Assembly (NCBI RefSeq): GCF_039904985.1
Contig: NZ_CP157005.1
Span: forward strand, 558,001-622,000
Length of the DNA: 64,000 nucleotides
Origin: Methylomonas sp. AM2-LC
Lineage (GTDB): Bacteria > Pseudomonadota > Gammaproteobacteria > Methylococcales > Methylomonadaceae
Reading direction: 5' to 3'
Under the pieces are notes generated by a model. The model worked only from the letters and a program-made list of their open reading frames with translations. It did not search any database and was not told the origin of the DNA. Below, one piece after another: positions 1 through 64,000 of this stretch. A program made the translations under genes and the position numbers. Position 1 is the stretch's first letter. Each line of letters opens with the position of its first letter.

Positions 1-678
1 GGCATTTTGCTCTATTTGGGTTTCTATTCATTCATTCGCTGGTATGAAGGTGTCTACGGCTGGTCAGCTGGTTTAGACTCATTTGCACCAGAGTTTGAAA
101 CTTACTGGATGAACATGCTGTACATCGAACTAGTTGTTGAAGTTCTGTTGTTTGCAGGTATCAACGGTTATATCTGGAAAACTCGTGATCGTAAAGTGAT
201 GTCTATCACTCCACGTGAAGAGTTGAGAAGACATTTCACACATTGGATCTGGTTGGTTTGCTACGGCTGGGCTATCTACTGGGGTGCTTCTTACTTCACA
301 GAGCAAGATGGTACATGGCACCAAACGATCGTTCGTGATACTGACTTTACTCCAAGTCACATCATTGAGTTCTATTTGTCATACCCAATCTACATCATCA
401 CTGGTTCAGCTTCATTCATGTATGCAAAAACAAGACTGCCTACATACCATGAAGGTTTGCACCTGATGTATCTGATTGCAGTTATTGGTCCTTTCATGAT
501 TCTGCCTAACGTAGGTTTGAATGAGTGGGGTCACACTTTCTGGTTTATGGAAGAGTTGTTTGTTGCTCCATTGCATTACGGTTTCGTATTCTTTGGTTGG
601 GCTGCTCTGGCTGTAATGGGTGTGGTAAACACCGAAGTAATGGCAATTACCAAATTGCTGAAAAAAGATTTAGCTTAA
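1..678 (+). CDS. pmoC: Particulate methane monooxygenase subunit C (5' end outside window)
   Basis: Membrane subunit of pMMO, which oxidises methane to methanol in the intracytoplasmic membranes. The reading frame is open from base 1, so the start lies upstream; 225 C-terminal residues are visible. Both PmoC copper-ligand sets are present: D (307-309), H (319-321) and H (358-360) have the D-x3-H-x12-H spacing of the CuC site, and N (520-522), H (532-534) and H (574-576) have the N-x3-H-x13-H spacing of the CuD site. The C-terminal motifs GPFMILPNVG and NEWGHTFWF are near-invariant in the family. It is first in a pmoCAB operon, 116 bases before pmoA. The assignment rests on these motifs and on the pmoA and pmoB genes that follow. 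Confidence 0.98.
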   Translation, partial: GILLYLGFYSFIRWYEGVYGWSAGLDSFAPEFETYWMNMLYIELVVEVLLFAGINGYIWKTRDRKVMSITPREELRRHFTHWIWLVCYGWAIYWGASYFTEQDGTWHQTIVRDTDFTPSHIIEFYLSYPIYIITGSASFMYAKTRLPTYHEGLHLMYLIAVIGPFMILPNVGLNEWGHTFWFMEELFVAPLHYGFVFFGWAALAVMGVVNTEVMAITKLLKKDLA

Positions 679-715
679 TAAGCAAATCTATAAAAGTAAA
701 AATACTATCTCCTTT

Positions 716-741
716 CCTGCTCTGCTGTTAGGTAGAGTAGG
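716..741 (+). promoter_or_regulatory. Hairpin in the pmoC-pmoA spacer
   Basis: An 8-base stem (716-723 with 734-741, one G-U pair) closes a 10-base loop between pmoC and pmoA. No T-run follows, so it is not a clear terminator. Such spacer hairpins could set different mRNA stability for pmoC and pmoAB; that role is inferred. The pmoA ribosome-binding site (AGGAGGT, 782-788) lies further downstream. Confidence 0.4.
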
Positions 742-794
742 ATAAGAGAGAAGTTTAAAAAAAATATAATTTTAATTCTTTAGGAGGTAAGCTA

Positions 795-1544
795 ATGAGC
801 GCATCTCAATCAGCTGTACGTTCACGTGCGGAAGCGGTACAAGTTTCTCGTACGTTTGACTGGATGATTCTTTTTACACTGTTCACAGCGGTTCTGGGCG
901 GTTATCACATTCACTATATGTTGACTGGTGGTGACTGGGATTTCTGGACTGACTGGAAAGATAGACGTCTATGGGTAACTGTAGCACCTATCGTTTCAAT
1001 TACATTCCCTGCAGCTGTTCAAGCATGCTTGTGGTGGAGATACAGATTACCAATCGGCGCTAGTGTTGCTGTTGCTGGTCTTCTGTTAGGTGAGTGGATC
1101 AACAGATACATGAACTTCTGGGGTTGGACATATTTCCCAGTTAATATCTGCTTCCCATCTAACCTGTGGCCTGGTGCTATCGTTCTTGACGTTATTTTAA
1201 TGCTGGGTAACAGCATGACGTTGACTGCGGTTGTTGGTGGTTTGGCTTATGGTTTGTTGTTCTATCCTGGCAACTGGCCTATCATTGCTCCATTGCATGT
1301 TCCTGTTGAATACAATGGCATGATGATGACTCTGGCTGACTTACAAGGTTACCACTATGTTAGAACTGGTACACCTGAGTACATTCGTATGGTAGAGAAA
1401 GGTACATTAAGAACTTTCGGTAAAGACGTTGCTCCAGTATCAGCGTTCTTCTCTGGATTCGTTTCTATCATCATTTACTTCTTGTGGCATTTCTTCGGCA
1501 GATGGTTCGCTAAAACCGATTTCATCTCTGATGATGCAACCTAG
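795..1544 (+). CDS. pmoA: Particulate methane monooxygenase subunit A
   Basis: Integral membrane subunit of pMMO, the usual marker gene for methanotrophs. At 249 residues it has the normal length and is dominated by hydrophobic helices. The GDWDFW box encoded at 930-947 is the target of the common pmoA/amoA forward primer, and the family-typical EKGTLRTF segment lies near the C-terminus. The start is fixed by a consensus ribosome-binding site, AGGAGGT at 782-788, six bases before ATG. The sequence is of the type Ia methanotroph kind rather than AmoA. It is second in the pmoCAB operon, and 92 bases separate it from pmoB. A diverged paralogue, pxmA, lies at 48.5 kb. Confidence 0.98.
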   Translation: MSASQSAVRSRAEAVQVSRTFDWMILFTLFTAVLGGYHIHYMLTGGDWDFWTDWKDRRLWVTVAPIVSITFPAAVQACLWWRYRLPIGASVAVAGLLLGEWINRYMNFWGWTYFPVNICFPSNLWPGAIVLDVILMLGNSMTLTAVVGGLAYGLLFYPGNWPIIAPLHVPVEYNGMMMTLADLQGYHYVRTGTPEYIRMVEKGTLRTFGKDVAPVSAFFSGFVSIIIYFLWHFFGRWFAKTDFISDDAT

Positions 1545-1569
1545 TTGAAGGTTTGATTGAAAATGACAG

Positions 1570-1594
1570 CTGGCATATGCAGTACGAGTGCCAG
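1570..1594 (+). promoter_or_regulatory. Hairpin in the pmoA-pmoB spacer
   Basis: A perfect 6-base inverted repeat (CTGGCA 1570-1575, TGCCAG 1589-1594) with a 13-base loop lies in the spacer ahead of pmoB. It could form a small mRNA structure between the cistrons. No T-run follows. Function is unknown. Confidence 0.3.
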
Positions 1595-1636
1595 AAGATC
1601 TTAATTACAAGATTCTCTAGTAATAGAGGAGGGAAT

Positions 1637-2881
1637 ATGAAAATAATAAAAGACAAAGTTGCTAAACTGTCCTTTGTCGCACTGCTGATCACTTTGACAG
1701 CAGCGATGTTCTATGCTCCAACAGCATCTGCTCATGGTGAAAAGTCACAGGCTGCGTTTATGCGTATGCGTACTATTCACTGGTTTGACCTGAACTGGTC
1801 AAAAGAAGAAGTTGCTATTAATGACACAATGACAATTGGCGGCAAATTCCTGGTTTTCGCAGGATGGCCTGAAACTGTTGATAAACCAGAAATCTCGTTC
1901 TTGAACGTTGGTATTCCTGGTCCTGTGTTTATTCGTGCCGGTTCTTGGATCGGTGGTCAATTGGTACCACGTTCAGTTTCTTTGGAACTGGGCGAAGTTT
2001 ATGAGTTCAAAGTTCTGCTGAAAGCACGTCGTCCAGGCGACTGGCACGTTCACGCTATGATGAACGTCAAAGGCGGTGGTCCAATTATTGGTCCAGGTAA
2101 ATGGGTAACCATTACTGGTTCAATGAGCGAATTCGTTAACCCAGTAACTACATTGACAGGTCAAACAATTGATCTGGAACATTATGGTCTGGATAACGTC
2201 TACTTCTGGCATGCTCTGTGGTATGCAATTGGTTTAGCTTGGTTGGGTTACTGGATCAAAAAACCATTGTTCGTTCCACGTCACATCGCTGTGAGCACTG
2301 GTAAAGCTGATACATTAATCACTCCAACTGACAGAAAAGTTGGTATTTTGTTCGGTGTTGGTACATTGGTAATCGTTGCTGCTTCTATGGGCACAACCAA
2401 TGATAAATATCCTGTAACTACTCCTCTGCAAGCAGGTTTGTTACGTGGTATGAAAACATATCAAATGCCAGAACAAACTGTTACTGTTAAAGTTGATGAT
2501 GCAACTTATCGTGTACCAGGCCGTGCAATGCAAATGACCTTGACTATTACAAACAATGGTGATTCACCAGTTCGTTTGGGCGAGTTCAACACTGCTGGCG
2601 TTCGTTTCTTGGATCCTGCGGTTCATGTTGACGAATCTGGTTACCCAGATGACTTGTTGGCAGAAGAAGGTTTAACTGTTAGCGACAACAGCCCATTGGC
2701 TCCAGGTGAGTCACGTACTGTTGAAGTTACAGCTTCTGACGCTGCATGGGAAGTATATCGTCTTGCTGACTTGATATACGATCCAGATAGCCGTTTTGCT
2801 GGTCTGTTGTTCTTCTGGGATGCTAATGGCAATCGTCAATTGGTAACAATTGATGCTCCATTAATTCCAACTTTCATCTAA
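1637..2881 (+). CDS. pmoB: Particulate methane monooxygenase subunit B
   Basis: Periplasmic copper-binding subunit of pMMO with two cupredoxin-like domains joined by two membrane helices. The frame is open from 1553, but ATG 1637 is the start: GAGGAGGG (1626-1633) precedes it and a signal peptide follows, ending TASA before His33. With this start the protein has 414 residues, and His33, His137 and His139 fall exactly at the copper-site numbering known from Methylococcus capsulatus. His48 is present, while position 72 is Leu, so the bis-His site seen in M. capsulatus is not complete here. Membrane helices lie at about residues 185-205 and 235-255. It is the last gene of the operon and is followed by a strong terminator. 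Confidence 0.98.
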   Translation: MKIIKDKVAKLSFVALLITLTAAMFYAPTASAHGEKSQAAFMRMRTIHWFDLNWSKEEVAINDTMTIGGKFLVFAGWPETVDKPEISFLNVGIPGPVFIRAGSWIGGQLVPRSVSLELGEVYEFKVLLKARRPGDWHVHAMMNVKGGGPIIGPGKWVTITGSMSEFVNPVTTLTGQTIDLEHYGLDNVYFWHALWYAIGLAWLGYWIKKPLFVPRHIAVSTGKADTLITPTDRKVGILFGVGTLVIVAASMGTTNDKYPVTTPLQAGLLRGMKTYQMPEQTVTVKVDDATYRVPGRAMQMTLTITNNGDSPVRLGEFNTAGVRFLDPAVHVDESGYPDDLLAEEGLTVSDNSPLAPGESRTVEVTASDAAWEVYRLADLIYDPDSRFAGLLFFWDANGNRQLVTIDAPLIPTFI

Positions 2882-2920
2882 TGAAAGTATTCTAAGCGCT
2901 TTAGCTTAGAATAAGGAGTT

Positions 2921-2959
2921 AAAAACCCCTGCTATCGTGAGGTAGCGGGGGTTTTTTTT
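2921..2959 (+). terminator. Rho-independent terminator of pmoCAB
   Basis: A 12-base stem (2925-2936 with 2941-2952, including G-U pairs) closes a GTGA tetraloop and is followed by eight T's (2952-2959). It lies 40 bases after the pmoB stop codon and should end the pmo transcript, so the copper-related genes downstream need their own promoter or read-through. Confidence 0.93.
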
Positions 2960-3026
2960 AGGTTACGATTATTGTTTTAAAAGCAGAAAATGCTTATAAA
3001 TTTAGTATCAAAAGAAGAGTAAAAAA

Positions 3027-3425
3027 ATGAAGAAAATTCTAATCTATATCACCTTATTGATATTAGTAGGTTGTGCAGAAAAACAAGAATATGAACAAGC
3101 TGTTGTAGAACAGATGAAACAGGAAAAAGATATAAAGGATTATAAAATAGAGCCAGAGGAAATGGCAAAATGCGTTGTGCAAACAACCGCCAACAATATG
3201 CCAGGTTTATTTACGGCTGATCCTACAAGGTTAAACGCATATAAAAATTATACAAAAATGCTTAAACTGAATAGCAGTAGCGATCCTAAAAAAACATTAG
3301 AAGAACTAAGAACGGATTTCGGAGATGCCAAAAAATTAGCCGATGCACATGCAAATTACACTGAAAGTGTGCTTAACTGCATGTCAGGCTTAGTAACTAG
3401 TGATGAAAAAGAATTGGTAAAATAA
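3027..3425 (+). CDS. Small predicted lipoprotein downstream of pmoCAB
   Basis: 132 residues, family not recognised. The N-terminus is a lipoprotein signal: hydrophobic residues 5-13 followed by the lipobox LVGC with the acylated Cys at position 16. The mature part is charged and probably helical (KQEYEQAVVEQMKQEKD). It holds two further cysteines, one in MAKCVV and one in LNCMSG. The start at ATG 3027 has AGAAGAG 8 bases upstream. It lies between the pmo terminator and copC, so a role in pMMO maturation or copper handling is possible, but only from position. Confidence 0.75.
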   Translation: MKKILIYITLLILVGCAEKQEYEQAVVEQMKQEKDIKDYKIEPEEMAKCVVQTTANNMPGLFTADPTRLNAYKNYTKMLKLNSSSDPKKTLEELRTDFGDAKKLADAHANYTESVLNCMSGLVTSDEKELVK

Positions 3426-3602
3426 AGTTGTAAATAGTGCGAGCAATGCAGGTTTAGTGATAAGCACGTATTATAAATAACCATAATGGCGTATAAGAAG
3501 CCATAATTTATGAGCATAAAACAATACTAGCTAAAATGAATTTTTGCTATAAAGAATTATTTAGCGTATTACTAAATTGATTTTGATACTCGAGAGGTGA
3601 AA

Positions 3603-3980
3603 ATGTCTAAATTGACTATAAAAAAAATAATAAAGCCAGTTATTATATTGTGTATGTTGTTTACTCCAATTGCGGCCATGGCACATGCAATTTTGGTAAA
3701 GTCTCAGCCAGCAAAAGACGAAGTGTTGGCACAGGCACCCAAACAAATTGATTTATGGTTTAACGATGCAGTGCGTGGTGAATATAAAGCCTTAGCGGTA
3801 ATAGATAGTAATGGTAAACGCGTTGATAATCACGATGTTGAGCAGAGTATAACTGATGGCTCAAACATACATGCTACAGTGCAAAGTCTAATCCCAGGTG
3901 TGTATACGGTACGTTATAGAGTGGTATCTGAAGATACGCATATCGTTACAGGAAAGTTTGATTTTACAGTGAAACCTTAA
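3603..3980 (+). CDS. copC: CopC-type periplasmic copper-binding protein
   Basis: About 125 residues, the usual CopC size. A signal peptide ends AAMA, leaving a mature N-terminal His, the first Cu(II) ligand in CopC proteins. The C-terminal EDTHIVTGKFDFTV segment supplies the D-x-H pair that completes that site. The beta-sandwich pattern (HAILVKSQPA at the start, YRVVSEDTH near the end) is typical. GTG 3597 would also open the frame, but GAGAGG at 3592-3597 places a ribosome-binding site five bases before ATG 3603, which I prefer. A copC gene near pmo/amo operons is common in methane and ammonia oxidisers. No copD follows. Confidence 0.9.
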   Translation: MSKLTIKKIIKPVIILCMLFTPIAAMAHAILVKSQPAKDEVLAQAPKQIDLWFNDAVRGEYKALAVIDSNGKRVDNHDVEQSITDGSNIHATVQSLIPGVYTVRYRVVSEDTHIVTGKFDFTVKP

Positions 3981-4012
3981 ACAGCAATAAGGGCCAAATT
4001 AGTTATTAATAT

Positions 4013-4690
4013 ATGAAAATAAATTATAAGTTATTGCGTATCCAGATATTAATTAGTTGCTTACTAATATTATCCGCATGTGAAAAACTAGGGATCAATA
4101 CAAATAAAACGAATGCCCTTGGTAATAGACCTGACTTAGATTGTATTATTGCAAACGATTTTTATGCAGTACATTTCAGTTCCTATATTCAGCCAGTAAA
4201 AGGCGAACCTGTGGGAGATACAAAAGCAGCGTTTGTGCCCTATTGTCAAAAAATACCTCACGCCGGTAGAATGTTTTTTACTGCTGATCTTATTGATCGA
4301 GATATACGTACAACGCCTATTGGTATTCGCTTAGTTGAAGTTGAAAAAACAACAGAAAAAGCACCAAATGACTATCGGGTAATACGTACCGTAGTAGATT
4401 TACCCGCTAAGTTATATCCAAGAGGTGCGGTAGAAGCACAAGCTGATATTGATAAGAATGGTGATTACCAACTGATTTTATTAATTGGAGATGCAATCGA
4501 AGATGATGATAAATTTAAAATATCTTTAGAAGTTGGTGTCGATCCAAATGCGTTACCTGTCTATTGGATAATAGTGTCAGGTGCTAGTTTATTGATAATT
4601 ATCGTAATCTTTACTTTGATTTATCGTAAAAAAAATAAACACAAAGCAATTAATATAGAAAATAAGCAAAATAGTGACAAAATTGAGTAA
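4013..4690 (+). CDS. Lipoprotein with C-terminal membrane helix, Cys/His/Cys family
   Basis: 225 residues. The lipobox LSAC places the acylated Cys at 23. A periplasmic domain of about 150 residues follows, then one membrane helix at roughly 185-205 with a Lys-rich cytoplasmic tail. Conserved-looking positions are C44, H54, Y58 and C78, then a D92/D95/R99 pattern. The same pattern occurs in the protein encoded at 10180-10773, so the two look like distant paralogues. The layout (signal, periplasmic domain, C-terminal helix, next to pmo and copC) recalls the AmoD/AmoE/PmoD group of operon-linked proteins; that link is inferred and not proven by motif. It probably acts in pMMO copper supply or assembly. 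It lies 32 bases after copC, so the two are likely cotranscribed. Confidence 0.75.
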   Translation: MKINYKLLRIQILISCLLILSACEKLGINTNKTNALGNRPDLDCIIANDFYAVHFSSYIQPVKGEPVGDTKAAFVPYCQKIPHAGRMFFTADLIDRDIRTTPIGIRLVEVEKTTEKAPNDYRVIRTVVDLPAKLYPRGAVEAQADIDKNGDYQLILLIGDAIEDDDKFKISLEVGVDPNALPVYWIIVSGASLLIIIVIFTLIYRKKNKHKAINIENKQNSDKIE

Positions 4691-4853
4691 ATAGAGACGC
4701 TATTGATTGTGTTAAAAAGAAATTTTAATAGTTTTTCAAATAAAGAGAATCAAACAGTCATTATTATTGTTATTTTCAGTCCTAGTTAAGCACCCAATAT
4801 AGCTTTATTGAAGTGCATAAAGCTTAATCGTGGCACAAAACAGCATTTGCGGC

Positions 4854-4878
4854 AGTCCAGTTAGTGATTGACTGGACT
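4854..4878. other. Inverted repeat between convergent genes
   Basis: A perfect 8-base stem, AGTCCAGT (4854-4861) with ACTGGACT (4871-4878), closes a 9-base loop between the convergent lipoprotein gene and valS. It may act as a terminator for either side, but there is no adjacent T-run on either strand. Confidence 0.4.
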
Positions 4879-4938
4879 ACGCAAACGTTGTGTTAAAACA
4901 ATAACTGAGAGATGCTAATCTTATTTAATTATCACCAT

Positions 4939-7746
4939 TCAAAGCAATTTTATTTTAGTTTGTTGGTTTATCAGATTATTTAAAGTTGACATATAATCAG
5001 CCAGTTTTTCTCGTTCTTTAACAATAACTTCGGGTGGTGCTTTATCAACAAACGCAGGATTATTCAGTTTGCCTTCAATACGAGGTAATTCTTTTTCAAT
5101 ACGTTGAATTTCTTTATCTAGACGTGCTAATTCAGCTGATTTGTCAATCAGACCTGCCATAGGAATTAGGATTTTTAAATCACCAACTAAAGCAATAGCA
5201 GATTCTGGGGCAATATCTTCATTGGTTAACCATGTAATGCTTTCTAGTCGGCCAAGTTTTAAAAGGTAAGTCAAGCTGTTAGATATACATTGTCTATCAT
5301 TGGCAGAGCCATCTTGTAGTAGTACATTTAATGGTTTACTAGGCGCAATATTCATTTCTCCACGGATTCGGCGTATGCCAAGAATAAAAGCCATAAACCA
5401 TTCAGTCTCATTGATGGCCGCTGTATTAATGAGATCGGCATCACTGACAGGATAGGGTTGTAGCATAATTGTGGCAGCCGTAATACCCGTCATAGGGGCA
5501 ACACGTTGCCAAATTTCTTCGGTAATGAATGGCATAATTGGATGCGCGAGGCGTAAAACCGTTTCAAGAACTTTTAATAAGGTTTGTCGCGTACCCCGTT
5601 GTAAAGCTTCATCTTCAGACTGTAAAGAAATTTTAGCCAATTCAAGATACCAATCACAGTATTCATTCCAAGTGAAATCATAAATTGATTGTGCTGCTAG
5701 ATCAAAACGATAATGATCAATAGCATCTGTAGTGGTTGCTATGACTTGATGTAAACGCGAAATGATCCATAAATCCACTGCGCTATAGCTACAATCAATG
5801 CAGCCCAGACCGTTGTCTTGCTCTTCGGTGTTCATCAGCACAAAACGTGCGGCGTTCCATAATTTATTACAGAAGTTACGATAACCTTCAGTACGCGCAA
5901 GATCAAAACGAATGTCACGGCCTGTGGAAGCCAGTGAGGCAAAAGTGAAACGTAAGGCATCCGTACCAAATGAAGGAATACCATCAGGAAATTGTTTACG
6001 AGTAGCCTGTTCTACTTTTTGGGCAAGATGGGGTTGCATCATGCCAGAAATTCGTTTGTCTATTAAAGACTGTAAATCAATTCCATCAATAATATCGATT
6101 GGATCAAGGACATTACCTTTAGATTTTGACATTTTTTGGCCTTCAGCATCTCGAACCAGACCGTGAATGTACACTTCTCGAAAAGGCACCTCGCCTTGGA
6201 ATTTTAAACCCATCATAATCATGCGGGCTACCCAGAAGAAAATAATATCAAAGCCAGTGACCAGTACACTGGTTGGGTAATGTTGAGCTAGTTCAGGGGT
6301 TTTGTCTGGCCAACCTAATGTTGAAAATGGCCAAAGAGCGGAAGAAAACCAAGTATCAAGCACATCCTGATCTTGAGTCAAAGCATACTCAGCTGGTAAT
6401 GCATGTTTTATACGAATGTCTGCTTCAGATACGCCCACATAAATATTACCAATATCGTCATACCAAGCAGGAATTCGATGTCCCCACCAAATTTGCCTTG
6501 ATATACACCAGTCTTGAATATTACGCATCCATTCGAAATATGTATTCTTCCAATTATCAGGTACAAATTTGATAGCACCAGATTCAACTGCATCAATGGC
6601 TGGTTTGGCTAAAGGAGCAACTTTAACATACCATTGATTAGTCAAAAAAGGTTCAATGACGGCTCCAGATCTATCACCGCGGGGCACCATCAGTTTGTGA
6701 TCGGCAATTTTTTCTAATAATCCTAAGGCCTCTAAATCAGCCACAATGAGCTTTCTGGCTACAAAGCGATCCAGACCTACATAGGTGGCAGGGATAAGCG
6801 TATATTCATCGTTATTGTCTCTAATAGCAGCGTCGAGGGTGAAGATATTAATCAGACCACCATGAGGTAAATCAACGATAGCGCTTATATGCTTGTGTCT
6901 TGTCCAAACTTCATAATCATTGAAGTCATGAGCCGGTGTAATTTTGACGCAACCAGTACCAAACTCAGGGTCGACATATTCGTCAGCAATAATTGGAATG
7001 CGTCGTCCAGTGAGGGGTAAGTCTACAAATTCTCCAAGTAAATGTTGGTAGCGCTCATCATTGGGGTTAACCGCAACAGCAGCATCACCAAGCAAAGTTT
7101 CTGGTCGAGTAGTGGCAACCTGAAGATAGCCCTTTCCATTACTTAAAGGGTAACGCATATACCACATAAAGCCATTTTCTTCTTCAGAAAGTACCTCAAG
7201 ATCAGAAACTGCAGTATGTAAAATAGGGTCCCAATTTACCAAACGTTTACCACGATAAATTAAACCTTCTTCATACAGTTTAATGAACACTTCCTGTACA
7301 GCTTTGGACATACCCTCATCCATGGTAAAGCGTTCGCGATCCCAATCCAGAGAAGAGCCCATTCGGCGTAATTGTTTAGTGATGGTGCCGCCAGATTGTT
7401 CTTTCCATTCCCAAATTTTTTCAATAAACGCTTCACGTCCATAGTCATGACGTGATTTACCCTCAGCATTGATTAAGCGCTCAACAACCATTTGTGTAGC
7501 AATACCTGCATGGTCCGTTCCAGCTTGCCATAAAGTATTGTAACCTTTCATACGATGATAACGACTGAGGGCATCCATTATGGTATCCTGAAATGCATGG
7601 CCCATATGTAAGCTGCCAGTTACATTGGGTGGTGGGATCATTATGCAATAGGACGGGCCTTGTCTATTAGCAGCAAAATAGCCGCTCGCTTCCCAAATAT
7701 GGTACCAGCGTTGTTCTATGGTATGTGGGGAATAGGTTTTTTCCAT
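4939..7746 (-). CDS. valS: Valyl-tRNA synthetase
   Basis: Charges tRNA-Val with valine in the cytoplasm. 935 residues, normal for bacterial ValRS. The class I signature is seen at residues 38-50 ([13 protein letters not shown], the HIGH motif), with KMSKS at about 535-540 in [11 protein letters not shown]. The editing domain lies between them. The C-terminus ends in the ValRS coiled-coil arm ([19 protein letters not shown]). It is transcribed alone or with the downstream valS-side spacer; the next gene upstream on the same strand is far enough away (7793) to leave room for a promoter only within the membrane-protein gene end. Confidence 0.98.
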
Positions 7747-7792
7747 GACAGTATCAGATAGGTAGATGAGCTAATTTAAGTGGGTTGAGTCG

Positions 7793-8569
7793 TTATTTGC
7801 TAGGCATACTATGCCCGTAACGCAAATAATAGGTCGTTTTTTCAATGGCAATCAAAACTGGGGTAGCGCCAGCAATAGCTACGGCATCCACCAGACAATA
7901 CCAAGCGGCTACGCCACTTGGCGGATTACCTTGCGGTAGCCTAGTGGCGGGGTCAATAGTGGCCCAAGCCCAAGTGCCGGCACTTGTACCTACTATCTCA
8001 AGCCATGAAGTGATGAAGAATGCACCCAAATAAACCATAGGTGATTTGCCTTTAAATAGATAAAGCAAAAATACGCCGAATAGTACAGCACCAATCAGGT
8101 CTTGACGTTGGCTAAAGCTGCTAATACCCCACAAAGTCCACAGGCTACAAATACAGACAACAAAAATGGCAATGTAGCGAGCGTGGCGTTGAAATAAGCC
8201 TGAGCGACCTAAAGCAACTGCGGTTAAATATACCAAACCATGCCCAGCAGGAACATAGGCGGGTAAATTACCAAAGCGGTAAATATAGCCGTGCATATAG
8301 ATAGAAGCAAAATATTCACCAATTACGGCAAAGGTAACTGCTACAGCAACCTGTGTGCGTACATATTTACATTCCTTGCGTAAAAAGGCTAATAGGAATA
8401 CCCAGCCGAAAAAAGCTAAGACATACTGCATGGCTTGTGGAGCAAATCCATCAGTAGTTAAGCAGATAGTGACCGTTACAAATGTAAATACAGCAATTCG
8501 ATAGTCGCGTGAACGATGGTCGGCAATGCTATCTTTTGGGGGGAAATGTGGTAAAGAGATAAAACTCAT
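7793..8569 (-). CDS. Unrecognised multi-spanning membrane protein
   Basis: About 258 residues from ATG 8569; the frame is open further upstream into yqaA (to 8716), so the exact start is uncertain, and no good ribosome-binding site is visible. At least six hydrophobic helices follow a charged N-terminus (PPKDSIADHRSRDYR). The second half is rich in Trp and small residues (SWLEIVGTSAGTWAWA, then a GNPPSGVAAW loop). I do not recognise the family. It lies just after yqaA on the same strand, so the two are probably cotranscribed. Confidence 0.65.
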   Translation of the reverse strand: MSFISLPHFPPKDSIADHRSRDYRIAVFTFVTVTICLTTDGFAPQAMQYVLAFFGWVFLLAFLRKECKYVRTQVAVAVTFAVIGEYFASIYMHGYIYRFGNLPAYVPAGHGLVYLTAVALGRSGLFQRHARYIAIFVVCICSLWTLWGISSFSQRQDLIGAVLFGVFLLYLFKGKSPMVYLGAFFITSWLEIVGTSAGTWAWATIDPATRLPQGNPPSGVAAWYCLVDAVAIAGATPVLIAIEKTTYYLRYGHSMPSK

Positions 8570-8615
8570 TTTCGCATTGGAAAAAGCTGAAATCATGACA
8601 ATAATCGCTGATATA

Positions 8616-9041
8616 TTATACGAATGCGTATGCAACTGCCAGATAACGTAAAACTTTACCAGAAAAAATAGCGATAAACGACGAAATAGGGGGTAGTTTG
8701 AGCCAGCCACCAGCAAAACACAGTCCGTCGCCGACTATGGGTAGCCATGAGAATAATAATACCCAACCGCCCCAGTGACGAACAGTATATAACGCTTTTT
8801 GTTGTCGAGAACTAAGCAGAGTTTCGGCTGGGTATTTTTTTGCTGCCCAGATGCCTATTCCCCACGTAGTAATTGCACCTAATGTGTTGCCTATACTAGC
8901 AATAATAACCAGTTCATAAATAGAGTTTGCTGATCGATTGATCATATAAGCCAAAATAACTTCCGATCCACCAGGCGCGATGGTGGAGGATATAAAAGCG
9001 CTTAAGAATAATCCAGTTAAGCCTAATGATTCGAACTGCAT
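8616..9041 (-). CDS. yqaA: YqaA-family inner-membrane protein (DedA/SNARE-associated superfamily)
   Basis: 141 residues, the size of E. coli YqaA (about 142). Shared YqaA landmarks are PGGSEVILAYM near the N-terminus, GNTLGAITTW, the SWLPIVGDGLCFAGGWL segment, and the C-terminal GKVLRYLAVAYA. It has four to five membrane helices and is thought to belong with the DedA-like transport proteins, though its own role is not established. The start at ATG 9041 lies only 15 bases after the terminator of the upstream gene, which leaves no room for a normal promoter between them. Confidence 0.88.
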   Translation of the reverse strand: MQFESLGLTGLFLSAFISSTIAPGGSEVILAYMINRSANSIYELVIIASIGNTLGAITTWGIGIWAAKKYPAETLLSSRQQKALYTVRHWGGWVLLFSWLPIVGDGLCFAGGWLKLPPISSFIAIFSGKVLRYLAVAYAFV

Positions 9042-9055
9042 ATTTCATTTCTCAT

Positions 9056-9090
9056 AAAAAGCCTCTGGAATTAGGCATTTCAGAGGCTTT
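9056..9090 (-). terminator. Rho-independent terminator after the cupredoxin gene
   Basis: Perfect 10-base stem (9058-9067 with 9081-9090) and a 13-base loop; on the minus strand it is followed by five T's (9056-9060). It lies about 95 bases after the stop of the cupredoxin gene and directly before yqaA. Confidence 0.88.
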
Positions 9091-9183
9091 AGATAATGCT
9101 TAACTTAAATAGTAAGGGTGAAATAGAAATCGGCTTAACTTTATTTATAGTGAGTTACAAGTATAACTGTATAGGTTAAGCTT

Positions 9184-10083
9184 TTATTTATCCGATAAAG
9201 GAATGATTTTTTTGCTTGAAAGTTGTTTAATCAAGCGCATAATCAGTCCAATAATTACTCCAATACCATGGGATGTAAGCTCTATTATACTGGCCACAAT
9301 TTCACTTGCGCTCATGCCTTTAAATCTGTTCACTAGCAATGGGGCAATAATAAGGCCTATCGCTAAACCGATTATTGAGACACCAGAAAAAACGGAGGTA
9401 GTTTGAGATTGCGTTGTTACTGGAGCCGATTTAGCTGTATCGGTTAAGGTCGTAGGAGTTGGTAGCGGCGCAGAGTATTCTTCTGCAACATACGGTTTGC
9501 CACTATAATCATCTGGAAATATGCTGGCAGTTAAGCCAGGAATGCTAGGAAGTTCTTCACTGCCTTTGCCTACTTTTAATTGGGCTTTCATGCCTTTTTC
9601 CATATGCTGGGCAATATCGCAATGCACTAAATAGGTTTTATCACCGGGTGGCAAGATTAGAGTACCTGATACTTCGCCAGGTCCGCTCACTTCTAGATGA
9701 AACATGCCTTTCGGGTAAAGATACTTAGGTAATCCATGCATCATCCACTGATGACGAATCTCGTCTTCATTAATAAAATGAACTGTTAATTTAGTACAGG
9801 GATCGAAATGAAATTCTTGTTGGTCAAAAGCGTACATAGTACCCGGAAATTTTTCCGAATATTTATGACCAGCGCGTACGGTTATCTCTTTGGTTGCAGC
9901 GATTTTCTCACAACCACCGGGTAGTGTGTCAGTATTTTGCCCCATTACCATGCCGCCATCCATGTCCATCAGATGACCGTCACCGTGTGACATCATTTGT
10001 GTATGGTTTTGAAACTCTTTAGCGGAAACTGGGTTAACAGACAGTGCGCAGATTATGACAGCAATTGCTACTAGTTTGTCCAT
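9184..10083 (-). CDS. Membrane-anchored cupredoxin (type 1 copper protein)
   Basis: 299 residues. A signal peptide ends VSA at residue 21. A His/Met-rich stretch follows (H27, M30, M31, H33, H37, M39, M41, M45, M47), of the kind that binds Cu(I). The cupredoxin domain runs from about 58 to 172: C155, H160 and M165 (C-x4-H-x4-M) form the ligand loop, with H111 or H116 as the other His. C58 and C96 could pair as a disulfide. A linker rich in Pro/Thr leads to one or two membrane helices at about 232-285. It is probably a periplasm-facing copper carrier or electron-transfer protein. It is cotranscribed with the gene at 10180-10773 (96-base gap) and ends at a strong terminator. The family is inferred from the ligand pattern. 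Confidence 0.8.
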   Translation of the reverse strand: MDKLVAIAVIICALSVNPVSAKEFQNHTQMMSHGDGHLMDMDGGMVMGQNTDTLPGGCEKIAATKEITVRAGHKYSEKFPGTMYAFDQQEFHFDPCTKLTVHFINEDEIRHQWMMHGLPKYLYPKGMFHLEVSGPGEVSGTLILPPGDKTYLVHCDIAQHMEKGMKAQLKVGKGSEELPSIPGLTASIFPDDYSGKPYVAEEYSAPLPTPTTLTDTAKSAPVTTQSQTTSVFSGVSIIGLAIGLIIAPLLVNRFKGMSASEIVASIIELTSHGIGVIIGLIMRLIKQLSSKKIIPLSDK

Positions 10084-10179
10084 TATAATGTTTTCTCGGT
10101 ATCTGAAATGATGGAAGATGCCTAATGATGGGTTATTCAGCTGTATGATGTACAGCTGAATAACACTTTATGTATTAAA

Positions 10180-10773
10180 TTAAAACTCTTTCGCTCTACC
10201 CAAAAGTTCATCAACTTTACGTTTGAAGCCAGCATTGGATAAGTAAACTATATATAAACCAGCTAATAATACCAGAGCATATAATCCTAGATTTCCTTTA
10301 CTGACAGGCTGACCTGCACCCGCTTTAAAGCTCATGTGTGCATCTAGACGCTCGCCATTATCTTGTAAAAGCGTAATATGAATGAGATATTTACCTGCTT
10401 CAGCAACCCCGTCATTTAGAGAAAGTACTACAGTTCCTGATTTATGTTTTTTGGCGCCTTCAAAGAAAACACGCTTACCTTCAGGTTCTTTGGTGACTTC
10501 AAATTCAATTGCCATATTACGATAGCGTTGATCCTGATAGTCAAATACTAATTGAATTAAGGTATTTAAATCAGGTAAATTACCGCAAAATTCTTCTGCC
10601 GGATAAGCTTTCGGTTCGTATGCAGTGTAATGGAGCCAGTGATCTTTTTCCAATTCAAATTTACATTGATCAGTGTCGGTTCCAGCTGCACCACCATGAG
10701 CCCATAGTGCCGTTGAAAAAAGTAGTGCCAATAAACCCAATAAACTATTTTTTAAAATGTGTGTTTTTCTCAT
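10180..10773 (-). CDS. Membrane-anchored periplasmic protein, Cys/His/Cys family
   Basis: 197 residues. A signal peptide ends LWA, leaving a mature HGG N-terminus, a possible copper-binding start. The periplasmic domain has C37, H48, Y52 and C63, then D78/D81/R85; the same order and nearly the same spacing occur in the lipoprotein at 4013-4690. One membrane helix lies at about 163-180 with a short Lys/Arg-rich tail. It is the first gene of a two-gene unit with the cupredoxin. The context and the mature N-terminal His suggest copper handling. I cannot name the family with confidence; it resembles the AmoD/AmoE/PmoD layout. Confidence 0.72.
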   Translation of the reverse strand: MRKTHILKNSLLGLLALLFSTALWAHGGAAGTDTDQCKFELEKDHWLHYTAYEPKAYPAEEFCGNLPDLNTLIQLVFDYQDQRYRNMAIEFEVTKEPEGKRVFFEGAKKHKSGTVVLSLNDGVAEAGKYLIHITLLQDNGERLDAHMSFKAGAGQPVSKGNLGLYALVLLAGLYIVYLSNAGFKRKVDELLGRAKEF

Positions 10774-11082
10774 GAACCATCCCCCTTAAAAATACTTATT
10801 TATTATTATTTTCATACACTTAGTAAAAAGCTTTGTTTCTGCTATAGCTTCAGTATACTTCGAAATAAGGCTAAAACAAGTCTTAACTCTAGCACATCAC
10901 CACAACCAAATAAAGAGAATACTGATATTGTTATCAGCTTGACAATCAAGGGATCAATGATAATGAATTTAAATTTTTTGGCTTCGGTACTCTACAATAC
11001 ATATAATGGTGTAGTGGTTTTTGCCAGAAGCATAGTCATTTTTCAGAATTTCTGAAGACATTTTCCAGTTATAACTAAAATT
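10774..11082. other. Divergent intergenic region, cupredoxin unit / pgi
   Basis: 309 bases between divergently transcribed genes, so it must hold promoters for both. A candidate for pgi is listed separately. I see no RNA gene, and open frames through it have no coding character. Confidence 0.5.
10939..10966 (+). promoter_or_regulatory. Candidate sigma-70 promoter for pgi
   Basis: TTGACA at 10939-10944 is followed after 16 bases by TAATGA (10961-10966). The -35 box is perfect and the -10 box is weak. It lies about 115 bases before the pgi start. Confidence 0.35.
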
Positions 11083-12720
11083 ATGTCCAAATTAATCAAT
11101 TCCATAGAGTGGAACGCCGTTAAACAACATCATCAAGAAATTGCCAGAAAATATTGTATAAAAGAAGCGTTTGATAATGATCCGCAACGTTTTGCAAAAT
11201 TTTCCCTTACATTTGATGATCTAATTTTCGATTTTTCCAAAAATCTAATCAGTCATGAAACTTTGCCTTTATTGATTAACTTGGCTGAACGCGCACAACT
11301 AAGTGAAAAGACCGAAGCTATGTTTTCCGGTTCTATCATTAATACCACCGAAAAGCGCGCAGTACTGCATACTGCCTTGCGTAATCGAAGCAATAAGCCA
11401 GTTTACTTTCGCGGTAAGGATGTCATGCCCGAAATTAATAAAGTACTCGGTAAAATGCGGGTGTTCACTGAGCAGGTTCGATCAGGTGAATGGACGGGTT
11501 ACACCGGGAAAGCAATTACCGATGTTGTCAATATTGGTATAGGTGGTTCTGATTTGGGGCCTAAGATGGTGGATACTGCCCTAAAACCCTATGGTAAAGA
11601 TGCCCTGAAAGCGCATTTTGTCTCGAATGTCGATCAAACAGATATAGTTGAAACGCTTAAACCATTAAATCCTGAAACGACCTTGTTTTTGATTTCTTCA
11701 AAAACTTTTGTTACTCAAGAAACCATGACTAATGCTCACTCAGCACGTAACTGGTTTTTGGAGGCCGCGGGGGATGTCGCACATATCTCGAAGCATTTTG
11801 TGGCGATCTCTACTAATGTGGAAAAAGTACGCGAGTTTGGTATCGATCCTGAAAATATGTTTGAATTTTGGGATTGGGTGGGTGGACGCTACTCTTTATG
11901 GTCGGTAGTGGGGATGTCTATTGCTTTATACATCGGCATGGATAATTTTGAAGAATTATTAATGGGTGCTCATTTAGCGGATGAACATTTTCGGTATACA
12001 CCTTTCACTCAAAATATACCCGTGATAATGGGCTTGTTAGGTATTTGGTATAACAATTTCTTCGAAGCCGAAACCTATGCCATTTTACCCTATGCGCAGT
12101 CTTTACAATACTTTGCAGATTATTTTCAGCAAGGTGATATGGAAAGTAATGGAAAAAGTGCAACCATTAGTGGTGAGAAAGTTGATTATAATACGGGCCC
12201 CATCATCTGGGGGCAGCCAGGGACGAATGGGCAGCACGCTTTTTTTCAATTAATTCATCAGGGTACAAAATTAATTCCTGGTGACTTTTTGGCGGCAGCC
12301 CAAAGTCATTATGATTTGCCCGGACATCATGATATTTTGATATCCAATTTTTTGGCACAAGCTGAAGCTTTGATGCGTGGCAAAACTGAGGAAGAAGTGC
12401 GGATTGATTTAAGTCATGAACCTAATCTCGATGATGCATTGATTGCCTCAAAAATTTTTGAAGGTAACAAGCCTTCCAATTCATTTTTGTTCAAGAAGCT
12501 GACGCCAAGAACTTTAGGTACTCTGATTGCTTTTTACGAACATAAAATTTTTGTACAAGGTGTTATCTGGAATATCAATTCTTTTGATCAAATGGGTGTG
12601 GAGTTAGGTAAAGTTTTGGCTAAAGCCATTTTGCCGGAATTAAAGAACGAAGACACTATTAGCAGTCATGATAGTTCTACTAACGGCTTGATAAATGCCT
12701 ATAAAAGATTACGTAAATAG
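11083..12720 (+). CDS. pgi: Glucose-6-phosphate isomerase
   Basis: Interconverts glucose 6-phosphate and fructose 6-phosphate; in type I methanotrophs this links the ribulose monophosphate cycle to hexose pools. 545 residues, as in E. coli (549). Seen: the SIS-type phosphate-binding segment [13 protein letters not shown], the VGGRYSLWS segment, and the C-terminal signature [13 protein letters not shown]. In that signature the Trp common in other bacteria is Met. The gene stands alone and converges on tadA. Confidence 0.98.
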
Positions 12721-12878
12721 CAATAATTTGGGTTTTTGGGTGACAGTTTTTCAGCGTGGCGTTAGGTCAAATAGATCTGGTAAAGTGGTGTTTTAGTTAA
12801 AACTGATGAGCTGTCTAAACCAGATCAAGTGCTGATGCTCGTTTTGGAGATCGCGCTTGAGTTATAAATTCGTATTTA

Positions 12879-13349
12879 TTAATGGCATTCGCAACTCTTG
12901 TGTTTTCGTTTGGCTTTAAAAAAATCGGTAAGAATTTCAGAGCAAGCTTGTTCCTGTATGCCACCAGTCCAATCAATATGATGATTTAGGAATGAAGCCT
13001 TACTCAATTGCATGGCACTACATACTGCGCCCCGTTTGGGGTCAAAAGCACCAAAGACCAAGCGTTGAACACGTGCCTGTGCAATGGCTCCCATGCACAT
13101 AACACAGGGTTCCAGAGTCACATACAAGGTTGTATGGGGTTGTCGGTAATTTTGTAAGTAGTGTCCTGCTTTTCTAAGCGCTACAATTTCGGCATGTGCA
13201 CTTGGGTCATGGTTCTGAATCGATTGATTCCAACCTTCTGCAATACATTGTTCTGCATAAACTATTAGTGCGCCGACTGGTACTTCTCCTTGTAATTCAG
13301 CTTCTTGAGCCAAGCGAATAGCGTGTTGCATCCACTCTTCATCTGTCAT
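12879..13349 (-). CDS. tadA: tRNA-specific adenosine deaminase
   Basis: Converts A34 to inosine in the anticodon of tRNA-Arg. 156 residues with the cytidine-deaminase fold. The zinc site is complete: H52-A-E54 and P81-C82-V-M-C85. It follows the sua5-type gene with one base between them (stop complement at 13351), so the two tRNA-modification genes are clearly cotranscribed. Confidence 0.96.
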   Translation of the reverse strand: MTDEEWMQHAIRLAQEAELQGEVPVGALIVYAEQCIAEGWNQSIQNHDPSAHAEIVALRKAGHYLQNYRQPHTTLYVTLEPCVMCMGAIAQARVQRLVFGAFDPKRGAVCSAMQLSKASFLNHHIDWTGGIQEQACSEILTDFFKAKRKHKSCECH

Positions 13350-13350
13350 A

Positions 13351-14334
13351 TTAAACGGTAGCCTTGTTTAGCCTGTCATTAACCGCAGCCCAAGCTTCAT
13401 GATCGGGTGGTTGTTCAATCAAAATCGTATCCAACTGAAGATTATCCAACTCTCTTAACGCACTGTAGAGCGCAGTTTCGTAATGTTCTGCGCATTCCGG
13501 TAGCTGTATCAGGTGAGGGCATGGAAGGGCAGCAATCACATCGCTAAAAGCTAAAATGCCAATATTTTTGCCTTTGGAACACATTTCGTCAACCATGGCA
13601 ATTAATGTTTCCGCTGGGCAAAGTAAAGCCATGGTATGCGGTGCGTAGTGAACCGCAAGCAATCCAGGTGCACGTATCTTGTTTTGACTGGATAAGCGAA
13701 TTTCAGTATGCAAAACGTTTTTTAGCTGGCTACGCGTAATTCTGCCTGGCCGGAGTAGGGTTGGATGTGTGTCGGTTAAATCGATGATCGTCGATTCGAC
13801 GCCAACGCTACACGGTCCTCCGTCCAGAATGCAATCAACGCTATCACCTAATTCTTCTGCAACATGACCCGCTTGAGTTGGGCTGATATGCCCAAATCGG
13901 TTTGCAGAGGGAGCCGCTATGCCATTGCCAAAAGCTTCCAGCAATTGTAAGGCAACTGGATTGGCAGGTATGCGTAAAGCGACGGTATTCTGACCTCCAG
14001 TGACTGCTAAAGATACTTGGGCATTTTTGTTAAGAATTATGGTTAAAGGTCCTGGCCAGAAAGCTTCTGCAAGAATTAATGCCGTATCCGGCACCGATTC
14101 TGCCCAGTCATAAATTTGTGCTGCACGAGCAAGATGGACTATGACTGGATGATCTATAGGTCGGCCTTTGGCCGCAAAAATTTTTGCAACAGCATCTGGA
14201 TTCGATGCGTCTGCACCCAAGCCATAAACTGTTTCAGTTGGAAAAGCCACCAAACGACCTATTTTTAATAGCTCTACTGCATGGGATATGGATTTTGTGG
14301 TTACAGGTATTGGAGTCAAGGTTAAAATTACCAA
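13351..14334 (-). CDS. L-threonylcarbamoyladenylate synthase, long Sua5 form
   Basis: Makes threonylcarbamoyl-AMP from threonine, bicarbonate and ATP for the t6A37 modification of ANN-decoding tRNAs. The YrdC/TsaC domain covers about residues 1-200 (TETVYGLGADA near the N-terminus, then GPWPGPLT-like and SANR-like segments). The C-terminal Sua5 domain follows a linker with APGLLAVHYAPHT. 327 residues matches Sua5 rather than the short TsaC. The frame opens at TTG 14334, with no clear ribosome-binding site, and a second TTG at 14319 is equally possible. It is upstream of tadA in the same operon. Confidence 0.93.
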   Translation of the reverse strand: MVILTLTPIPVTTKSISHAVELLKIGRLVAFPTETVYGLGADASNPDAVAKIFAAKGRPIDHPVIVHLARAAQIYDWAESVPDTALILAEAFWPGPLTIILNKNAQVSLAVTGGQNTVALRIPANPVALQLLEAFGNGIAAPSANRFGHISPTQAGHVAEELGDSVDCILDGGPCSVGVESTIIDLTDTHPTLLRPGRITRSQLKNVLHTEIRLSSQNKIRAPGLLAVHYAPHTMALLCPAETLIAMVDEMCSKGKNIGILAFSDVIAALPCPHLIQLPECAEHYETALYSALRELDNLQLDTILIEQPPDHEAWAAVNDRLNKATV

Positions 14335-14549
14335 TTAAAAAATATAATGCTAATTTTACCTATTGCTATAGATTTTTGTTATATTTTATCTGTTTTATAG
14401 CTCAAAATTTGTTATTTCGGCAGTGAAATCTGACTAATGTAATTTCTGTCTGCACGCCAATACCTAGTCAGCTCTGATGTGCAAAATTAATCTAAATTGG
14501 AGTGGTGGTGTATGCCGCTCGTATTGGGGGATATGACTTGCTAAGTCAA

Positions 14550-15563
14550 TCAATTAGAGCTTAATTTATTTGGGAATGCTTTTTTTATCCAATCCGCAAT
14601 AAAATGTAATTTGTTTTCCACAGTTGTATTAATTACAAAAGGGTAAGGATCGCTAATACCCATGCTACGATTTAAGCTGTTCAACACCACTGAAAATTGC
14701 ATCCATACTGCAAGGCAATCAGTAAAACTGTCGGTAGTAGGATCAGTAGTACTTAATCCAAAGGCTGCTGCTGTTTCTAAAGTCTCAATAATATGCAGGT
14801 AATGAGTCCAGCATTCGGCCCAGTCTTCTAAAGGGTGTGCGCTTGCATAAGCACTGATATAGTGGTCTTGCCAGTTGCAAGGAGCGCCATGTCGATAAAA
14901 ATATTTTAAATTTGCTTGATAATCTTGGCGTTCGTCACCAAATAATTGCCGGAAATGGTCTAAATCAGCCTTGCCGGTACTGTTATTTTGAAAGTGTAAC
15001 CAGTAAAAATGTCCCATTTCATGGCGAAAATGCCCTAGTAAAGTTCGATAAGCTTCTTGCATCTTTTGTTGAGCTGCACTGCGATAGCTATCATCGGCTT
15101 CTGCAACATTTATGGTAATAAGGCCGCTGGCATGGCCAGTAAAAACCATGTCAAGCTTACTAAAACGATTACTGCGTTTGTCCTCCAAAAAATCGAATAA
15201 TAACATTTGTTCTTGTTGAATACCTCGATTAGGTATTGGCAGTTGTAAGCGAAGTAACATGTAAAATGTACGCCGTTTAGTGGCCTCTAATTTTGACCAG
15301 CGTTGCAAATTATGGTTGATACTTAAATTTGGAATCGTTCGAGTTAGCCGACAGGACAGGCATTGTGGGTTCATGTCGGTGTTTTTAATTAACCAATTAC
15401 AATTCAGCAATGTACGATGTTGACAGGGGCGATAATTGTCATAAAATTCGTGACGCACCAAAGATTGTAGTTCTGGAATAAATCCCAGGCTACCGTTACA
15501 ACCTTTACACAAGGTGTTTTCGAAAAAAATTTCATTGCCACAATTACAGTAATAACGTTTCAT
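14550..15563 (-). CDS. Putative zinc-binding metallopeptidase with N-terminal zinc ribbon
   Basis: 337 residues. The N-terminus is a zinc ribbon (C6, C8, C19, C22), followed by a second Cys-rich stretch (RPCQHR, then PQCLSC at about 66-71). A HExxH motif sits at about residues 179-185 (RHEMGHFYW), with a downstream Glu in DWAECWTHYLH as the likely third ligand region. This arrangement matches the family of putative zinc peptidases (Peptidase_Mx) often found near hypothetical transglutaminase clusters; no such partners are present here. It is cytoplasmic by sequence, and its substrate is unknown. Confidence 0.85.
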   Translation of the reverse strand: MKRYYCNCGNEIFFENTLCKGCNGSLGFIPELQSLVRHEFYDNYRPCQHRTLLNCNWLIKNTDMNPQCLSCRLTRTIPNLSINHNLQRWSKLEATKRRTFYMLLRLQLPIPNRGIQQEQMLLFDFLEDKRSNRFSKLDMVFTGHASGLITINVAEADDSYRSAAQQKMQEAYRTLLGHFRHEMGHFYWLHFQNNSTGKADLDHFRQLFGDERQDYQANLKYFYRHGAPCNWQDHYISAYASAHPLEDWAECWTHYLHIIETLETAAAFGLSTTDPTTDSFTDCLAVWMQFSVVLNSLNRSMGISDPYPFVINTTVENKLHFIADWIKKAFPNKLSSN

Positions 15564-15877
15564 ACCAATAATTAGAAAGATGAACTGGTGAGTGTTATTT
15601 TCTTAGCGAACAGAAAATGGCAAAAAAAGTGGTTGAAAGTCAATCTAAACTCCTTATTTTGGATAAGTAAGGTGGATGAGTCATTATTTATTCGCTGGCA
15701 GATGCGAATCTGCCTCTATAAGAAGTGTGTATTGTTTGCTAATTTGTCAGAGTTAATTTTACGGCATGTTTCAATAATAAATGACAGTATTTAAAAATGA
15801 TCATGCTATATAGGGTTAACAGTTTACTGCATAGCTGGACTGAAACCGAAACAGAAATTTATAGAGGAATGTATTAA
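15564..15877. other. Intergenic region, no gene seen
   Basis: 314 bases between the divergent metallopeptidase and acetyltransferase genes. A 68-codon open frame lies inside it but has no ribosome-binding site or recognisable protein features. Promoters for both neighbours are expected here. AGAGGA at 15863-15868 is the ribosome-binding site of the acetyltransferase. Confidence 0.5.
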
Positions 15878-16333
15878 ATGTTGATGATTAGACCTGCGCA
15901 ATTAATTGACATACCCTTTCTGTGTAATTTGTTGCATGATTTATTTAGCTTAGAATCAGAATTTACACCAGATCATTTTCTACAAAATCTTGGTCTGGCT
16001 AAGATAATTGCTAATCCTGAATTAGGGGTGATTTTGCTGGCGCAACGGCAGAATAGTATTGTTGGAATGGTCAATCTGTTGTTTACAGTATCTACCGCTT
16101 TAGGCGGGCGTGTGGCATTGTTGGAAGATATGGTCGTTTCTGAAGTGGAGCGTAATCATGGATTAGGAACACAGTTGCTTGAGGCGGCAATATTATTCGC
16201 AAAACAACAGGGCTGTCAGCGGATTACACTTTTAACTGATCAGGTTAATCAGGATGCGCAGAGGTTTTATGCCAGGCAGGGGTTTAAATTATCAGGGATG
16301 GTGCCGATGCGGCTGGATTTAGGTGCTGGATAG
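15878..16333 (+). CDS. GNAT-family N-acetyltransferase
   Basis: 151 residues with the whole GNAT fold. The acetyl-CoA-binding motif A is VVSEVERNHGLGTQLLEAA (R-x-x-G-x-G/A form), and the NQDAQRFYARQGF segment is the usual motif B. It transfers an acetyl group from acetyl-CoA to an unknown amine. AGAGGA at 15863-15868 supports ATG 15878. It stands alone and converges on the CPBP gene. Confidence 0.9.
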   Translation: MLMIRPAQLIDIPFLCNLLHDLFSLESEFTPDHFLQNLGLAKIIANPELGVILLAQRQNSIVGMVNLLFTVSTALGGRVALLEDMVVSEVERNHGLGTQLLEAAILFAKQQGCQRITLLTDQVNQDAQRFYARQGFKLSGMVPMRLDLGAG

Positions 16334-16347
16334 TCATCCTAAGTTTT

Positions 16348-17241
16348 TTAGAGATGTTTTTCCTTTTTGCAAAAATATCGTTTGTTTAACCCTATAAAAG
16401 CAACTATGGCTAGACTTAGCCAAAGGCTAACCATAGGGCCTACTACACCATCGTAGTTACTAACCAGGAACAGGTAATCAGATTGAGGATTAACATTGAA
16501 TAAATCTTTGCTGGTTTTGATTTGCCAAACCCAGCCACAGTGACAGCCAATACACAGTCCTAAGCTTTGCGGTATGAGGCTTCTGATAGTAGATAAAAAT
16601 ACGCCGACTACAAATAAAGAGAGTAAGGCGCTCAGTATTGCTGGATTTAACCAATTGCCAAAGGCTTCCAGCATTAACTGAAAGCCACTGTTGATGGATA
16701 ACTCAGTAAAGGGAATGCTGGTTTTACTTTTCAAAAAATGTAATGCTGCGTAATAAAGGGAGCTGATAGCAATAGCGAAAAAAATACTGAATCGTTGTCG
16801 CAAGGCACTTAATAGCAGGCCACGAAACAGAATTTCTTCAGAGAGAGCAATTAATAACGCCAATAAAAAGGCCAGACTTACTTTTCCAGTAACTTTCCCC
16901 ACTGTCCATTGGCGTGTATCGTCAAAAATATGCACATCGAGTGCATACAAGCTAAAAAGCACAGGAAGTAAGGTGATTAATGATAGTAAAAAGCCTTGTA
17001 AAAATTGTTTAAAAAAAATGCGATTTGCAGAGAAGCCAAGATCAAACCAACTTAATTTTAGAATTCTTTTGAGTGGAAAAATGCTAAGTATGAGTAAAAC
17101 TTCAGTGGTTTTACTGATGATTTTTTCTATAGGCTGTATGTCGCCGGTAAATTGCAACAAACCGTAGCTAATTAAACTTGCAGCAGTAATTACGGTTAAA
17201 AGTAAAGTAAGCGGTAATAGAGAAAAGACAATAGGGCGCAT
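16348..17241 (-). CDS. CPBP-family intramembrane metalloprotease
   Basis: 297 residues, eight or so membrane helices. The CAAX-protease/bacteriocin-processing (CPBP, Abi) motif EExxxR is seen in SEEILFRGLLL at about residues 134-144, and a second His motif follows in YAALHF. The substrate is unknown. Its ATG overlaps the stop of rsmE by one base, so it is translationally coupled as the last gene of bioA-rsmE-CPBP. Confidence 0.9.
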   Translation of the reverse strand: MRPIVFSLLPLTLLLTVITAASLISYGLLQFTGDIQPIEKIISKTTEVLLILSIFPLKRILKLSWFDLGFSANRIFFKQFLQGFLLSLITLLPVLFSLYALDVHIFDDTRQWTVGKVTGKVSLAFLLALLIALSEEILFRGLLLSALRQRFSIFFAIAISSLYYAALHFLKSKTSIPFTELSINSGFQLMLEAFGNWLNPAILSALLSLFVVGVFLSTIRSLIPQSLGLCIGCHCGWVWQIKTSKDLFNVNPQSDYLFLVSNYDGVVGPMVSLWLSLAIVAFIGLNKRYFCKKEKHL

Positions 17242-17969
17242 TAATTAAAGTCTCCCCATAGGGTTTGTACTGCGGCTAGAGCTGTCAGTATTGCTGTTTC
17301 TGTTCTTAAAATGCGGGCTCCAAGCCTTACTGGAATAAAGCCAGCGGCTAAGGCTAGTTTGCGTTCATGATCGCTAAATCCCCCTTCGGGTCCAGAAAGT
17401 AAGGTGATTTGTTGAGTTTTTTCAGGTAATTGGGTTAAAGTTTGTTCGGCAAAGGGATCGAGAAATACCTTTAGGCCCTGTTGCTGGTGCGCCCATGTTG
17501 CCATTGGGCATATTTGGCCAAGTTCGGGTATGCGTGTACGTCCAGATTGTTCTGTAGCGTGTTGAATAATATGCAGCCAATGCTGCCAGCGCTGAAGCTT
17601 TTTATCATCATTGAATTTTATAACGCAACGTTCAGTGATTAGTGGGGTTAATTGATTTACACCTAATTCCACGGCTTTTTGTATGGACCAGTCCATGCGA
17701 TCGCCACGGGAAATGCCCATTCCGATGTGTACTGATAGCGGTGATTCAACATCGCGGTCTAGGAGTTTTTCAATTTTTACTCTAACGCTTTTACGGCTCA
17801 CTTCAGTGAGTTTGCCAGCAAACTCTCCCCCTGTACCGTTAAAAAGAATGATGCTCTGTTCAGCTTTTAGACGTAAAACACTACGCAAATAATGGCTTGC
17901 TTCCTCATTAAGTGCAAGATCTTGTCCTACATTTAAGGCGGTATCAATATAGACTCTTGATACTCGCAT
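17241..17969 (-). CDS. rsmE: 16S rRNA (uracil-1498-N3)-methyltransferase
   Basis: SPOUT-fold methyltransferase that modifies U1498 of 16S rRNA. 242 residues, the typical length. Seen: an N-terminal PUA-like domain, the GDRMDWSIQKAVELGV segment, and the SAM-binding knot with LLSGPEGGFSDHE and GARILRTETA. It overlaps bioA upstream and the CPBP gene downstream by one base each (TAATG junctions). Confidence 0.96.
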   Translation of the reverse strand: MRVSRVYIDTALNVGQDLALNEEASHYLRSVLRLKAEQSIILFNGTGGEFAGKLTEVSRKSVRVKIEKLLDRDVESPLSVHIGMGISRGDRMDWSIQKAVELGVNQLTPLITERCVIKFNDDKKLQRWQHWLHIIQHATEQSGRTRIPELGQICPMATWAHQQQGLKVFLDPFAEQTLTQLPEKTQQITLLSGPEGGFSDHERKLALAAGFIPVRLGARILRTETAILTALAAVQTLWGDFN

Positions 17970-19339
17970 TATTCACGTACCGCAAGTTGTATGCCTTGCC
18001 AGGCCACTTCAGCCATTAAAGCAATTTCCGATTCGTTGATGACATAAGGGGGCATAAAATAAATCACATTTCCCAAAGGGCGTAATAATACACCTTGGCT
18101 CAATGCATGTTGATAGACTTTTAAGCCACGGCGCTGCTGCCAAGGATAAGCTTCACGTTTTTGTTTGTTTTTAATAAGCTCAATGGCAACAATCATTCCG
18201 GTTTGTCTGACTTCAGCAATATTGGGATGTAATGCAAATTCGGCAGTTGCATTTGACATCAGGTTTGCCAGTTGTTGATTGTTTGTAATTACGTTTTGTT
18301 GCTGGAGTATTTCGATAGTGGTTAAGGCGGCTCGACAAGCTAGGGCGTTACCAGTGTAACTGTGAGAATGTAAAAAACCCGTTAGTTTTTGGTAATCATC
18401 GTAAAAAGCCTGATAGATTCCATCGGTGGTCATGACTGCCGATAATGGTAGATAACCCCCCGTTAAGCCTTTTGATAAACACATGAAATCGGGCGTGATG
18501 TTGCCCTGTTCGCAAGCAAATAAGGTTCCTGTGCGACCAAAGCCTACCGCAATTTCATCGGCGATCAGATGAACATTGTAGTGCAGGCAGGCTTTTTTAA
18601 GCAGCTTGAGATAAACCGGGTGATACATGCGCATATTCCCTGCGCATTGTACCAATGGTTCGATAATGACTGCGCATACGGAATCAGCGTGTTGTTCCAG
18701 AGTTTTTTCCATGACCGCGAAACGGCGTATGGAATAGTCTTCCCAGCTTTCGTTTTCTTGGCGAAAATAACAGTCTGGGCCAGGAACCGTGATGGTTTCC
18801 ATTAATAGTGGTGCATATGTATTTTTGTATAAGGCTACATCGCCAACTGCCAATGCGCCTAATGTTTCGCCGTGATAGCTGTTTTCAAGAGTAATAAATT
18901 TTGTTTTTTGTATTTGTCCTTGATTTTGCCAGTAGTGAAAGCTCATTTTTAGAGCAACTTCAATGGCGGATGAGCCGTTGTCAGCGTAAAAACATTTATC
19001 CAGGCCTGGCGGGGTAATGCTTACCAGTTTTTCAGCTAGGGAAACGGCTGTTTCATGAGTAAGACCACCCAGCATGACATGCTCCAGTGTTTCTAGTTGA
19101 TCTTTAATAGCCTGATTGATGATGGGGTTGGTATGCCCTAATAAGTTGACCCACCAGGAGCTAATTGCATCCAAATAGCGTTTTCCCTCAAAATCTTCCA
19201 ACCAGACGCCGTTAGCAGATTTTATAGGAATTAATGGTAAAGTGTCTTGCGAGTTGGAGTGTAGCGCATAGTCTTTCATTTGGCTGCATGGATGCCAAAG
19301 TACCTTAAGGTCACGCATAACAATGGATGAATTGTTCAT
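17969..19339 (-). CDS. bioA: Adenosylmethionine-8-amino-7-oxononanoate aminotransferase
   Basis: Class III PLP aminotransferase of biotin synthesis; it makes 7,8-diaminopelargonate using SAM as amino donor. 456 residues. Landmarks are WHPCSQMKDY at the N-terminus, the substrate-site ISSWWVNLLGH, DEIAVGFGRTG, and the PLP Lys (about K290) in LSKGLTGGYLPLSAV. No other bio gene is in the window. It heads the bioA-rsmE-CPBP unit. Confidence 0.96.
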   Translation of the reverse strand: MNNSSIVMRDLKVLWHPCSQMKDYALHSNSQDTLPLIPIKSANGVWLEDFEGKRYLDAISSWWVNLLGHTNPIINQAIKDQLETLEHVMLGGLTHETAVSLAEKLVSITPPGLDKCFYADNGSSAIEVALKMSFHYWQNQGQIQKTKFITLENSYHGETLGALAVGDVALYKNTYAPLLMETITVPGPDCYFRQENESWEDYSIRRFAVMEKTLEQHADSVCAVIIEPLVQCAGNMRMYHPVYLKLLKKACLHYNVHLIADEIAVGFGRTGTLFACEQGNITPDFMCLSKGLTGGYLPLSAVMTTDGIYQAFYDDYQKLTGFLHSHSYTGNALACRAALTTIEILQQQNVITNNQQLANLMSNATAEFALHPNIAEVRQTGMIVAIELIKNKQKREAYPWQQRRGLKVYQHALSQGVLLRPLGNVIYFMPPYVINESEIALMAEVAWQGIQLAVRE

Positions 19340-19396
19340 TAATTTTTACGGGTATTGAAACTGCTGCCTGATTTTTGTTTTAATGTAAGAGAGCAT

Positions 19397-19434
19397 AAAA
19401 AAAGGCTGATGTAGCTTTTACTACGTCAGCCTTT
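19397..19434 (-). terminator. Terminator after rpsT
   Basis: A 14-base stem (19401-19414 with 19421-19434, one G-U) closes a 6-base loop. On the minus strand it ends in seven T's (19397-19403), so it terminates rpsT ahead of bioA. A shorter T-run on the plus side means it could also work in the other direction. Confidence 0.92.
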
Positions 19435-19539
19435 TAAAGCATTGAGGTGATTATTTAGCTTAACTAAGCTATCAGTTTTGCAGAAGCTGCTTTATTAAAC
19501 TGAGTAAGACTAAATAATAACGCGTTCAAGCAAGAAAGA

Positions 19540-19803
19540 TTAAGCCATTGCGCGAAGTCTGGTATTTAATCTGCTTTTGCTGCGAGCTGCTTTGTTTTTG
19601 TGGATGATGCCTTTGTTTACAGCAGAGTCAATAATTGGCACAGCTGTTTTAAATGCGGCTTGAGCTTGCTCTTTGTCGCCTGCTCTTACAGCTGCAAGCA
19701 CTTTTTTAATGAAAGTGCGCAAGTTGCTACGCTGTCCGGCATTGCGAATACGGCTGTTCTCTGCCTGACGTGCTCTTTTTTTAGCTTGTGGTGAATTAGC
19801 CAT
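19540..19803 (-). CDS. rpsT: 30S ribosomal protein S20
   Basis: 87 residues, Lys/Arg/Ala-rich, binding 16S rRNA at the base of the small subunit. The MANSPQAKKRARQ start and HKNKAARSKSRLN near the end are typical of S20. It is monocistronic: its own promoter lies upstream and a strong terminator follows. It is divergent from murJ, as in many gammaproteobacteria. Confidence 0.98.
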   Translation of the reverse strand: MANSPQAKKRARQAENSRIRNAGQRSNLRTFIKKVLAAVRAGDKEQAQAAFKTAVPIIDSAVNKGIIHKNKAARSKSRLNTRLRAMA

Positions 19804-19840
19804 AGTCTATCAGTTGATTTGAGTAATTTATAAACGTCCT

Positions 19841-19869
19841 ATTATGATTTTAGATGCTATGATTGTCAA
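19841..19869 (-). promoter_or_regulatory. Sigma-70 promoter of rpsT
   Basis: On the minus strand TTGACA (19864-19869) is followed after exactly 17 bases by CATAAT (19841-19846), near consensus. Transcription would begin about 30 bases before the rpsT start codon. Confidence 0.75.
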
Positions 19870-19901
19870 CTTTTAAATCAAATCTGCACTAAAAGGTTAT
19901 C

Positions 19902-21443
19902 TTGACTAAGCAACTTTTCAAATCGTCTGCTATTGTTGGTAGTATGACTATGATTTCACGTATCATGGGTTTTGTGCGGGATATGTTGTTTGCCAATATC
20001 TTTGGAGTGAGTTCAGCAACTGATGCGTTTTTTGTCGCGTTTAAAATACCTAATTTTCTACGACGTCTGTTTGCTGAAGGGGCTTTTGCCCATGCTTTCG
20101 TTCCTTTGTTGGCTGAATATCAAGCGAAAGGAAGTCCTTCACAACTCAAACTTTTTATTTCAAAAGTTGCCGGTACGTTGTCACTGGTACAATTATTGTT
20201 AAGTATAATCGGTATTGTTGCCGCGCCAGTTTTAATTTTGCTCTTTGCACCCGGTTTTTTTTGGGAAAGTGGCCAATATGAACTGGCAGTGCAGATGCTA
20301 CAGATCACTTTTCCCTATCTACTATTTATTTCCCTGACCGCATTTGCTGGCGGTATTTTAAATGCACAAGGTAAATTTGCAGTGCCAGCGATTACCCCTG
20401 TATTTCTCAATATCAGTATGATAGTAGCCGCTGTGTGGATTTCGCCTTTAATGGCTGAACCCATTTTAGCGTTAGCCTGGGGAGTTTTTGCTGCGGGTGT
20501 AGTGCAATTGGTATTTCAGCTTCCTGCTTTGTATCAATTAGGCTTGTTGCCAAAGTTAAGTTTGGGATTTAATGATCCTGACGTTAAACGCATGATAGGT
20601 CTCATGCTGCCCGCTATTTTTGGTGTGTCAGTAGTGCAAATTAATTTATTGGTTGATACCTTATTTGCCTCTTTTCTGGTTTCTGGTAGTGTGTCTTGGC
20701 TCTATTATTCTGATCGTCTGGTCGAGTTTCCGTTAGGCATCTTCGGTGTTGCTGTTTCAACAGTTATTTTGCCTCATTTAGCGGAAAATCATGCGGCTAA
20801 TGATGTGGAGGCCTTTTCAAAATCGTTGGATTGGGGGTTGAAATTAGTATTATTGGTAGGATTACCCGCTACTTTGGGATTAACGTTTTTATCGGAACCT
20901 TTGCTTTCGACATTATTCCAATATAATGAATTCGGGGTTAATGATGTGCTAATGGCCAGTAAAAGCTTAATGGTGTTTTCTTTGGGGTTATTGGCGTTTA
21001 TTTTAATCAAAGTTTTGGTGCCGGGCTTTACTTCACGCCAAGATACGGCTACTCCGGTGCGTTTTGGAATGTATTCGATGCTGGCAAATGTGGTGTTGAA
21101 TGCGGTGTTGATATTGCCATTGGCACATGCAGGTCCCGCTTTAGCCACAACATTATCTGCTTATTTGAATGCGGCGCTATTATTGTGGGCATTGCTCAAA
21201 CATAAAGTCTATCAGCCTTGCCAGAAGTGGTGGCAGTTTATCGGGCAGGTGGGATTGGCGTCGATGCTGATGTCGGGATTTTTGTATTATTTTGTCGATT
21301 CTGATTTATGGCTATACTGGAAAGCATCTCAACGTAGTTTGGCTTTATTATTAGTCATCGGTTTAGCGCTCTTAATTTATTTATTTGCTTTATGGCTATT
21401 AGGTGTCAGACCTAAACATTTAGCAGGTAGCCAAAGTAATTAG
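19902..21443 (+). CDS. murJ: Lipid II flippase
   Basis: Flips lipid II across the inner membrane for peptidoglycan synthesis. 513 residues with about 14 membrane helices, as for the MurJ/MviN family. Conserved charged positions of the family are in SRIMGFVRDMLFA (N-terminal helix), FRRLFAEGAFAHAF-like, and PHLAENHA. The start is TTG 19902 with AAAAGG about eight bases upstream. Confidence 0.96.
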   Translation: MTKQLFKSSAIVGSMTMISRIMGFVRDMLFANIFGVSSATDAFFVAFKIPNFLRRLFAEGAFAHAFVPLLAEYQAKGSPSQLKLFISKVAGTLSLVQLLLSIIGIVAAPVLILLFAPGFFWESGQYELAVQMLQITFPYLLFISLTAFAGGILNAQGKFAVPAITPVFLNISMIVAAVWISPLMAEPILALAWGVFAAGVVQLVFQLPALYQLGLLPKLSLGFNDPDVKRMIGLMLPAIFGVSVVQINLLVDTLFASFLVSGSVSWLYYSDRLVEFPLGIFGVAVSTVILPHLAENHAANDVEAFSKSLDWGLKLVLLVGLPATLGLTFLSEPLLSTLFQYNEFGVNDVLMASKSLMVFSLGLLAFILIKVLVPGFTSRQDTATPVRFGMYSMLANVVLNAVLILPLAHAGPALATTLSAYLNAALLLWALLKHKVYQPCQKWWQFIGQVGLASMLMSGFLYYFVDSDLWLYWKASQRSLALLLVIGLALLIYLFALWLLGVRPKHLAGSQSN

Positions 21444-21527
21444 CGAGATGCTTAACTAGTTGAAGAGTAATGAAGATATGAAAAAAATGTTAGTTAAATT
21501 AATGATACAACTAAAATTCAGTCAGAT

Positions 21528-22355
21528 ATGAAAACAAGATCTATAGGATTTATTGGAGGTGGCAATATGGCCACCAGTCTCATCAGTGGCTTGATCGCCA
21601 GTGGTTATTCGCCACAGAAAATTTGGGTTTCAGATACTAATGAAGCAACCTTAAAATCTCATGCTGAGCATTTACAAGTTAATACGACTGTTAGCAACGA
21701 AGTGGTCATCGCTTCTGTAGAGGTGGTTGTACTGGCGGTTAAACCGCAAGTTCTTCATGAAGTTGCAAGGCAAATTGCACAGTTAACTCAGCAGAAAAAA
21801 GTATTGATTGTCTCAATTGCCGCGGGTATTTCTCAGTATAGTTTAGCGCAATGGCTAGGTGATGATGTAGCCATCGTGCGTTGTATGCCCAATACTCCCG
21901 CATTGGTGCTGACCGGTGCCACAGTTCTACATGCTAACCAAAATGTAAATAACGAACAAAAAGATCTGGCGGAAAATATTTTGCGCTCAGTAGGTTTGGC
22001 ATTGTGGGTTGAAGATGAAACACAGTTAGATGCGGTTACCGCTGTTTCAGGTAGTGGACCTGCGTATTTTTTTCTATTGATGGAAGCCATGGAAAAAGCT
22101 GCGCTGGATATGGGTTTGGATGAACGTACCGCTCGTCTTTTGATTCAGCAAACAGCTTTAGGGGCTGCTAAAATTGCCTTGGAATCTACAGAATCACCTA
22201 CACTTTTACGTGAACGTGTTACTTCACCGGGTGGGACTACGCAAAAAGCCATAGAAACGTTTCAACAAAATGATTTCACGGGGATAGTCAGCAAAGCCTT
22301 ACATGCTGCCAGAATACGTTCGATTGAAATGTCAAAACAACTTGGAGACAATTAA
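21528..22355 (+). CDS. proC: Pyrroline-5-carboxylate reductase
   Basis: Last step of proline synthesis, NAD(P)H-dependent. 275 residues. The Rossmann motif GFIGGGNMATSLISG is at residues 7-21, the substrate-binding VSGSGPAYFF is mid-protein, and the signature LRERVTSPGGTTQKAI is near the end. yggT begins at the next base after its stop. The other proline gene, proB, is at 35.5 kb on the opposite strand. Confidence 0.97.
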   Translation: MKTRSIGFIGGGNMATSLISGLIASGYSPQKIWVSDTNEATLKSHAEHLQVNTTVSNEVVIASVEVVVLAVKPQVLHEVARQIAQLTQQKKVLIVSIAAGISQYSLAQWLGDDVAIVRCMPNTPALVLTGATVLHANQNVNNEQKDLAENILRSVGLALWVEDETQLDAVTAVSGSGPAYFFLLMEAMEKAALDMGLDERTARLLIQQTALGAAKIALESTESPTLLRERVTSPGGTTQKAIETFQQNDFTGIVSKALHAARIRSIEMSKQLGDN

Positions 22356-22931
22356 ATGGGCAGTAATTATATGACCGATCCGGTAGTATTTCTAATCGAT
22401 ACCCTGTTTTCATTGTATATTTTGGCGGTGTTATTACGCTTTTTGTTGCAAACCATACGCGCTGATTTTTATAATCCTGTCTCCCAGTTTTTAGTTAAGA
22501 TAACTCATCCGCCGCTACGCATATTACGTCGTTTTGTACCGGCAATAGGTAGAGTGGATAGCTCTTCATTATTGTTGGCCTTATTGCTACAGATGTTGGC
22601 GAATTTTTCAATACTTGCTCTTAAAGGAGTCGGTATCAGTTTTGTGGCGTTGACTTTATTATCGTTTACCGATCTGCTGAAAATTTTGTTGGATATCTAT
22701 GTTTATGCCATTTTCGCGGGTGCTCTGTTGAGTTGGTTTGCGCCCGGAAATTACAATTCAGTTGCGTCAATTTTGTATAGTCTGACTGATCCGTTATTAA
22801 ACATTTGTCGAAAGGTATTGCCTGATTTAGGGGGTATAGATTTATCACCACTGGTGGCTTTGGTTGTTTTACATTTGGCTAAAATGATGATTTTGCCACC
22901 ATTACAGCAACTCGCTAGCTTGTTGAGCTAG
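22356..22931 (+). CDS. yggT: YggT-family membrane protein
   Basis: 191 residues made of two YGGT repeats, each with paired membrane helices (about 8-30, 60-95, 105-125, 155-185). The repeats carry the typical N-P-x-(S/T)-x-(F/L) segments (DFYNPVSQFLVKITHPPLRILRR and a second LTDPLLNICRKVLP). The start abuts the proC stop; ATG 22371 would also fit. The proC-yggT pair is widely conserved; a role in osmotic response or membrane organisation has been suggested for the family. Confidence 0.92.
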   Translation: MGSNYMTDPVVFLIDTLFSLYILAVLLRFLLQTIRADFYNPVSQFLVKITHPPLRILRRFVPAIGRVDSSSLLLALLLQMLANFSILALKGVGISFVALTLLSFTDLLKILLDIYVYAIFAGALLSWFAPGNYNSVASILYSLTDPLLNICRKVLPDLGGIDLSPLVALVVLHLAKMMILPPLQQLASLLS

Positions 22932-22954
22932 TTTACTGGTTTTAGTAAGACACA

Positions 22955-24829
<1,875 letters not shown>

Positions 24830-24834
24830 CTACT

Positions 24835-27288
24835 TTAAAAGGGCAAAGAAAGGTCGGGTTTAATTTGTAACATTAGGAATTTAAATTTTCTTTGAATACG
24901 ATTCATGGCTATTTTACTGTCTGCTTCGAAGCGCACAACAATAGAAGGCGTGGTATTTGACGAACGTACCAATCCCCAGCCATCAGAAAATTCCACCCTT
25001 AGGCCGTCTATTGTAATAATTTTGCCATCTTTAAAGTTAATGCGTTTACACATCTGTTCAATAAAGCCAACGTTTTCACCTTCTTCCATGGGTATATTCA
25101 ATTCGGGGGTATTTATACTATCTGGATATTCGGCAAATAGTTCGGCGCTCGAGCGGGAGTCTTCAGCAACAATTTCTATCATTCGCGCAGCAGCATACAA
25201 AGCATCATCAAAGCCAAGCCAGCGATCATTAAAGAAAATATGCCCACTCATTTCCCCAGCTAATGCAGCCCCGGTTTCTTTTAGTTTGGCCTTTAATAAG
25301 GAATGGCCTGTTTTCCACATAATAGGCTGACCACCAAATTTACGAATTTGATCATCTAAATGTTTAGAGCATTTAACATCGTAAAGAATTTTTGCGCTTG
25401 GTTTTCTGCTCAAAACATTGCGGGCAAACACCATCATTTGTCTATCCGGCCAGATTATTTTTCCTTCTGAATCAACTATTCCCAGTCGATCACCATCGCC
25501 ATCGAAAGCAATGCCAATATCAGCTGCTTCTTGTTTGACGGTTGTGATCAAATCCGCCATATTTTCAGCTTTACTAGGATCTGGATGATGATTAGGAAAT
25601 TCGCCATCAATCGTGCAAAACAGCTCTATCACTTCGCAACCTAATGCTTTGAGTAGTTTGGGTGCTAATTCGCTGGCAGCGCCATTGCCACAGTCTACTA
25701 CCACTTTTATGGGTTTGGAAATTCGAATGTCTTCGCAGATGGTGCCAATGTATTCGTCAACAAATGAGTTGCTCAGCATACTGGAACCCGGTTCGTCATG
25801 ATTGAAATTTCGAGATTCGATACGTTGTTTAATGGCTTGTATACGGCCTTCAGCTAATGTTTCATTGTTTAAAACAATTTTTAAGCCATTGTATTCAGAT
25901 GGATTATGGCTACCGGTAATCATAATGCCGCTACGTCCGTCTTTATGATGAGCGACAAAATATAATAACGGCGTAGGCACTAATCCTATGTCTTCAACAT
26001 TACAACCAGATGCGCAAATGCCCGAGATTAAAGCGGCTGCTAAATCAGGGCTGGATAGCCTGCCATCACGACCAATGACAATAGAATTAATACCCTGCTC
26101 TTTTGCTTCACTGGCTACTGCTCTGCCAATATTCGTGACTACTTCTTCAGTTAACTCTTTTCCGACGATGCCGCGTATATCGTAACAGCGAAAGATATTC
26201 GCAAACTGAGAGGTTTCTGGTTTTTCAGTTTTAACATGCGGTGAAATTGACTTGTTCTTTTTGCTGGGTGATATCATTCTATTGGTTTTGAGTGGTTTTC
26301 CTTCAAGAAAACGCACATCATAGCCATCATCTAATATGTCCTGATTTTGATTTATAATTGGATTTTTATCTTGCAGTGCACGTTTGAATTGCAAAATATT
26401 TACAATAATCGGCTTCATTTCAGCTAACTGGATTGGATAGTTACCCAGGTTTTTGTCAGTTAGAATATCTTTAATTGCTTTTACTATGAATTGTTGGTCT
26501 TGCAGCATTAACTCAGCTAATTTTCTATAACCGATAAAAAATATCAGGCATGTCAGCAATATTGGAATTATTGTAATACTGGTTATTAAAATAAGCTCAT
26601 TGAAATCAGGTTTGGTTTTTGCCCAGAAGTTGATAATCCAGCGACCATTTTCAAACGACAATGAACCGGGAGCACTCTGTTTGGCCGCTGCATCGCCATT
26701 GGTTGCCAAAATGATTTGATCTTGCATAATTTCAGCATAACTTTCACCAAAATTGCTACTTTGTACGGCCTGATTGAGAATATCTGTTTTAAAACTGACT
26801 AAAACGACACCAATAATGTGGTCATTCATGTTAACAAGGCTAGTCAGTGCCAAATGTCGATGTTCACCTTCACCTTGAATGACGGGTTTTTGTTTGCTTT
26901 TCAGTGTGGCCTGTACCATTTCCAAATCACCAAAACCCATATGAGGAGTTTGGGTAGTATCGATTTCGTTTGTAGATGGCAATAGTAATCTAACTTTTAA
27001 GGCACCAGGTATTAAAACTTGTAATTTTTTTGCTACATTATTAAGCGTGACGGGGTCGGCAGTATTTAAAGCAGCAATAACCTCCGGTATATGCGCTATA
27101 CCATTAACACTTTGCTGGAGCGTATCCAACTGTAATCCCAAGTTGTTTGCCAGTCCTTGGGCTTTTACCGTGGTTAGTGCTATTTCACTATTCCTGACTT
27201 TTATTTCTGAAAGCCAATAACTACCTGCACCTGCCAGCAAAACCATGAATGCAGACAATATGGCTATAACGCTGAAAAAACGACTCAT
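24835..27288 (-). CDS. algC: Phosphomannomutase/phosphoglucomutase with N-terminal membrane sensor-like domain
   Basis: 817 residues. The C-terminal half (from about 365, FRCYDIRGIVGKEL) is a full alpha-phosphohexomutase: catalytic Ser460 in TGSHNPSEYNG, metal loop DGDGDRLG, sugar loop GEMSGH and phosphate loop RSSNTTPS. It interconverts mannose or glucose 1- and 6-phosphates for exopolysaccharide and LPS. The N-terminal third is different: a membrane helix at 6-27, a periplasmic region of about 200 residues, and a second helix near 237-258, like a sensor input domain. The same long form is known in some pseudomonads. It lies in dut-algC-argB. Confidence 0.94.
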   Translation of the reverse strand: MSRFFSVIAILSAFMVLLAGAGSYWLSEIKVRNSEIALTTVKAQGLANNLGLQLDTLQQSVNGIAHIPEVIAALNTADPVTLNNVAKKLQVLIPGALKVRLLLPSTNEIDTTQTPHMGFGDLEMVQATLKSKQKPVIQGEGEHRHLALTSLVNMNDHIIGVVLVSFKTDILNQAVQSSNFGESYAEIMQDQIILATNGDAAAKQSAPGSLSFENGRWIINFWAKTKPDFNELILITSITIIPILLTCLIFFIGYRKLAELMLQDQQFIVKAIKDILTDKNLGNYPIQLAEMKPIIVNILQFKRALQDKNPIINQNQDILDDGYDVRFLEGKPLKTNRMISPSKKNKSISPHVKTEKPETSQFANIFRCYDIRGIVGKELTEEVVTNIGRAVASEAKEQGINSIVIGRDGRLSSPDLAAALISGICASGCNVEDIGLVPTPLLYFVAHHKDGRSGIMITGSHNPSEYNGLKIVLNNETLAEGRIQAIKQRIESRNFNHDEPGSSMLSNSFVDEYIGTICEDIRISKPIKVVVDCGNGAASELAPKLLKALGCEVIELFCTIDGEFPNHHPDPSKAENMADLITTVKQEAADIGIAFDGDGDRLGIVDSEGKIIWPDRQMMVFARNVLSRKPSAKILYDVKCSKHLDDQIRKFGGQPIMWKTGHSLLKAKLKETGAALAGEMSGHIFFNDRWLGFDDALYAAARMIEIVAEDSRSSAELFAEYPDSINTPELNIPMEEGENVGFIEQMCKRINFKDGKIITIDGLRVEFSDGWGLVRSSNTTPSIVVRFEADSKIAMNRIQRKFKFLMLQIKPDLSLPF

Positions 27289-27324
27289 GAGTTAAGCCTG
27301 TGTGTTATGGGTGGACGTTTAATT

Positions 27325-27786
27325 TTATTGGATTCCAGAATGCCCCCATCCCCCAAGTCCTCGTTGCGATTCATCGCTGAATTCAGTAACGATTTCTAGG
27401 CTGGGTTGTATGACAGGCACAAACATCATCTGACAAATACGATCTCCAGGTTGAATGGTGTAAGCCTGTGTTCCATGATTCCAAACGGCAATACAAATTT
27501 CATTTTGATAATCAGAGTCTACGATGCCAATAAAATTTTTTAAACCTATGGCGTGTTTAAATGACAAGCCGCTTCTAGGTGCCAGAACGGCCATTATGCC
27601 TGGGTCGGCAATATAAATTGCAATTCCAGTTGCTATCATTACGGTTTCACCCGCTGGAATGGTGATAGCACTATCAATGCACGCTCTGAGGTCCATTCCG
27701 GCAGAGCCATCAGTTGCAAAAACAGGTAATGGAAAATCGGTACCGATTTTAGAATTAAGTATTTTAGTTTGAATTTTTAATTTCAT
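27325..27786 (-). CDS. dut: dUTP diphosphatase
   Basis: Hydrolyses dUTP to dUMP and pyrophosphate. 153 residues, a trimeric all-beta dUTPase. Motifs seen: GSAGMDLRA (1), APRSGLSFKH (2), GIVDSDYQNEI (3), QPGDRICQM (4) and the C-terminal RGLGGWGHSG (5, Trp instead of the usual Phe). It is first in the dut-algC-argB unit, 36 bases before algC. Confidence 0.97.
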   Translation of the reverse strand: MKLKIQTKILNSKIGTDFPLPVFATDGSAGMDLRACIDSAITIPAGETVMIATGIAIYIADPGIMAVLAPRSGLSFKHAIGLKNFIGIVDSDYQNEICIAVWNHGTQAYTIQPGDRICQMMFVPVIQPSLEIVTEFSDESQRGLGGWGHSGIQ

Positions 27787-27904
27787 ATTGACCTCTGTGT
27801 CTATTTTAAAGCATCCAAGGCATATAAGTTAAGTTAGTGTTAGGAATTAACTTGAACTAGTGCAGAATAAAACATATTATTTGTTTTATATAGAGGATGG
27901 CTAA

Positions 27905-28363
27905 ATGAAAAAATTAATTAAAATTTGCTTGTTGTTTCTAGTTTCAGCCAATGTAAGTGCTGAAACGGTTGGTTGTATTACCACCGCGTGGAAATTAATA
28001 GGAGCCAATCATCAGGTTTGTGTAGAAGCCTTTTCTGATCCTAAAATTGCTGGCGTCACTTGTCATGTTAGTCAGGCTAAAACCGGAGGTATTTCGGGTT
28101 CATTAGGTTTGGCGCAAGATCCTTCTCAGTTTTCTTTGGCATGTCGGCAAACCGGTCCTATTACAGTGCCTGCTAATTTGCCAAAAGATGAAGCAGTGTT
28201 TTCCGAGAGTACCTCTTTACTTTTTAAAGAAACCAATGTCATGCGTCTTTGGGATGAAAAGCATAAAACCTTAGTGTATGTGGCCGTTAGTCGTAAATTG
28301 ATAGATGGGGCTCCCGCAAACAGTATTTCCACTGTACCTGTTATGACTTGGAGTGGCCAATAA
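27905..28363 (+). CDS. creA: CreA family protein
   Basis: 152 residues. A signal peptide ends VSA at about residue 19. The CreA hallmarks are present: a Cys-Trp-Lys start (GCITTAWKLIG), VEAFSDPKIAGVTCHVSQAKTGG broken only slightly from consensus, and SLACRQTGPI. It is exported; its biochemical role is not established. The region just upstream is shared with divergent dut. Confidence 0.9.
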   Translation: MKKLIKICLLFLVSANVSAETVGCITTAWKLIGANHQVCVEAFSDPKIAGVTCHVSQAKTGGISGSLGLAQDPSQFSLACRQTGPITVPANLPKDEAVFSESTSLLFKETNVMRLWDEKHKTLVYVAVSRKLIDGAPANSISTVPVMTWSGQ

Positions 28364-28414
28364 AAGTGGGGAAGTCAACCATCAAACATAACCAAAACAT
28401 GAGTAGTTAGCAGC

Positions 28415-29233
28415 TTATAGATACTGTTCTACACCTAATTGAGCATAAATTACTGTCGCATCTGCAAGTCTCTCCATGAGTCTATTATAATTTGCATCGT
28501 GTTGACTTCTATCATTTTGTGTATGCCACAGATGTAAAACCGGTAGCGCAAATCGACCGTCTTTACGTTTTATACCTAAATGAATCAGACGAATAACCAG
28601 ATCAGAGTCTTCATAACCCCAACCTTGAAATAACTCGTCAAAACCGTTTATAGATAGGAAATCCTGTTTCCAGATGCCCAAGTTGCAAGTCATGGCTTTT
28701 TGCCAATTTTGAGGGCGTTGATAACGAAGATTATTAAATGGTAGGTATACCAACGGTAATATTCGATTAAGATGGCCTTTCAATCGTTGTTGAATGAAAA
28801 AACTGATAGATTTTTGATACAAAGGAATTTGATGCTTTAATGCCAGTGAAGTATAGGATTCACTTAATAAAATACGGTTACCTGGTACGAAATGTCCCTG
28901 TTCAGATATTCTACGATGCCGAGAGATGAAGTGGGGGAAAACCACGCAATCACCATCTAAAAACACTATGTAGCTACCATTACTCATAGCTACCGCTTTA
29001 TTACGAATAGTCCCTGCTCGGAAGCCTATGTCAGCATGAAAGGCATGCAGAATAGGAATGGGACTGGTTTTGATAAAGTCCGCAATTAAGTGCTGCGTGC
29101 TAGTATTGGAGCCATCATCTGCAATTATAATTTCAAATTGTTGATCCTTTTGAGCTAGCAGGCTATTAAGGCAGGCGGTCAGTGCCAGTGGCCAATTATA
29201 GGTGGTGACGACTACCGAAATTAACGCGTTCAT
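28415..29233 (-). CDS. Glycosyltransferase family 2
   Basis: 272 residues, GT-A fold. The N-terminus is the nucleotide-sugar-binding strand (ISVVVTTYNWP), the metal-binding DxD is in FLDGDCVVF at about residue 93, and a C-terminal GFDELFQGWGYEDSDLVIRL segment is the galactosyltransferase-like acceptor region. The sugar is unknown. With the next two genes it forms a cell-surface glycan cluster, probably LPS core or O-chain. Confidence 0.9.
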   Translation of the reverse strand: MNALISVVVTTYNWPLALTACLNSLLAQKDQQFEIIIADDGSNTSTQHLIADFIKTSPIPILHAFHADIGFRAGTIRNKAVAMSNGSYIVFLDGDCVVFPHFISRHRRISEQGHFVPGNRILLSESYTSLALKHQIPLYQKSISFFIQQRLKGHLNRILPLVYLPFNNLRYQRPQNWQKAMTCNLGIWKQDFLSINGFDELFQGWGYEDSDLVIRLIHLGIKRKDGRFALPVLHLWHTQNDRSQHDANYNRLMERLADATVIYAQLGVEQYL

Positions 29234-29460
29234 TTAAAATTAATTTGTTTACTAAAGACTGAATGTGTTTTATATGCGCTGAGTCAAATTTTAGCAAGTC
29301 TGAATTCTGGCTTATACGTTTTAGACTAACAGCAAACATAGGATTGAATTCAATACAAAAAATCTATGACAACCGCACTTAAAACCGCTATGCCGATATT
29401 CTGGTCACTAATAATGGTTTATGTGTAAAACTTAGACAGGATAAAACGGCAGCATTAAGT

Positions 29461-30285
29461 TTATTGCCAAATAAAACTGTTATTTAAACGAGTGCCATGC
29501 ATTGTCATTCCAAATTGTGCTAATTCCTGATCTTTCCATTGTTTTAGCTGATTTTTATTGTGTATTTTTTTGAGCTTACGCTCAAGCCAGCTTTGTTGTA
29601 ACAGTCGATAATTATAACGATAGCCTAAACCCTGTTTTTCAGACAAGCCTCGTTCCTGTTTCATTGCTGATTGGGTAATGGAGCCGTAATGATGCAACCA
29701 AGATGCCCCAGTGATAGCACAACGAATACCCGCTTTTTCTGCTTCATGAAAAAACAGTGTATCTTCATAGCCCAATAATTTTGGAATGGGTTGAAAATAA
29801 CCAATTTCTTCCCACACGGAATGATGGACAGCTAGACAAACCGCATGACGCGCGCCTGAACGCAGAGCATGTTGCATTTTAAGCGTAGCTAGATCGGCAA
29901 AAGCATCAAAATCGTAATCTAAGCTACCTTCTATTAGTGAAGGAGAAATGATTTTAATTTGGTTCAGTTCGGCCGTATTAATCAAATTTTCCAGCCAATT
30001 TGCAGAAACCAGTACATCGTTATTCATGATGATAGTCCATTCCGATTGTAATGCTAATGCTCCTTGATTCCATGCAACGCCACAACCCAAGTTTGAACGA
30101 TTAAAAATGCGACCACCCAGCGGTAGGGTTTGTAAATATTCCCGAGTGTCATCCTTTGAGCCATTATCAACAACAATCAGTCGGCTTAAATCAAAACCAT
30201 GTTTAAGCATACTTTCTATACATTGGCGGGTGTAGTCGATTTGATTGTAACAAGCAAACGTAACGCTATATTTAAGTGGATTCAT
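29461..30285 (-). CDS. Glycosyltransferase family 2
   Basis: 274 residues. The GT2 landmarks are YSVTFACYNQIDYTR, VVDNGSKDDT, a MNNDVLV metal site at about residues 87-93 (NND instead of the classic DxD), and LLGYEDTLFFHEAE as the catalytic acidic region. The C-terminal 50 residues are basic. The sugar is unknown. It is separated from the neighbouring GT2 gene by 227 bases without an obvious gene. Confidence 0.88.
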   Translation of the reverse strand: MNPLKYSVTFACYNQIDYTRQCIESMLKHGFDLSRLIVVDNGSKDDTREYLQTLPLGGRIFNRSNLGCGVAWNQGALALQSEWTIIMNNDVLVSANWLENLINTAELNQIKIISPSLIEGSLDYDFDAFADLATLKMQHALRSGARHAVCLAVHHSVWEEIGYFQPIPKLLGYEDTLFFHEAEKAGIRCAITGASWLHHYGSITQSAMKQERGLSEKQGLGYRYNYRLLQQSWLERKLKKIHNKNQLKQWKDQELAQFGMTMHGTRLNNSFIWQ

Positions 30286-30390
30286 TAGTTGGGCGTTAAA
30301 ATACGGGTAACTTTACCCAGAGAAAAAAACCTAATTTTAGCGGTGAGAAAATTAGTCATATATTTAATTTTACTGATTGCTATTCTCGGT

Positions 30391-31662
30391 TCACTTGTTC
30401 GCGCAGATAATTTGTGCAGTTAATCCGGCAATGATTAATCCGTAAAAAGTAGCTGTGTATTTCATGGTTAATACTTCACTACTAATACTACAAAACAACA
30501 AGCAAATGATAAAAGCGATTCCGTAATGACTAGCTTGGCACGATTGCACATTATCTTTGTTTTTCCAAAAGAATCTAAGTGTTAACAGAAACAATCCCAA
30601 TACAGAAATTCCGCCCAAAATGCCAGAGCGTAATAAATTGGCTAATAACTCGTTATGTGGACCGTTTAATAAGATAATCTCGCGGGTTTCCGGGCTGGAT
30701 ATGGATAAAATCCAGTTTTCGTTTAAATAGGCTCCAAAATTGCCATCACCATAACCATACAGAGGATTATGTTTGAAAAGCTCCCAGGACATTTGCCACA
30801 TCGTTAGTCGGAATCCGGTAGATGTTTCACGATTTGTGTTATCCAACCATGCTACGAATTCAGTGTAACCACTTAATAATCTTTGCAGAGTTTTAGGTTG
30901 TAAAAAACCGATTAGCACTAAACCGAACACAAAAAGTAACACAAGTAAGGTTAAGGTCAGTGGTGGCAACCTAGTGGCCTTCAGTTTTGCCCAGCTCAGT
31001 AATAAAAAGGGGATAACCAACCAACTGCCACGCGTTCCTGTGCCGGTCAGTATAAATAATCCAGCCAGTAAACCGGTCATCTGCAATGTCAGTAATTTGG
31101 GTTTTGTCAGTGTGGAGTTATCAATGCTAAACAAGCAAAAGGCTGTGAGAACGAGTGCATATGTGCCTAATTGAGTAGGATCAACCGCTTTTGTGGCAAA
31201 TCGCCCACTCCAGTTAGCACTTATTTCTGGATGCATCAAAATGACAACGACCAATATCAAAAGTGATGGTGCAGTTAAGTATTCGATGAGTTTGCTGAAG
31301 TTGACTTGTTTGTAACTAAAATAAAACAGGACTGGTATGGATAAAAGCATACGAGCTGGTGCATCTAGGGCTTTTATATGCCAATCATGTCGGAGTGATT
31401 GGCTAATCAATACGGCAAAAAAGGGTAGAGCAAGTACAAGTATGATGGAGTAGATTAAGCGGAGACGACCTTTTAATTGAGCATCATTAATAGTGGTTTT
31501 AAATTCGGTCAGTGCGGGTAATAACAGCAGAAACAAACCCGCATTTGTACAGCCACGAAAAGATAGAAATCCTAATAGTGAAAGAGATAAAACGATAATT
31601 AAATAGTTGTCTAGCCATGCATTACGCGTATTTTCAATTATTTCGAAACGAGTCAAATTCAT
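30391..31662 (-). CDS. O-antigen ligase family membrane protein
   Basis: 423 residues, 11-12 membrane helices. The large periplasmic loop with YGYGDGNFGAYLNE and NGPHNELLANLLRSG is the Wzy_C/WaaL signature. It could ligate O-antigen to lipid A-core or polymerise a glycan; the two functions cannot be told apart from sequence. It lies upstream of the two GT2 genes on the same strand, with metG 28 bases further upstream. Confidence 0.87.
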   Translation of the reverse strand: MNLTRFEIIENTRNAWLDNYLIIVLSLSLLGFLSFRGCTNAGLFLLLLPALTEFKTTINDAQLKGRLRLIYSIILVLALPFFAVLISQSLRHDWHIKALDAPARMLLSIPVLFYFSYKQVNFSKLIEYLTAPSLLILVVVILMHPEISANWSGRFATKAVDPTQLGTYALVLTAFCLFSIDNSTLTKPKLLTLQMTGLLAGLFILTGTGTRGSWLVIPFLLLSWAKLKATRLPPLTLTLLVLLFVFGLVLIGFLQPKTLQRLLSGYTEFVAWLDNTNRETSTGFRLTMWQMSWELFKHNPLYGYGDGNFGAYLNENWILSISSPETREIILLNGPHNELLANLLRSGILGGISVLGLFLLTLRFFWKNKDNVQSCQASHYGIAFIICLLFCSISSEVLTMKYTATFYGLIIAGLTAQIICANK

Positions 31663-31690
31663 AGGGTTTTGGATCAGGTATTAATGGACT

Positions 31691-33751
31691 CTACTTAACG
31701 CGCATGCCAGCTTGGGCGCCTTCATCGGGTGATAATACCCATAAATCTTTGCCACCTGGCCCCGCAGCTAATACCATACCCTCAGACGTACCGAAGCGCA
31801 TTTTGCGAGGTTTAAGATTAGCGACTACCACTGTGAACTTTCCTTCCAACTCCTCAGGTGTATAAGCCGATTTAATCCCAGCAAAAATATTGCGGGTTTC
31901 ATTGCCAATATCGACGGTTAATTGTAGCAATTTTTCCGCATTTGGCACTGCTTCTGCTTTGATGATGCGAGCAATGCGTAAATCGATTTTGGTGAAATCT
32001 TCAATTTCGATAGCTTCAGCAATAGGTTCTATAGCTTGTAAGTTTGCCGTGGCTAGTGTTTTATCTTCTGTTGATTTCGATACTGTTGTGACAGGTGCAG
32101 ATTTTTCTAGATTTTGTTTTGATGCCTCAATAATAGCTGCAATTTTATCGGCTTCGATTCGCGTCATTAATGGCACAAATGCATTTATTTTATGGTTAAG
32201 CAACGGTTGTGCTTGGCTTGGCCAGGGTTGCGGGTCGATGTTAAGAAAATGAGCGGCATTATTTGCTAAGCTGGGTATGACTGGTTGCAAATAAACTACC
32301 AATAGCCTAAACAGGTTTAAGCCCATACTGCATACAGCGTTGAGCTCTTTATCGCGCCCCTCTTCCTTAGCAATTAACCAAGGTTTTTTCTCATCAATAT
32401 ATTGATTGGCTTTATCGGCTAGTGCCATGATTTCGCGCATGGCTTTACCAAATTCGCGTTTTTCGTAAAAATCAGCAATATCAGTGTTGCTGTCGATAAA
32501 CAGTTGAAAAAGGGCAGGTTCTGCGCATTCATCAGATAAAAGATTGTCAAAACGCTTATGCAAGAATCCGCTACAACGACTGGCAATGTTGACCACTTTT
32601 CCTACCAGGTCGGCATTAACGCGCTGTGTAAAATCGTCAAAGTTTAAATCGATATCATCGACACCGGCACTCAGTTTTGCAGCAAAGTAATAGCGAAGAT
32701 ATTCAGGATTTAAATGATCAAGATAGGTGCGGGCTTGAATAAAAGTACCACGCGATTTCGACATTTTCTCACCGTTTACCGTCAAGAATCCGTGAGAATA
32801 AATGGCGCTGGGTGTACGGAAATTTGCACCGTATAACATAGCTGGCCAGAACAGAGCGTGGAAATAAATAATATCCTTGCCTATGAAGTGGTAAAGCTCG
32901 GTCTTGCTTTCCTGCCGCCAAAACTCATCAAAATCCAAGTCTTTTTTAGAGCAAAGTGCCTTAAAGCTGGCCATGTAGCCAATAGGAGCATCCAGCCATA
33001 CATAAAAATATTTGCCGGGTGCATCGGGTATTTCAAAGCCAAAATAAGGTGCATCTCGAGAAATATCCCATTCATGTAAGCCACTTTCCAACCATTCAGC
33101 CATTTTGTTGCTGACCTCGGGTTGTAAGTGTCCCGCCTTCGTCCAGTCTGTGAGCATTTCGCTAAAATCACCCAAGTTAAAAAAGTAATGAAGCGAGTCT
33201 TTTTCGATAGGTTTTTCGCCGGAAATAGCCGAAACTGCATTTTTTAGATCCATAGGTGAATAAGTAGCGCCACAGGCTTCACAATTATCACCATACTGAT
33301 CGGATGCGCCGCATTTCGGGCAGTCACCTTTAATGAATCGATCAGGCAAAAACATCAGTTTAACGGGGTCGTAAGCTTGTGTAATGCTGCGACTACTAAT
33401 ATGTCCGCCGTCACGTAAGCGTAGATAAATCTGGCTGGATAGAATTTTATTTTCTTCAGAATGTGTACTATGGTAGTGGTCGAAGCCAATATTAAAATCT
33501 GCAAAATCAGCCTGATGTTGTTCCGCAACTTGAGCTATCAATTGTTCTGGGCTAATACCTTCTCGATCTGCTCGCAACATGATGGGTGTACCGTGCGTAT
33601 CATCGGCACAAACAAAATAGCATTCATGCCCACGCATTTTCTGAAATCTTACCCAAATATCGGTTTGGATGTATTCAACTAAATGACCTAAATGAATAGG
33701 GCCATTGGCGTAAGGTAATGCGCTTGTGACGAGGATTTTTCTATCGGACAT
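31691..33751 (-). CDS. metG: Methionyl-tRNA synthetase
   Basis: Charges tRNA-Met. 686 residues, the long dimeric form. The HIGH-type motif is in [16 protein letters not shown] near residue 20, a four-Cys zinc knuckle is in the CP domain (CPKCG and CEACG, about 145-160), KMSKS is in [11 protein letters not shown], and a C-terminal tRNA-binding (EMAP-like) domain begins around 585 with [12 protein letters not shown]. It is divergent from apbC, as in many gammaproteobacteria. Confidence 0.98.
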
Positions 33752-34335
33752 GGAGCTTTAATTAGAGGTAACAAAATGTGTGGGGATTATGGCATAGAAT
33801 CGAATTATAAGCATGGACTGTATAGCATTATCTGTCTTGATTATGGAGCGATTTTGCCAGTTATCTCTATAACCATTATTGATCAGTAATGCATGTTTTA
33901 GCTGCCAGATGCTTTGTTATGTGAAAATAGTCAATAATTTATGTGTTAGGGTGTTTGACTAAGTTAGTTTTGCCTTACAGGTTTAGTCAATAGGGTCGAT
34001 TTAACTTTCAGTTTAAGAAAATAATCATGCAAAAATTTGAGGAGGATGTGAAATTTGTGGCGTAGTAAGTGGCTAATATTCAATCTACACGTAAGAAAAA
34101 TCAAGAGTGTTTTGATAATGGCAAGTTGCAATTCAGAGTTTGGTTTTTAACTTGAATAACAATTTGTTATGTTGTTAATCAAGATCCATTACTTTAGCCA
34201 TCATTTTATGTAAAGTCATGATATTTTTAGATAGGCATTTATTTCAGCTGTCTAAACGGTTTTAATACTAACCGGATTAGAGGTATTATATTCTTACTAA
34301 ATTACTTGGTTAATGGTTTTATTACGGAGTTCTGC
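33752..34335. other. Intergenic region metG / apbC, no gene seen
   Basis: 584 bases between divergent genes. It is AT-rich. GAGGAGG occurs near 34039 but the frame after it closes within a few codons. A short inverted repeat (TTGACTAA near 33956 and TTAGTCAA near 33983) is visible. I see no tRNA, no terminator and no coding frame with a plausible protein. Confidence 0.5.
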
Positions 34336-35427
34336 ATGACGAGTCTGGACAAAATTACTGTCGAAAATGCGCTTAAAAGTTTTATTGATCCTAATGTAGA
34401 AACAGATCTGGTTTCAGCCAAAGCTATCAAAAAAATAACTATTGAGGGTGGCAATGTGAGTGTTGATGTGCAATTGGGTTATCCAGCCAAAAGCTACATA
34501 CAAACACTAAGCTCACAGTTGGAAGAACTGTTAAAAAAATTGCCGGGTGTGGATAATGTTCAAGTTAAGGTGAGTGTGAATATTGTTTCGCATTCGGTGC
34601 AGAAAGCCTTAAAGCCGTTGCCTAATGTTAAAAATATCATTGCAATCGCCTCTGGAAAAGGTGGGGTGGGTAAGTCAACCACTTCGGTAAATCTTGCCTT
34701 GGCTCTAGTGGCCGAGGGCGCGCAGGTAGGTATACTCGATGCTGACATATATGGTCCTAGTATTCCTACCATGTTAGGTTTGTCAGGTCAGCCAGTCAGC
34801 GAAGATGGTAAATCTTTCCAGCCAAAAGTTTCATTTGGCGTTCAAACCATCTCAATTGGTTATCTGGTCGATGCCGATCAACCTATGATTTGGCGTGGTC
34901 CTATGGTAACCGGCGCTTTGCAGCAGTTGTTAACGCAAACCCGTTGGTCTGATCTTGATTATCTGATTATCGATCTACCGCCTGGTACAGGTGATATTCA
35001 GTTAACCCTTGCGCAACAAATTCCGGTGAGTGGTGCCGTGATTGTAACCACTCCACAGGATATCGCTTTAATCGACGCGCAACGTGGATTAGGTATGTTT
35101 GAGAAAGTGAATATACCTATTCTAGGCATAGTTGAAAATATGAGTTTACACATCTGTAGTCAATGTGGACATGAAGAAGCTATTTTTGGGCAGGGCGGTG
35201 GCTTGGCAATGGCAACTAAGAACAAAGTGGATTTGTTAGGCGCGTTGCCGCTGGATATCAACATTCGCCAGTATGCTGATAGCGGTAGACCCACTATGGT
35301 TGCCGATCCTGAAGGAAGGCCGGCGCAAATCTATAAATCGATTGCGCGGAAAATGGCTGCAAAGCTGGCTTTGTTGTCCAGAGATTATAGTGGCAAGTTT
35401 CCAAATATTGTGATTCAGAATAGCTGA
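34336..35427 (+). CDS. apbC: Iron-sulfur carrier/assembly ATPase of the Mrp/ApbC family
   Basis: P-loop NTPase that binds and passes on 4Fe-4S clusters. 363 residues from ATG 34336, which has ACGGAGT six bases upstream; the frame opens earlier at 34306 but without a ribosome-binding site. An N-terminal MIP18-like domain (about 1-85) precedes the deviant Walker motif ASGKGGVGKSTTS and DADIYGPSIPTM. The cluster-binding C-x2-C is in HICSQCGHE. It also fits the wider Fe-S theme of the iscR cluster at 39-41 kb. Confidence 0.95.
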   Translation: MTSLDKITVENALKSFIDPNVETDLVSAKAIKKITIEGGNVSVDVQLGYPAKSYIQTLSSQLEELLKKLPGVDNVQVKVSVNIVSHSVQKALKPLPNVKNIIAIASGKGGVGKSTTSVNLALALVAEGAQVGILDADIYGPSIPTMLGLSGQPVSEDGKSFQPKVSFGVQTISIGYLVDADQPMIWRGPMVTGALQQLLTQTRWSDLDYLIIDLPPGTGDIQLTLAQQIPVSGAVIVTTPQDIALIDAQRGLGMFEKVNIPILGIVENMSLHICSQCGHEEAIFGQGGGLAMATKNKVDLLGALPLDINIRQYADSGRPTMVADPEGRPAQIYKSIARKMAAKLALLSRDYSGKFPNIVIQNS

Positions 35428-35435
35428 TTTAGTTA

Positions 35436-35472
35436 ATACTGAAGATCTTTTTAAAATAAAGATCTTCAGTAT
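35436..35472. terminator. Long perfect inverted repeat between convergent apbC and proB
   Basis: A perfect 15-base stem (35436-35450 with 35458-35472) and a 7-base loop lie nine bases after the apbC stop. The T-run after the stem is weak on the plus strand, and a few A/T-rich bases flank the other side. A bidirectional terminator is the simplest reading. Confidence 0.65.
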
Positions 35473-35515
35473 GTATACGCTTAAATATATTGGATTTTTG
35501 TTGAAGTGCGTATAT

Positions 35516-37673
<2,158 letters not shown>

Positions 37674-37685
37674 TTACCGATAAAA

Positions 37686-37717
37686 ACAAAAAAGCCCCGC
37701 TGAAAAACGAGGCTTTT
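37686..37717 (-). terminator. Terminator/attenuator between rpmA and obgE
   Basis: A 9-base stem (37691-37699 with 37708-37716, one G-U) and an 8-base loop; on the minus strand it is followed by T's with one G. It could end most rplU-rpmA transcripts and let a fraction proceed into obgE-proB. Confidence 0.8.
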
Positions 37718-37752
37718 CGTGTTGAATGCGCCGCAAGGCACAAGCAAAATAA

Positions 37753-38010
37753 TTACGCAGCTGCAATGCTAACGTATCTACGGCTTTTTGGTCCTTTAAC
37801 TTCAAAAACTACTTTGCCGTCGCTAGTAGCAAATAGAGTATGGTCTTTACCAATACCTACATTGTCACCTGGGTGAAACTGAGTGCCGCGTTGGCGAACC
37901 AGGATGTTACCTGCTTTTACCACTTGACCACCAAAACGTTTAACACCTAGTCGCTGAGCTTGAGAATCGCGACCGTTGCGGGTACTACCGCCTGCCTTCT
38001 TATGAGCCAT
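37753..38010 (-). CDS. rpmA: 50S ribosomal protein L27
   Basis: 85 residues. The N-terminal [16 protein letters not shown] reaches the peptidyl-transferase centre; no cleavable extension is present, unlike in Firmicutes. It lies 18 bases after rplU. Confidence 0.98.
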
Positions 38011-38028
38011 TTTCTAACCCTCGTTAAA

Positions 38029-38340
38029 TTATGCAGAAATGCCAGTAATCTGGATTTCTGTGTAGTATTGACGATGCCCCATTTTTTTCATGTGGTGCTT
38101 ACGTCTTCTAAATTTTATGATTCTGACTTTTTTGTGTCGGCCTTGAGAAACTACAGTTGCAGTTACTTTGCCGCCATCAATATAAGGCTGACCAATTTTA
38201 ATATCGTCGCCGGATTGAATCAACAGTACTTTGTCAAATTCTACGCTGTCGCCTGCGCCCAACTCAAGTTTTTCTATTTTTAAGGTAGTACCTTCTGCGA
38301 CCCGATACTGTTTACCACCTGTTTGAATTACCGCATGCAT
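38029..38340 (-). CDS. rplU: 50S ribosomal protein L21
   Basis: 103 residues from ATG 38340, the standard length; the frame is open to 38358, but the in-frame ATG there adds only a non-conserved extension. Typical elements are [14 protein letters not shown] at the start and [14 protein letters not shown] near the end. It is first in rplU-rpmA-(hairpin)-obgE-proB. Confidence 0.98.
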
Positions 38341-38422
38341 CAACGTAAGCTCCATCAAGCATAATCTGTTAATAGTGAATAGCGGATTATAAATTTTATA
38401 AAGCTATTAGTCAAATACAAAT

Positions 38423-38776
38423 TTAAAAAGTAGGTGAAGATTTCTCAGGTTCAACCAGTACGGCGGATCCATAACAGAGTACTTCGGTTAAGCCTGGCAT
38501 CACTTCCGTGGCATCGTACCGCATGGCAATGATAGCATTGGCACCTAATGCTTTGGCGTGTTCACACATGAGTTGATAAGTTTCAGCCCGCGCTTTTTCG
38601 CAAAGATTACTGTATATGCTGATATTGCCGCCAAATAGTGATTGAAGTCCGCCAAAAAAATTGCCTACGACTGAGCGAGAACGAACAGTAATACCTCTAA
38701 CAACCCCCAAATTACGTAGCACTACGTAGCCGGGTAACTCAAGAGCTGTGGTGATCATAGCGTTTTGCATCTGCAT
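38423..38776 (-). CDS. YbjQ/UPF0145 family protein
   Basis: 117 residues with the heavy-metal-binding-like YbjQ fold. Typical segments are GVVRGITVRSRSVVGNFFGG, YSNLCEKARAETYQLMCEHAKALGANAIIAMRYD and a C-terminal VLCYGSAV. The family forms pentamers and its role is unknown. Confidence 0.9.
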   Translation of the reverse strand: MQMQNAMITTALELPGYVVLRNLGVVRGITVRSRSVVGNFFGGLQSLFGGNISIYSNLCEKARAETYQLMCEHAKALGANAIIAMRYDATEVMPGLTEVLCYGSAVLVEPEKSSPTF

Positions 38777-38932
38777 GATATTAGTTTGTTTAAAAGCTAA
38801 TTATCTTCTTTATTTATGCAAATAGAAAGGGTTGGGTAACTGATTTCGTTTCCATGATTCCTTGATAAAAATAAAACATTTTCAGAAAAACGAAATCAAT
38901 TTAAAAGATAGATTTGTTACATATAACTAATA

Positions 38933-39256
38933 TTACACAGAGAAACTTTTACCGCATCCGCATGAGCCAGTGACGTTGGGATTGTTGAATTTGAAAGCTT
39001 CGTTAAATCCTTCTTTGGTATAATCAAGTTCAATGCCATTAAGTTTTTCTAAATCGCTGGCTTTGACCAGAACTTTAACATTGTGTTGGTCAAAGATAAT
39101 ATCATCACTGGCAATTTCATCCGCATAATCGAGTACATAAGCGTAACCTGAGCAACCAGACGGTTTTACACCCAATTTTAAGCCTACACCATTGCCACGT
39201 TTAAGTAACTGCTTTTCGATTTGCCGGGCAGCGTTTTCGGTAACTGAAATATTCAT
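38933..39256 (-). CDS. iscA: Iron-sulfur cluster assembly protein IscA
   Basis: A-type carrier, 107 residues from ATG 39256; AAGGAGA precedes it by six bases. The frame extends upstream into the desulfurase gene but without support. The three cluster-binding cysteines have E. coli IscA numbering: C35 (SGCSGYAY), C99 and C101 (GSCGCGKSF). It is last in iscR-desulfurase-iscA. Confidence 0.96.
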   Translation of the reverse strand: MNISVTENAARQIEKQLLKRGNGVGLKLGVKPSGCSGYAYVLDYADEIASDDIIFDQHNVKVLVKASDLEKLNGIELDYTKEGFNEAFKFNNPNVTGSCGCGKSFSV

Positions 39257-39269
39257 TATTTGGTCTCCT

Positions 39270-40367
39270 TTAATGAGTTTTAACCAGAGTCTTAAGAACT
39301 TGGACAAATTGGTCCACTTCTTGTTCATTATTATTTTTGCCTAAACTGATGCGTATAGCACTTTTGGCAAGCTGGGGGTCAATGCCCATTGCTTGTAAAA
39401 CTGGGCTGGGCTCGGTTGATGTTGCTGAGCAGGCTGAGCCGCTGGACACTGCAATACTATGACGATCAAGTTGCATGAGCAACATATCGCCCTGATAACC
39501 ACTAATGCCAAATTGCAGGGTATTGGCTAACCTAGGAGTTTGCTGTGCAAATATCACTAAATTGGGTATTTCAAGGAGCTGTTGTTCTAGTCGCGATCTC
39601 AACTGTTGCATGTTTATCATACTTTGTTCGAGCTCTAGTTTTGCTAGTTCTGCCGCTTTGCCAAATCCGACAATAGCAGCGACATTTTCCGTACCCGCCC
39701 GTAAACCATGCTCTTGATTCCCTCCACGTTGCCAAGGGTTCAGATTTAACGCTGTATTAAAGACTAATGCACCGCATCCTTTTGGACCATTAATTTTGTG
39801 GCTTGATAAGCTCATGAGCTGTACGCCCAGCTTTTGAAATGAAACGGGTATCTTGCCTAAAGCTTGTACTGCATCGGTATGAAATTTTATTTCCCGTTCA
39901 TTTAAATATTCAGCAAAGTCGGCTATATTCTGAAGGGCTCCTGTTTCATTATTCGCCAGCATGATTGATACAAAATCGCCAGGTTTGGGTTCAGATTTTT
40001 TTAGAGTTGCAAGTGTAATCTGACCAGATTCTTCAATGGGAAGCACAATTAATGGATTTGCTAAGGCTTGGCTTGTTTCAAAAACTGAAGGATGCTCAAT
40101 GGCCGATATATAGATAGAATTTTGCCCGGCGTTGGCAAATGCCAATGTATTTGCTTCGCTGCCGCCACTGGTAAAGATTATTTGTTCCGGCTTGGCATCA
40201 ACTAAAGCAGCAATTTGTTCGCGAGCAATATCCACCGCGGTCCGAGCAATACGTCCCTGTTTGTGTAAGCTTGAAGGGTTGCCGTAAAAAGTTTGTAAAT
40301 ACGGCAACATTGCTGCAAGCACCCGATCATCAATGGGGGTGGTTGAATTGTGATCAAAATAGATCAT
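39270..40367 (-). CDS. Cysteine desulfurase, IscS/NifS class
   Basis: PLP enzyme that releases sulfur from cysteine for Fe-S clusters. 365 residues, shorter than E. coli IscS (404). Seen: the N-terminal IYFDHNSTTPIDD, the PLP Lys in SSHKINGPKGCGAL, and the catalytic Cys loop SGSACSATSTEPS near residue 320. It begins one base after the iscR stop. The usual partner iscU is missing here, so this may not be the main IscS. Confidence 0.93.
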   Translation of the reverse strand: MIYFDHNSTTPIDDRVLAAMLPYLQTFYGNPSSLHKQGRIARTAVDIAREQIAALVDAKPEQIIFTSGGSEANTLAFANAGQNSIYISAIEHPSVFETSQALANPLIVLPIEESGQITLATLKKSEPKPGDFVSIMLANNETGALQNIADFAEYLNEREIKFHTDAVQALGKIPVSFQKLGVQLMSLSSHKINGPKGCGALVFNTALNLNPWQRGGNQEHGLRAGTENVAAIVGFGKAAELAKLELEQSMINMQQLRSRLEQQLLEIPNLVIFAQQTPRLANTLQFGISGYQGDMLLMQLDRHSIAVSSGSACSATSTEPSPVLQAMGIDPQLAKSAIRISLGKNNNEQEVDQFVQVLKTLVKTH

Positions 40368-40853
40368 TTATGCTGATTTGCGATCCTGTCTGGATTGTAA
40401 TTCAATGATGTGTTCAAATTGATCTGCCTGTCTTTTAGCTACTTCGCCAATCATGTCGCGCTCTAAAAGTTGACCAAGGCTAATTTGTTTAAGATAAGCT
40501 CGAATTTGTTCGCTTAAGCCCATCCATAGATCGTGAGTTAAACAAGGCTGTTCATTTTGGCAGTTGGCTTTGCCTCCGCATTTTGTGGAGTCAACTGTTT
40601 CGTCAACCGCTTCAATAATGTCGGCGATATTAATGTCATGTGCATTGCGGCTCAAAGTATAGCCGCCGCCAGGACCTCTGACACCTTTAACCATGCCACC
40701 CTTGCGTAATCTGGCAAATAGTTGCTCAAGATAGGAGAGTGAAATGGTTTGTCTTGTGGCAATGTCTGTTAATGTAACTGGTCTAGTTTGGCTGTGATAT
40801 GCCAAGTCTAGCATTGCGGTTACTGCGTAACGCCCTTTAGTGGTTAGTCGCAT
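40368..40853 (-). CDS. iscR: Iron-sulfur cluster regulator, Rrf2 family
   Basis: 161 residues from ATG 40853, with GGGAG seven bases upstream. The winged helix is at 1-65. C92, C98, C104 and H107 match the 2Fe-2S ligands of E. coli IscR at identical positions. It should repress its own operon when holo. A promoter overlapped by a type-1-like IscR box lies just upstream (40891-40923). Confidence 0.96.
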
Positions 40854-40890
40854 TGATGCTCCCTGATTTAACCTGATGAATATAAAGGTA

Positions 40891-40923
40891 ACTATAAATA
40901 AACCAAGTAAATCAGTCAAGTAT
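40891..40923 (-). promoter_or_regulatory. iscR promoter overlapped by an IscR type-1-like site
   Basis: On the minus strand TTGACT (40914-40919) is followed after exactly 17 bases by TATAGT (40891-40896), a strong sigma-70 promoter. The stretch 40898-40923 matches the known type-1 IscR consensus in its ATA-C-TTGACT-G half and partly in its second half (ACTTGG). The overlap implies autorepression by holo-IscR. Confidence 0.78.
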
Positions 40924-41185
40924 TATTACGTGGTATTTTTTGATTTAGTCGGCGATTTTTGCAGATGAATCATCAATACGTTACGAGCCTACTAAAAAAC
41001 TTAGTTTTGACCGTTGTTTGGTCGTATTTTGTGGCTGCTGGTTGGTAGCACAATGATATTTTAATTATATGAAAATATTAAAGAAATTTCTGGTACTAGA
41101 AGGGGCGTCTCTTCATTGCGATATTGAGTAGTTTGAACGATGTTATTGTGTCAGACTAATCTTTCAAACATTTTAGCGTCGCTTG
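40924..41185. other. Intergenic region, no gene seen
   Basis: 262 bases (332 when counted from the iscR start) between iscR and the small rod-like gene. It is AT-rich with no coding frame and no clear terminator. Confidence 0.45.
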
Positions 41186-41443
41186 TTAGGCTTTAATATT
41201 AAGTAGAGAACCCACCTCATTTTTTTGAGTTCGAAGCAATTTTATTCCCGCATAGGTTTCCTGTTCTGCTTCTTTTAGACTTAATATGGGTTTAAACATA
41301 TCGTTGGGCGAAGTAATCTGAGTGCCACCCACTTCGCCATTTTGAGTAGATAGATTAGCTATGGTTTGAGACGCAGTTGTCGCTTTTTGCTGCGCACTGG
41401 TGATAATACCTAAGCCAGTAGCAGATAAAGAGTTAATTTCCAT
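41186..41443 (-). CDS. Orphan flagellar rod-like small protein
   Basis: 85 residues. The N-terminus resembles the start of flagellar rod/hook proteins (SLSATGLGIITSAQQKATTASQTIANLST, compare the A-x-x-I-A-N-x-N/S-T pattern), and the C-terminus resembles their end (LKEAEQETYAGIKLLRTQKNEVGSLLNIKA). The middle of a real rod protein is missing. A strong ribosome-binding site, GGAGGT, lies at 41450-41455. No flagellar gene is nearby. It is likely real and exported or structural, but the function is not known. Confidence 0.78.
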   Translation of the reverse strand: MEINSLSATGLGIITSAQQKATTASQTIANLSTQNGEVGGTQITSPNDMFKPILSLKEAEQETYAGIKLLRTQKNEVGSLLNIKA

Positions 41444-41580
41444 AGTACACCTCCGATTTACAGGTAACTATCATACTGCTAAATTTATCGGCATACTAAG
41501 TGATTAATCTAATTTTTTAACTGTAATTTGCCGAATGTATCACAAGCCTATCGTAAATTTGTGCAGGGATACCGTTTGCT

Positions 41581-41608
41581 AAAAAGGTCAGGCTGGTTAA
41601 GCCTGACC
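41581..41608 (-). terminator. Terminator after the membrane cytochrome gene
   Basis: Perfect 9-base stem (41586-41594 with 41600-41608), five-base loop, five T's on the minus strand (41581-41585), lying 24 bases past the stop codon. Confidence 0.92.
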
Positions 41609-41631
41609 GAGACTAAATGAATCATTAAAAC

Positions 41632-42549
41632 TTATTTTGAACGGATTTTTGTATACCAGGACTTTATAAGTGGTAAGCCTTTATACACGGACCAATTCCA
41701 AATAAAACCACCGCTTTGTTTGATAAGGGTCCATATTGCTTTAAGAACATCCTCACCACCTATATCTCTGAATTTACCTTCCACATACACACTCCATTGC
41801 ATATAGCGTTCACCTTGTGAATTAATAAAGGCTTTTTCAAAAAACCACATTTCAAGTATCGAAACAATCCACATAAAAGCAAACGAAATAGCCATGCCTG
41901 CGCCTGCAATAATGACCAACCATGCAAACATTGGATTAAGCTTGGTTAGCCACCAGGAAAGAATATCTACCAGCAAAAACATATACGGCATGCCAATGGC
42001 GATAGATTTGTATTTAATGGTACTGGTTTCAGTGAAACTGAAAATCAGGCCGACAAACATAAAAATAAAACCTATACCAAACAGATGGATATGCGAAACT
42101 CTGGTTAGTGAGCCAAAGGTAGCGCCTTGATCCTCTTTGGTTAACTCTTTCAATACTTTAAAATCGCTCAGATCAGGAATTGCGGCATCTTTGTTGTGAC
42201 ACATTACGCAACGTTCTTGTATGATTTTTTCAGTACCAGAGTCGGCATATTCATCCTGATCGGCGCCATCACGTACCCATTGGATAATCACAAAACGCTC
42301 TTGTTCTGAGGCATTGTCCTTCATAGAGCCATTCAGCTTGGTTTCTATCATAGAGCCCGAGCGGTTGCCATAATAACTATAAACAATGTCATCAATTGAT
42401 AACCCGAATTTGCCATCGGCCATGCCGTGGGTAAACATGATTTGAATTATTGCAACCAGATATCCGACTGCGACCGTAGAAAGATAGCCGGTGAATAAAA
42501 TTTTAACCGGCGTATCCAATTGTTTTAACGATGAGAATTCGCGTGCCAT
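41632..42549 (-). CDS. Multi-spanning membrane protein with one c-type haem site
   Basis: 305 residues. Helix 1 is at about 16-38, then a periplasmic region of about 110 residues carries C114-V-M-C117-H118, a single covalent haem c site. About four further helices follow from 150, containing His in SHIHLFGIGF that could bind another cofactor. A C-terminal soluble tail follows. Unlike most mono-haem cytochromes c it is embedded in a polytopic protein. I do not recognise the family; it suggests a membrane electron-transfer role. It is monocistronic with its own terminator. Confidence 0.8.
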   Translation of the reverse strand: MAREFSSLKQLDTPVKILFTGYLSTVAVGYLVAIIQIMFTHGMADGKFGLSIDDIVYSYYGNRSGSMIETKLNGSMKDNASEQERFVIIQWVRDGADQDEYADSGTEKIIQERCVMCHNKDAAIPDLSDFKVLKELTKEDQGATFGSLTRVSHIHLFGIGFIFMFVGLIFSFTETSTIKYKSIAIGMPYMFLLVDILSWWLTKLNPMFAWLVIIAGAGMAISFAFMWIVSILEMWFFEKAFINSQGERYMQWSVYVEGKFRDIGGEDVLKAIWTLIKQSGGFIWNWSVYKGLPLIKSWYTKIRSK

Positions 42550-42631
42550 AGGAAAGGGTGTAGGTAAGTCGAGGAGTTTTGATTATAGCCCTATACCTTA
42601 AGAATACACGCTAAAAAATGAGAATTTTAAG

Positions 42632-42664
42632 CAAAAAAAAAGGCTCTTTAAAAAGAGCCTTTTT
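42632..42664 (-). terminator. Terminator after the cold-shock gene
   Basis: A 12-base A/T-capped stem (42637-42648 with 42653-42664) and short loop lie 18 bases downstream of the cold-shock gene on the minus strand, followed by a long T-run. Confidence 0.92.
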
Positions 42665-42682
42665 CACCGGAGTTTTTAGCGC

Positions 42683-42886
42683 TTATTTGGCTTGAACATT
42701 CGCGGCAGTCAAACCTTTAGGACCCGATTCAATATCAAACTGAACGGATTGACCAGGAGATAAGGTTTTAAATCCCTCGCCGAGAATCACCGAGTGGTGA
42801 ACAAAAACATCCTCGCTACCTTCAGATGGCTGGATAAAGCCAAACCCTTTGGTATTGTTAAACCACTTCACTGTACCTATTGCCAT
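42683..42886 (-). CDS. cspA: Cold-shock-domain protein
   Basis: 67 residues, one OB-fold. RNP1 (KGFGFI) and RNP2 (VFVHHSVI) are intact, so it binds single-stranded RNA or DNA. It is one of the CspA-family paralogues; the exact letter cannot be assigned. The leader upstream on the minus strand is long, which is usual for csp genes. Confidence 0.95.
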
Positions 42887-43218
42887 TTACAAAACTCCTA
42901 CAAAATAAAACTGATGACTACTCAGAAGCAAAATATTGACATCCTGTGTGTTTAATTGCACGGGTTATACTCAACATTTAGTATCCAAGAGCCAATAATT
43001 GTACTGGGATTTAATGCGCTTTGCTACGTCATGTGTAGCAATTACCGTGCTATTTGCTTAACAAATTAAGCAGTAAAAGACAAAATTTTCCGGTTTATCA
43101 ATTGGTTTTGAAGTCTTTGTGAGAATGGATTGCATTCTCAATCATAAGCAATTTTCTTCACTCTATTGAGTGCCCAAGTATTTAAAAATACCAGAATAGT
43201 ATTATTCATCACGACTGG
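42887..43218. other. Intergenic region cspA / clpB
   Basis: 332 bases of divergent spacer. The cspA ribosome-binding site (TAGGAG on the minus strand, near 42895-42900) lies at its left end. The left part should hold the cspA promoter and its leader; the clpB heat-shock promoter begins at its right border. I see no gene in it. Confidence 0.5.
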
Positions 43219-43247
43219 CTTGAAAATAGGCCGATTTCCCCCCACTT
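43219..43247 (+). promoter_or_regulatory. Sigma-32 (RpoH) heat-shock promoter of clpB
   Basis: CTTGAAA (43219-43225) is a perfect sigma-32 -35 element. After 14 bases comes CCCCACTT (43240-43247), close to the CCCCATNT -10 consensus. The start of clpB is 35 bases downstream. The spacing and both boxes fit. Confidence 0.88.
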
Positions 43248-43281
43248 TCATGTGTATATATAATTCATTGAGGTACCTTGT

Positions 43282-45855
43282 ATGCGCATGGATAAACTAA
43301 CCAGTAAATTTCAGATAGCTTTAGGCGATGCACAAAGCATTGCTTTAGGTAAAGATCATCAATTTATCGACCCGCTGCATGTTATGTTGGCACTCTTAGA
43401 TCAAGAGGGTGGTAGCATTCGCCCGTTGCTGATACAGACGGGCGTGCAGATCAATACCTTGCGCAAAGATTTACTACAGGAAATTGATCGTTTGGCAACA
43501 GTTTCGGGAGCGGGGGGGGATGTACAAATATCCGGCGAACTGTCACGAATACTAAATGTAACCGACAAATTAGCTCAAAAACGTCAGGATGCCTTTATTT
43601 CCAGCGAACTGTTTTTACTAGCCGCTTTAGAGAGCAAATCAACACTACAAAATTTATTAAAACGTGCCGGTGTTACGCCAACAGCTGTCGAAAAAGCCAT
43701 CGAAAATATGCGTGGCGGACAAAATGTGAACGATGCAAATGCTGAAGATCAGCGTCAGGCACTAAAAAAATACACCGTAAACTTAACTGAACTAGCTGAA
43801 CGCGGCAAATTGGATCCGGTCATTGGTCGGGATGATGAAATTCGTCGCACCATTCAGGTATTACAGCGACGTACCAAAAATAATCCAGTTTTAATTGGTG
43901 AACCAGGAGTAGGAAAAACCGCTATTGTCGAAGGATTGGCTCAGCGTATCGTCAATGGCGAAGTACCTGAAGGCATAAAAGGTAAACAATTGCTGTCGTT
44001 AGATATGGCTGCGTTGATAGCAGGTGCTAAATTCCGGGGTGAGTTTGAAGAGCGTTTGAAAGCCGTTCTAAACGATGTAGCCAAACAAGAAGGGCAAGTA
44101 ATTCTGTTTATTGACGAATTACATACCATGGTCGGCGCAGGTAAAGGAGAAGGAGCAATGGATGCCGGTAATATGCTGAAACCCGCTTTGGCTCGGGGCG
44201 AATTGCATTGTGTTGGTGCAACTACATTGAATGAATATCGACAATATATCGAAAAAGATGCGGCTCTAGAACGACGTTTCCAAAAAGTATTGGTTGATGA
44301 ACCCAGCGTAGAAGATACCGTGGCTATTTTGCGCGGTCTAAAAGAACGTTACGAAATACACCATAGTGTTGATATAACCGATCCAGCAATTGTGGCTGCA
44401 GCAACCTTATCGCACCGCTATATTTCCGACAGGCAATTACCTGACAAAGCCATAGACCTGATTGATGAAGCTGCCAGCCGTATTCGTATGGAAATGGACT
44501 CCAAGCCAGAAGCCATGGATAAACTGGATCGTCGCCTAATTCAGTTGAAAATTGAGCGCGAAGCGATGAAAAATGAAAACGATGCCGCTTCAAAAAAACG
44601 CTTGGAAACTTTACAGGTAGAAATTGCTGAATTGGAAAAAGAATATTCCGATTCCGAAGAAATCTGGAAAGCCGAAAAAGCGGCATTGCAAGGTACTGCT
44701 TCCATTAAAGAAAAACTGGAACAAGCACGTCTGGAACTAGAGGCGGCGCGGCGTAATCAAGATTACACGCGGATGTCCGAATTGCAATATGGCGAAATAC
44801 CCAAGTTGGAAAAAGAGCTGGATCTGGCCTCGCAAGCAGAAATGCAAGATACCCGATTGCTACGCAGTAAAGTCACCGAAGAGGAAATTGCCGAAATAGT
44901 CTCCAAATGGACAGGCATCCCCGTTTCCAAAATGATGGAAGGCGAACGTGATAAGTTGTTACGTATGGAAGACGAGCTGGGTAAGCGCGTTATTGGTCAG
45001 CAAGAAGCATTAAAAGCTGTCAGCAACGCCATTCGTCGTTCTCGAGCCGGATTATCGGATCCTAATCGCCCCAATGGCTCATTTTTATTCTTAGGACCAA
45101 CAGGGGTAGGTAAAACCGAATTGTGTAAAGCCTTGGCGGCGTTCATGTTCGATACCGAAGAGGCCATGATTCGGATTGATATGTCGGAATTTATGGAAAA
45201 GCATTCCGTTGCCCGTTTAATAGGTGCCCCCCCCGGTTATGTGGGTTACGAAGAAGGTGGATACCTGACTGAAGCCGTGCGTCGCAAACCCTATTCGGTT
45301 ATTTTGCTGGATGAAATTGAAAAAGCCCATCCAGATGTATTTAACATCTTGTTACAAGTGTTAGACGATGGCCGCCTGACAGACGGACAAGGACGAACAG
45401 TTGATTTTAGAAATACAGTCATTGTGATGACTTCCAATCTGGGGTCGCAGGTTATACAGGAATTGGCAGGCGAAACTAACTATGTCGCCATGAAAGATGC
45501 AGTGATGGACATAGTCGGGCAACATTTCCGACCAGAGTTTATCAATCGTATAGACGAAGCCGTGGTATTCCATCCATTAGATGAAAAGCAAATACGTGCT
45601 ATTAGCAAAATTCAGATTGATATGCTGGTTAGACGTTTGCAATCGCGTGATATTGGTTTTGAAATTAGTGAAGCAGCATTGGATATGCTAGGCGAAGCAG
45701 GGTTTGATCCGGTTTATGGTGCAAGGCCATTAAAACGCGCCATACAACGGCAATTAGAAAATCCGTTGGCCACTGAAATACTCGCCGGGCATTTTTTACC
45801 GGGCGAAGTAATTAAAGTTGATGTAGCAAATGATGGTTTAACCTTTAGTAAGTAA
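43282..45855 (+). CDS. clpB: Protein disaggregase ClpB
   Basis: Hsp100 AAA+ disaggregase working with DnaK. 857 residues. N domain at about 1-150; first AAA+ module with [10 protein letters not shown] near 205; a coiled-coil middle domain near 410-520 (rich in Glu/Lys/Leu); second module with [10 protein letters not shown] near 605 and [29 protein letters not shown] at 43270-43273 supports ATG 43282 over the in-frame ATG 43288. It is monocistronic behind a sigma-32 promoter. Confidence 0.98.
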
Positions 45856-46206
45856 ATTGAATTAAAAATCAGTTCAATATTTGGGCTGATTAGTTAGATT
45901 GGCTTGGTTGGGCAGTGAGGTTACTGCTCAACAAGCCCTACAACAGTTTTTGCAAAACTAAAATTGCAAGCGTAATTGTGGAATATATAATCTTCATGAG
46001 GTTCATTGATAATATTTATTACCCTTCTTTTCACGGTTAGGATGCAAAGTTAACTTTTATCGCCAACCCCAACTTAAATTCAATACTTCACGTTCTTTCA
46101 AACATCATCAGTTTTATAAATGGTACGTCATTAAATAATGTCATTTAACAGTGGTTACGCGATCCATTATGGTGTGCCCTAACCCAACAATATGACGGAG
46201 ACGACA
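45856..46206 (+). other. Intergenic region after clpB with imperfect hairpin
   Basis: 351 bases. An imperfect long inverted repeat at about 45900-45937 (GGCTTG... with ...CAAGCC, containing a bulge) could be the clpB terminator, but no T-run follows directly. The rest shows no gene. The ribosome-binding site GGAG (46197-46200) for the next gene lies at its end. Confidence 0.45.
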
Positions 46207-47301
46207 ATGAAACGAATAACCCAATCTTGCGTGGCACTGCTGTTTGCTACGTTTGAGGCCTTAGCTGACGGCAACTCTAATTTCGAGGTGTTGACTAACT
46301 TGGAGACTGGGCCTGGCAATGTCACGGCTACGGCTAATGGCCGGATCATTATGAGCCAACACCAGTTTTATCAACCTCAATACACTGTGGTCGAATACAA
46401 GGATCAAACCTTGGTGCCGTTTCCCAATAAAGAAATGGTTGCGGCCGATTCAACGGCAGCGATCAAGCTCGACTCGGTATTAGGCATCCGTTCCGATAGC
46501 AATGGTATGGTCTGGATGCTGGACAACGGCATGCGCAGCGGGGTAGTACCCAAGTTGGTTGGCTGGAATACCAAAACCAACAAACTCCAGCGCTTAATTT
46601 ACTTGCCGGCACCCATTGCACCGAAGGATGCGTTTGTTAACGACTTTGCTTTGGATCTCAATCATAATCATGCTTTCATAAGCGATCCAGCCGGGGGTAA
46701 TAATGCAGGACTGATTGTGGTCAATCTTGTTACCGGGGCTGCCAGGCGGGTTTTAGAGGGACATGCTAGCGTCATACCGGAGAATATCGATTTGATCATC
46801 GACAACTCGCCAATTCAGGTCAAGACTGCCACTGGTGAGACCGTTCGGCCCCATATTGGCGTCAATCCGATCACCGAGGACTTAAATAATGAATGGGTGT
46901 ATTTTGGGCCTATGCACGGGCTAAGCCTTTATCGGATAAAAACAGCGGATTTGATCAACGAAAGCTTGAGCAAAACAGAACTGGCAGCCCGAGTTGAACG
47001 TTACAGTGATAAACCTATCTCAGATGGCATCAGTATTGACAAGGACAACAATATTTATCTCGGCGATCTAGCCAATAACGCCATTGGCGTGATAACGCCA
47101 GACCGCAGATATCAGCAATTGGCGCAATGTCCAAGATTATCTTGGGTAGATTCCTTCAGTTTTGGCAGCAATGGGCAATTGTATGCCGTTGTTAACCGCT
47201 TACATCGCTCGGCCATACTGAACGGCGGCGATGATCAATCTAAACCGCCCTATTTTCTTTTGAAGGTCAAAGCCTTAGCCGAAGGTCTGCCTGGACGTTA
47301 A
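46207..47301 (+). CDS. Major royal jelly protein/Yellow-family exported protein
   Basis: 364 residues from ATG 46207 (GGAG at 46197-46200; the frame also opens at 46192). A signal peptide ends EALA. The body has the six-bladed beta-propeller look of the MRJP/Yellow family: MVWMLDNGMR, VNDFALDLNHNHAFISD, LSLYRIKTADL, and DGISIDKDNNIYLGDL blades. It probably acts in the periplasm. In bacteria these proteins bind small molecules or act as lactonase-like enzymes; no activity is known here. Its 3' end overlaps the LysR gene by four bases. It lies at the edge of the pxm neighbourhood. Confidence 0.85.
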   Translation: MKRITQSCVALLFATFEALADGNSNFEVLTNLETGPGNVTATANGRIIMSQHQFYQPQYTVVEYKDQTLVPFPNKEMVAADSTAAIKLDSVLGIRSDSNGMVWMLDNGMRSGVVPKLVGWNTKTNKLQRLIYLPAPIAPKDAFVNDFALDLNHNHAFISDPAGGNNAGLIVVNLVTGAARRVLEGHASVIPENIDLIIDNSPIQVKTATGETVRPHIGVNPITEDLNNEWVYFGPMHGLSLYRIKTADLINESLSKTELAARVERYSDKPISDGISIDKDNNIYLGDLANNAIGVITPDRRYQQLAQCPRLSWVDSFSFGSNGQLYAVVNRLHRSAILNGGDDQSKPPYFLLKVKALAEGLPGR

Positions 47302-48233
47302 AAAAGTATTGCACTTGAGTCTATTTTCCGGCCTATCGAGCTAATCTGTTCGCGTAACCAACAGTGGGCCGGATCTTTTTCCCACAAGGGATGCCAAATC
47401 ATAGCTAAATTGTAGTCCGGCAAACTGACCGGTACGGGCCAGATATTAAGTGGCACCAGTTTCTGAAATGCTGTGGCCAACCGATAGGGTAAGGACAAAA
47501 TCATATCAGTCTGAGCAACGATTAAAGGTGCCGACAAGAAATGCGGCACTATGCAATTGATGCGACGCTCGACCCCTGACTCTGCCAATTTCTCGTCTAT
47601 GACACCCGCTTTATCGCCAGTTCTGGATATCAGCATATGCGAGGTTGCCAAATAATCCGCCAATGAGGGAGTCTCTTTAATTCGGGGGTGATTCTGACGA
47701 ATCACACAAGCCATGCGATCCATGAACAAATGGTCGCAGTTTAAATGCGCTGGTGGATTAAGTACCGAGGTAAAACCTAACACGACATCCAGACTGCCGT
47801 TTTCCAATTGCGATAACGGAAAAGAAGAATCTGTCCGTTTGATATGAATATCCACGCCAGGAGCAGATTGATCGATTAATTGGGATAGTTCGGGCAATAT
47901 TAGAAACTCCATGTAATCGGTCGCGGCGATGGTGAAACGGCGTTGACTGGATGCTGGATCGAAGGCTTGGGGCGTCTCAAGCAGCCGTTCCATTTCCTGT
48001 AAAAGACTGCGTACCGGCTCCACCAAAGCCAGCGCTAGCGCGGTTGGTTGCATGCCAGCAGGCGACTTAACCAATACAGGGTCATTCAGTTGCTGGCGCA
48101 AGCGGTGCAGCGTATGGCTCATCGCCGATTGCGTCACGAACATGCATTCCGCAGCGCGAGTGACATTGCGCTCCCGCATCAAAATATTGAAAGCCAGTAA
48201 GAGGTTTAAGTCGAAGGTGCGTAGATTGGCCAT
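47298..48233 (-). CDS. LysR-family transcriptional regulator
   Basis: 311 residues. The N-terminal HTH is at about 8-65 (FNILMRERNVTRAAECMFVTQSAMS begins the recognition region), followed by a type-2 periplasmic-binding-like effector domain. It resembles the NodD/NahR-type subgroup at the N-terminus (FDLNLLLAF). It is divergent from pxmABC, the classic arrangement for a LysR protein and its target. The effector is unknown. Confidence 0.9.
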   Translation of the reverse strand: MANLRTFDLNLLLAFNILMRERNVTRAAECMFVTQSAMSHTLHRLRQQLNDPVLVKSPAGMQPTALALALVEPVRSLLQEMERLLETPQAFDPASSQRRFTIAATDYMEFLILPELSQLIDQSAPGVDIHIKRTDSSFPLSQLENGSLDVVLGFTSVLNPPAHLNCDHLFMDRMACVIRQNHPRIKETPSLADYLATSHMLISRTGDKAGVIDEKLAESGVERRINCIVPHFLSAPLIVAQTDMILSLPYRLATAFQKLVPLNIWPVPVSLPDYNLAMIWHPLWEKDPAHCWLREQISSIGRKIDSSAILF

Positions 48234-48314
48234 AGGGAATACTCCTCAAAGATAACGGCTTCATACTAAATAAAAACTATATAAACCGCCATGAACAATC
48301 TTGATGAGACCAGA

Positions 48315-48324
48315 TGAAATTTCA
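48315..48324. promoter_or_regulatory. Palindrome between lysR and pxmA
   Basis: Perfect 10-base palindrome TGAAATTTCA in the divergent spacer, with related TTTCAC half-sites just downstream. It is a candidate binding site for the divergent LysR protein. Confidence 0.3.
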
Positions 48325-48366
48325 CCATTTCACAGCTCATGCATTTCCCCCTACCTTATACCCCGA

Positions 48367-48417
48367 GCGTGTCGATCAGCCATTAAGGTTTTAGGTTGCG
48401 ACTGGTTGACGACACGC
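48367..48417 (+). promoter_or_regulatory. Large dyad in the pxmABC leader
   Basis: GCGTGTCG (48367-48374) pairs perfectly with CGACACGC (48410-48417). After a single bulged A, TCAGCC (48376-48381) pairs with GGTTGA (48404-48409, one G-U). The result is a 14-pair stem with a 22-base loop, ending 53 bases before the pxmA start. It is either an operator dyad or, if transcribed, a strong 5'-leader RNA hairpin. No T-run follows. Confidence 0.6.
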
Positions 48418-48470
48418 CCAAATGTTCATGCGACGACTGTCGTTCACAAGACATCATAGGAGAATCTACT

Positions 48471-49223
48471 ATGTCCGCACAAATACCAATTTCAACGTTT
48501 AAACCGTACCGTGGCGAGAAAGTCCGGTTGGCTAGGGCCTACGATTATCTGATCCTGGTTTTGGCCCTGTTTTTATTTATAGGTTCGTTTCATCTGCATT
48601 TTGCCCTGACCGTCGGCGATTGGGACTTCTGGGTCGACTGGAAGGATAGGCAATGGTGGCCGTTGGTGACACCGTTAATTGGCATCACCTTTCCAGCAGC
48701 AGTTCAGGCAGTAATGTGGGATAAATTTCGACTGCCTTTTGGTGCAACCTTATGCATCGCCGCCTTATTGCTGGGCACTTGGGTTACCCGCGTATTTGCC
48801 TATCACTACTGGAATTATTTCCCCATCAATATGGTGTTGCCAGCGACCATGGTGCCCGGTGCTCTAGTACTAGACGCATTGTTGATGCTAACTAATAGCC
48901 TGACCATCACTTCAATTTTCGGCGGCGGCGCGTTTGCGCTTTTGTTTTACCCCACCAACTGGCCGATCTTCGGCATGTTTCATCAAGCGGTCGAATACCA
49001 CAACAGCCAACTCAGTGTGGCCGATTTATTCGGTTTCCAATATATCCGTACTGGCATGCCGGAATACCTGCGCATCATCGAGCGCGGTACATTGCGGACT
49101 TACGGCCAGTATGCGACACCGCTGTCTGCATTTTGTTCGGCGCTGCTGTGTTCGCTGATGTATCCGCTGTGGTGGCATATTGGCAAGTGGTTTGCCAGTA
49201 CCCGTTATTTGACCAAAATTTAA
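48471..49223 (+). CDS. pxmA: Divergent copper-monooxygenase subunit A (PxmA)
   Basis: 250 residues from ATG 48471; AGGAGAA at 48458-48464 sets the start, and the frame upstream to 48396 is not coding. It keeps the PmoA framework (GDWDFWVDWKDR, GITFPAAVQA, RTGMPEYLRIIERGTLRTYG) but differs at many positions from the window's own PmoA. The A-B-C gene order is diagnostic of pxm rather than pmo or amo. PxmA sequences belong with the unusual pmoA-like genes first reported in Crenothrix. The substrate of Pxm is not settled; expression under low oxygen has been reported in other methanotrophs. Confidence 0.95.
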   Translation: MSAQIPISTFKPYRGEKVRLARAYDYLILVLALFLFIGSFHLHFALTVGDWDFWVDWKDRQWWPLVTPLIGITFPAAVQAVMWDKFRLPFGATLCIAALLLGTWVTRVFAYHYWNYFPINMVLPATMVPGALVLDALLMLTNSLTITSIFGGGAFALLFYPTNWPIFGMFHQAVEYHNSQLSVADLFGFQYIRTGMPEYLRIIERGTLRTYGQYATPLSAFCSALLCSLMYPLWWHIGKWFASTRYLTKI

Positions 49224-49235
49224 GGGGGAGCCAAC

Positions 49236-50474
49236 ATGAAAACGTATTTTAAAACTTGGCTATTAGCCTTAATCGCACTCACTGTATTGTCCGGTTTGCC
49301 GGTGTCATCCGCCCAAGCCCATGGTGAAAAAGCCTTGGAACCCTTCATCAGGATGCGGACTATTCAATGGTATGACGTGCAGTGGTCCACGCAAAAATTC
49401 AACGTCAACGATGAAGTCAGCGTCAGCGGCAAGTTTCATGTCGCCGAAGATTGGCCGATCAGCGTGCCTAAGCCGGAAGCCAGCTTTTTGAATATTTCCA
49501 CCCCTGGGCCGGTAATGATTCGTACCGAACGGTATCTTAACGGCAAGCCGTGGACCAATTCGGTGGCCTTGGAACCGGGCGGCGATTACGACTTTAAGGT
49601 AGTCATGAAAGGCCGATTGCCAGGGCGTTATCACATCCACCCGTTTTTTAACATAAAAGACGCGGGGCAAGTCATGGGACCAGGTGTTTGGCTGGAAATC
49701 GGTGGAAATGCCGGCGACTTTAACAACACCATCAAAACCATCAACGGTGAAATGATCGACATGGAAAGTTTCGGCTTTGCCAATGGCGTGTTCTGGCACC
49801 TATTTTGGGGCGTTTTGGCCGCCGCCTGGCTATTATGGTGGGTGCGTCGGCCCTTATTCATCAGCCGCTATCGGATGCTGGATGCTGGCTTAGAGCATGA
49901 ACTGATTACGGCGCAGGATAAGTTAATTGCCAAGCTAGTGTTGGTTGGCGTACCCGTATTGGTGTTGGTTCTGAATGCCGTAACCGCCAATCGTTATCCG
50001 GATGCCATTCCACTACAAGCTGGATTGGATCAAATACTGCCGCTACCTGCGCAAGTCAATGCCGGAACCGTGAATGTTGATTTGTTAAAAGCGGAATACA
50101 ACGTCTCTCAGCGTGCAATGGTGCTGCAAGTCAAGGTCGACAATCGTAGCCAAGATGCGGTGCGGATTGGTGAGTTTTCCAGCTCTAACGTGCATTTCAT
50201 GAATGCCGAAATGTTTGGTGTTGGTTACGCCCCGAGCAAGGATGATGTCAGCAACAACGGCCTAAGCTTGAATGACAATTCACCGATTCAGCCTGGAGAG
50301 CAACGCACCGTCACCCTAGAAGTGCGTGATGCCGCCTGGGAGTCGGAGAAATTGGATGGTCTGATTCGTGATGCGGATTCCCGTCTGGGAGGCTTGCTGT
50401 TTCTTTACGATGACACGATGGGCAAACGTTATATTTCCAGCATTACTGCCGCCGTAATTCCAAAATTCATTTAA
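49236..50474 (+). CDS. pxmB: Divergent copper-monooxygenase subunit B (PxmB)
   Basis: 412 residues. GGAG at 49227-49230 supports ATG 49236. A signal peptide ends AQA, leaving mature His29 followed by GEK, matching PmoB His33. H133 and H135 (GRYHIHP) match His137 and His139 of PmoB, so the copper site is complete. At the position of PmoB His48 there is Gln44, and at the position of PmoB Leu72 there is His68. Two membrane helices lie near 180-200 and 230-250. It is 12 bases after pxmA. Confidence 0.95.
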   Translation: MKTYFKTWLLALIALTVLSGLPVSSAQAHGEKALEPFIRMRTIQWYDVQWSTQKFNVNDEVSVSGKFHVAEDWPISVPKPEASFLNISTPGPVMIRTERYLNGKPWTNSVALEPGGDYDFKVVMKGRLPGRYHIHPFFNIKDAGQVMGPGVWLEIGGNAGDFNNTIKTINGEMIDMESFGFANGVFWHLFWGVLAAAWLLWWVRRPLFISRYRMLDAGLEHELITAQDKLIAKLVLVGVPVLVLVLNAVTANRYPDAIPLQAGLDQILPLPAQVNAGTVNVDLLKAEYNVSQRAMVLQVKVDNRSQDAVRIGEFSSSNVHFMNAEMFGVGYAPSKDDVSNNGLSLNDNSPIQPGEQRTVTLEVRDAAWESEKLDGLIRDADSRLGGLLFLYDDTMGKRYISSITAAVIPKFI

Positions 50475-50488
50475 TCCAGGAGCAGAAC

Positions 50489-51262
50489 ATGGCTACTACT
50501 AGCGAAGACATTGTCTCAACCCAAGAAAACTCATCATCTCTACCTTGGTATTTGATAGACATTCCCAAATATTTAAAGGGCTTTGGCCTATTAACCGTCA
50601 TTTACGTTAGCTTACGACTCTATCAAGGCGCCTTTGCCGTAGAGCACGGTTTAGATTCTACCGAACCGGCCTTTGAGCAATACTGGATGCGGCTGTTTTA
50701 TATCGAAATGGTCATCATCGCCGCCGTCGCCAGCGGCTTTTGGGGCTATTTATGGCTCTCCCGCGACCGGCAATTGGATCAACTAGAACCCAAGGAAGAA
50801 ATTCGCCGCTATTTTACGTTGACGATGTGGATCAGCATTTACACTTTTGCCGTGTATTGGGCGGGCAGTTATTTTGCAGAGCAGGACAACTCCTGGCATC
50901 AGGTGGCAATCCGCGATACGCCGTTCACAGCCAATCACATCATCGAGTTTTACTTCAACTTCCCGCTGTATGTGATTCTGGGCGGTTGTGCCTGGCTGTA
51001 TGCCAGAACCCGCTTGCCATTATATGCCAAAGGCATTTCGTTACCGTTGACGCTGGCAGTATTTGGACCATTCATGATTTTGGTCAGTGTTGGCTTTAAT
51101 GAGTGGGGACATACCTTCTGGTTTCGCGAGGAATTCTTTGCAGCACCAATTCATTGGGGCTTTGTAATCGGTGTTTGGTTTGCACTAGGCGTAGGCGGCA
51201 TCTTGCTGCAAGGAGTTACCCGACTGATCGAGTTGCTTGATCAAATTGAAGATGTTGAATAA
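50489..51262 (+). CDS. pxmC: Divergent copper-monooxygenase subunit C (PxmC)
   Basis: 257 residues. AGGAG at 50478-50482 supports ATG 50489. All PmoC copper-ligand positions are kept: D-x3-H-x12-H in EQDNSWHQ...NHIIEF, and N-x3-H-x13-H in NEWGHTFWF...IHWGF. Five or six membrane helices. It is 14 bases after pxmB and closes the operon; the MFS gene follows after 28 bases without a terminator in between, so read-through is possible. Confidence 0.95.
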   Translation: MATTSEDIVSTQENSSSLPWYLIDIPKYLKGFGLLTVIYVSLRLYQGAFAVEHGLDSTEPAFEQYWMRLFYIEMVIIAAVASGFWGYLWLSRDRQLDQLEPKEEIRRYFTLTMWISIYTFAVYWAGSYFAEQDNSWHQVAIRDTPFTANHIIEFYFNFPLYVILGGCAWLYARTRLPLYAKGISLPLTLAVFGPFMILVSVGFNEWGHTFWFREEFFAAPIHWGFVIGVWFALGVGGILLQGVTRLIELLDQIEDVE

Positions 51263-51290
51263 ATCTTTTTTCAAATAAATTCTCACAAAA

Positions 51291-52547
51291 ATGTTTAAGT
51301 CGTTAGCAACAATGCCCAAGAGTCATACTTACTCATTTCACTATGCGTGGGTAGTACTCGCGGTCACTTTTCTGTGCTTGTTTGTTGCTTCGGCACTGCG
51401 CTCTATTCCAGGGATCATCATGTTGTCCCTGGAACAGGAGTTTGATTGGAATCGGGAAACGATTAGCGGCGCAATTTCACTTAACCTAGTTTTATTTGGT
51501 CTTGCCGGTCCATTTCTAGGTAGGTTGATGGATGTCTACGGCGCCAAACGCATCAGTGTTATCACGTTGATTTTGTCGGTGGCAGGCGCCGGTGGTAGCG
51601 TTTTTATGCAGGAGTCCTGGCAAATGTATTTGCTTTGGGGATTACTGATTGGAGCTGGTTCGGGAGGCACTTCAATGATTATGGGATCGGCGTTGATCAA
51701 TCGCTGGTTCCATAAACACAGGGGGTTGGCGATAGGAATATTAGGGGCGGCTTTCTCCTCTGGCCAGTTAGTTTTTACCCCTGTCCTAATGCATATCAAT
51801 GTTCATGAAGGCTGGCGCGCGGCGACAATGTTTATCGCCTTGGCATTAGGCTTAGTGGCTTTACCCTTGGTCCTGAAGTTTTTAAGAGACGATCCCGAAT
51901 CAAAAGGGTTGTTGCCTTTTGGCGCCAAAGGCGTTCATGGAACAATACTTAAACCTGATCTAAATCCAATGCGATCGGCCATGAGCAGTCCTCAGTTTTG
52001 GCTGTTGGCTTCGAGTTTTGGGATTTGCGGTTTAACCACCTCCGGTTTGTTTCAGACTCATTTGATTCCCCACGGCATCGAACACGGCTTCACTGAAATG
52101 ACCATGGCGATGTCGTTAGGGGTAATGGGCGCGGCCGATGTGTTCGGCACCATTTTATCCGGTTGGTTATGCGACCGCTACGGCAAGCGCTGGCCGCTGG
52201 TGTTTTATTACGTAGTCAGAGGCGCATCGCTCATACTTCTGCCCAGCATAGATACTACAGGACAATTAATGATTTTCTCGATTATCTATGGCATGAATTG
52301 GTTGTCGACCATTCCGGCAACCTCATCTTTGACCGCAGATTTATTCGGAAAACAAAACGTCGGCGTGGTATTTGGCTGGATTTGCTTCGCACATCAAATC
52401 GGGGCGGCCATTGCCGCCTACAGTGCTGGTTACGTCCATAGTCTGATTGGCGACTACAGGTTGGCGTTTGTTGCGTCAGGCCTGTTCGCTTTTGTCGCAA
52501 CTGGCATCGTTCTTTTTATAAAAGAACCGCAACCAGTTCGTTTTTAA
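51291..52547 (+). CDS. MFS transporter, OFA/monocarboxylate-like
   Basis: 418 residues, 12 membrane helices. The N-terminal HYAWVVLAVTFLC start, EFDWNRETISGAISL, GRLMDVYGAKR after helix 2, and WFHKHRGLAIGI after helix 4 are typical of the oxalate/formate antiporter and monocarboxylate group. Its likely cargo is a small carboxylate. The start could be ATG 51291 or 51312. Cotranscription with pxmABC is likely from spacing. Confidence 0.88.
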   Translation: MFKSLATMPKSHTYSFHYAWVVLAVTFLCLFVASALRSIPGIIMLSLEQEFDWNRETISGAISLNLVLFGLAGPFLGRLMDVYGAKRISVITLILSVAGAGGSVFMQESWQMYLLWGLLIGAGSGGTSMIMGSALINRWFHKHRGLAIGILGAAFSSGQLVFTPVLMHINVHEGWRAATMFIALALGLVALPLVLKFLRDDPESKGLLPFGAKGVHGTILKPDLNPMRSAMSSPQFWLLASSFGICGLTTSGLFQTHLIPHGIEHGFTEMTMAMSLGVMGAADVFGTILSGWLCDRYGKRWPLVFYYVVRGASLILLPSIDTTGQLMIFSIIYGMNWLSTIPATSSLTADLFGKQNVGVVFGWICFAHQIGAAIAAYSAGYVHSLIGDYRLAFVASGLFAFVATGIVLFIKEPQPVRF

Positions 52548-52567
52548 CTTAATTTTGGAGTAATAAC

Positions 52568-52972
52568 ATGCCTTTGGTTCGAATATCGTTAATGAAACAA
52601 GAAAAAAAAGAGTTCGGGAGAAAGATCGGCGAAATTGTCCATCAGGAAATGGTGCATACCATCAGCGTGCCTGAAAAAGATTATTTTCAGGTTATTACTG
52701 AGCACGATGGTAACTCCCTAATCTACAACTCAAGCTATCTTGATATACAACGCAGTGATGGAATTATTTTTATACAAATAACCTTGAATGAAGGAAGAAG
52801 TGTTGATTTAAAGAAGTTGCTTTACAAAAACATAGCCGATCGTCTCCATCATGAGTTAGATGTCCGTAGAGAAGATGTTTTAATAAATCTGGTTGAAGTC
52901 AAAAAGGAAAATTGGTCGTTTGGGAATGGAATTGCACAGTATGCCTACCTAATGTGTACTAGCCTTACCTAA
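52568..52972 (+). CDS. Tautomerase-superfamily protein
   Basis: 134 residues. Pro2 directly follows the start Met and would be the catalytic N-terminal proline after Met removal. The beta-alpha-beta repeat and length fit the two-domain tautomerase group (4-oxalocrotonate tautomerase or malonate-semialdehyde-decarboxylase-like). GGAG at 52557-52560 supports the start. It follows the MFS gene by 20 bases, so the pair is probably functionally linked. The substrate is unknown. Confidence 0.85.
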   Translation: MPLVRISLMKQEKKEFGRKIGEIVHQEMVHTISVPEKDYFQVITEHDGNSLIYNSSYLDIQRSDGIIFIQITLNEGRSVDLKKLLYKNIADRLHHELDVRREDVLINLVEVKKENWSFGNGIAQYAYLMCTSLT

Positions 52973-53288
52973 TGACTAATACACCTAATGAGATAAGTTA
53001 TCCTTTGGATTACAACGCTTATCAGCTTCGAAGCTGGGTTTCATTATTATTCAACCCAGCCTGCTTCTGCAAGCCAAACGTTGGCTTATTTCCTGTTTTT
53101 GGTCGTTGGCAAAATCACACCGACTGTCGCGTCTTGGCCGTACTTTGCCTATCAGTATCTGATCAGGTCTGAGCTAGTAAATGTAAGACAATACTAACTA
53201 ACGCTAACCGTCAAAAAGCTTCTGCTGGGTTTAGCGTTGCTCTACCCAGCATGATTACCGCTCTTTGCATCCGTGCAAGTATACAGAT
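52973..53288. other. Intergenic region with two related hairpins
   Basis: 316 bases between the tautomerase and the PRC gene. Two stems share the same core: GCTGGGTT/AACCCAGC (53033-53040 with 53053-53060) and GCTGGGT/ACCCAGC (53224-53230 with 53244-53250). The second is followed on the minus strand by a T-run and probably terminates the PRC gene; the first may terminate the pxm unit. A 66-codon frame starting at 52972 has no protein features. Confidence 0.6.
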
Positions 53289-53840
53289 TTAAGGTGTTAC
53301 GCGATAAAATTGACCAAGTGCTTCGCGTTGTTCTTCCCATTTCTCTGAGTTTTCCGGCCAATGTCTTTTATCAAAACCCGGCGCATTTTTTAAGGTCGCT
53401 TTGTCTAAATCGAGAATGTAATAATCTTTAGGACTTGTCCAATGCAGCGCTCTCCAAGGAATGGCAAATAGTTTGTCTCCCATGCCCATTAGGCCGCCGA
53501 ACGAAACTACCGCATAAACTACTTGGCCGTTTGCAGGATCAATCACCAAGTCCTTGATATCGCCAAGGCTATCTCCAGTGGTATTTTTAACCTTGGCCCC
53601 TGTGATTTTGCTAGCTCGACTGACCTGTTGCATCGATTTATTGGCCTCCTTCGCTTGTTCGATTGACACCTCTTTATTAGCTTCATTAAGCTCAGTTTGT
53701 TTTTCTTTAACTTCTTGTTGTTTTTCAATAAGTTCTTTTTGCTTCTCTTTTACCTCATCCGCATAGAGGGGCGTTGCAAATGCCGAACTTAGAAAATACA
53801 CTGCGACGATCGGGATTAATTTCTTCAACTTATTCTCCAT
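53289..53840 (-). CDS. Exported PRC-barrel protein with Lys/Glu coiled coil
   Basis: 183 residues. A signal peptide ends ADE-ward after LYA near residue 27. A helical stretch of repeated KQKE/KQTE-type heptads covers about 30-70. The PRC-barrel is at about 75-145 (ITGAKVKNTTGDSLGDIKDLVID, then VVYAVVSFGGLMGMGDKLFAIP). It is a periplasmic protein; partners are unknown. Its terminator is probably the hairpin at 53224-53250. Confidence 0.83.
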   Translation of the reverse strand: MENKLKKLIPIVAVYFLSSAFATPLYADEVKEKQKELIEKQQEVKEKQTELNEANKEVSIEQAKEANKSMQQVSRASKITGAKVKNTTGDSLGDIKDLVIDPANGQVVYAVVSFGGLMGMGDKLFAIPWRALHWTSPKDYYILDLDKATLKNAPGFDKRHWPENSEKWEEQREALGQFYRVTP

Positions 53841-54141
53841 TTTTTATAATGATCACTACGTTTTTAGTTTGATTAAATGCCATGTAAGTTTCCTCAAACT
53901 ATCACTAACATTATCCATAACCAGAAAGGCTGTCAGTACGCTAACGAACATTTGTAATTGGAGTAATTGGTAAACTCAATACTCATTACACCTTGGTATT
54001 GCTAGAACAGTCGTAACGCTCTTACAACCAATTGTATGCTTTGAAGCTACGCATTTTAGAAAAGTAAACATAAACACCACGCTATTTAGTCTGCGTAGTC
54101 TAAAATACAAGCTAACTTTTTGTTAAGTACTCAGACTTAAA
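53841..54141. other. Divergent intergenic region, no gene seen
   Basis: 301 bases between the PRC-barrel and MBOAT genes. It must hold promoters for both; none is close enough to consensus to name. I see no repeat or RNA gene. Confidence 0.45.
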
Positions 54142-55782
54142 ATGATTTTTAATTCCCTGGCGTTTGCCATTTTTCTTCCGATTGTACTGCTACTTTATTA
54201 TGTGGTGGGTAAACGCTATCAAAACTGGGTTTTATTACTTGCTGGTTATACGTTCTATGGCGTTTGGGATATACGCTTTCTGTACTTGGTATCACTGTCT
54301 ACGGTTCTGGATTTTTGCACAGGATTAATGATTGCGAATGGGCAATTGACTATGGCTCAGCGTTGGGCGGCTACTGCGCATATTCTTGGCTTTGCTGTGT
54401 GTTTTTTAGTACCAGATTGGCATGCAGTAACGTTTCAGGGATTGATGTTGGAAAATATTGATTGGTCTCCGCTGTTACATCCGACTAGTTTTGGGCTTAA
54501 AGTTTTGGCGATAACCGCCATGGGTGTTACTGCCGCTCATATTGCCTATCCATATTGTCTAAAGTACATGACAGAATCCACTAAACGGATTTTCTTTCTG
54601 CGTTGCAGTTTGTTTGGGCAGTTGGGAATGTTGGGTATTTTTAAATACTATAATTTTTTTGTCGCAGAAGCCGAACTAGTGGCCAAAAATTTAGGTTTTG
54701 ATGTGCCCACGCTACATCTAGAGATTATTTTGCCGATAGGCATTTCTTTTTATACATTCCAAACCTTAAGTTATGTGTGTGATGTCTACTGGGGAAAAAT
54801 GCAGCCCGTGGTTCGCTTACGCGATTTTGCCCTGTTTGTTTCCTATTTTCCGCCTTTGGTGGCTGGACCTATTGAACGTGCGTCACACTTAATACCAAGA
54901 ATATTGGGCGAAAGGCGTGTTAGTTTCGATACAGTAATGCAAGGTGCTTATCTCATTTTGTTGGGGTTAGTAAAAAAAATGGCGATTGCAGATGGTCTGG
55001 CTGCTAGTGTTTCATCCATATACAACAGTAGCGGAGCAGTAGGCTGGTTAGATATAGTTACCGCTACTTTGGCTTTTGCGGTGCAGATATATTGTGATTT
55101 TTCGGGTTACTCGGATATAGCCTGCGGTGTTTCGCTGTGGTTTGGTATAGAGCTTTTAAAAAATTTCGATCAACCTTATTTTTCGCTTAATCCATCTGAA
55201 TTTTGGCGGCGTTGGCATATTAGTCTTTCCTCTTGGCTGCGCGATTATTTGTATATTCCTCTAGGCGGTAACCGCGGAACAGAACTTAACACTTATCGAA
55301 ATTTAATGCTGACCATGGTGCTGGGTGGTTTATGGCATGGAGCAGCCTGGAATTTTTTATTATGGGGAGCATATCAAGGGGCTATGTTGATTATGCATCG
55401 CTTATTCGTTGGACCCAAGCCAAAAGAATTTTCGGGTTCTATGCTACAACGTTTACCGAGAATGGCTGTTTTTTTCGTATTCGTTTGTTACGGTTGGTTG
55501 TTATTTAGAGCAACATCTTTTGAGCAAATTGATACATTTACACATATTCTATTGACCGATTTTTCTGATATGTCCTTGCATCTGAAATTTCCACCGTTTA
55601 GTGCTTTATTGGGGGTATTGTTACTTACAGTAATAGAAGTTTATCAGTTTAAATTTAAGCAGATACATTTCTACGCCAGTTACCCTGGCTATATACACGG
55701 TGCTGTTTATGCGCTTCTCATTACGGTCTTTATTATGGGGTTGTCTAATGACAGTCAGCAATTCATCTATTTCCAGTTCTGA
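54142..55782 (+). CDS. AlgI-like MBOAT O-acyltransferase
   Basis: 546 residues, about 12 membrane helices. The MBOAT catalytic His is H399 in MVLGGLWHGAAWNFLLWG; AlgI-type landmarks include ILPIGISFYTFQ, SYFPPLVAGPIERA and EFWRRWHISLSSWLRDYLY. It passes acetyl groups across the membrane to acetylate a polysaccharide. It overlaps the downstream SGNH gene by 35 bases, so the two form a transfer pair as in alginate or other glycan acetylation. Which polymer is unknown. Confidence 0.93.
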   Translation: MIFNSLAFAIFLPIVLLLYYVVGKRYQNWVLLLAGYTFYGVWDIRFLYLVSLSTVLDFCTGLMIANGQLTMAQRWAATAHILGFAVCFLVPDWHAVTFQGLMLENIDWSPLLHPTSFGLKVLAITAMGVTAAHIAYPYCLKYMTESTKRIFFLRCSLFGQLGMLGIFKYYNFFVAEAELVAKNLGFDVPTLHLEIILPIGISFYTFQTLSYVCDVYWGKMQPVVRLRDFALFVSYFPPLVAGPIERASHLIPRILGERRVSFDTVMQGAYLILLGLVKKMAIADGLAASVSSIYNSSGAVGWLDIVTATLAFAVQIYCDFSGYSDIACGVSLWFGIELLKNFDQPYFSLNPSEFWRRWHISLSSWLRDYLYIPLGGNRGTELNTYRNLMLTMVLGGLWHGAAWNFLLWGAYQGAMLIMHRLFVGPKPKEFSGSMLQRLPRMAVFFVFVCYGWLLFRATSFEQIDTFTHILLTDFSDMSLHLKFPPFSALLGVLLLTVIEVYQFKFKQIHFYASYPGYIHGAVYALLITVFIMGLSNDSQQFIYFQF

Positions 55783-56915
55783 TTCGCAAATTAAACCAGT
55801 GCCGTTTTTAACCGGTCGCCGGGTGGCGGTTGCGTTGCTATGGACTCTGTTCTGGCTGGTATTGATTGATATTCTGCTGAATGTTCAGTTTTCGATGCCA
55901 AAATCGCCATTAGAACAGCCCAGCAAACTGCAAAATTATTTTGACTATGGCCGATCTGTGGAAGGTAAATTTCGCTTGATGGTTGGGCCAGATAAAGAAT
56001 CGACTGCTTTAATTGCACAAGCAGGTTGGCTGGTTGACGATGCGCAAGACCAACAGCCTAGTGTTGCCTCTGCACCCGATAAGCTATTGATTGCCGCTTA
56101 TGGGCAATCGTTTACGCAACAGATTTGTCATTCTTTACAAAGTTTGGATTCTCGTATAGAGCTGCGCTTTAAAGGTGGGCCTTCTTCTACCTTGGCGCAT
56201 TCCTATGCTTACTACAAATTCGATGCCAGTCATCATCGTGCTGATATCGTTGTGCTTGGTATTCTCGCCTCGTCTTTGCCATTTAGCATGGCGCCCACCA
56301 TAGCCACTCTAAATTTTGAGGGGGCTGCACCATACACCTATCCGTTTTATTCTTTAATGGACGGGCAATTGGTCGAAAATGATCCGTTGATTCATTCACT
56401 GGATGAATTACGCACTGCGTTATGGAGTAAACCCGAACAATGGGATGCCTATGTGGCAATGCTGCGTAGCAAATCGCCCACTTTCAATGGTTGGGTATTT
56501 GAGAGCGATTGGTTTGATTATTCAGTTCTGGGTAAAATGGTGCGTCGTAGTATTGGGCAGAAACACGTTCATGATGTTACCGCCAGATATTGGAATGCAC
56601 AGGGATTTACCAATGCAGATGGGCTTTTGGATATATCCAATGCCCTGATTGCTGATTTTGTCAGTAAGGTTAGGGCTAAAAATCAAATGCCTTATATCTT
56701 ACTTATTCAGGATAAAGGTTATAAAGACCACTTGGTACTGGCATTTGAAAAACAATTGAAACAAATGGATGTTCCCTATCTAAGTACGCATCAGATTGCG
56801 CCAAGTACAAACATGCGAAATTTTGTCAGTGATGGTCATTTTACCCCCCGAAGTGACTGCCGATATAGCCATGGCTTTTCGTAAAGATATTTTAAATCGT
56901 CGTGGTATGAATTAA
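55748..56915 (+). pseudogene. AlgX/AlgJ-like SGNH protein, apparently frameshifted near the 3' end
   Basis: About 380 residues from ATG 55748. One N-terminal membrane helix (about residues 22-43) is followed by a periplasmic SGNH-type domain: block I is AAYGQSFT, and block V is SDGHFT. Three residues after that motif a run of six C's (56844-56849) shifts the frame, and translation then ends at 56884 with unrelated residues. If one C is removed, the frame continues to TAA 56913-56915 with a plausible end (RKDILNRRGMN). This is either a sequencing error or a real 3' frameshift. It partners the MBOAT gene upstream. Confidence 0.75.
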
Positions 56916-57000
56916 TGCGTTCGAGTGATTAGTGAAAGCAGACATCGTTAAATTTTATATTTTCAGGTATTATATACTGCCTTTTAATTGACTTATCGAC

Positions 57001-57972
57001 ATGCAAATTGGCACCTATCAACTTCCTAGTAAAGTGCTATTGGCACCCATGGCTGGGATTACCGATCAGCCTTTCCGGCAACTGTGCACACAGTACGGAG
57101 CGGGCTTAACGGTTTCTGAAATGGTTATTTCCAATACCGAGTTGCAACATCACGCTAAAACTATCAAAAAAACTGAGTTTAGTAGTGGTATCCGTTCGAT
57201 TCAAATTTTGGGTACTGAGCCGCAACAAATGGCTGCCGCTGCCCGCCTGAATCAACAACGCGGAGCACAGATTATTGATATTAATATGGGCTGTCCGGCT
57301 AAGAAAGTGTGTTCAGTGGCGGCGGGTGCAGCATTATTAAGAGACGAATCGTTAGTTGCTGATATATTGAGTGCTGTGGTTGCTGCTGTTGATATCCCTG
57401 TTACTTTAAAAATTCGTACCGGATGGGATGTACAAAATAGGAATGCGCTAAACATTGCTAAAATAGCTGAAGACAATGGCATTTCGGCCTTAACCATACA
57501 TGGACGCAGTCGGGCATGCAAATTTGCAGGACAAGCGGAGTACGACACCATCAAATTAGTTAAGCAGGCGGTTAATATTCCAATTATTGCAAATGGTGAT
57601 ATTACCAGTGCCGAAAAAGCCCTGCAGGTTTTACAATATACCGGTGCCGATGCTGTAATGATTGGCCGTGCTGCACAAGGTAAGCCATGGATTTTCAGAG
57701 AGCTTATCAGCAAGATGGGTGGTGAGGTTTATTTACCACCTTCTTTGAGCGAAATCAAAACTATTATTAATCAACATCTGCATAATTTATATAGTTTTTA
57801 CGGCAATAGTAGTGGTGTTAAAATTGCACGTAAACATATAGGCTGGTATTTCGATCAATTTGGCTGTTTACCAGCCACACAAAAAATGGCAATTAATCAA
57901 GCCCAACAGCCTGATAAACAACTGGCTTTAGTCAACGAGTCATTTGATCTAATCTCTTTACGAGTCGCATAA
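57001..57972 (+). CDS. dusB: tRNA-dihydrouridine synthase B
   Basis: FMN enzyme that reduces uridines in the D-loop of tRNA. 323 residues. TIM-barrel landmarks are LAPMAGITDQPFRQL, INMGCPAKKVCSVAAGA (with the catalytic Cys), and ADAVMIGRAAQGKPWIF. fis begins at the next base, the dusB-fis operon typical of gammaproteobacteria. Confidence 0.97.
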   Translation: MQIGTYQLPSKVLLAPMAGITDQPFRQLCTQYGAGLTVSEMVISNTELQHHAKTIKKTEFSSGIRSIQILGTEPQQMAAAARLNQQRGAQIIDINMGCPAKKVCSVAAGAALLRDESLVADILSAVVAAVDIPVTLKIRTGWDVQNRNALNIAKIAEDNGISALTIHGRSRACKFAGQAEYDTIKLVKQAVNIPIIANGDITSAEKALQVLQYTGADAVMIGRAAQGKPWIFRELISKMGGEVYLPPSLSEIKTIINQHLHNLYSFYGNSSGVKIARKHIGWYFDQFGCLPATQKMAINQAQQPDKQLALVNESFDLISLRVA

Positions 57973-58236
57973 ATGCAAATTAAAACAGTCGCTATTCAAG
58001 CTGGTAACGAACATACGCTCTCTGATCATGTGCGATCTTGTGTTGAAGACTATTTTGCCCACCTTAATGGGCACGACTCAACAAACTTATACCAATTAGT
58101 GCTAAACGAAGTTGAAAAGCCATTGTTGGAAACAGCTTTAAAACACGCGGACTTTAATCAAAGTAAAGCTGCTAAAGTGTTGGGGCTTAGCCGTAGCACG
58201 TTACGAAAAAAGCTGGAACAATACGGCATTAGTTGA
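57973..58236 (+). CDS. fis: DNA-binding protein Fis
   Basis: 87 residues, slightly shorter than E. coli Fis (98). The C-terminal HTH is clear (ALKHADFNQSKAAKVLGLSRSTLRKKLEQYGI). It bends DNA and regulates rRNA and other genes. Its ATG abuts the dusB stop. The N-terminal beta-hairpin region has diverged from the enteric form. Confidence 0.95.
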   Translation: MQIKTVAIQAGNEHTLSDHVRSCVEDYFAHLNGHDSTNLYQLVLNEVEKPLLETALKHADFNQSKAAKVLGLSRSTLRKKLEQYGIS

Positions 58237-58391
58237 TTCAGCGTGTTTTGCATACCTATTTATGTCTCAGCAGTTTGTGTCAATAAACTGCAATTTTGCC
58301 TTTTCTGATGTTGGTATCATTTTAAATTAGCCACAGACATCAAACAATTTCCAAATCATTATAAATTATTCTCCTTATATCTGAGGTCTGC

Positions 58392-59948
58392 ATGAACAAA
58401 AGAGTGACCCGTGCTTTGATAAGCGTTTCCGATAAAACTGGCGTTTTGGCATTTTGTCGGGAGTTAAATCAACTGGGTATCGAATTATTATCCACGGGCG
58501 GTACCGCAAAGTTATTGGCCGAAAATCAAATTCCGGTAACGGAAGTTGCCGAATATACTGGATTTCCAGAAATGATGGCTGGCAGAGTTAAAACCTTACA
58601 TCCCAAAATTCATGGTGGTATCCTAGGCCGGCGCGGTATTGATGATGAAGTAATGGCTGAAAATGCTATCCATCCGATTGATCTAGTCGTTGTAAATTTA
58701 TACCCATTTGAGCAGACTATCGCTAAACCTGATTGTGATCTGGAAACAGCGATTGAAAATATCGACATTGGTGGCCCTGCCATGATTCGTTCTGCGGCTA
58801 AAAATCATGCGGATGTGGCAATTATTGTTGATCCACAAGATTATCAAGCCATTTTGTCGGAATTAACCAGCCAGGCTGGCAGCTTAAGTCACTCGACACG
58901 CTTTAAACTAGCACTAAAAAGTTTTGAACATACCGCACGCTACGACACGGCAATCGCAACTTACTTAAGTAAAATAACATCCGAAGGTTTGCCGGAAACC
59001 TTAAATCTGCAGTTCCATAGACTGCAATCCTTGCGATATGGTGAAAATCCGCATCAGCAAGCGGCATTTTATCAGGAAAAAAATCCGCCCATTGGCAGTA
59101 TTGCAGCTGCTAAGCAACTGCAGGGTAAGGAATTATCATACAACAATATTGCGGATGCAGATGCTGCACTGGAATGTGTTAAAGCATTTATAGAGCCGGC
59201 CTGTGTCATTGTTAAGCATGCCAATCCTTGTGGTGTTGCCATCGCAACAGATATTGGTGCAGCCTACGATTTGGCTTATGCTACCGATCCTACTTCTGCC
59301 TTTGGCGGCATTATTGCTTTTAATCGGGAGTTGGATGCTAAAACGGCAGGCGAAATTGTTAGTCGCCAATTTGTAGAAGTGATTATTGCTCCAGCCATTG
59401 CGCCAGAGGCATTAACAATACTGAGTAAAAAACAAAATGTGCGCGTGCTGGATTGCGGTCTGTGGACAGAAAGCCAAACGCCGGCATTTGATTTCAAAAG
59501 GGTGTCAGGTGGGTTGTTGGTGCAAGACAAAGATATCGGCAACATTACCATCGCTGATATTAAAATCGTTAGTGCGCGAGTTCCAACGGATCAGGAAATG
59601 ACAGATTTACTATTTGCCTGGAAAGTGGCCAAATTTGTAAAATCCAATGCTATTGTTTACTGTAAAAATGGCCAAACTATCGGAATTGGAGCCGGTCAGA
59701 TGAGTCGAGTGTATTCGGCAAAAATTGCAGGTATTAAAGCTGCTGATGAGGGCTTGATTGTACCGGGTTCAGTAATGGCTTCTGATGCTTTTTTTCCATT
59801 CCGCGATGGTATAGATGCAGCTGCTGCGGCAGGGATTACGGCGGTGATACATCCTGGCGGTTCTATGCGTGATGAAGAGGTGATTGCTGCTGCTAATGAG
59901 CATAACATTGCGATGGTGTTAACCGGAATGCGACATTTTAGACATTGA
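58392..59948 (+). CDS. purH: AICAR transformylase/IMP cyclohydrolase
   Basis: Last two steps of IMP synthesis. 518 residues. The cyclohydrolase domain is N-terminal ([29 protein letters not shown]), and the transformylase domain has [10 protein letters not shown] and the C-terminal [15 protein letters not shown]. It is usually followed by purD; here cysDN follows on the other strand. Confidence 0.98.
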
Positions 59949-59974
59949 TCGCTAATCTGGCATTTTAGCTTTAG

Positions 59975-60001
59975 GTTGCGCTGAGCTTAGTGATGCGCAA
60001 C
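59975..60001. other. Inverted repeat between convergent purH and cysN
   Basis: Perfect 7-base stem GTTGCGC (59975-59981) with GCGCAAC (59995-60001), loop 13 bases. It is a possible terminator between convergent genes; no T-run. Confidence 0.35.
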
Positions 60002-60122
60002 TGTCGCGATTGCTGCGCCTCTGGCGGCATAACCTATAAAACAGGTAATTAATTTGCTACGGATGGGATTGATGAAGTAGGCATCAGGCCCAGCCGCAGC
60101 CGATTATTTAGCGGGTTATCTC

Positions 60123-61745
60123 TTAGTGAAGTACGCTACGCTTTTTAAGCTCAACATAAATATCATCAACGCTAAACTCACCACAATCAAAACTGATGTC
60201 TGTCGCAGCTTGCGTGTCCAAGCACAGGCACAATAAGCCTGCCTGTTTAACTGCGTTAATCAGCGTTAAATCGGCATTTTCCAAAATAGTGCAAGCATGT
60301 CCTGTATCGAACAATTTTCGTTCTAATTGGTAAGCATACTGTTTGGCTTGTGTACCCAGAAAAACAATACTGGTCGGGGTTTGTGCAAAGCGGGTGGCAC
60401 GTTCTTCTGCGGTGACTGGAGACCATTCTTCTGCGCTGGCATCGCCACTAATCATCCCTGCGCCTACGGTGACATTGGTTAATCTGTCAATAATGATAAA
60501 CGATCCACTGCTTTTGTTACGTTTGTAAGGGTCGAACACCACAGGTGCATTTACGCTAACTGTACAAGAGCCAATTTCATTCAGCTTAAGCTCATTTGCA
60601 TCGTGATGCTCTAGAGTGTTTACATCAATGCGATGATGTATCAGCGAAACTGAGCCAGAAACACTGCGTGTTGCCAATTTAAGGATATATTGACGACCCG
60701 GTGTCATTGGCTGTTCTGTCATCCACACCAGAGTGGCTTTAAATTTATCGGCAATGCTAGGTGCTGATTGTTGTTGACCAATTAAGATATCGCCGCGGCT
60801 GATGTCTATTTCATCTGTCAAAGTCAGTGTTACCGCCATCCCAGCGAACGCCAATTCCAGGTCGCCATCATAGGTGACTATGGATTTAATGTGACTGGAT
60901 TTGCCTGAAGGTAGGGCGGTAATTTTATCGCCTTGTCGAAAAACACCCGACGCCACAGTGCCGCAGAAGCCACGAAAATCCAGATTAGGACGATTAACGT
61001 ATTGCACTGGAAACCGTGCATCAACAAAATTGTGATCGCTGGCAATTTCGATGGTGTTTAATAGTTCCATCATCGGTTTGCCAGTATGCCAAGGCATATG
61101 CTCACTGGGGTTGACTACATTGTCACCGTCCAGAGCCGACATAGGAATAAAATGAATATCGTCCAAAGCAAGTGTTTTTACAAACGCCAGATAATCGGAT
61201 TTAATGGTATTAAAAACTGTCTCGCTATACTCCACCAGATCCATTTTATTGATGGCTACAATAATATGTTTAAGACCCAATAAAGAGGCAATAAAACTAT
61301 GCCGTTTGGTTTGCGTTTGCACGCCATATCGGGCATCAATCAAAATCACGGCTAAATCGCAGGTTGAAGCACCTGTTGCCATGTTGCGGGTATATTGCTC
61401 GTGGCCGGGAGTGTCGGCAATAATAAATTTACGTGTCGAAGTGGAAAAATAACGATAAGCGACATCTATGGTAATTCCTTGCTCACGTTCCGCCTGTAAG
61501 CCATCCACTAATAAAGCCAAATCAATCTTGCCAGCTCCGGTAGTGCCAGATTTAACGCTGTCGGCCTGAACTGCTGCCAGCTGATCTTCGTAAATCATTT
61601 TCGAATCGTGCAATAAGCGACCGATCAGGGTGCTTTTACCATCATCCACATTACCACAGGTCAAAAACCGTAATAGTTCTTTGCGTTCGTGTTGCGCCAA
61701 ATAGGCGTCGATATCGGTGCTAATTAAATCAGATTGGTGGGACAT
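60123..61745 (-). CDS. cysN: Sulfate adenylyltransferase subunit 1, with degenerate APS-kinase-like tail
   Basis: GTPase subunit that drives adenylation of sulfate by CysD. 540 residues, about 65 more than a stand-alone CysN. EF-Tu-like motifs are present: [15 protein letters not shown] (G1), [12 protein letters not shown] (G3), NKMD (G4). The extra C-terminus (about 450-540) follows the shape of APS kinase ([20 protein letters not shown], then [12 protein letters not shown]) but the GLSGAGKST-type P-loop is replaced by FLGTQAKQY, so the kinase cannot be active. It lies 70 bases after cysD. Confidence 0.95.
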
Positions 61746-61815
61746 GGTTTTCCTAAAACATGAGTAAATGACGTCGCTGCGTTATTTTTCTGAATCAAAA
61801 TTAAAATTGGGATGC

Positions 61816-62724
61816 TTAAAAATACCCTTCACGCTTTTTCTGTTCCATAGAACCAGCCTGATCATGATCAATCAAGCGGCCTTGGCGTTCAGAGGTGGTG
61901 GTGAGTAGCATTTCCTGTATGATTTCTGGCAAAGTGGTGGCGGTTGACTCCACTGCGCCTGTTAAAGGGTAGCAGCCCAGGGTACGAAAACGCACCATTT
62001 TCATTTCCACTTTATCATTTGGGCCTAGTGGCATTCTGTCATCGTCTACCATGATCAACATACCGTCCTTTTCTACCACGGGGCGTTCTTTGGCAAAATA
62101 CAAAGGTACAAGAGGAATATTTTCCAGATGAATATATTGCCAGATATCCAGCTCTGTCCAGTTGGAAAGTGGAAACACGCGTATGCTTTCGCCCTTATCT
62201 ATTTTACCGTTAAAAGTGTTCCATAATTCGGGGCGTTGGTTTTTGGGGTCCCAACGGTGGTTTTTGTCGCGAAAAGAGTAAACGCGTTCTTTAGCGCGGG
62301 ATTTTTCCTCATCTCGCCGAGCGCCACCAAAGGCAGCGTCAAACTGGTATTTATTTAAAGCCTGTTTTAGCGCATCGGTTTTCATGACATCGGTATGCTT
62401 TTTACTGCCGTGGGTAAAAGGACCTATGTTTTGCTCTACGCCCTCTTGATTGGTATGAATTAGTAAATCCCAGCCCAGATCTTTAACCATTTGGTCGCGG
62501 AAAGCAATCATTTCCCTAAACTTCCAAGTAGTGTCAACATGTAACAACGGAAACGGCGGTTTGCCAGGGAAAAAAGCTTTTTTTGTTAGATGTAACATTA
62601 CCGCTGAGTCTTTACCGATGGAATATAACATTACCGGTTTTTCAAATTCTGCTGCAACTTCACGAATAATATGGATACTTTCAGCTTCGAGCTGTTTCAG
62701 ATGGGTTAATTTATAATCGGTCAT
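61816..62724 (-). CDS. cysD: Sulfate adenylyltransferase subunit 2
   Basis: Forms APS from ATP and sulfate together with CysN. 302 residues. The PP-loop [12 protein letters not shown] is at about 36-47; [21 protein letters not shown] and [15 protein letters not shown] are typical. It heads cysDN. No cysC or PAPS reductase is in the window. Confidence 0.97.
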
Positions 62725-62726
62725 TA

Positions 62727-63239
62727 ATGGATTCCGTGCGACACAGCGCTTCAGGCAATATATTGGAAGTGTCTATTTTAAAGGTAAACTACCATTCACG
62801 CTATTATCTAAAGCATATGAGACAAATACACGGTTTAGAAAACATCCGCCTGCAACATCCAGAACGGTTGACTGAGGCAAAATTAGCAGAAATTTTGTTA
62901 GATGATTTGCATGATTGTCGCTGTTTTATCTTCGGTTGTTGCGGAGAGAATGACAAAATTGTCTTGGCAGAATTGTACCTGTTGCCAGACACGCTGCAAT
63001 ATGAAATGTTCGATAAGCGTATTGATTTTATTGTTTCTGGCCCTATCCTGCGTGCCGATACGGTACCCTTGACTTATGCATTACAGGCTAAAAAAATGTC
63101 GTTAACTGGGCGCTGTTCTATGCTTGCTAAAGTGTGTGGGGTCGATTTGTATTTACAAGCCAGTTACACAGGTGTGGTAGGCGATATAGCCAGACAAAAA
63201 TTTTCACTTGATGTTAAAGCATTATTGAATAAGTTTTAG
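62727..63239 (+). CDS. Hypothetical protein divergent from cysD
   Basis: 170 codons from ATG 62727, two bases from the cysD start on the other strand, which leaves no room for a ribosome-binding site, so a later start (for example GTG near 62769) is likely. Not recognised. Features: Cys-rich patch [13 protein letters not shown] at about 63-75, balanced charge, no membrane helix or signal. The length and regular secondary-structure pattern argue that it is real. Confidence 0.55.
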
Positions 63240-63420
63240 GCAGTAAGGCGCAAGTTTATTGGTAGCGAGCAAAGAATTCTCCCTAGAACGGTGAAACTGT
63301 ATTGATTAATTACGTTCACTACTGTTTGCTAAAACTAGCAGCCTTGGTTAGTCATAAAAATGATCACTTTTAATAATTGCAGACACCAAAACAAACTAAT
63401 CCGCATTTTCTGAAAAATGC

Positions 63421-63426
63421 TATAAT
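63421..63426 (+). promoter_or_regulatory. -10 element of ssrA
   Basis: Perfect TATAAT 11 bases before the mature tmRNA 5' end. No good -35 box is seen at 17 bases, but a perfect 7-base hairpin (63403-63409 with 63414-63420) occupies the spacer. Confidence 0.6.
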
Positions 63427-63436
63427 AAAAACTCTT

Positions 63437-63812
63437 GGGGGCGACATGGCTTCGACGTGGGTAGCAAAACCTCAGGTGCATGTCGAGGACAGTACACCTC
63501 GTAAAATCTACTGAACTAAAGTATTCGCAAATGACGAAAACTACTCAGTGGCCTTAGCAGCTTAAAACCTGCACCACTTCTCTGACTGTGTGTGCTTATG
63601 CGTGCAGGCTCTTCGGAGCACTCAGGGATCATATTACATAAGATCGCGCCAAGGCTTCGTTCGTAGCTAACAGCGCTAAATCCAATCGAAATCGCTGTTA
63701 AACCTCTTGGCCCGACGGGTATTTAACGGTTAAATTAAAAGAGCGGGATAAACATGTAGAGCTTGTGGCGGAGTGCTTGCGGACGCGGGTTCAATTCCCG
63801 CCGCCTCCACCA
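63437..63812 (+). ncRNA. ssrA: Transfer-messenger RNA (tmRNA)
   Basis: Rescues stalled ribosomes and tags the nascent protein. The 5' GGGGGCG (63437-63443) pairs with CGCCTCC near the 3' end to form the acceptor stem, and the RNA ends CCA (63810-63812). The T-arm GGGTTCAATTCCC is present just before it. The tag frame starts at GCA 63527 and reads ANDENYSVALAA before TAA 63563-63565, a standard proteobacterial tag. Confidence 0.96.
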
Positions 63813-63846
63813 ATATACCATCCAAGAAAGTCCAAAGAAATACAAT

Positions 63847-63880
63847 AAACCCGCAGACCGCAAGGTCTAGCGGGTTTTTT
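63847..63880 (+). terminator. Rho-independent terminator downstream of ssrA
   Basis: A 13-base stem with one bulged A (from 63847-63859 to 63864-63877), GCAA loop, and a T-run of six. It ends transcription of ssrA. Confidence 0.88.
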
Positions 63881-63916
63881 GTTGTCCAGTGATGTGCAGT
63901 GGAATACAATACAATC

Positions 63917-63976
63917 TACCGGCAATTGCTGGTAAAAATGCTGGTAGACGGTTTACCAGCAAAGCATTTACCAGCA
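63917..63976 (+). repeat. Clustered TGCTGGTAAA repeats ahead of a putative integrase
   Basis: TGCTGGTAAA (63927-63936), TGCTGGTAGA (63939-63948), and two inverted copies TTTACCAGCA (63952-63961, 63967-63976) lie within 60 bases. The first also sits in an imperfect palindrome (63917-63934). Such clusters are typical of binding sites for an integrase, excisionase or repressor. Confidence 0.65.
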
Positions 63977-63988
63977 ATGGGGCTGCAC

Positions 63989-64000
63989 ATGGCGAAAACA
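63989..64000 (+). CDS. Start of a gene cut by the window edge, possibly an integrase
   Basis: ATG 63989 begins four visible codons (MAKT), with GGGG at 63979-63982 as a ribosome-binding site. Position right after the ssrA 3' end and behind a repeat cluster suggests a tyrosine integrase. Only four residues are visible, so the identity is inferred from context. Confidence 0.35.

Follow-up and report, generated by a model that had tools for sequence, protein, structure and literature searches.

What are P1 and P2, two membrane-anchored periplasmic proteins encoded at two copper-linked loci of the window (the whole 64,000-nucleotide stretch of Methylomonas sp. AM2-LC DNA analysed here), and does their shared pattern of cysteine and histidine mark a new family? 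The first-pass annotation had aligned them by hand and proposed an unrecognised copper-delivery family, possibly related to AmoD, AmoE and PmoD. Its coordinates, frames and reading of both genes are correct, as is the position of P2 upstream of a cupredoxin in its own direction, and its interpretation stands in part: P1 and P2 form one family with a Cys/His/Cys core and membrane anchoring, but a 2018 study (PMC6189053) had already described that family, solving the 6CPD crystal structure and disrupting a gene. It was a correct and careful observation on an already known family. The features of both loci are collected in Table 1.

Table 1. Positions in the window of P1, P2, their predicted features and the genes around them
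Feature	Position	Strand	Evidence or remark
pmoCAB, pmoC cut by the window edge	1..2881	+	PF04744
Predicted lipoprotein, 132 residues, two further Cys, between pmoB and copC	3027-3425	+	
CopC, conserved upstream partner of P1	3597..3980	+	PF04234 E 2e-24; adjacency
P1, PmoD-family protein, copC-linked branch, 225 residues	4013..4690	+	6CPD match, tree, copC adjacency
P1 Cys23, predicted lipidation site, lipobox LSAC, then Glu	4079..4081	+	sequence
P1 C44 (4142-4144), H54 (4172-4174), C78 (4244-4246)	4142..4246	+	counterparts of PmoD Cys41, His51, Cys65
P1 C-terminal hydrophobic helix, residues 185-203	4565..4621	+	KD mean 2.75
Membrane-anchored cupredoxin-like protein, conserved downstream partner of P2	9184..10083	-	PF07731 E 8.5e-4, just under cut-off
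P2, PmoD-family protein, 'HGG' branch, 197 residues	10180..10773	-	6CPD match, tree
P2 C-terminal hydrophobic helix, residues 160-178	10240..10296	-	KD 1.82
P2 C37 (10663-10665), H45 (10639-10641), H48 (10630-10632), C63 (10585-10587)	10585..10665	-	
P2 His26, predicted first residue of mature protein	10696..10698	-	19/19 P2-type rows of alignment A4, rows trimmed to start at His26
pgi, conserved divergent neighbour of P2, back to back	11083..12720	+	name read from sequence
Second copper monooxygenase operon, order A-B-C	48396-51262	+	PmoB-type match 49323-50468

Profiles and predicted structures place P1 and P2 almost certainly in the known copper-binding PmoD/AmoD family. As single sequences the two are not significantly alike, either by BLASTP (E 0.11) or by Smith-Waterman alignment, whose score was equalled by 164 of 2000 shuffles, and neither rises above the cut-off of any Pfam or NCBIfam model; weak matches to Orthoreo_P10, fabA and GG_III-CTERM fall on the membrane helix and were rejected. 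The profile-profile comparison that had been proposed as a check gave an hhalign probability of 82.8 (E 9.3e-6) for P1 against P2, and of 98.2 and 98.3 respectively for each against Methylocystis PmoD, with values of 0.1-1.9 in ten comparisons to decoys (CopC, cupredoxin, PmoB, PmoA and the VTT protein); for CopC, to which profile similarity is absent, these were 1.9 and 1.2. Profiles built without alpha-proteobacterial rows match the 6CPD sequence at 5.6e-10 (P1) and 4.7e-9 (P2), while two proteins of the sample, L095 and L128, match the P1 profile as well as the P2 profile. The predicted structures, also put forward as a check, share the PmoD fold in the periplasmic domain rather than having unrelated folds, so that the suspected relation to AmoD, AmoE and PmoD is borne out by profiles and predicted fold. 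The repeat-design protein 8erw, which beat 6CPD for P1 (1.5e-9), was set aside because its score sums repeats none of which is significant alone; P2 bears only a loose CopC-like fold likeness to 5icu (Foldseek E 3.9e-4), and Foldseek/VIA matches to CopC, CrdA, LPMOs and antibody-like folds, in a range that the tool calls common, were left unused.

All eight residue pairs of the hand alignment recur in the joint alignment A1, where C44, H54, Y58, C78, P82, D92, D95 and R99 of P1 face positions 37, 48, 52, 63, 67, 78, 81 and 85 of L033, the P2-type row that has the numbering of the window's P2. Among the 175 family sequences with both cysteines (five truncated ORFs of 180 were dropped), C44 and C78 are kept in all 175, P82 in 173, Y58 in 169, R99 in 167, H54 in 166 and D92 in 163; the expectation that the pattern would persist in orthologues holds for these seven positions and fails for the eighth, D95/D81, found in only 120. 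H54 gives way to Tyr, Asn, Gly or Ala in nine of the 175. A regular expression of the Cys/His pattern matched 168 of the 5921 ORFs in the loci retrieved at that stage, all of them family members. The common plan likewise reappears: sequence and hydropathy show the lipobox of P1, the export signal of P2 and both C-terminal helices, and the model helices agree with a predicted export signal and C-terminal transmembrane helix in each protein.

The reduction of 170 of the 175 sequences to 85 representatives at 80% identity yielded a quick, midpoint-rooted tree in which a split of SH-aLRT 97 puts 32 rows on the side of P1 and 53 on that of P2, 35 of the tree's 82 inner branches having support under 80. 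On this tree P1 and P2 appear as representatives of the two deepest PmoD branches in the sample. P1, with the motif Cx9HxnC, has a lipobox (L-S-A-C23) following a hydrophobic segment, and its model shows a helix at 161-202 in mature numbering; the lipobox expression matches 49 of the 175 family sequences, with D as the next residue in 30 of these and E in 9. Going 5' to 3', pmoCAB, a small lipoprotein gene, copC and P1 follow one another. The small lipoprotein has no Pfam or NCBIfam family above cut-off, and its two matches in the loci fetched at that stage were both the gene itself. Leaving out five repeats (L073, L129-L132), copC lies directly upstream on the same strand in 55 of 58 P1-type loci; in L111 the gene, an over-long frame, overlaps copC, L122 lacks sequence upstream, and the 2.1 kb of L121 yielded no copC match. 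Linkage to pmo is rarer. Among the 58, pmoCAB immediately precedes the P1-type gene in the same orientation only at the window's own locus and at L104. In L119 pmoB lies about 4.5 kb upstream, and in five loci (L114, L115, L126, L134, L135) it is found downstream on the opposite strand; four same-genus loci with wider flanks (L129-L132) contain copC and no pmo genes, and as the remaining same-genus P1 loci have flanks of about 1.5 kb or less, these figures are not a full survey of pmo linkage. The position of P1 right after pmoCAB is unusual among P1-type loci, and the idea of P1 as a marker of pmoCAB operons was dropped.

The motif of P2 is C-x7-H-x2-H ... C, in which C37, H48 and C63 are kept in 19/19 P2-type rows of alignment A4 and H45 in 15/19, the other four showing a gap because they have no inserted residue. 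Its N-terminus has a hydrophobic segment at residues 6-24 and then a predicted cut at A25↓H26 (LWA↓H26), and the structure model contains helices at 134-154 and 156-171 in mature numbering. The adjoining cupredoxin carries a type-1-like H...Cx4Hx4M motif, read by eye; at E up to 1e-10, relatives are present in 233 of the 237 Methylomonadaceae genomes. The P2 branch accompanies pmo/amo operons, multicopper oxidases and cupredoxins. Where at least 600 bases of flank were available, and with repeats of the same gene excluded but identical proteins of sister species retained, the gene next to the P2 type encodes a cupredoxin in 43/58 loci and a multicopper oxidase in 12/58, neither being found in L089, L091 and L096, while a divergent pgi lies upstream in 54/59. 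Five loci (L218, L219, L220, L222, L229) read pgi, P2, multicopper oxidase, cupredoxin and VTT-domain protein, as does L221 except that pgi was not detected; L205 has PmoD, multicopper oxidase and cupredoxin, and L208 places pmoC, pmoA, pmoB, PmoD, multicopper oxidase and cupredoxin on one strand. L223-L227 lack the oxidase, as does the window, where none stands between P2 and the cupredoxin. As a side observation, in two genomes that belong to different families a similar-looking esterase-like protein (GHSDGG by eye), without a Pfam match, lies beside a PmoD locus, at L064:6241-7140 and L208:7668-8603.

Our survey covered Gammaproteobacteria (369 class genomes, 237 of the window's own family and 38 relatives of genome G280, plus 20 named loci), with Verrucomicrobia, NC10 and Nitrospira outside it. 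P1-like proteins occur in 96 of the 237 family genomes and P2-like ones in 226, including 171 of 173 good genomes, at E up to 0.001, so that paralogues count. The window's genome encodes two PmoB and four PmoD paralogues: P1, P2, a copy whose neighbour is a second copC (L063:5996-6613) and another whose start reads AHRGAP (L064:5596-6201). None of the four adjoins the second copper monooxygenase operon of the window, which we take to be pxmABC-like. In genus g26, one or two stop codons stand inside the P1-like matches of G212, G213, G215, G217 and G220, and stops likewise inside the cupredoxin matches of G210, G211, G213 and G214; such stops could reflect pseudogenes, or alignments that extend beyond where the gene naturally ends.

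Across the 369 class genomes PmoD is present in 13 and PmoB in 11, all 11 among the 13. The two further genomes, G280 and G403, have neither PmoB nor PmoA (0/2; PmoA was sought in these two only). In G280 the gene order is coxB, coxA, two COX3-type genes, COX4_pro, PmoD, multicopper oxidase and cupredoxin, the last 47% identical to the window's cupredoxin over 194 residues. Its family, f47, has PmoD in 9 of 19 genomes searched and no PmoD match in 10, and relatives of the G280 COX3 and COX4_pro genes lie directly upstream of PmoD in 9/9 of the PmoD-bearing genomes; the cytochrome-oxidase-linked loci are L201, L209-L216 and L230-L232. PF04744 was above cut-off in none of 20 genomes (19 of f47, and G403), the one sub-threshold match being in G604, a genome without PmoD. 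YtkA-like and MauG-type di-haem peroxidase genes follow PmoD at L231:7719-10059 (by Pfam) and L230:8121-10314 (by eye), and at L202:9723-11965 a YtkA-like part shares one open frame with PmoD, a MauG-type peroxidase coming after (by eye); we consider this pair reminiscent of MbnP/MbnH-type pairs. The available text of PMC6189053 gives two figures for the PmoDs that lie in monooxygenase genomes, all of them at one point and 98.5% at another, and that of PMC6688271, which covers PmoD, cytochrome c oxidase and copper chaperones, describes no cox link. With a cox-linked clade in the family, a general role in loading copper becomes more probable than one confined to pMMO, electron transfer being a less likely alternative.

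Also less expected is the predicted mature N-terminal histidine. By regular expression, 89 of the 175 untrimmed family sequences have it (a His that precedes the first Cys by 8-17 residues and directly follows the small residue ending a hydrophobic stretch, mostly A↓HGG or A↓HRG), 49 have a lipobox and 37 neither; within these counts both labels of L126 (N-terminal His and LIPO) look spurious, L184 (MLA↓HEGH) is doubtful, and L105, L106, L010 and L031 look like lipoproteins that the expression missed. The 37 include 20/20 Methylocystaceae-type sequences, 19 reading EGGAG and L154 GGDGP; PmoB is upstream in 8 of these 20 loci, most of the others ending too soon. On the tree the His label falls on 46/53 representatives of the P2 branch and on 1/32 of the P1 branch (the doubtful L184), and needs four changes. 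The window's PmoB and CopC also start with a His after Ala (SAHGEK, MAHAIL), and in both proteins the N-terminal His is a copper ligand. In P2 the signal would be cleaved exactly before His26, as we infer from the sequence, and a cut three residues earlier in SSALWAHGG presumably also fits the -3,-1 rule. Since pLDDT is about 39 over the first ten mature residues (under 50 for residues 1-9), His1 cannot be placed in the model. A literature search did not find 'PmoD' together with 'histidine brace', and in the text of PMC6189053, supplements aside, no mention of an N-terminal His of PmoD was found; the 6CPD model there covers residues 37/38-163, and all constructs have vector Ser-Met in front. 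We offer only tentatively, as an idea with rather less in its favour than against it, that PmoD/AmoD was at its root a general periplasmic loader of membrane copper oxidases including cytochrome c oxidase, whose ancestral site used the mature N-terminal His as do PmoB, CopC and LPMOs. Such a site would have been missed because the His is replaced in the crystallised Methylocystaceae type and because the model starts at 37/38 behind vector residues.

For function, we lean slightly towards P1 and P2 being periplasmic, inner-membrane-anchored copper proteins that pass copper between soluble proteins and membrane enzymes. P1 and P2 themselves would be expected to bind copper. According to the available text of PMC6189053, copper was bound by the PmoDs examined there, and in the presence of copper a strain with a disruption grows more slowly on methane. 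The copper would sit on a face to which the first Cys and the conserved His contribute, joined in P2 by the free N-terminal His, and the second Cys could form a disulfide, as in 6CPD; P1 and P2 would hand this copper on between soluble copper proteins of the periplasm and copper enzymes of the membrane. P1 with CopC would likely serve copper acquisition under scarcity, and P2 with its type-1-like cupredoxin (in other genera a multicopper oxidase) would likely be active under copper abundance, when it would load or maintain copper oxidases of the membrane, pMMO among them; we give this division of labour between two chaperones an even chance. The copC-linked and oxidase-linked PmoDs of M. capsulatus respond oppositely to copper (cited in the available text of PMC6688271). 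These gene neighbourhoods would also suit a role in electron transfer or in stabilising structure, and the authors of PMC6189053, in the text available, settled on none of these three roles.

It is unlikely, in our judgement, that P1 and P2 are instead electron carriers, which would shuttle electrons to pMMO or cytochrome oxidase via a copper centre with the cupredoxin as partner. A CuA site is formed by Methylocystis PmoD, but the three members of other motif classes examined in 2018 bound copper without forming one (both from the available text of PMC6189053). The type-1-like cupredoxin beside most P2 types (43/58) and the PmoD clade beside cytochrome c oxidase genes would suit such carriers, but the position of the CuA ligand Met49, two before the conserved His, is Ala52 in P1 and Trp46 in P2, and a CuA site is not expected in either protein. 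Detoxification or storage, in which P1 with CopC and P2 with multicopper oxidase and cupredoxin would protect the periplasm from excess copper, seems to us improbable. Copper resistance commonly involves multicopper oxidases and CopC, and such an oxidase adjoins P2 in 12/58 loci; PmoD nevertheless tracks copper monooxygenases in the class sample, all 11 PmoB genomes carrying it, and the copC-linked type rises without copper and not in excess, according to the available text of PMC6688271. A new family only superficially like PmoD, as the missing Pfam and NCBIfam models and the empty BLASTP comparison might suggest, is scarcely credible when profiles and folds point to 6CPD and L095 and L128 match both profiles.

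The role of PmoD/AmoD matters for the two enzymes controlling methane and ammonia oxidation, and a conserved N-terminal His of the kind predicted would be masked by tagged expression constructs. This His, the two branches with different partners and the cox-side clade offer three concrete test routes. Within the literature searched, the additions made here are the division into two branches, the occurrence of a lipoprotein form, the mature N-terminal His that is predicted, and the link to cytochrome oxidase genes. There is also a practical point: Methylomonas sp. DH-1, which was used as a host and is described in the available text of PMC8764830, has a pmo operon lacking pmoD, whereas the genome studied here encodes four paralogues of PmoD, of which one follows pmoCAB in line.

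The closest characterised relative is PmoD of Methylocystis sp. Rockwell (Met49242_1452, PDB 6CPD; PMC6189053), with which P1 and P2 share the fold, two invariant Cys, the conserved His, a signal peptide, a C-terminal helix and the pmo/copC link. Unlike it, and unlike the CuA-forming PmoD subset (Cx7MxHxnC), neither has the CuA Met; P1 is a predicted lipoprotein, a word absent from the main text of that paper, and P2 has a Cys-to-His spacing longer by one residue (Cx10H), an extra His45 and a predicted N-terminal His in place of the EGGAG (19/20) or GGDGP (L154) of Methylocystaceae types. In its Cx9H motif and neighbouring copC, P1 resembles the copC-adjacent Cx9HxnC class, given as 22.2% of PmoDs in the available text of PMC6189053, and including MCA2170b of M. 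capsulatus. Both copC-linked and multicopper-oxidase-linked pmoD were already noted in Methylococcus capsulatus, in the available text of PMC6688271; the neighbourhood of its MCA2130, adjacent to a multicopper oxidase, is like that of L205 and the 12 P2-type oxidase loci, but the window's P2 lacks this oxidase before the cupredoxin, and the matching of P1 and P2 to MCA2170b and MCA2130 is drawn from gene neighbours rather than from a tree with those genes. AmoD and AmoE belong to the same family as P1 and P2. In G558, which by its tandem pair after a PmoB-type gene looks like an ammonia oxidiser, both proteins of the AmoD/AmoE-type pair have the N-terminal His and sit in the monooxygenase operon, the first (amoE position) with Cx7MxH and the second (amoD position) with Cx9H, whereas P2 has neither motif.
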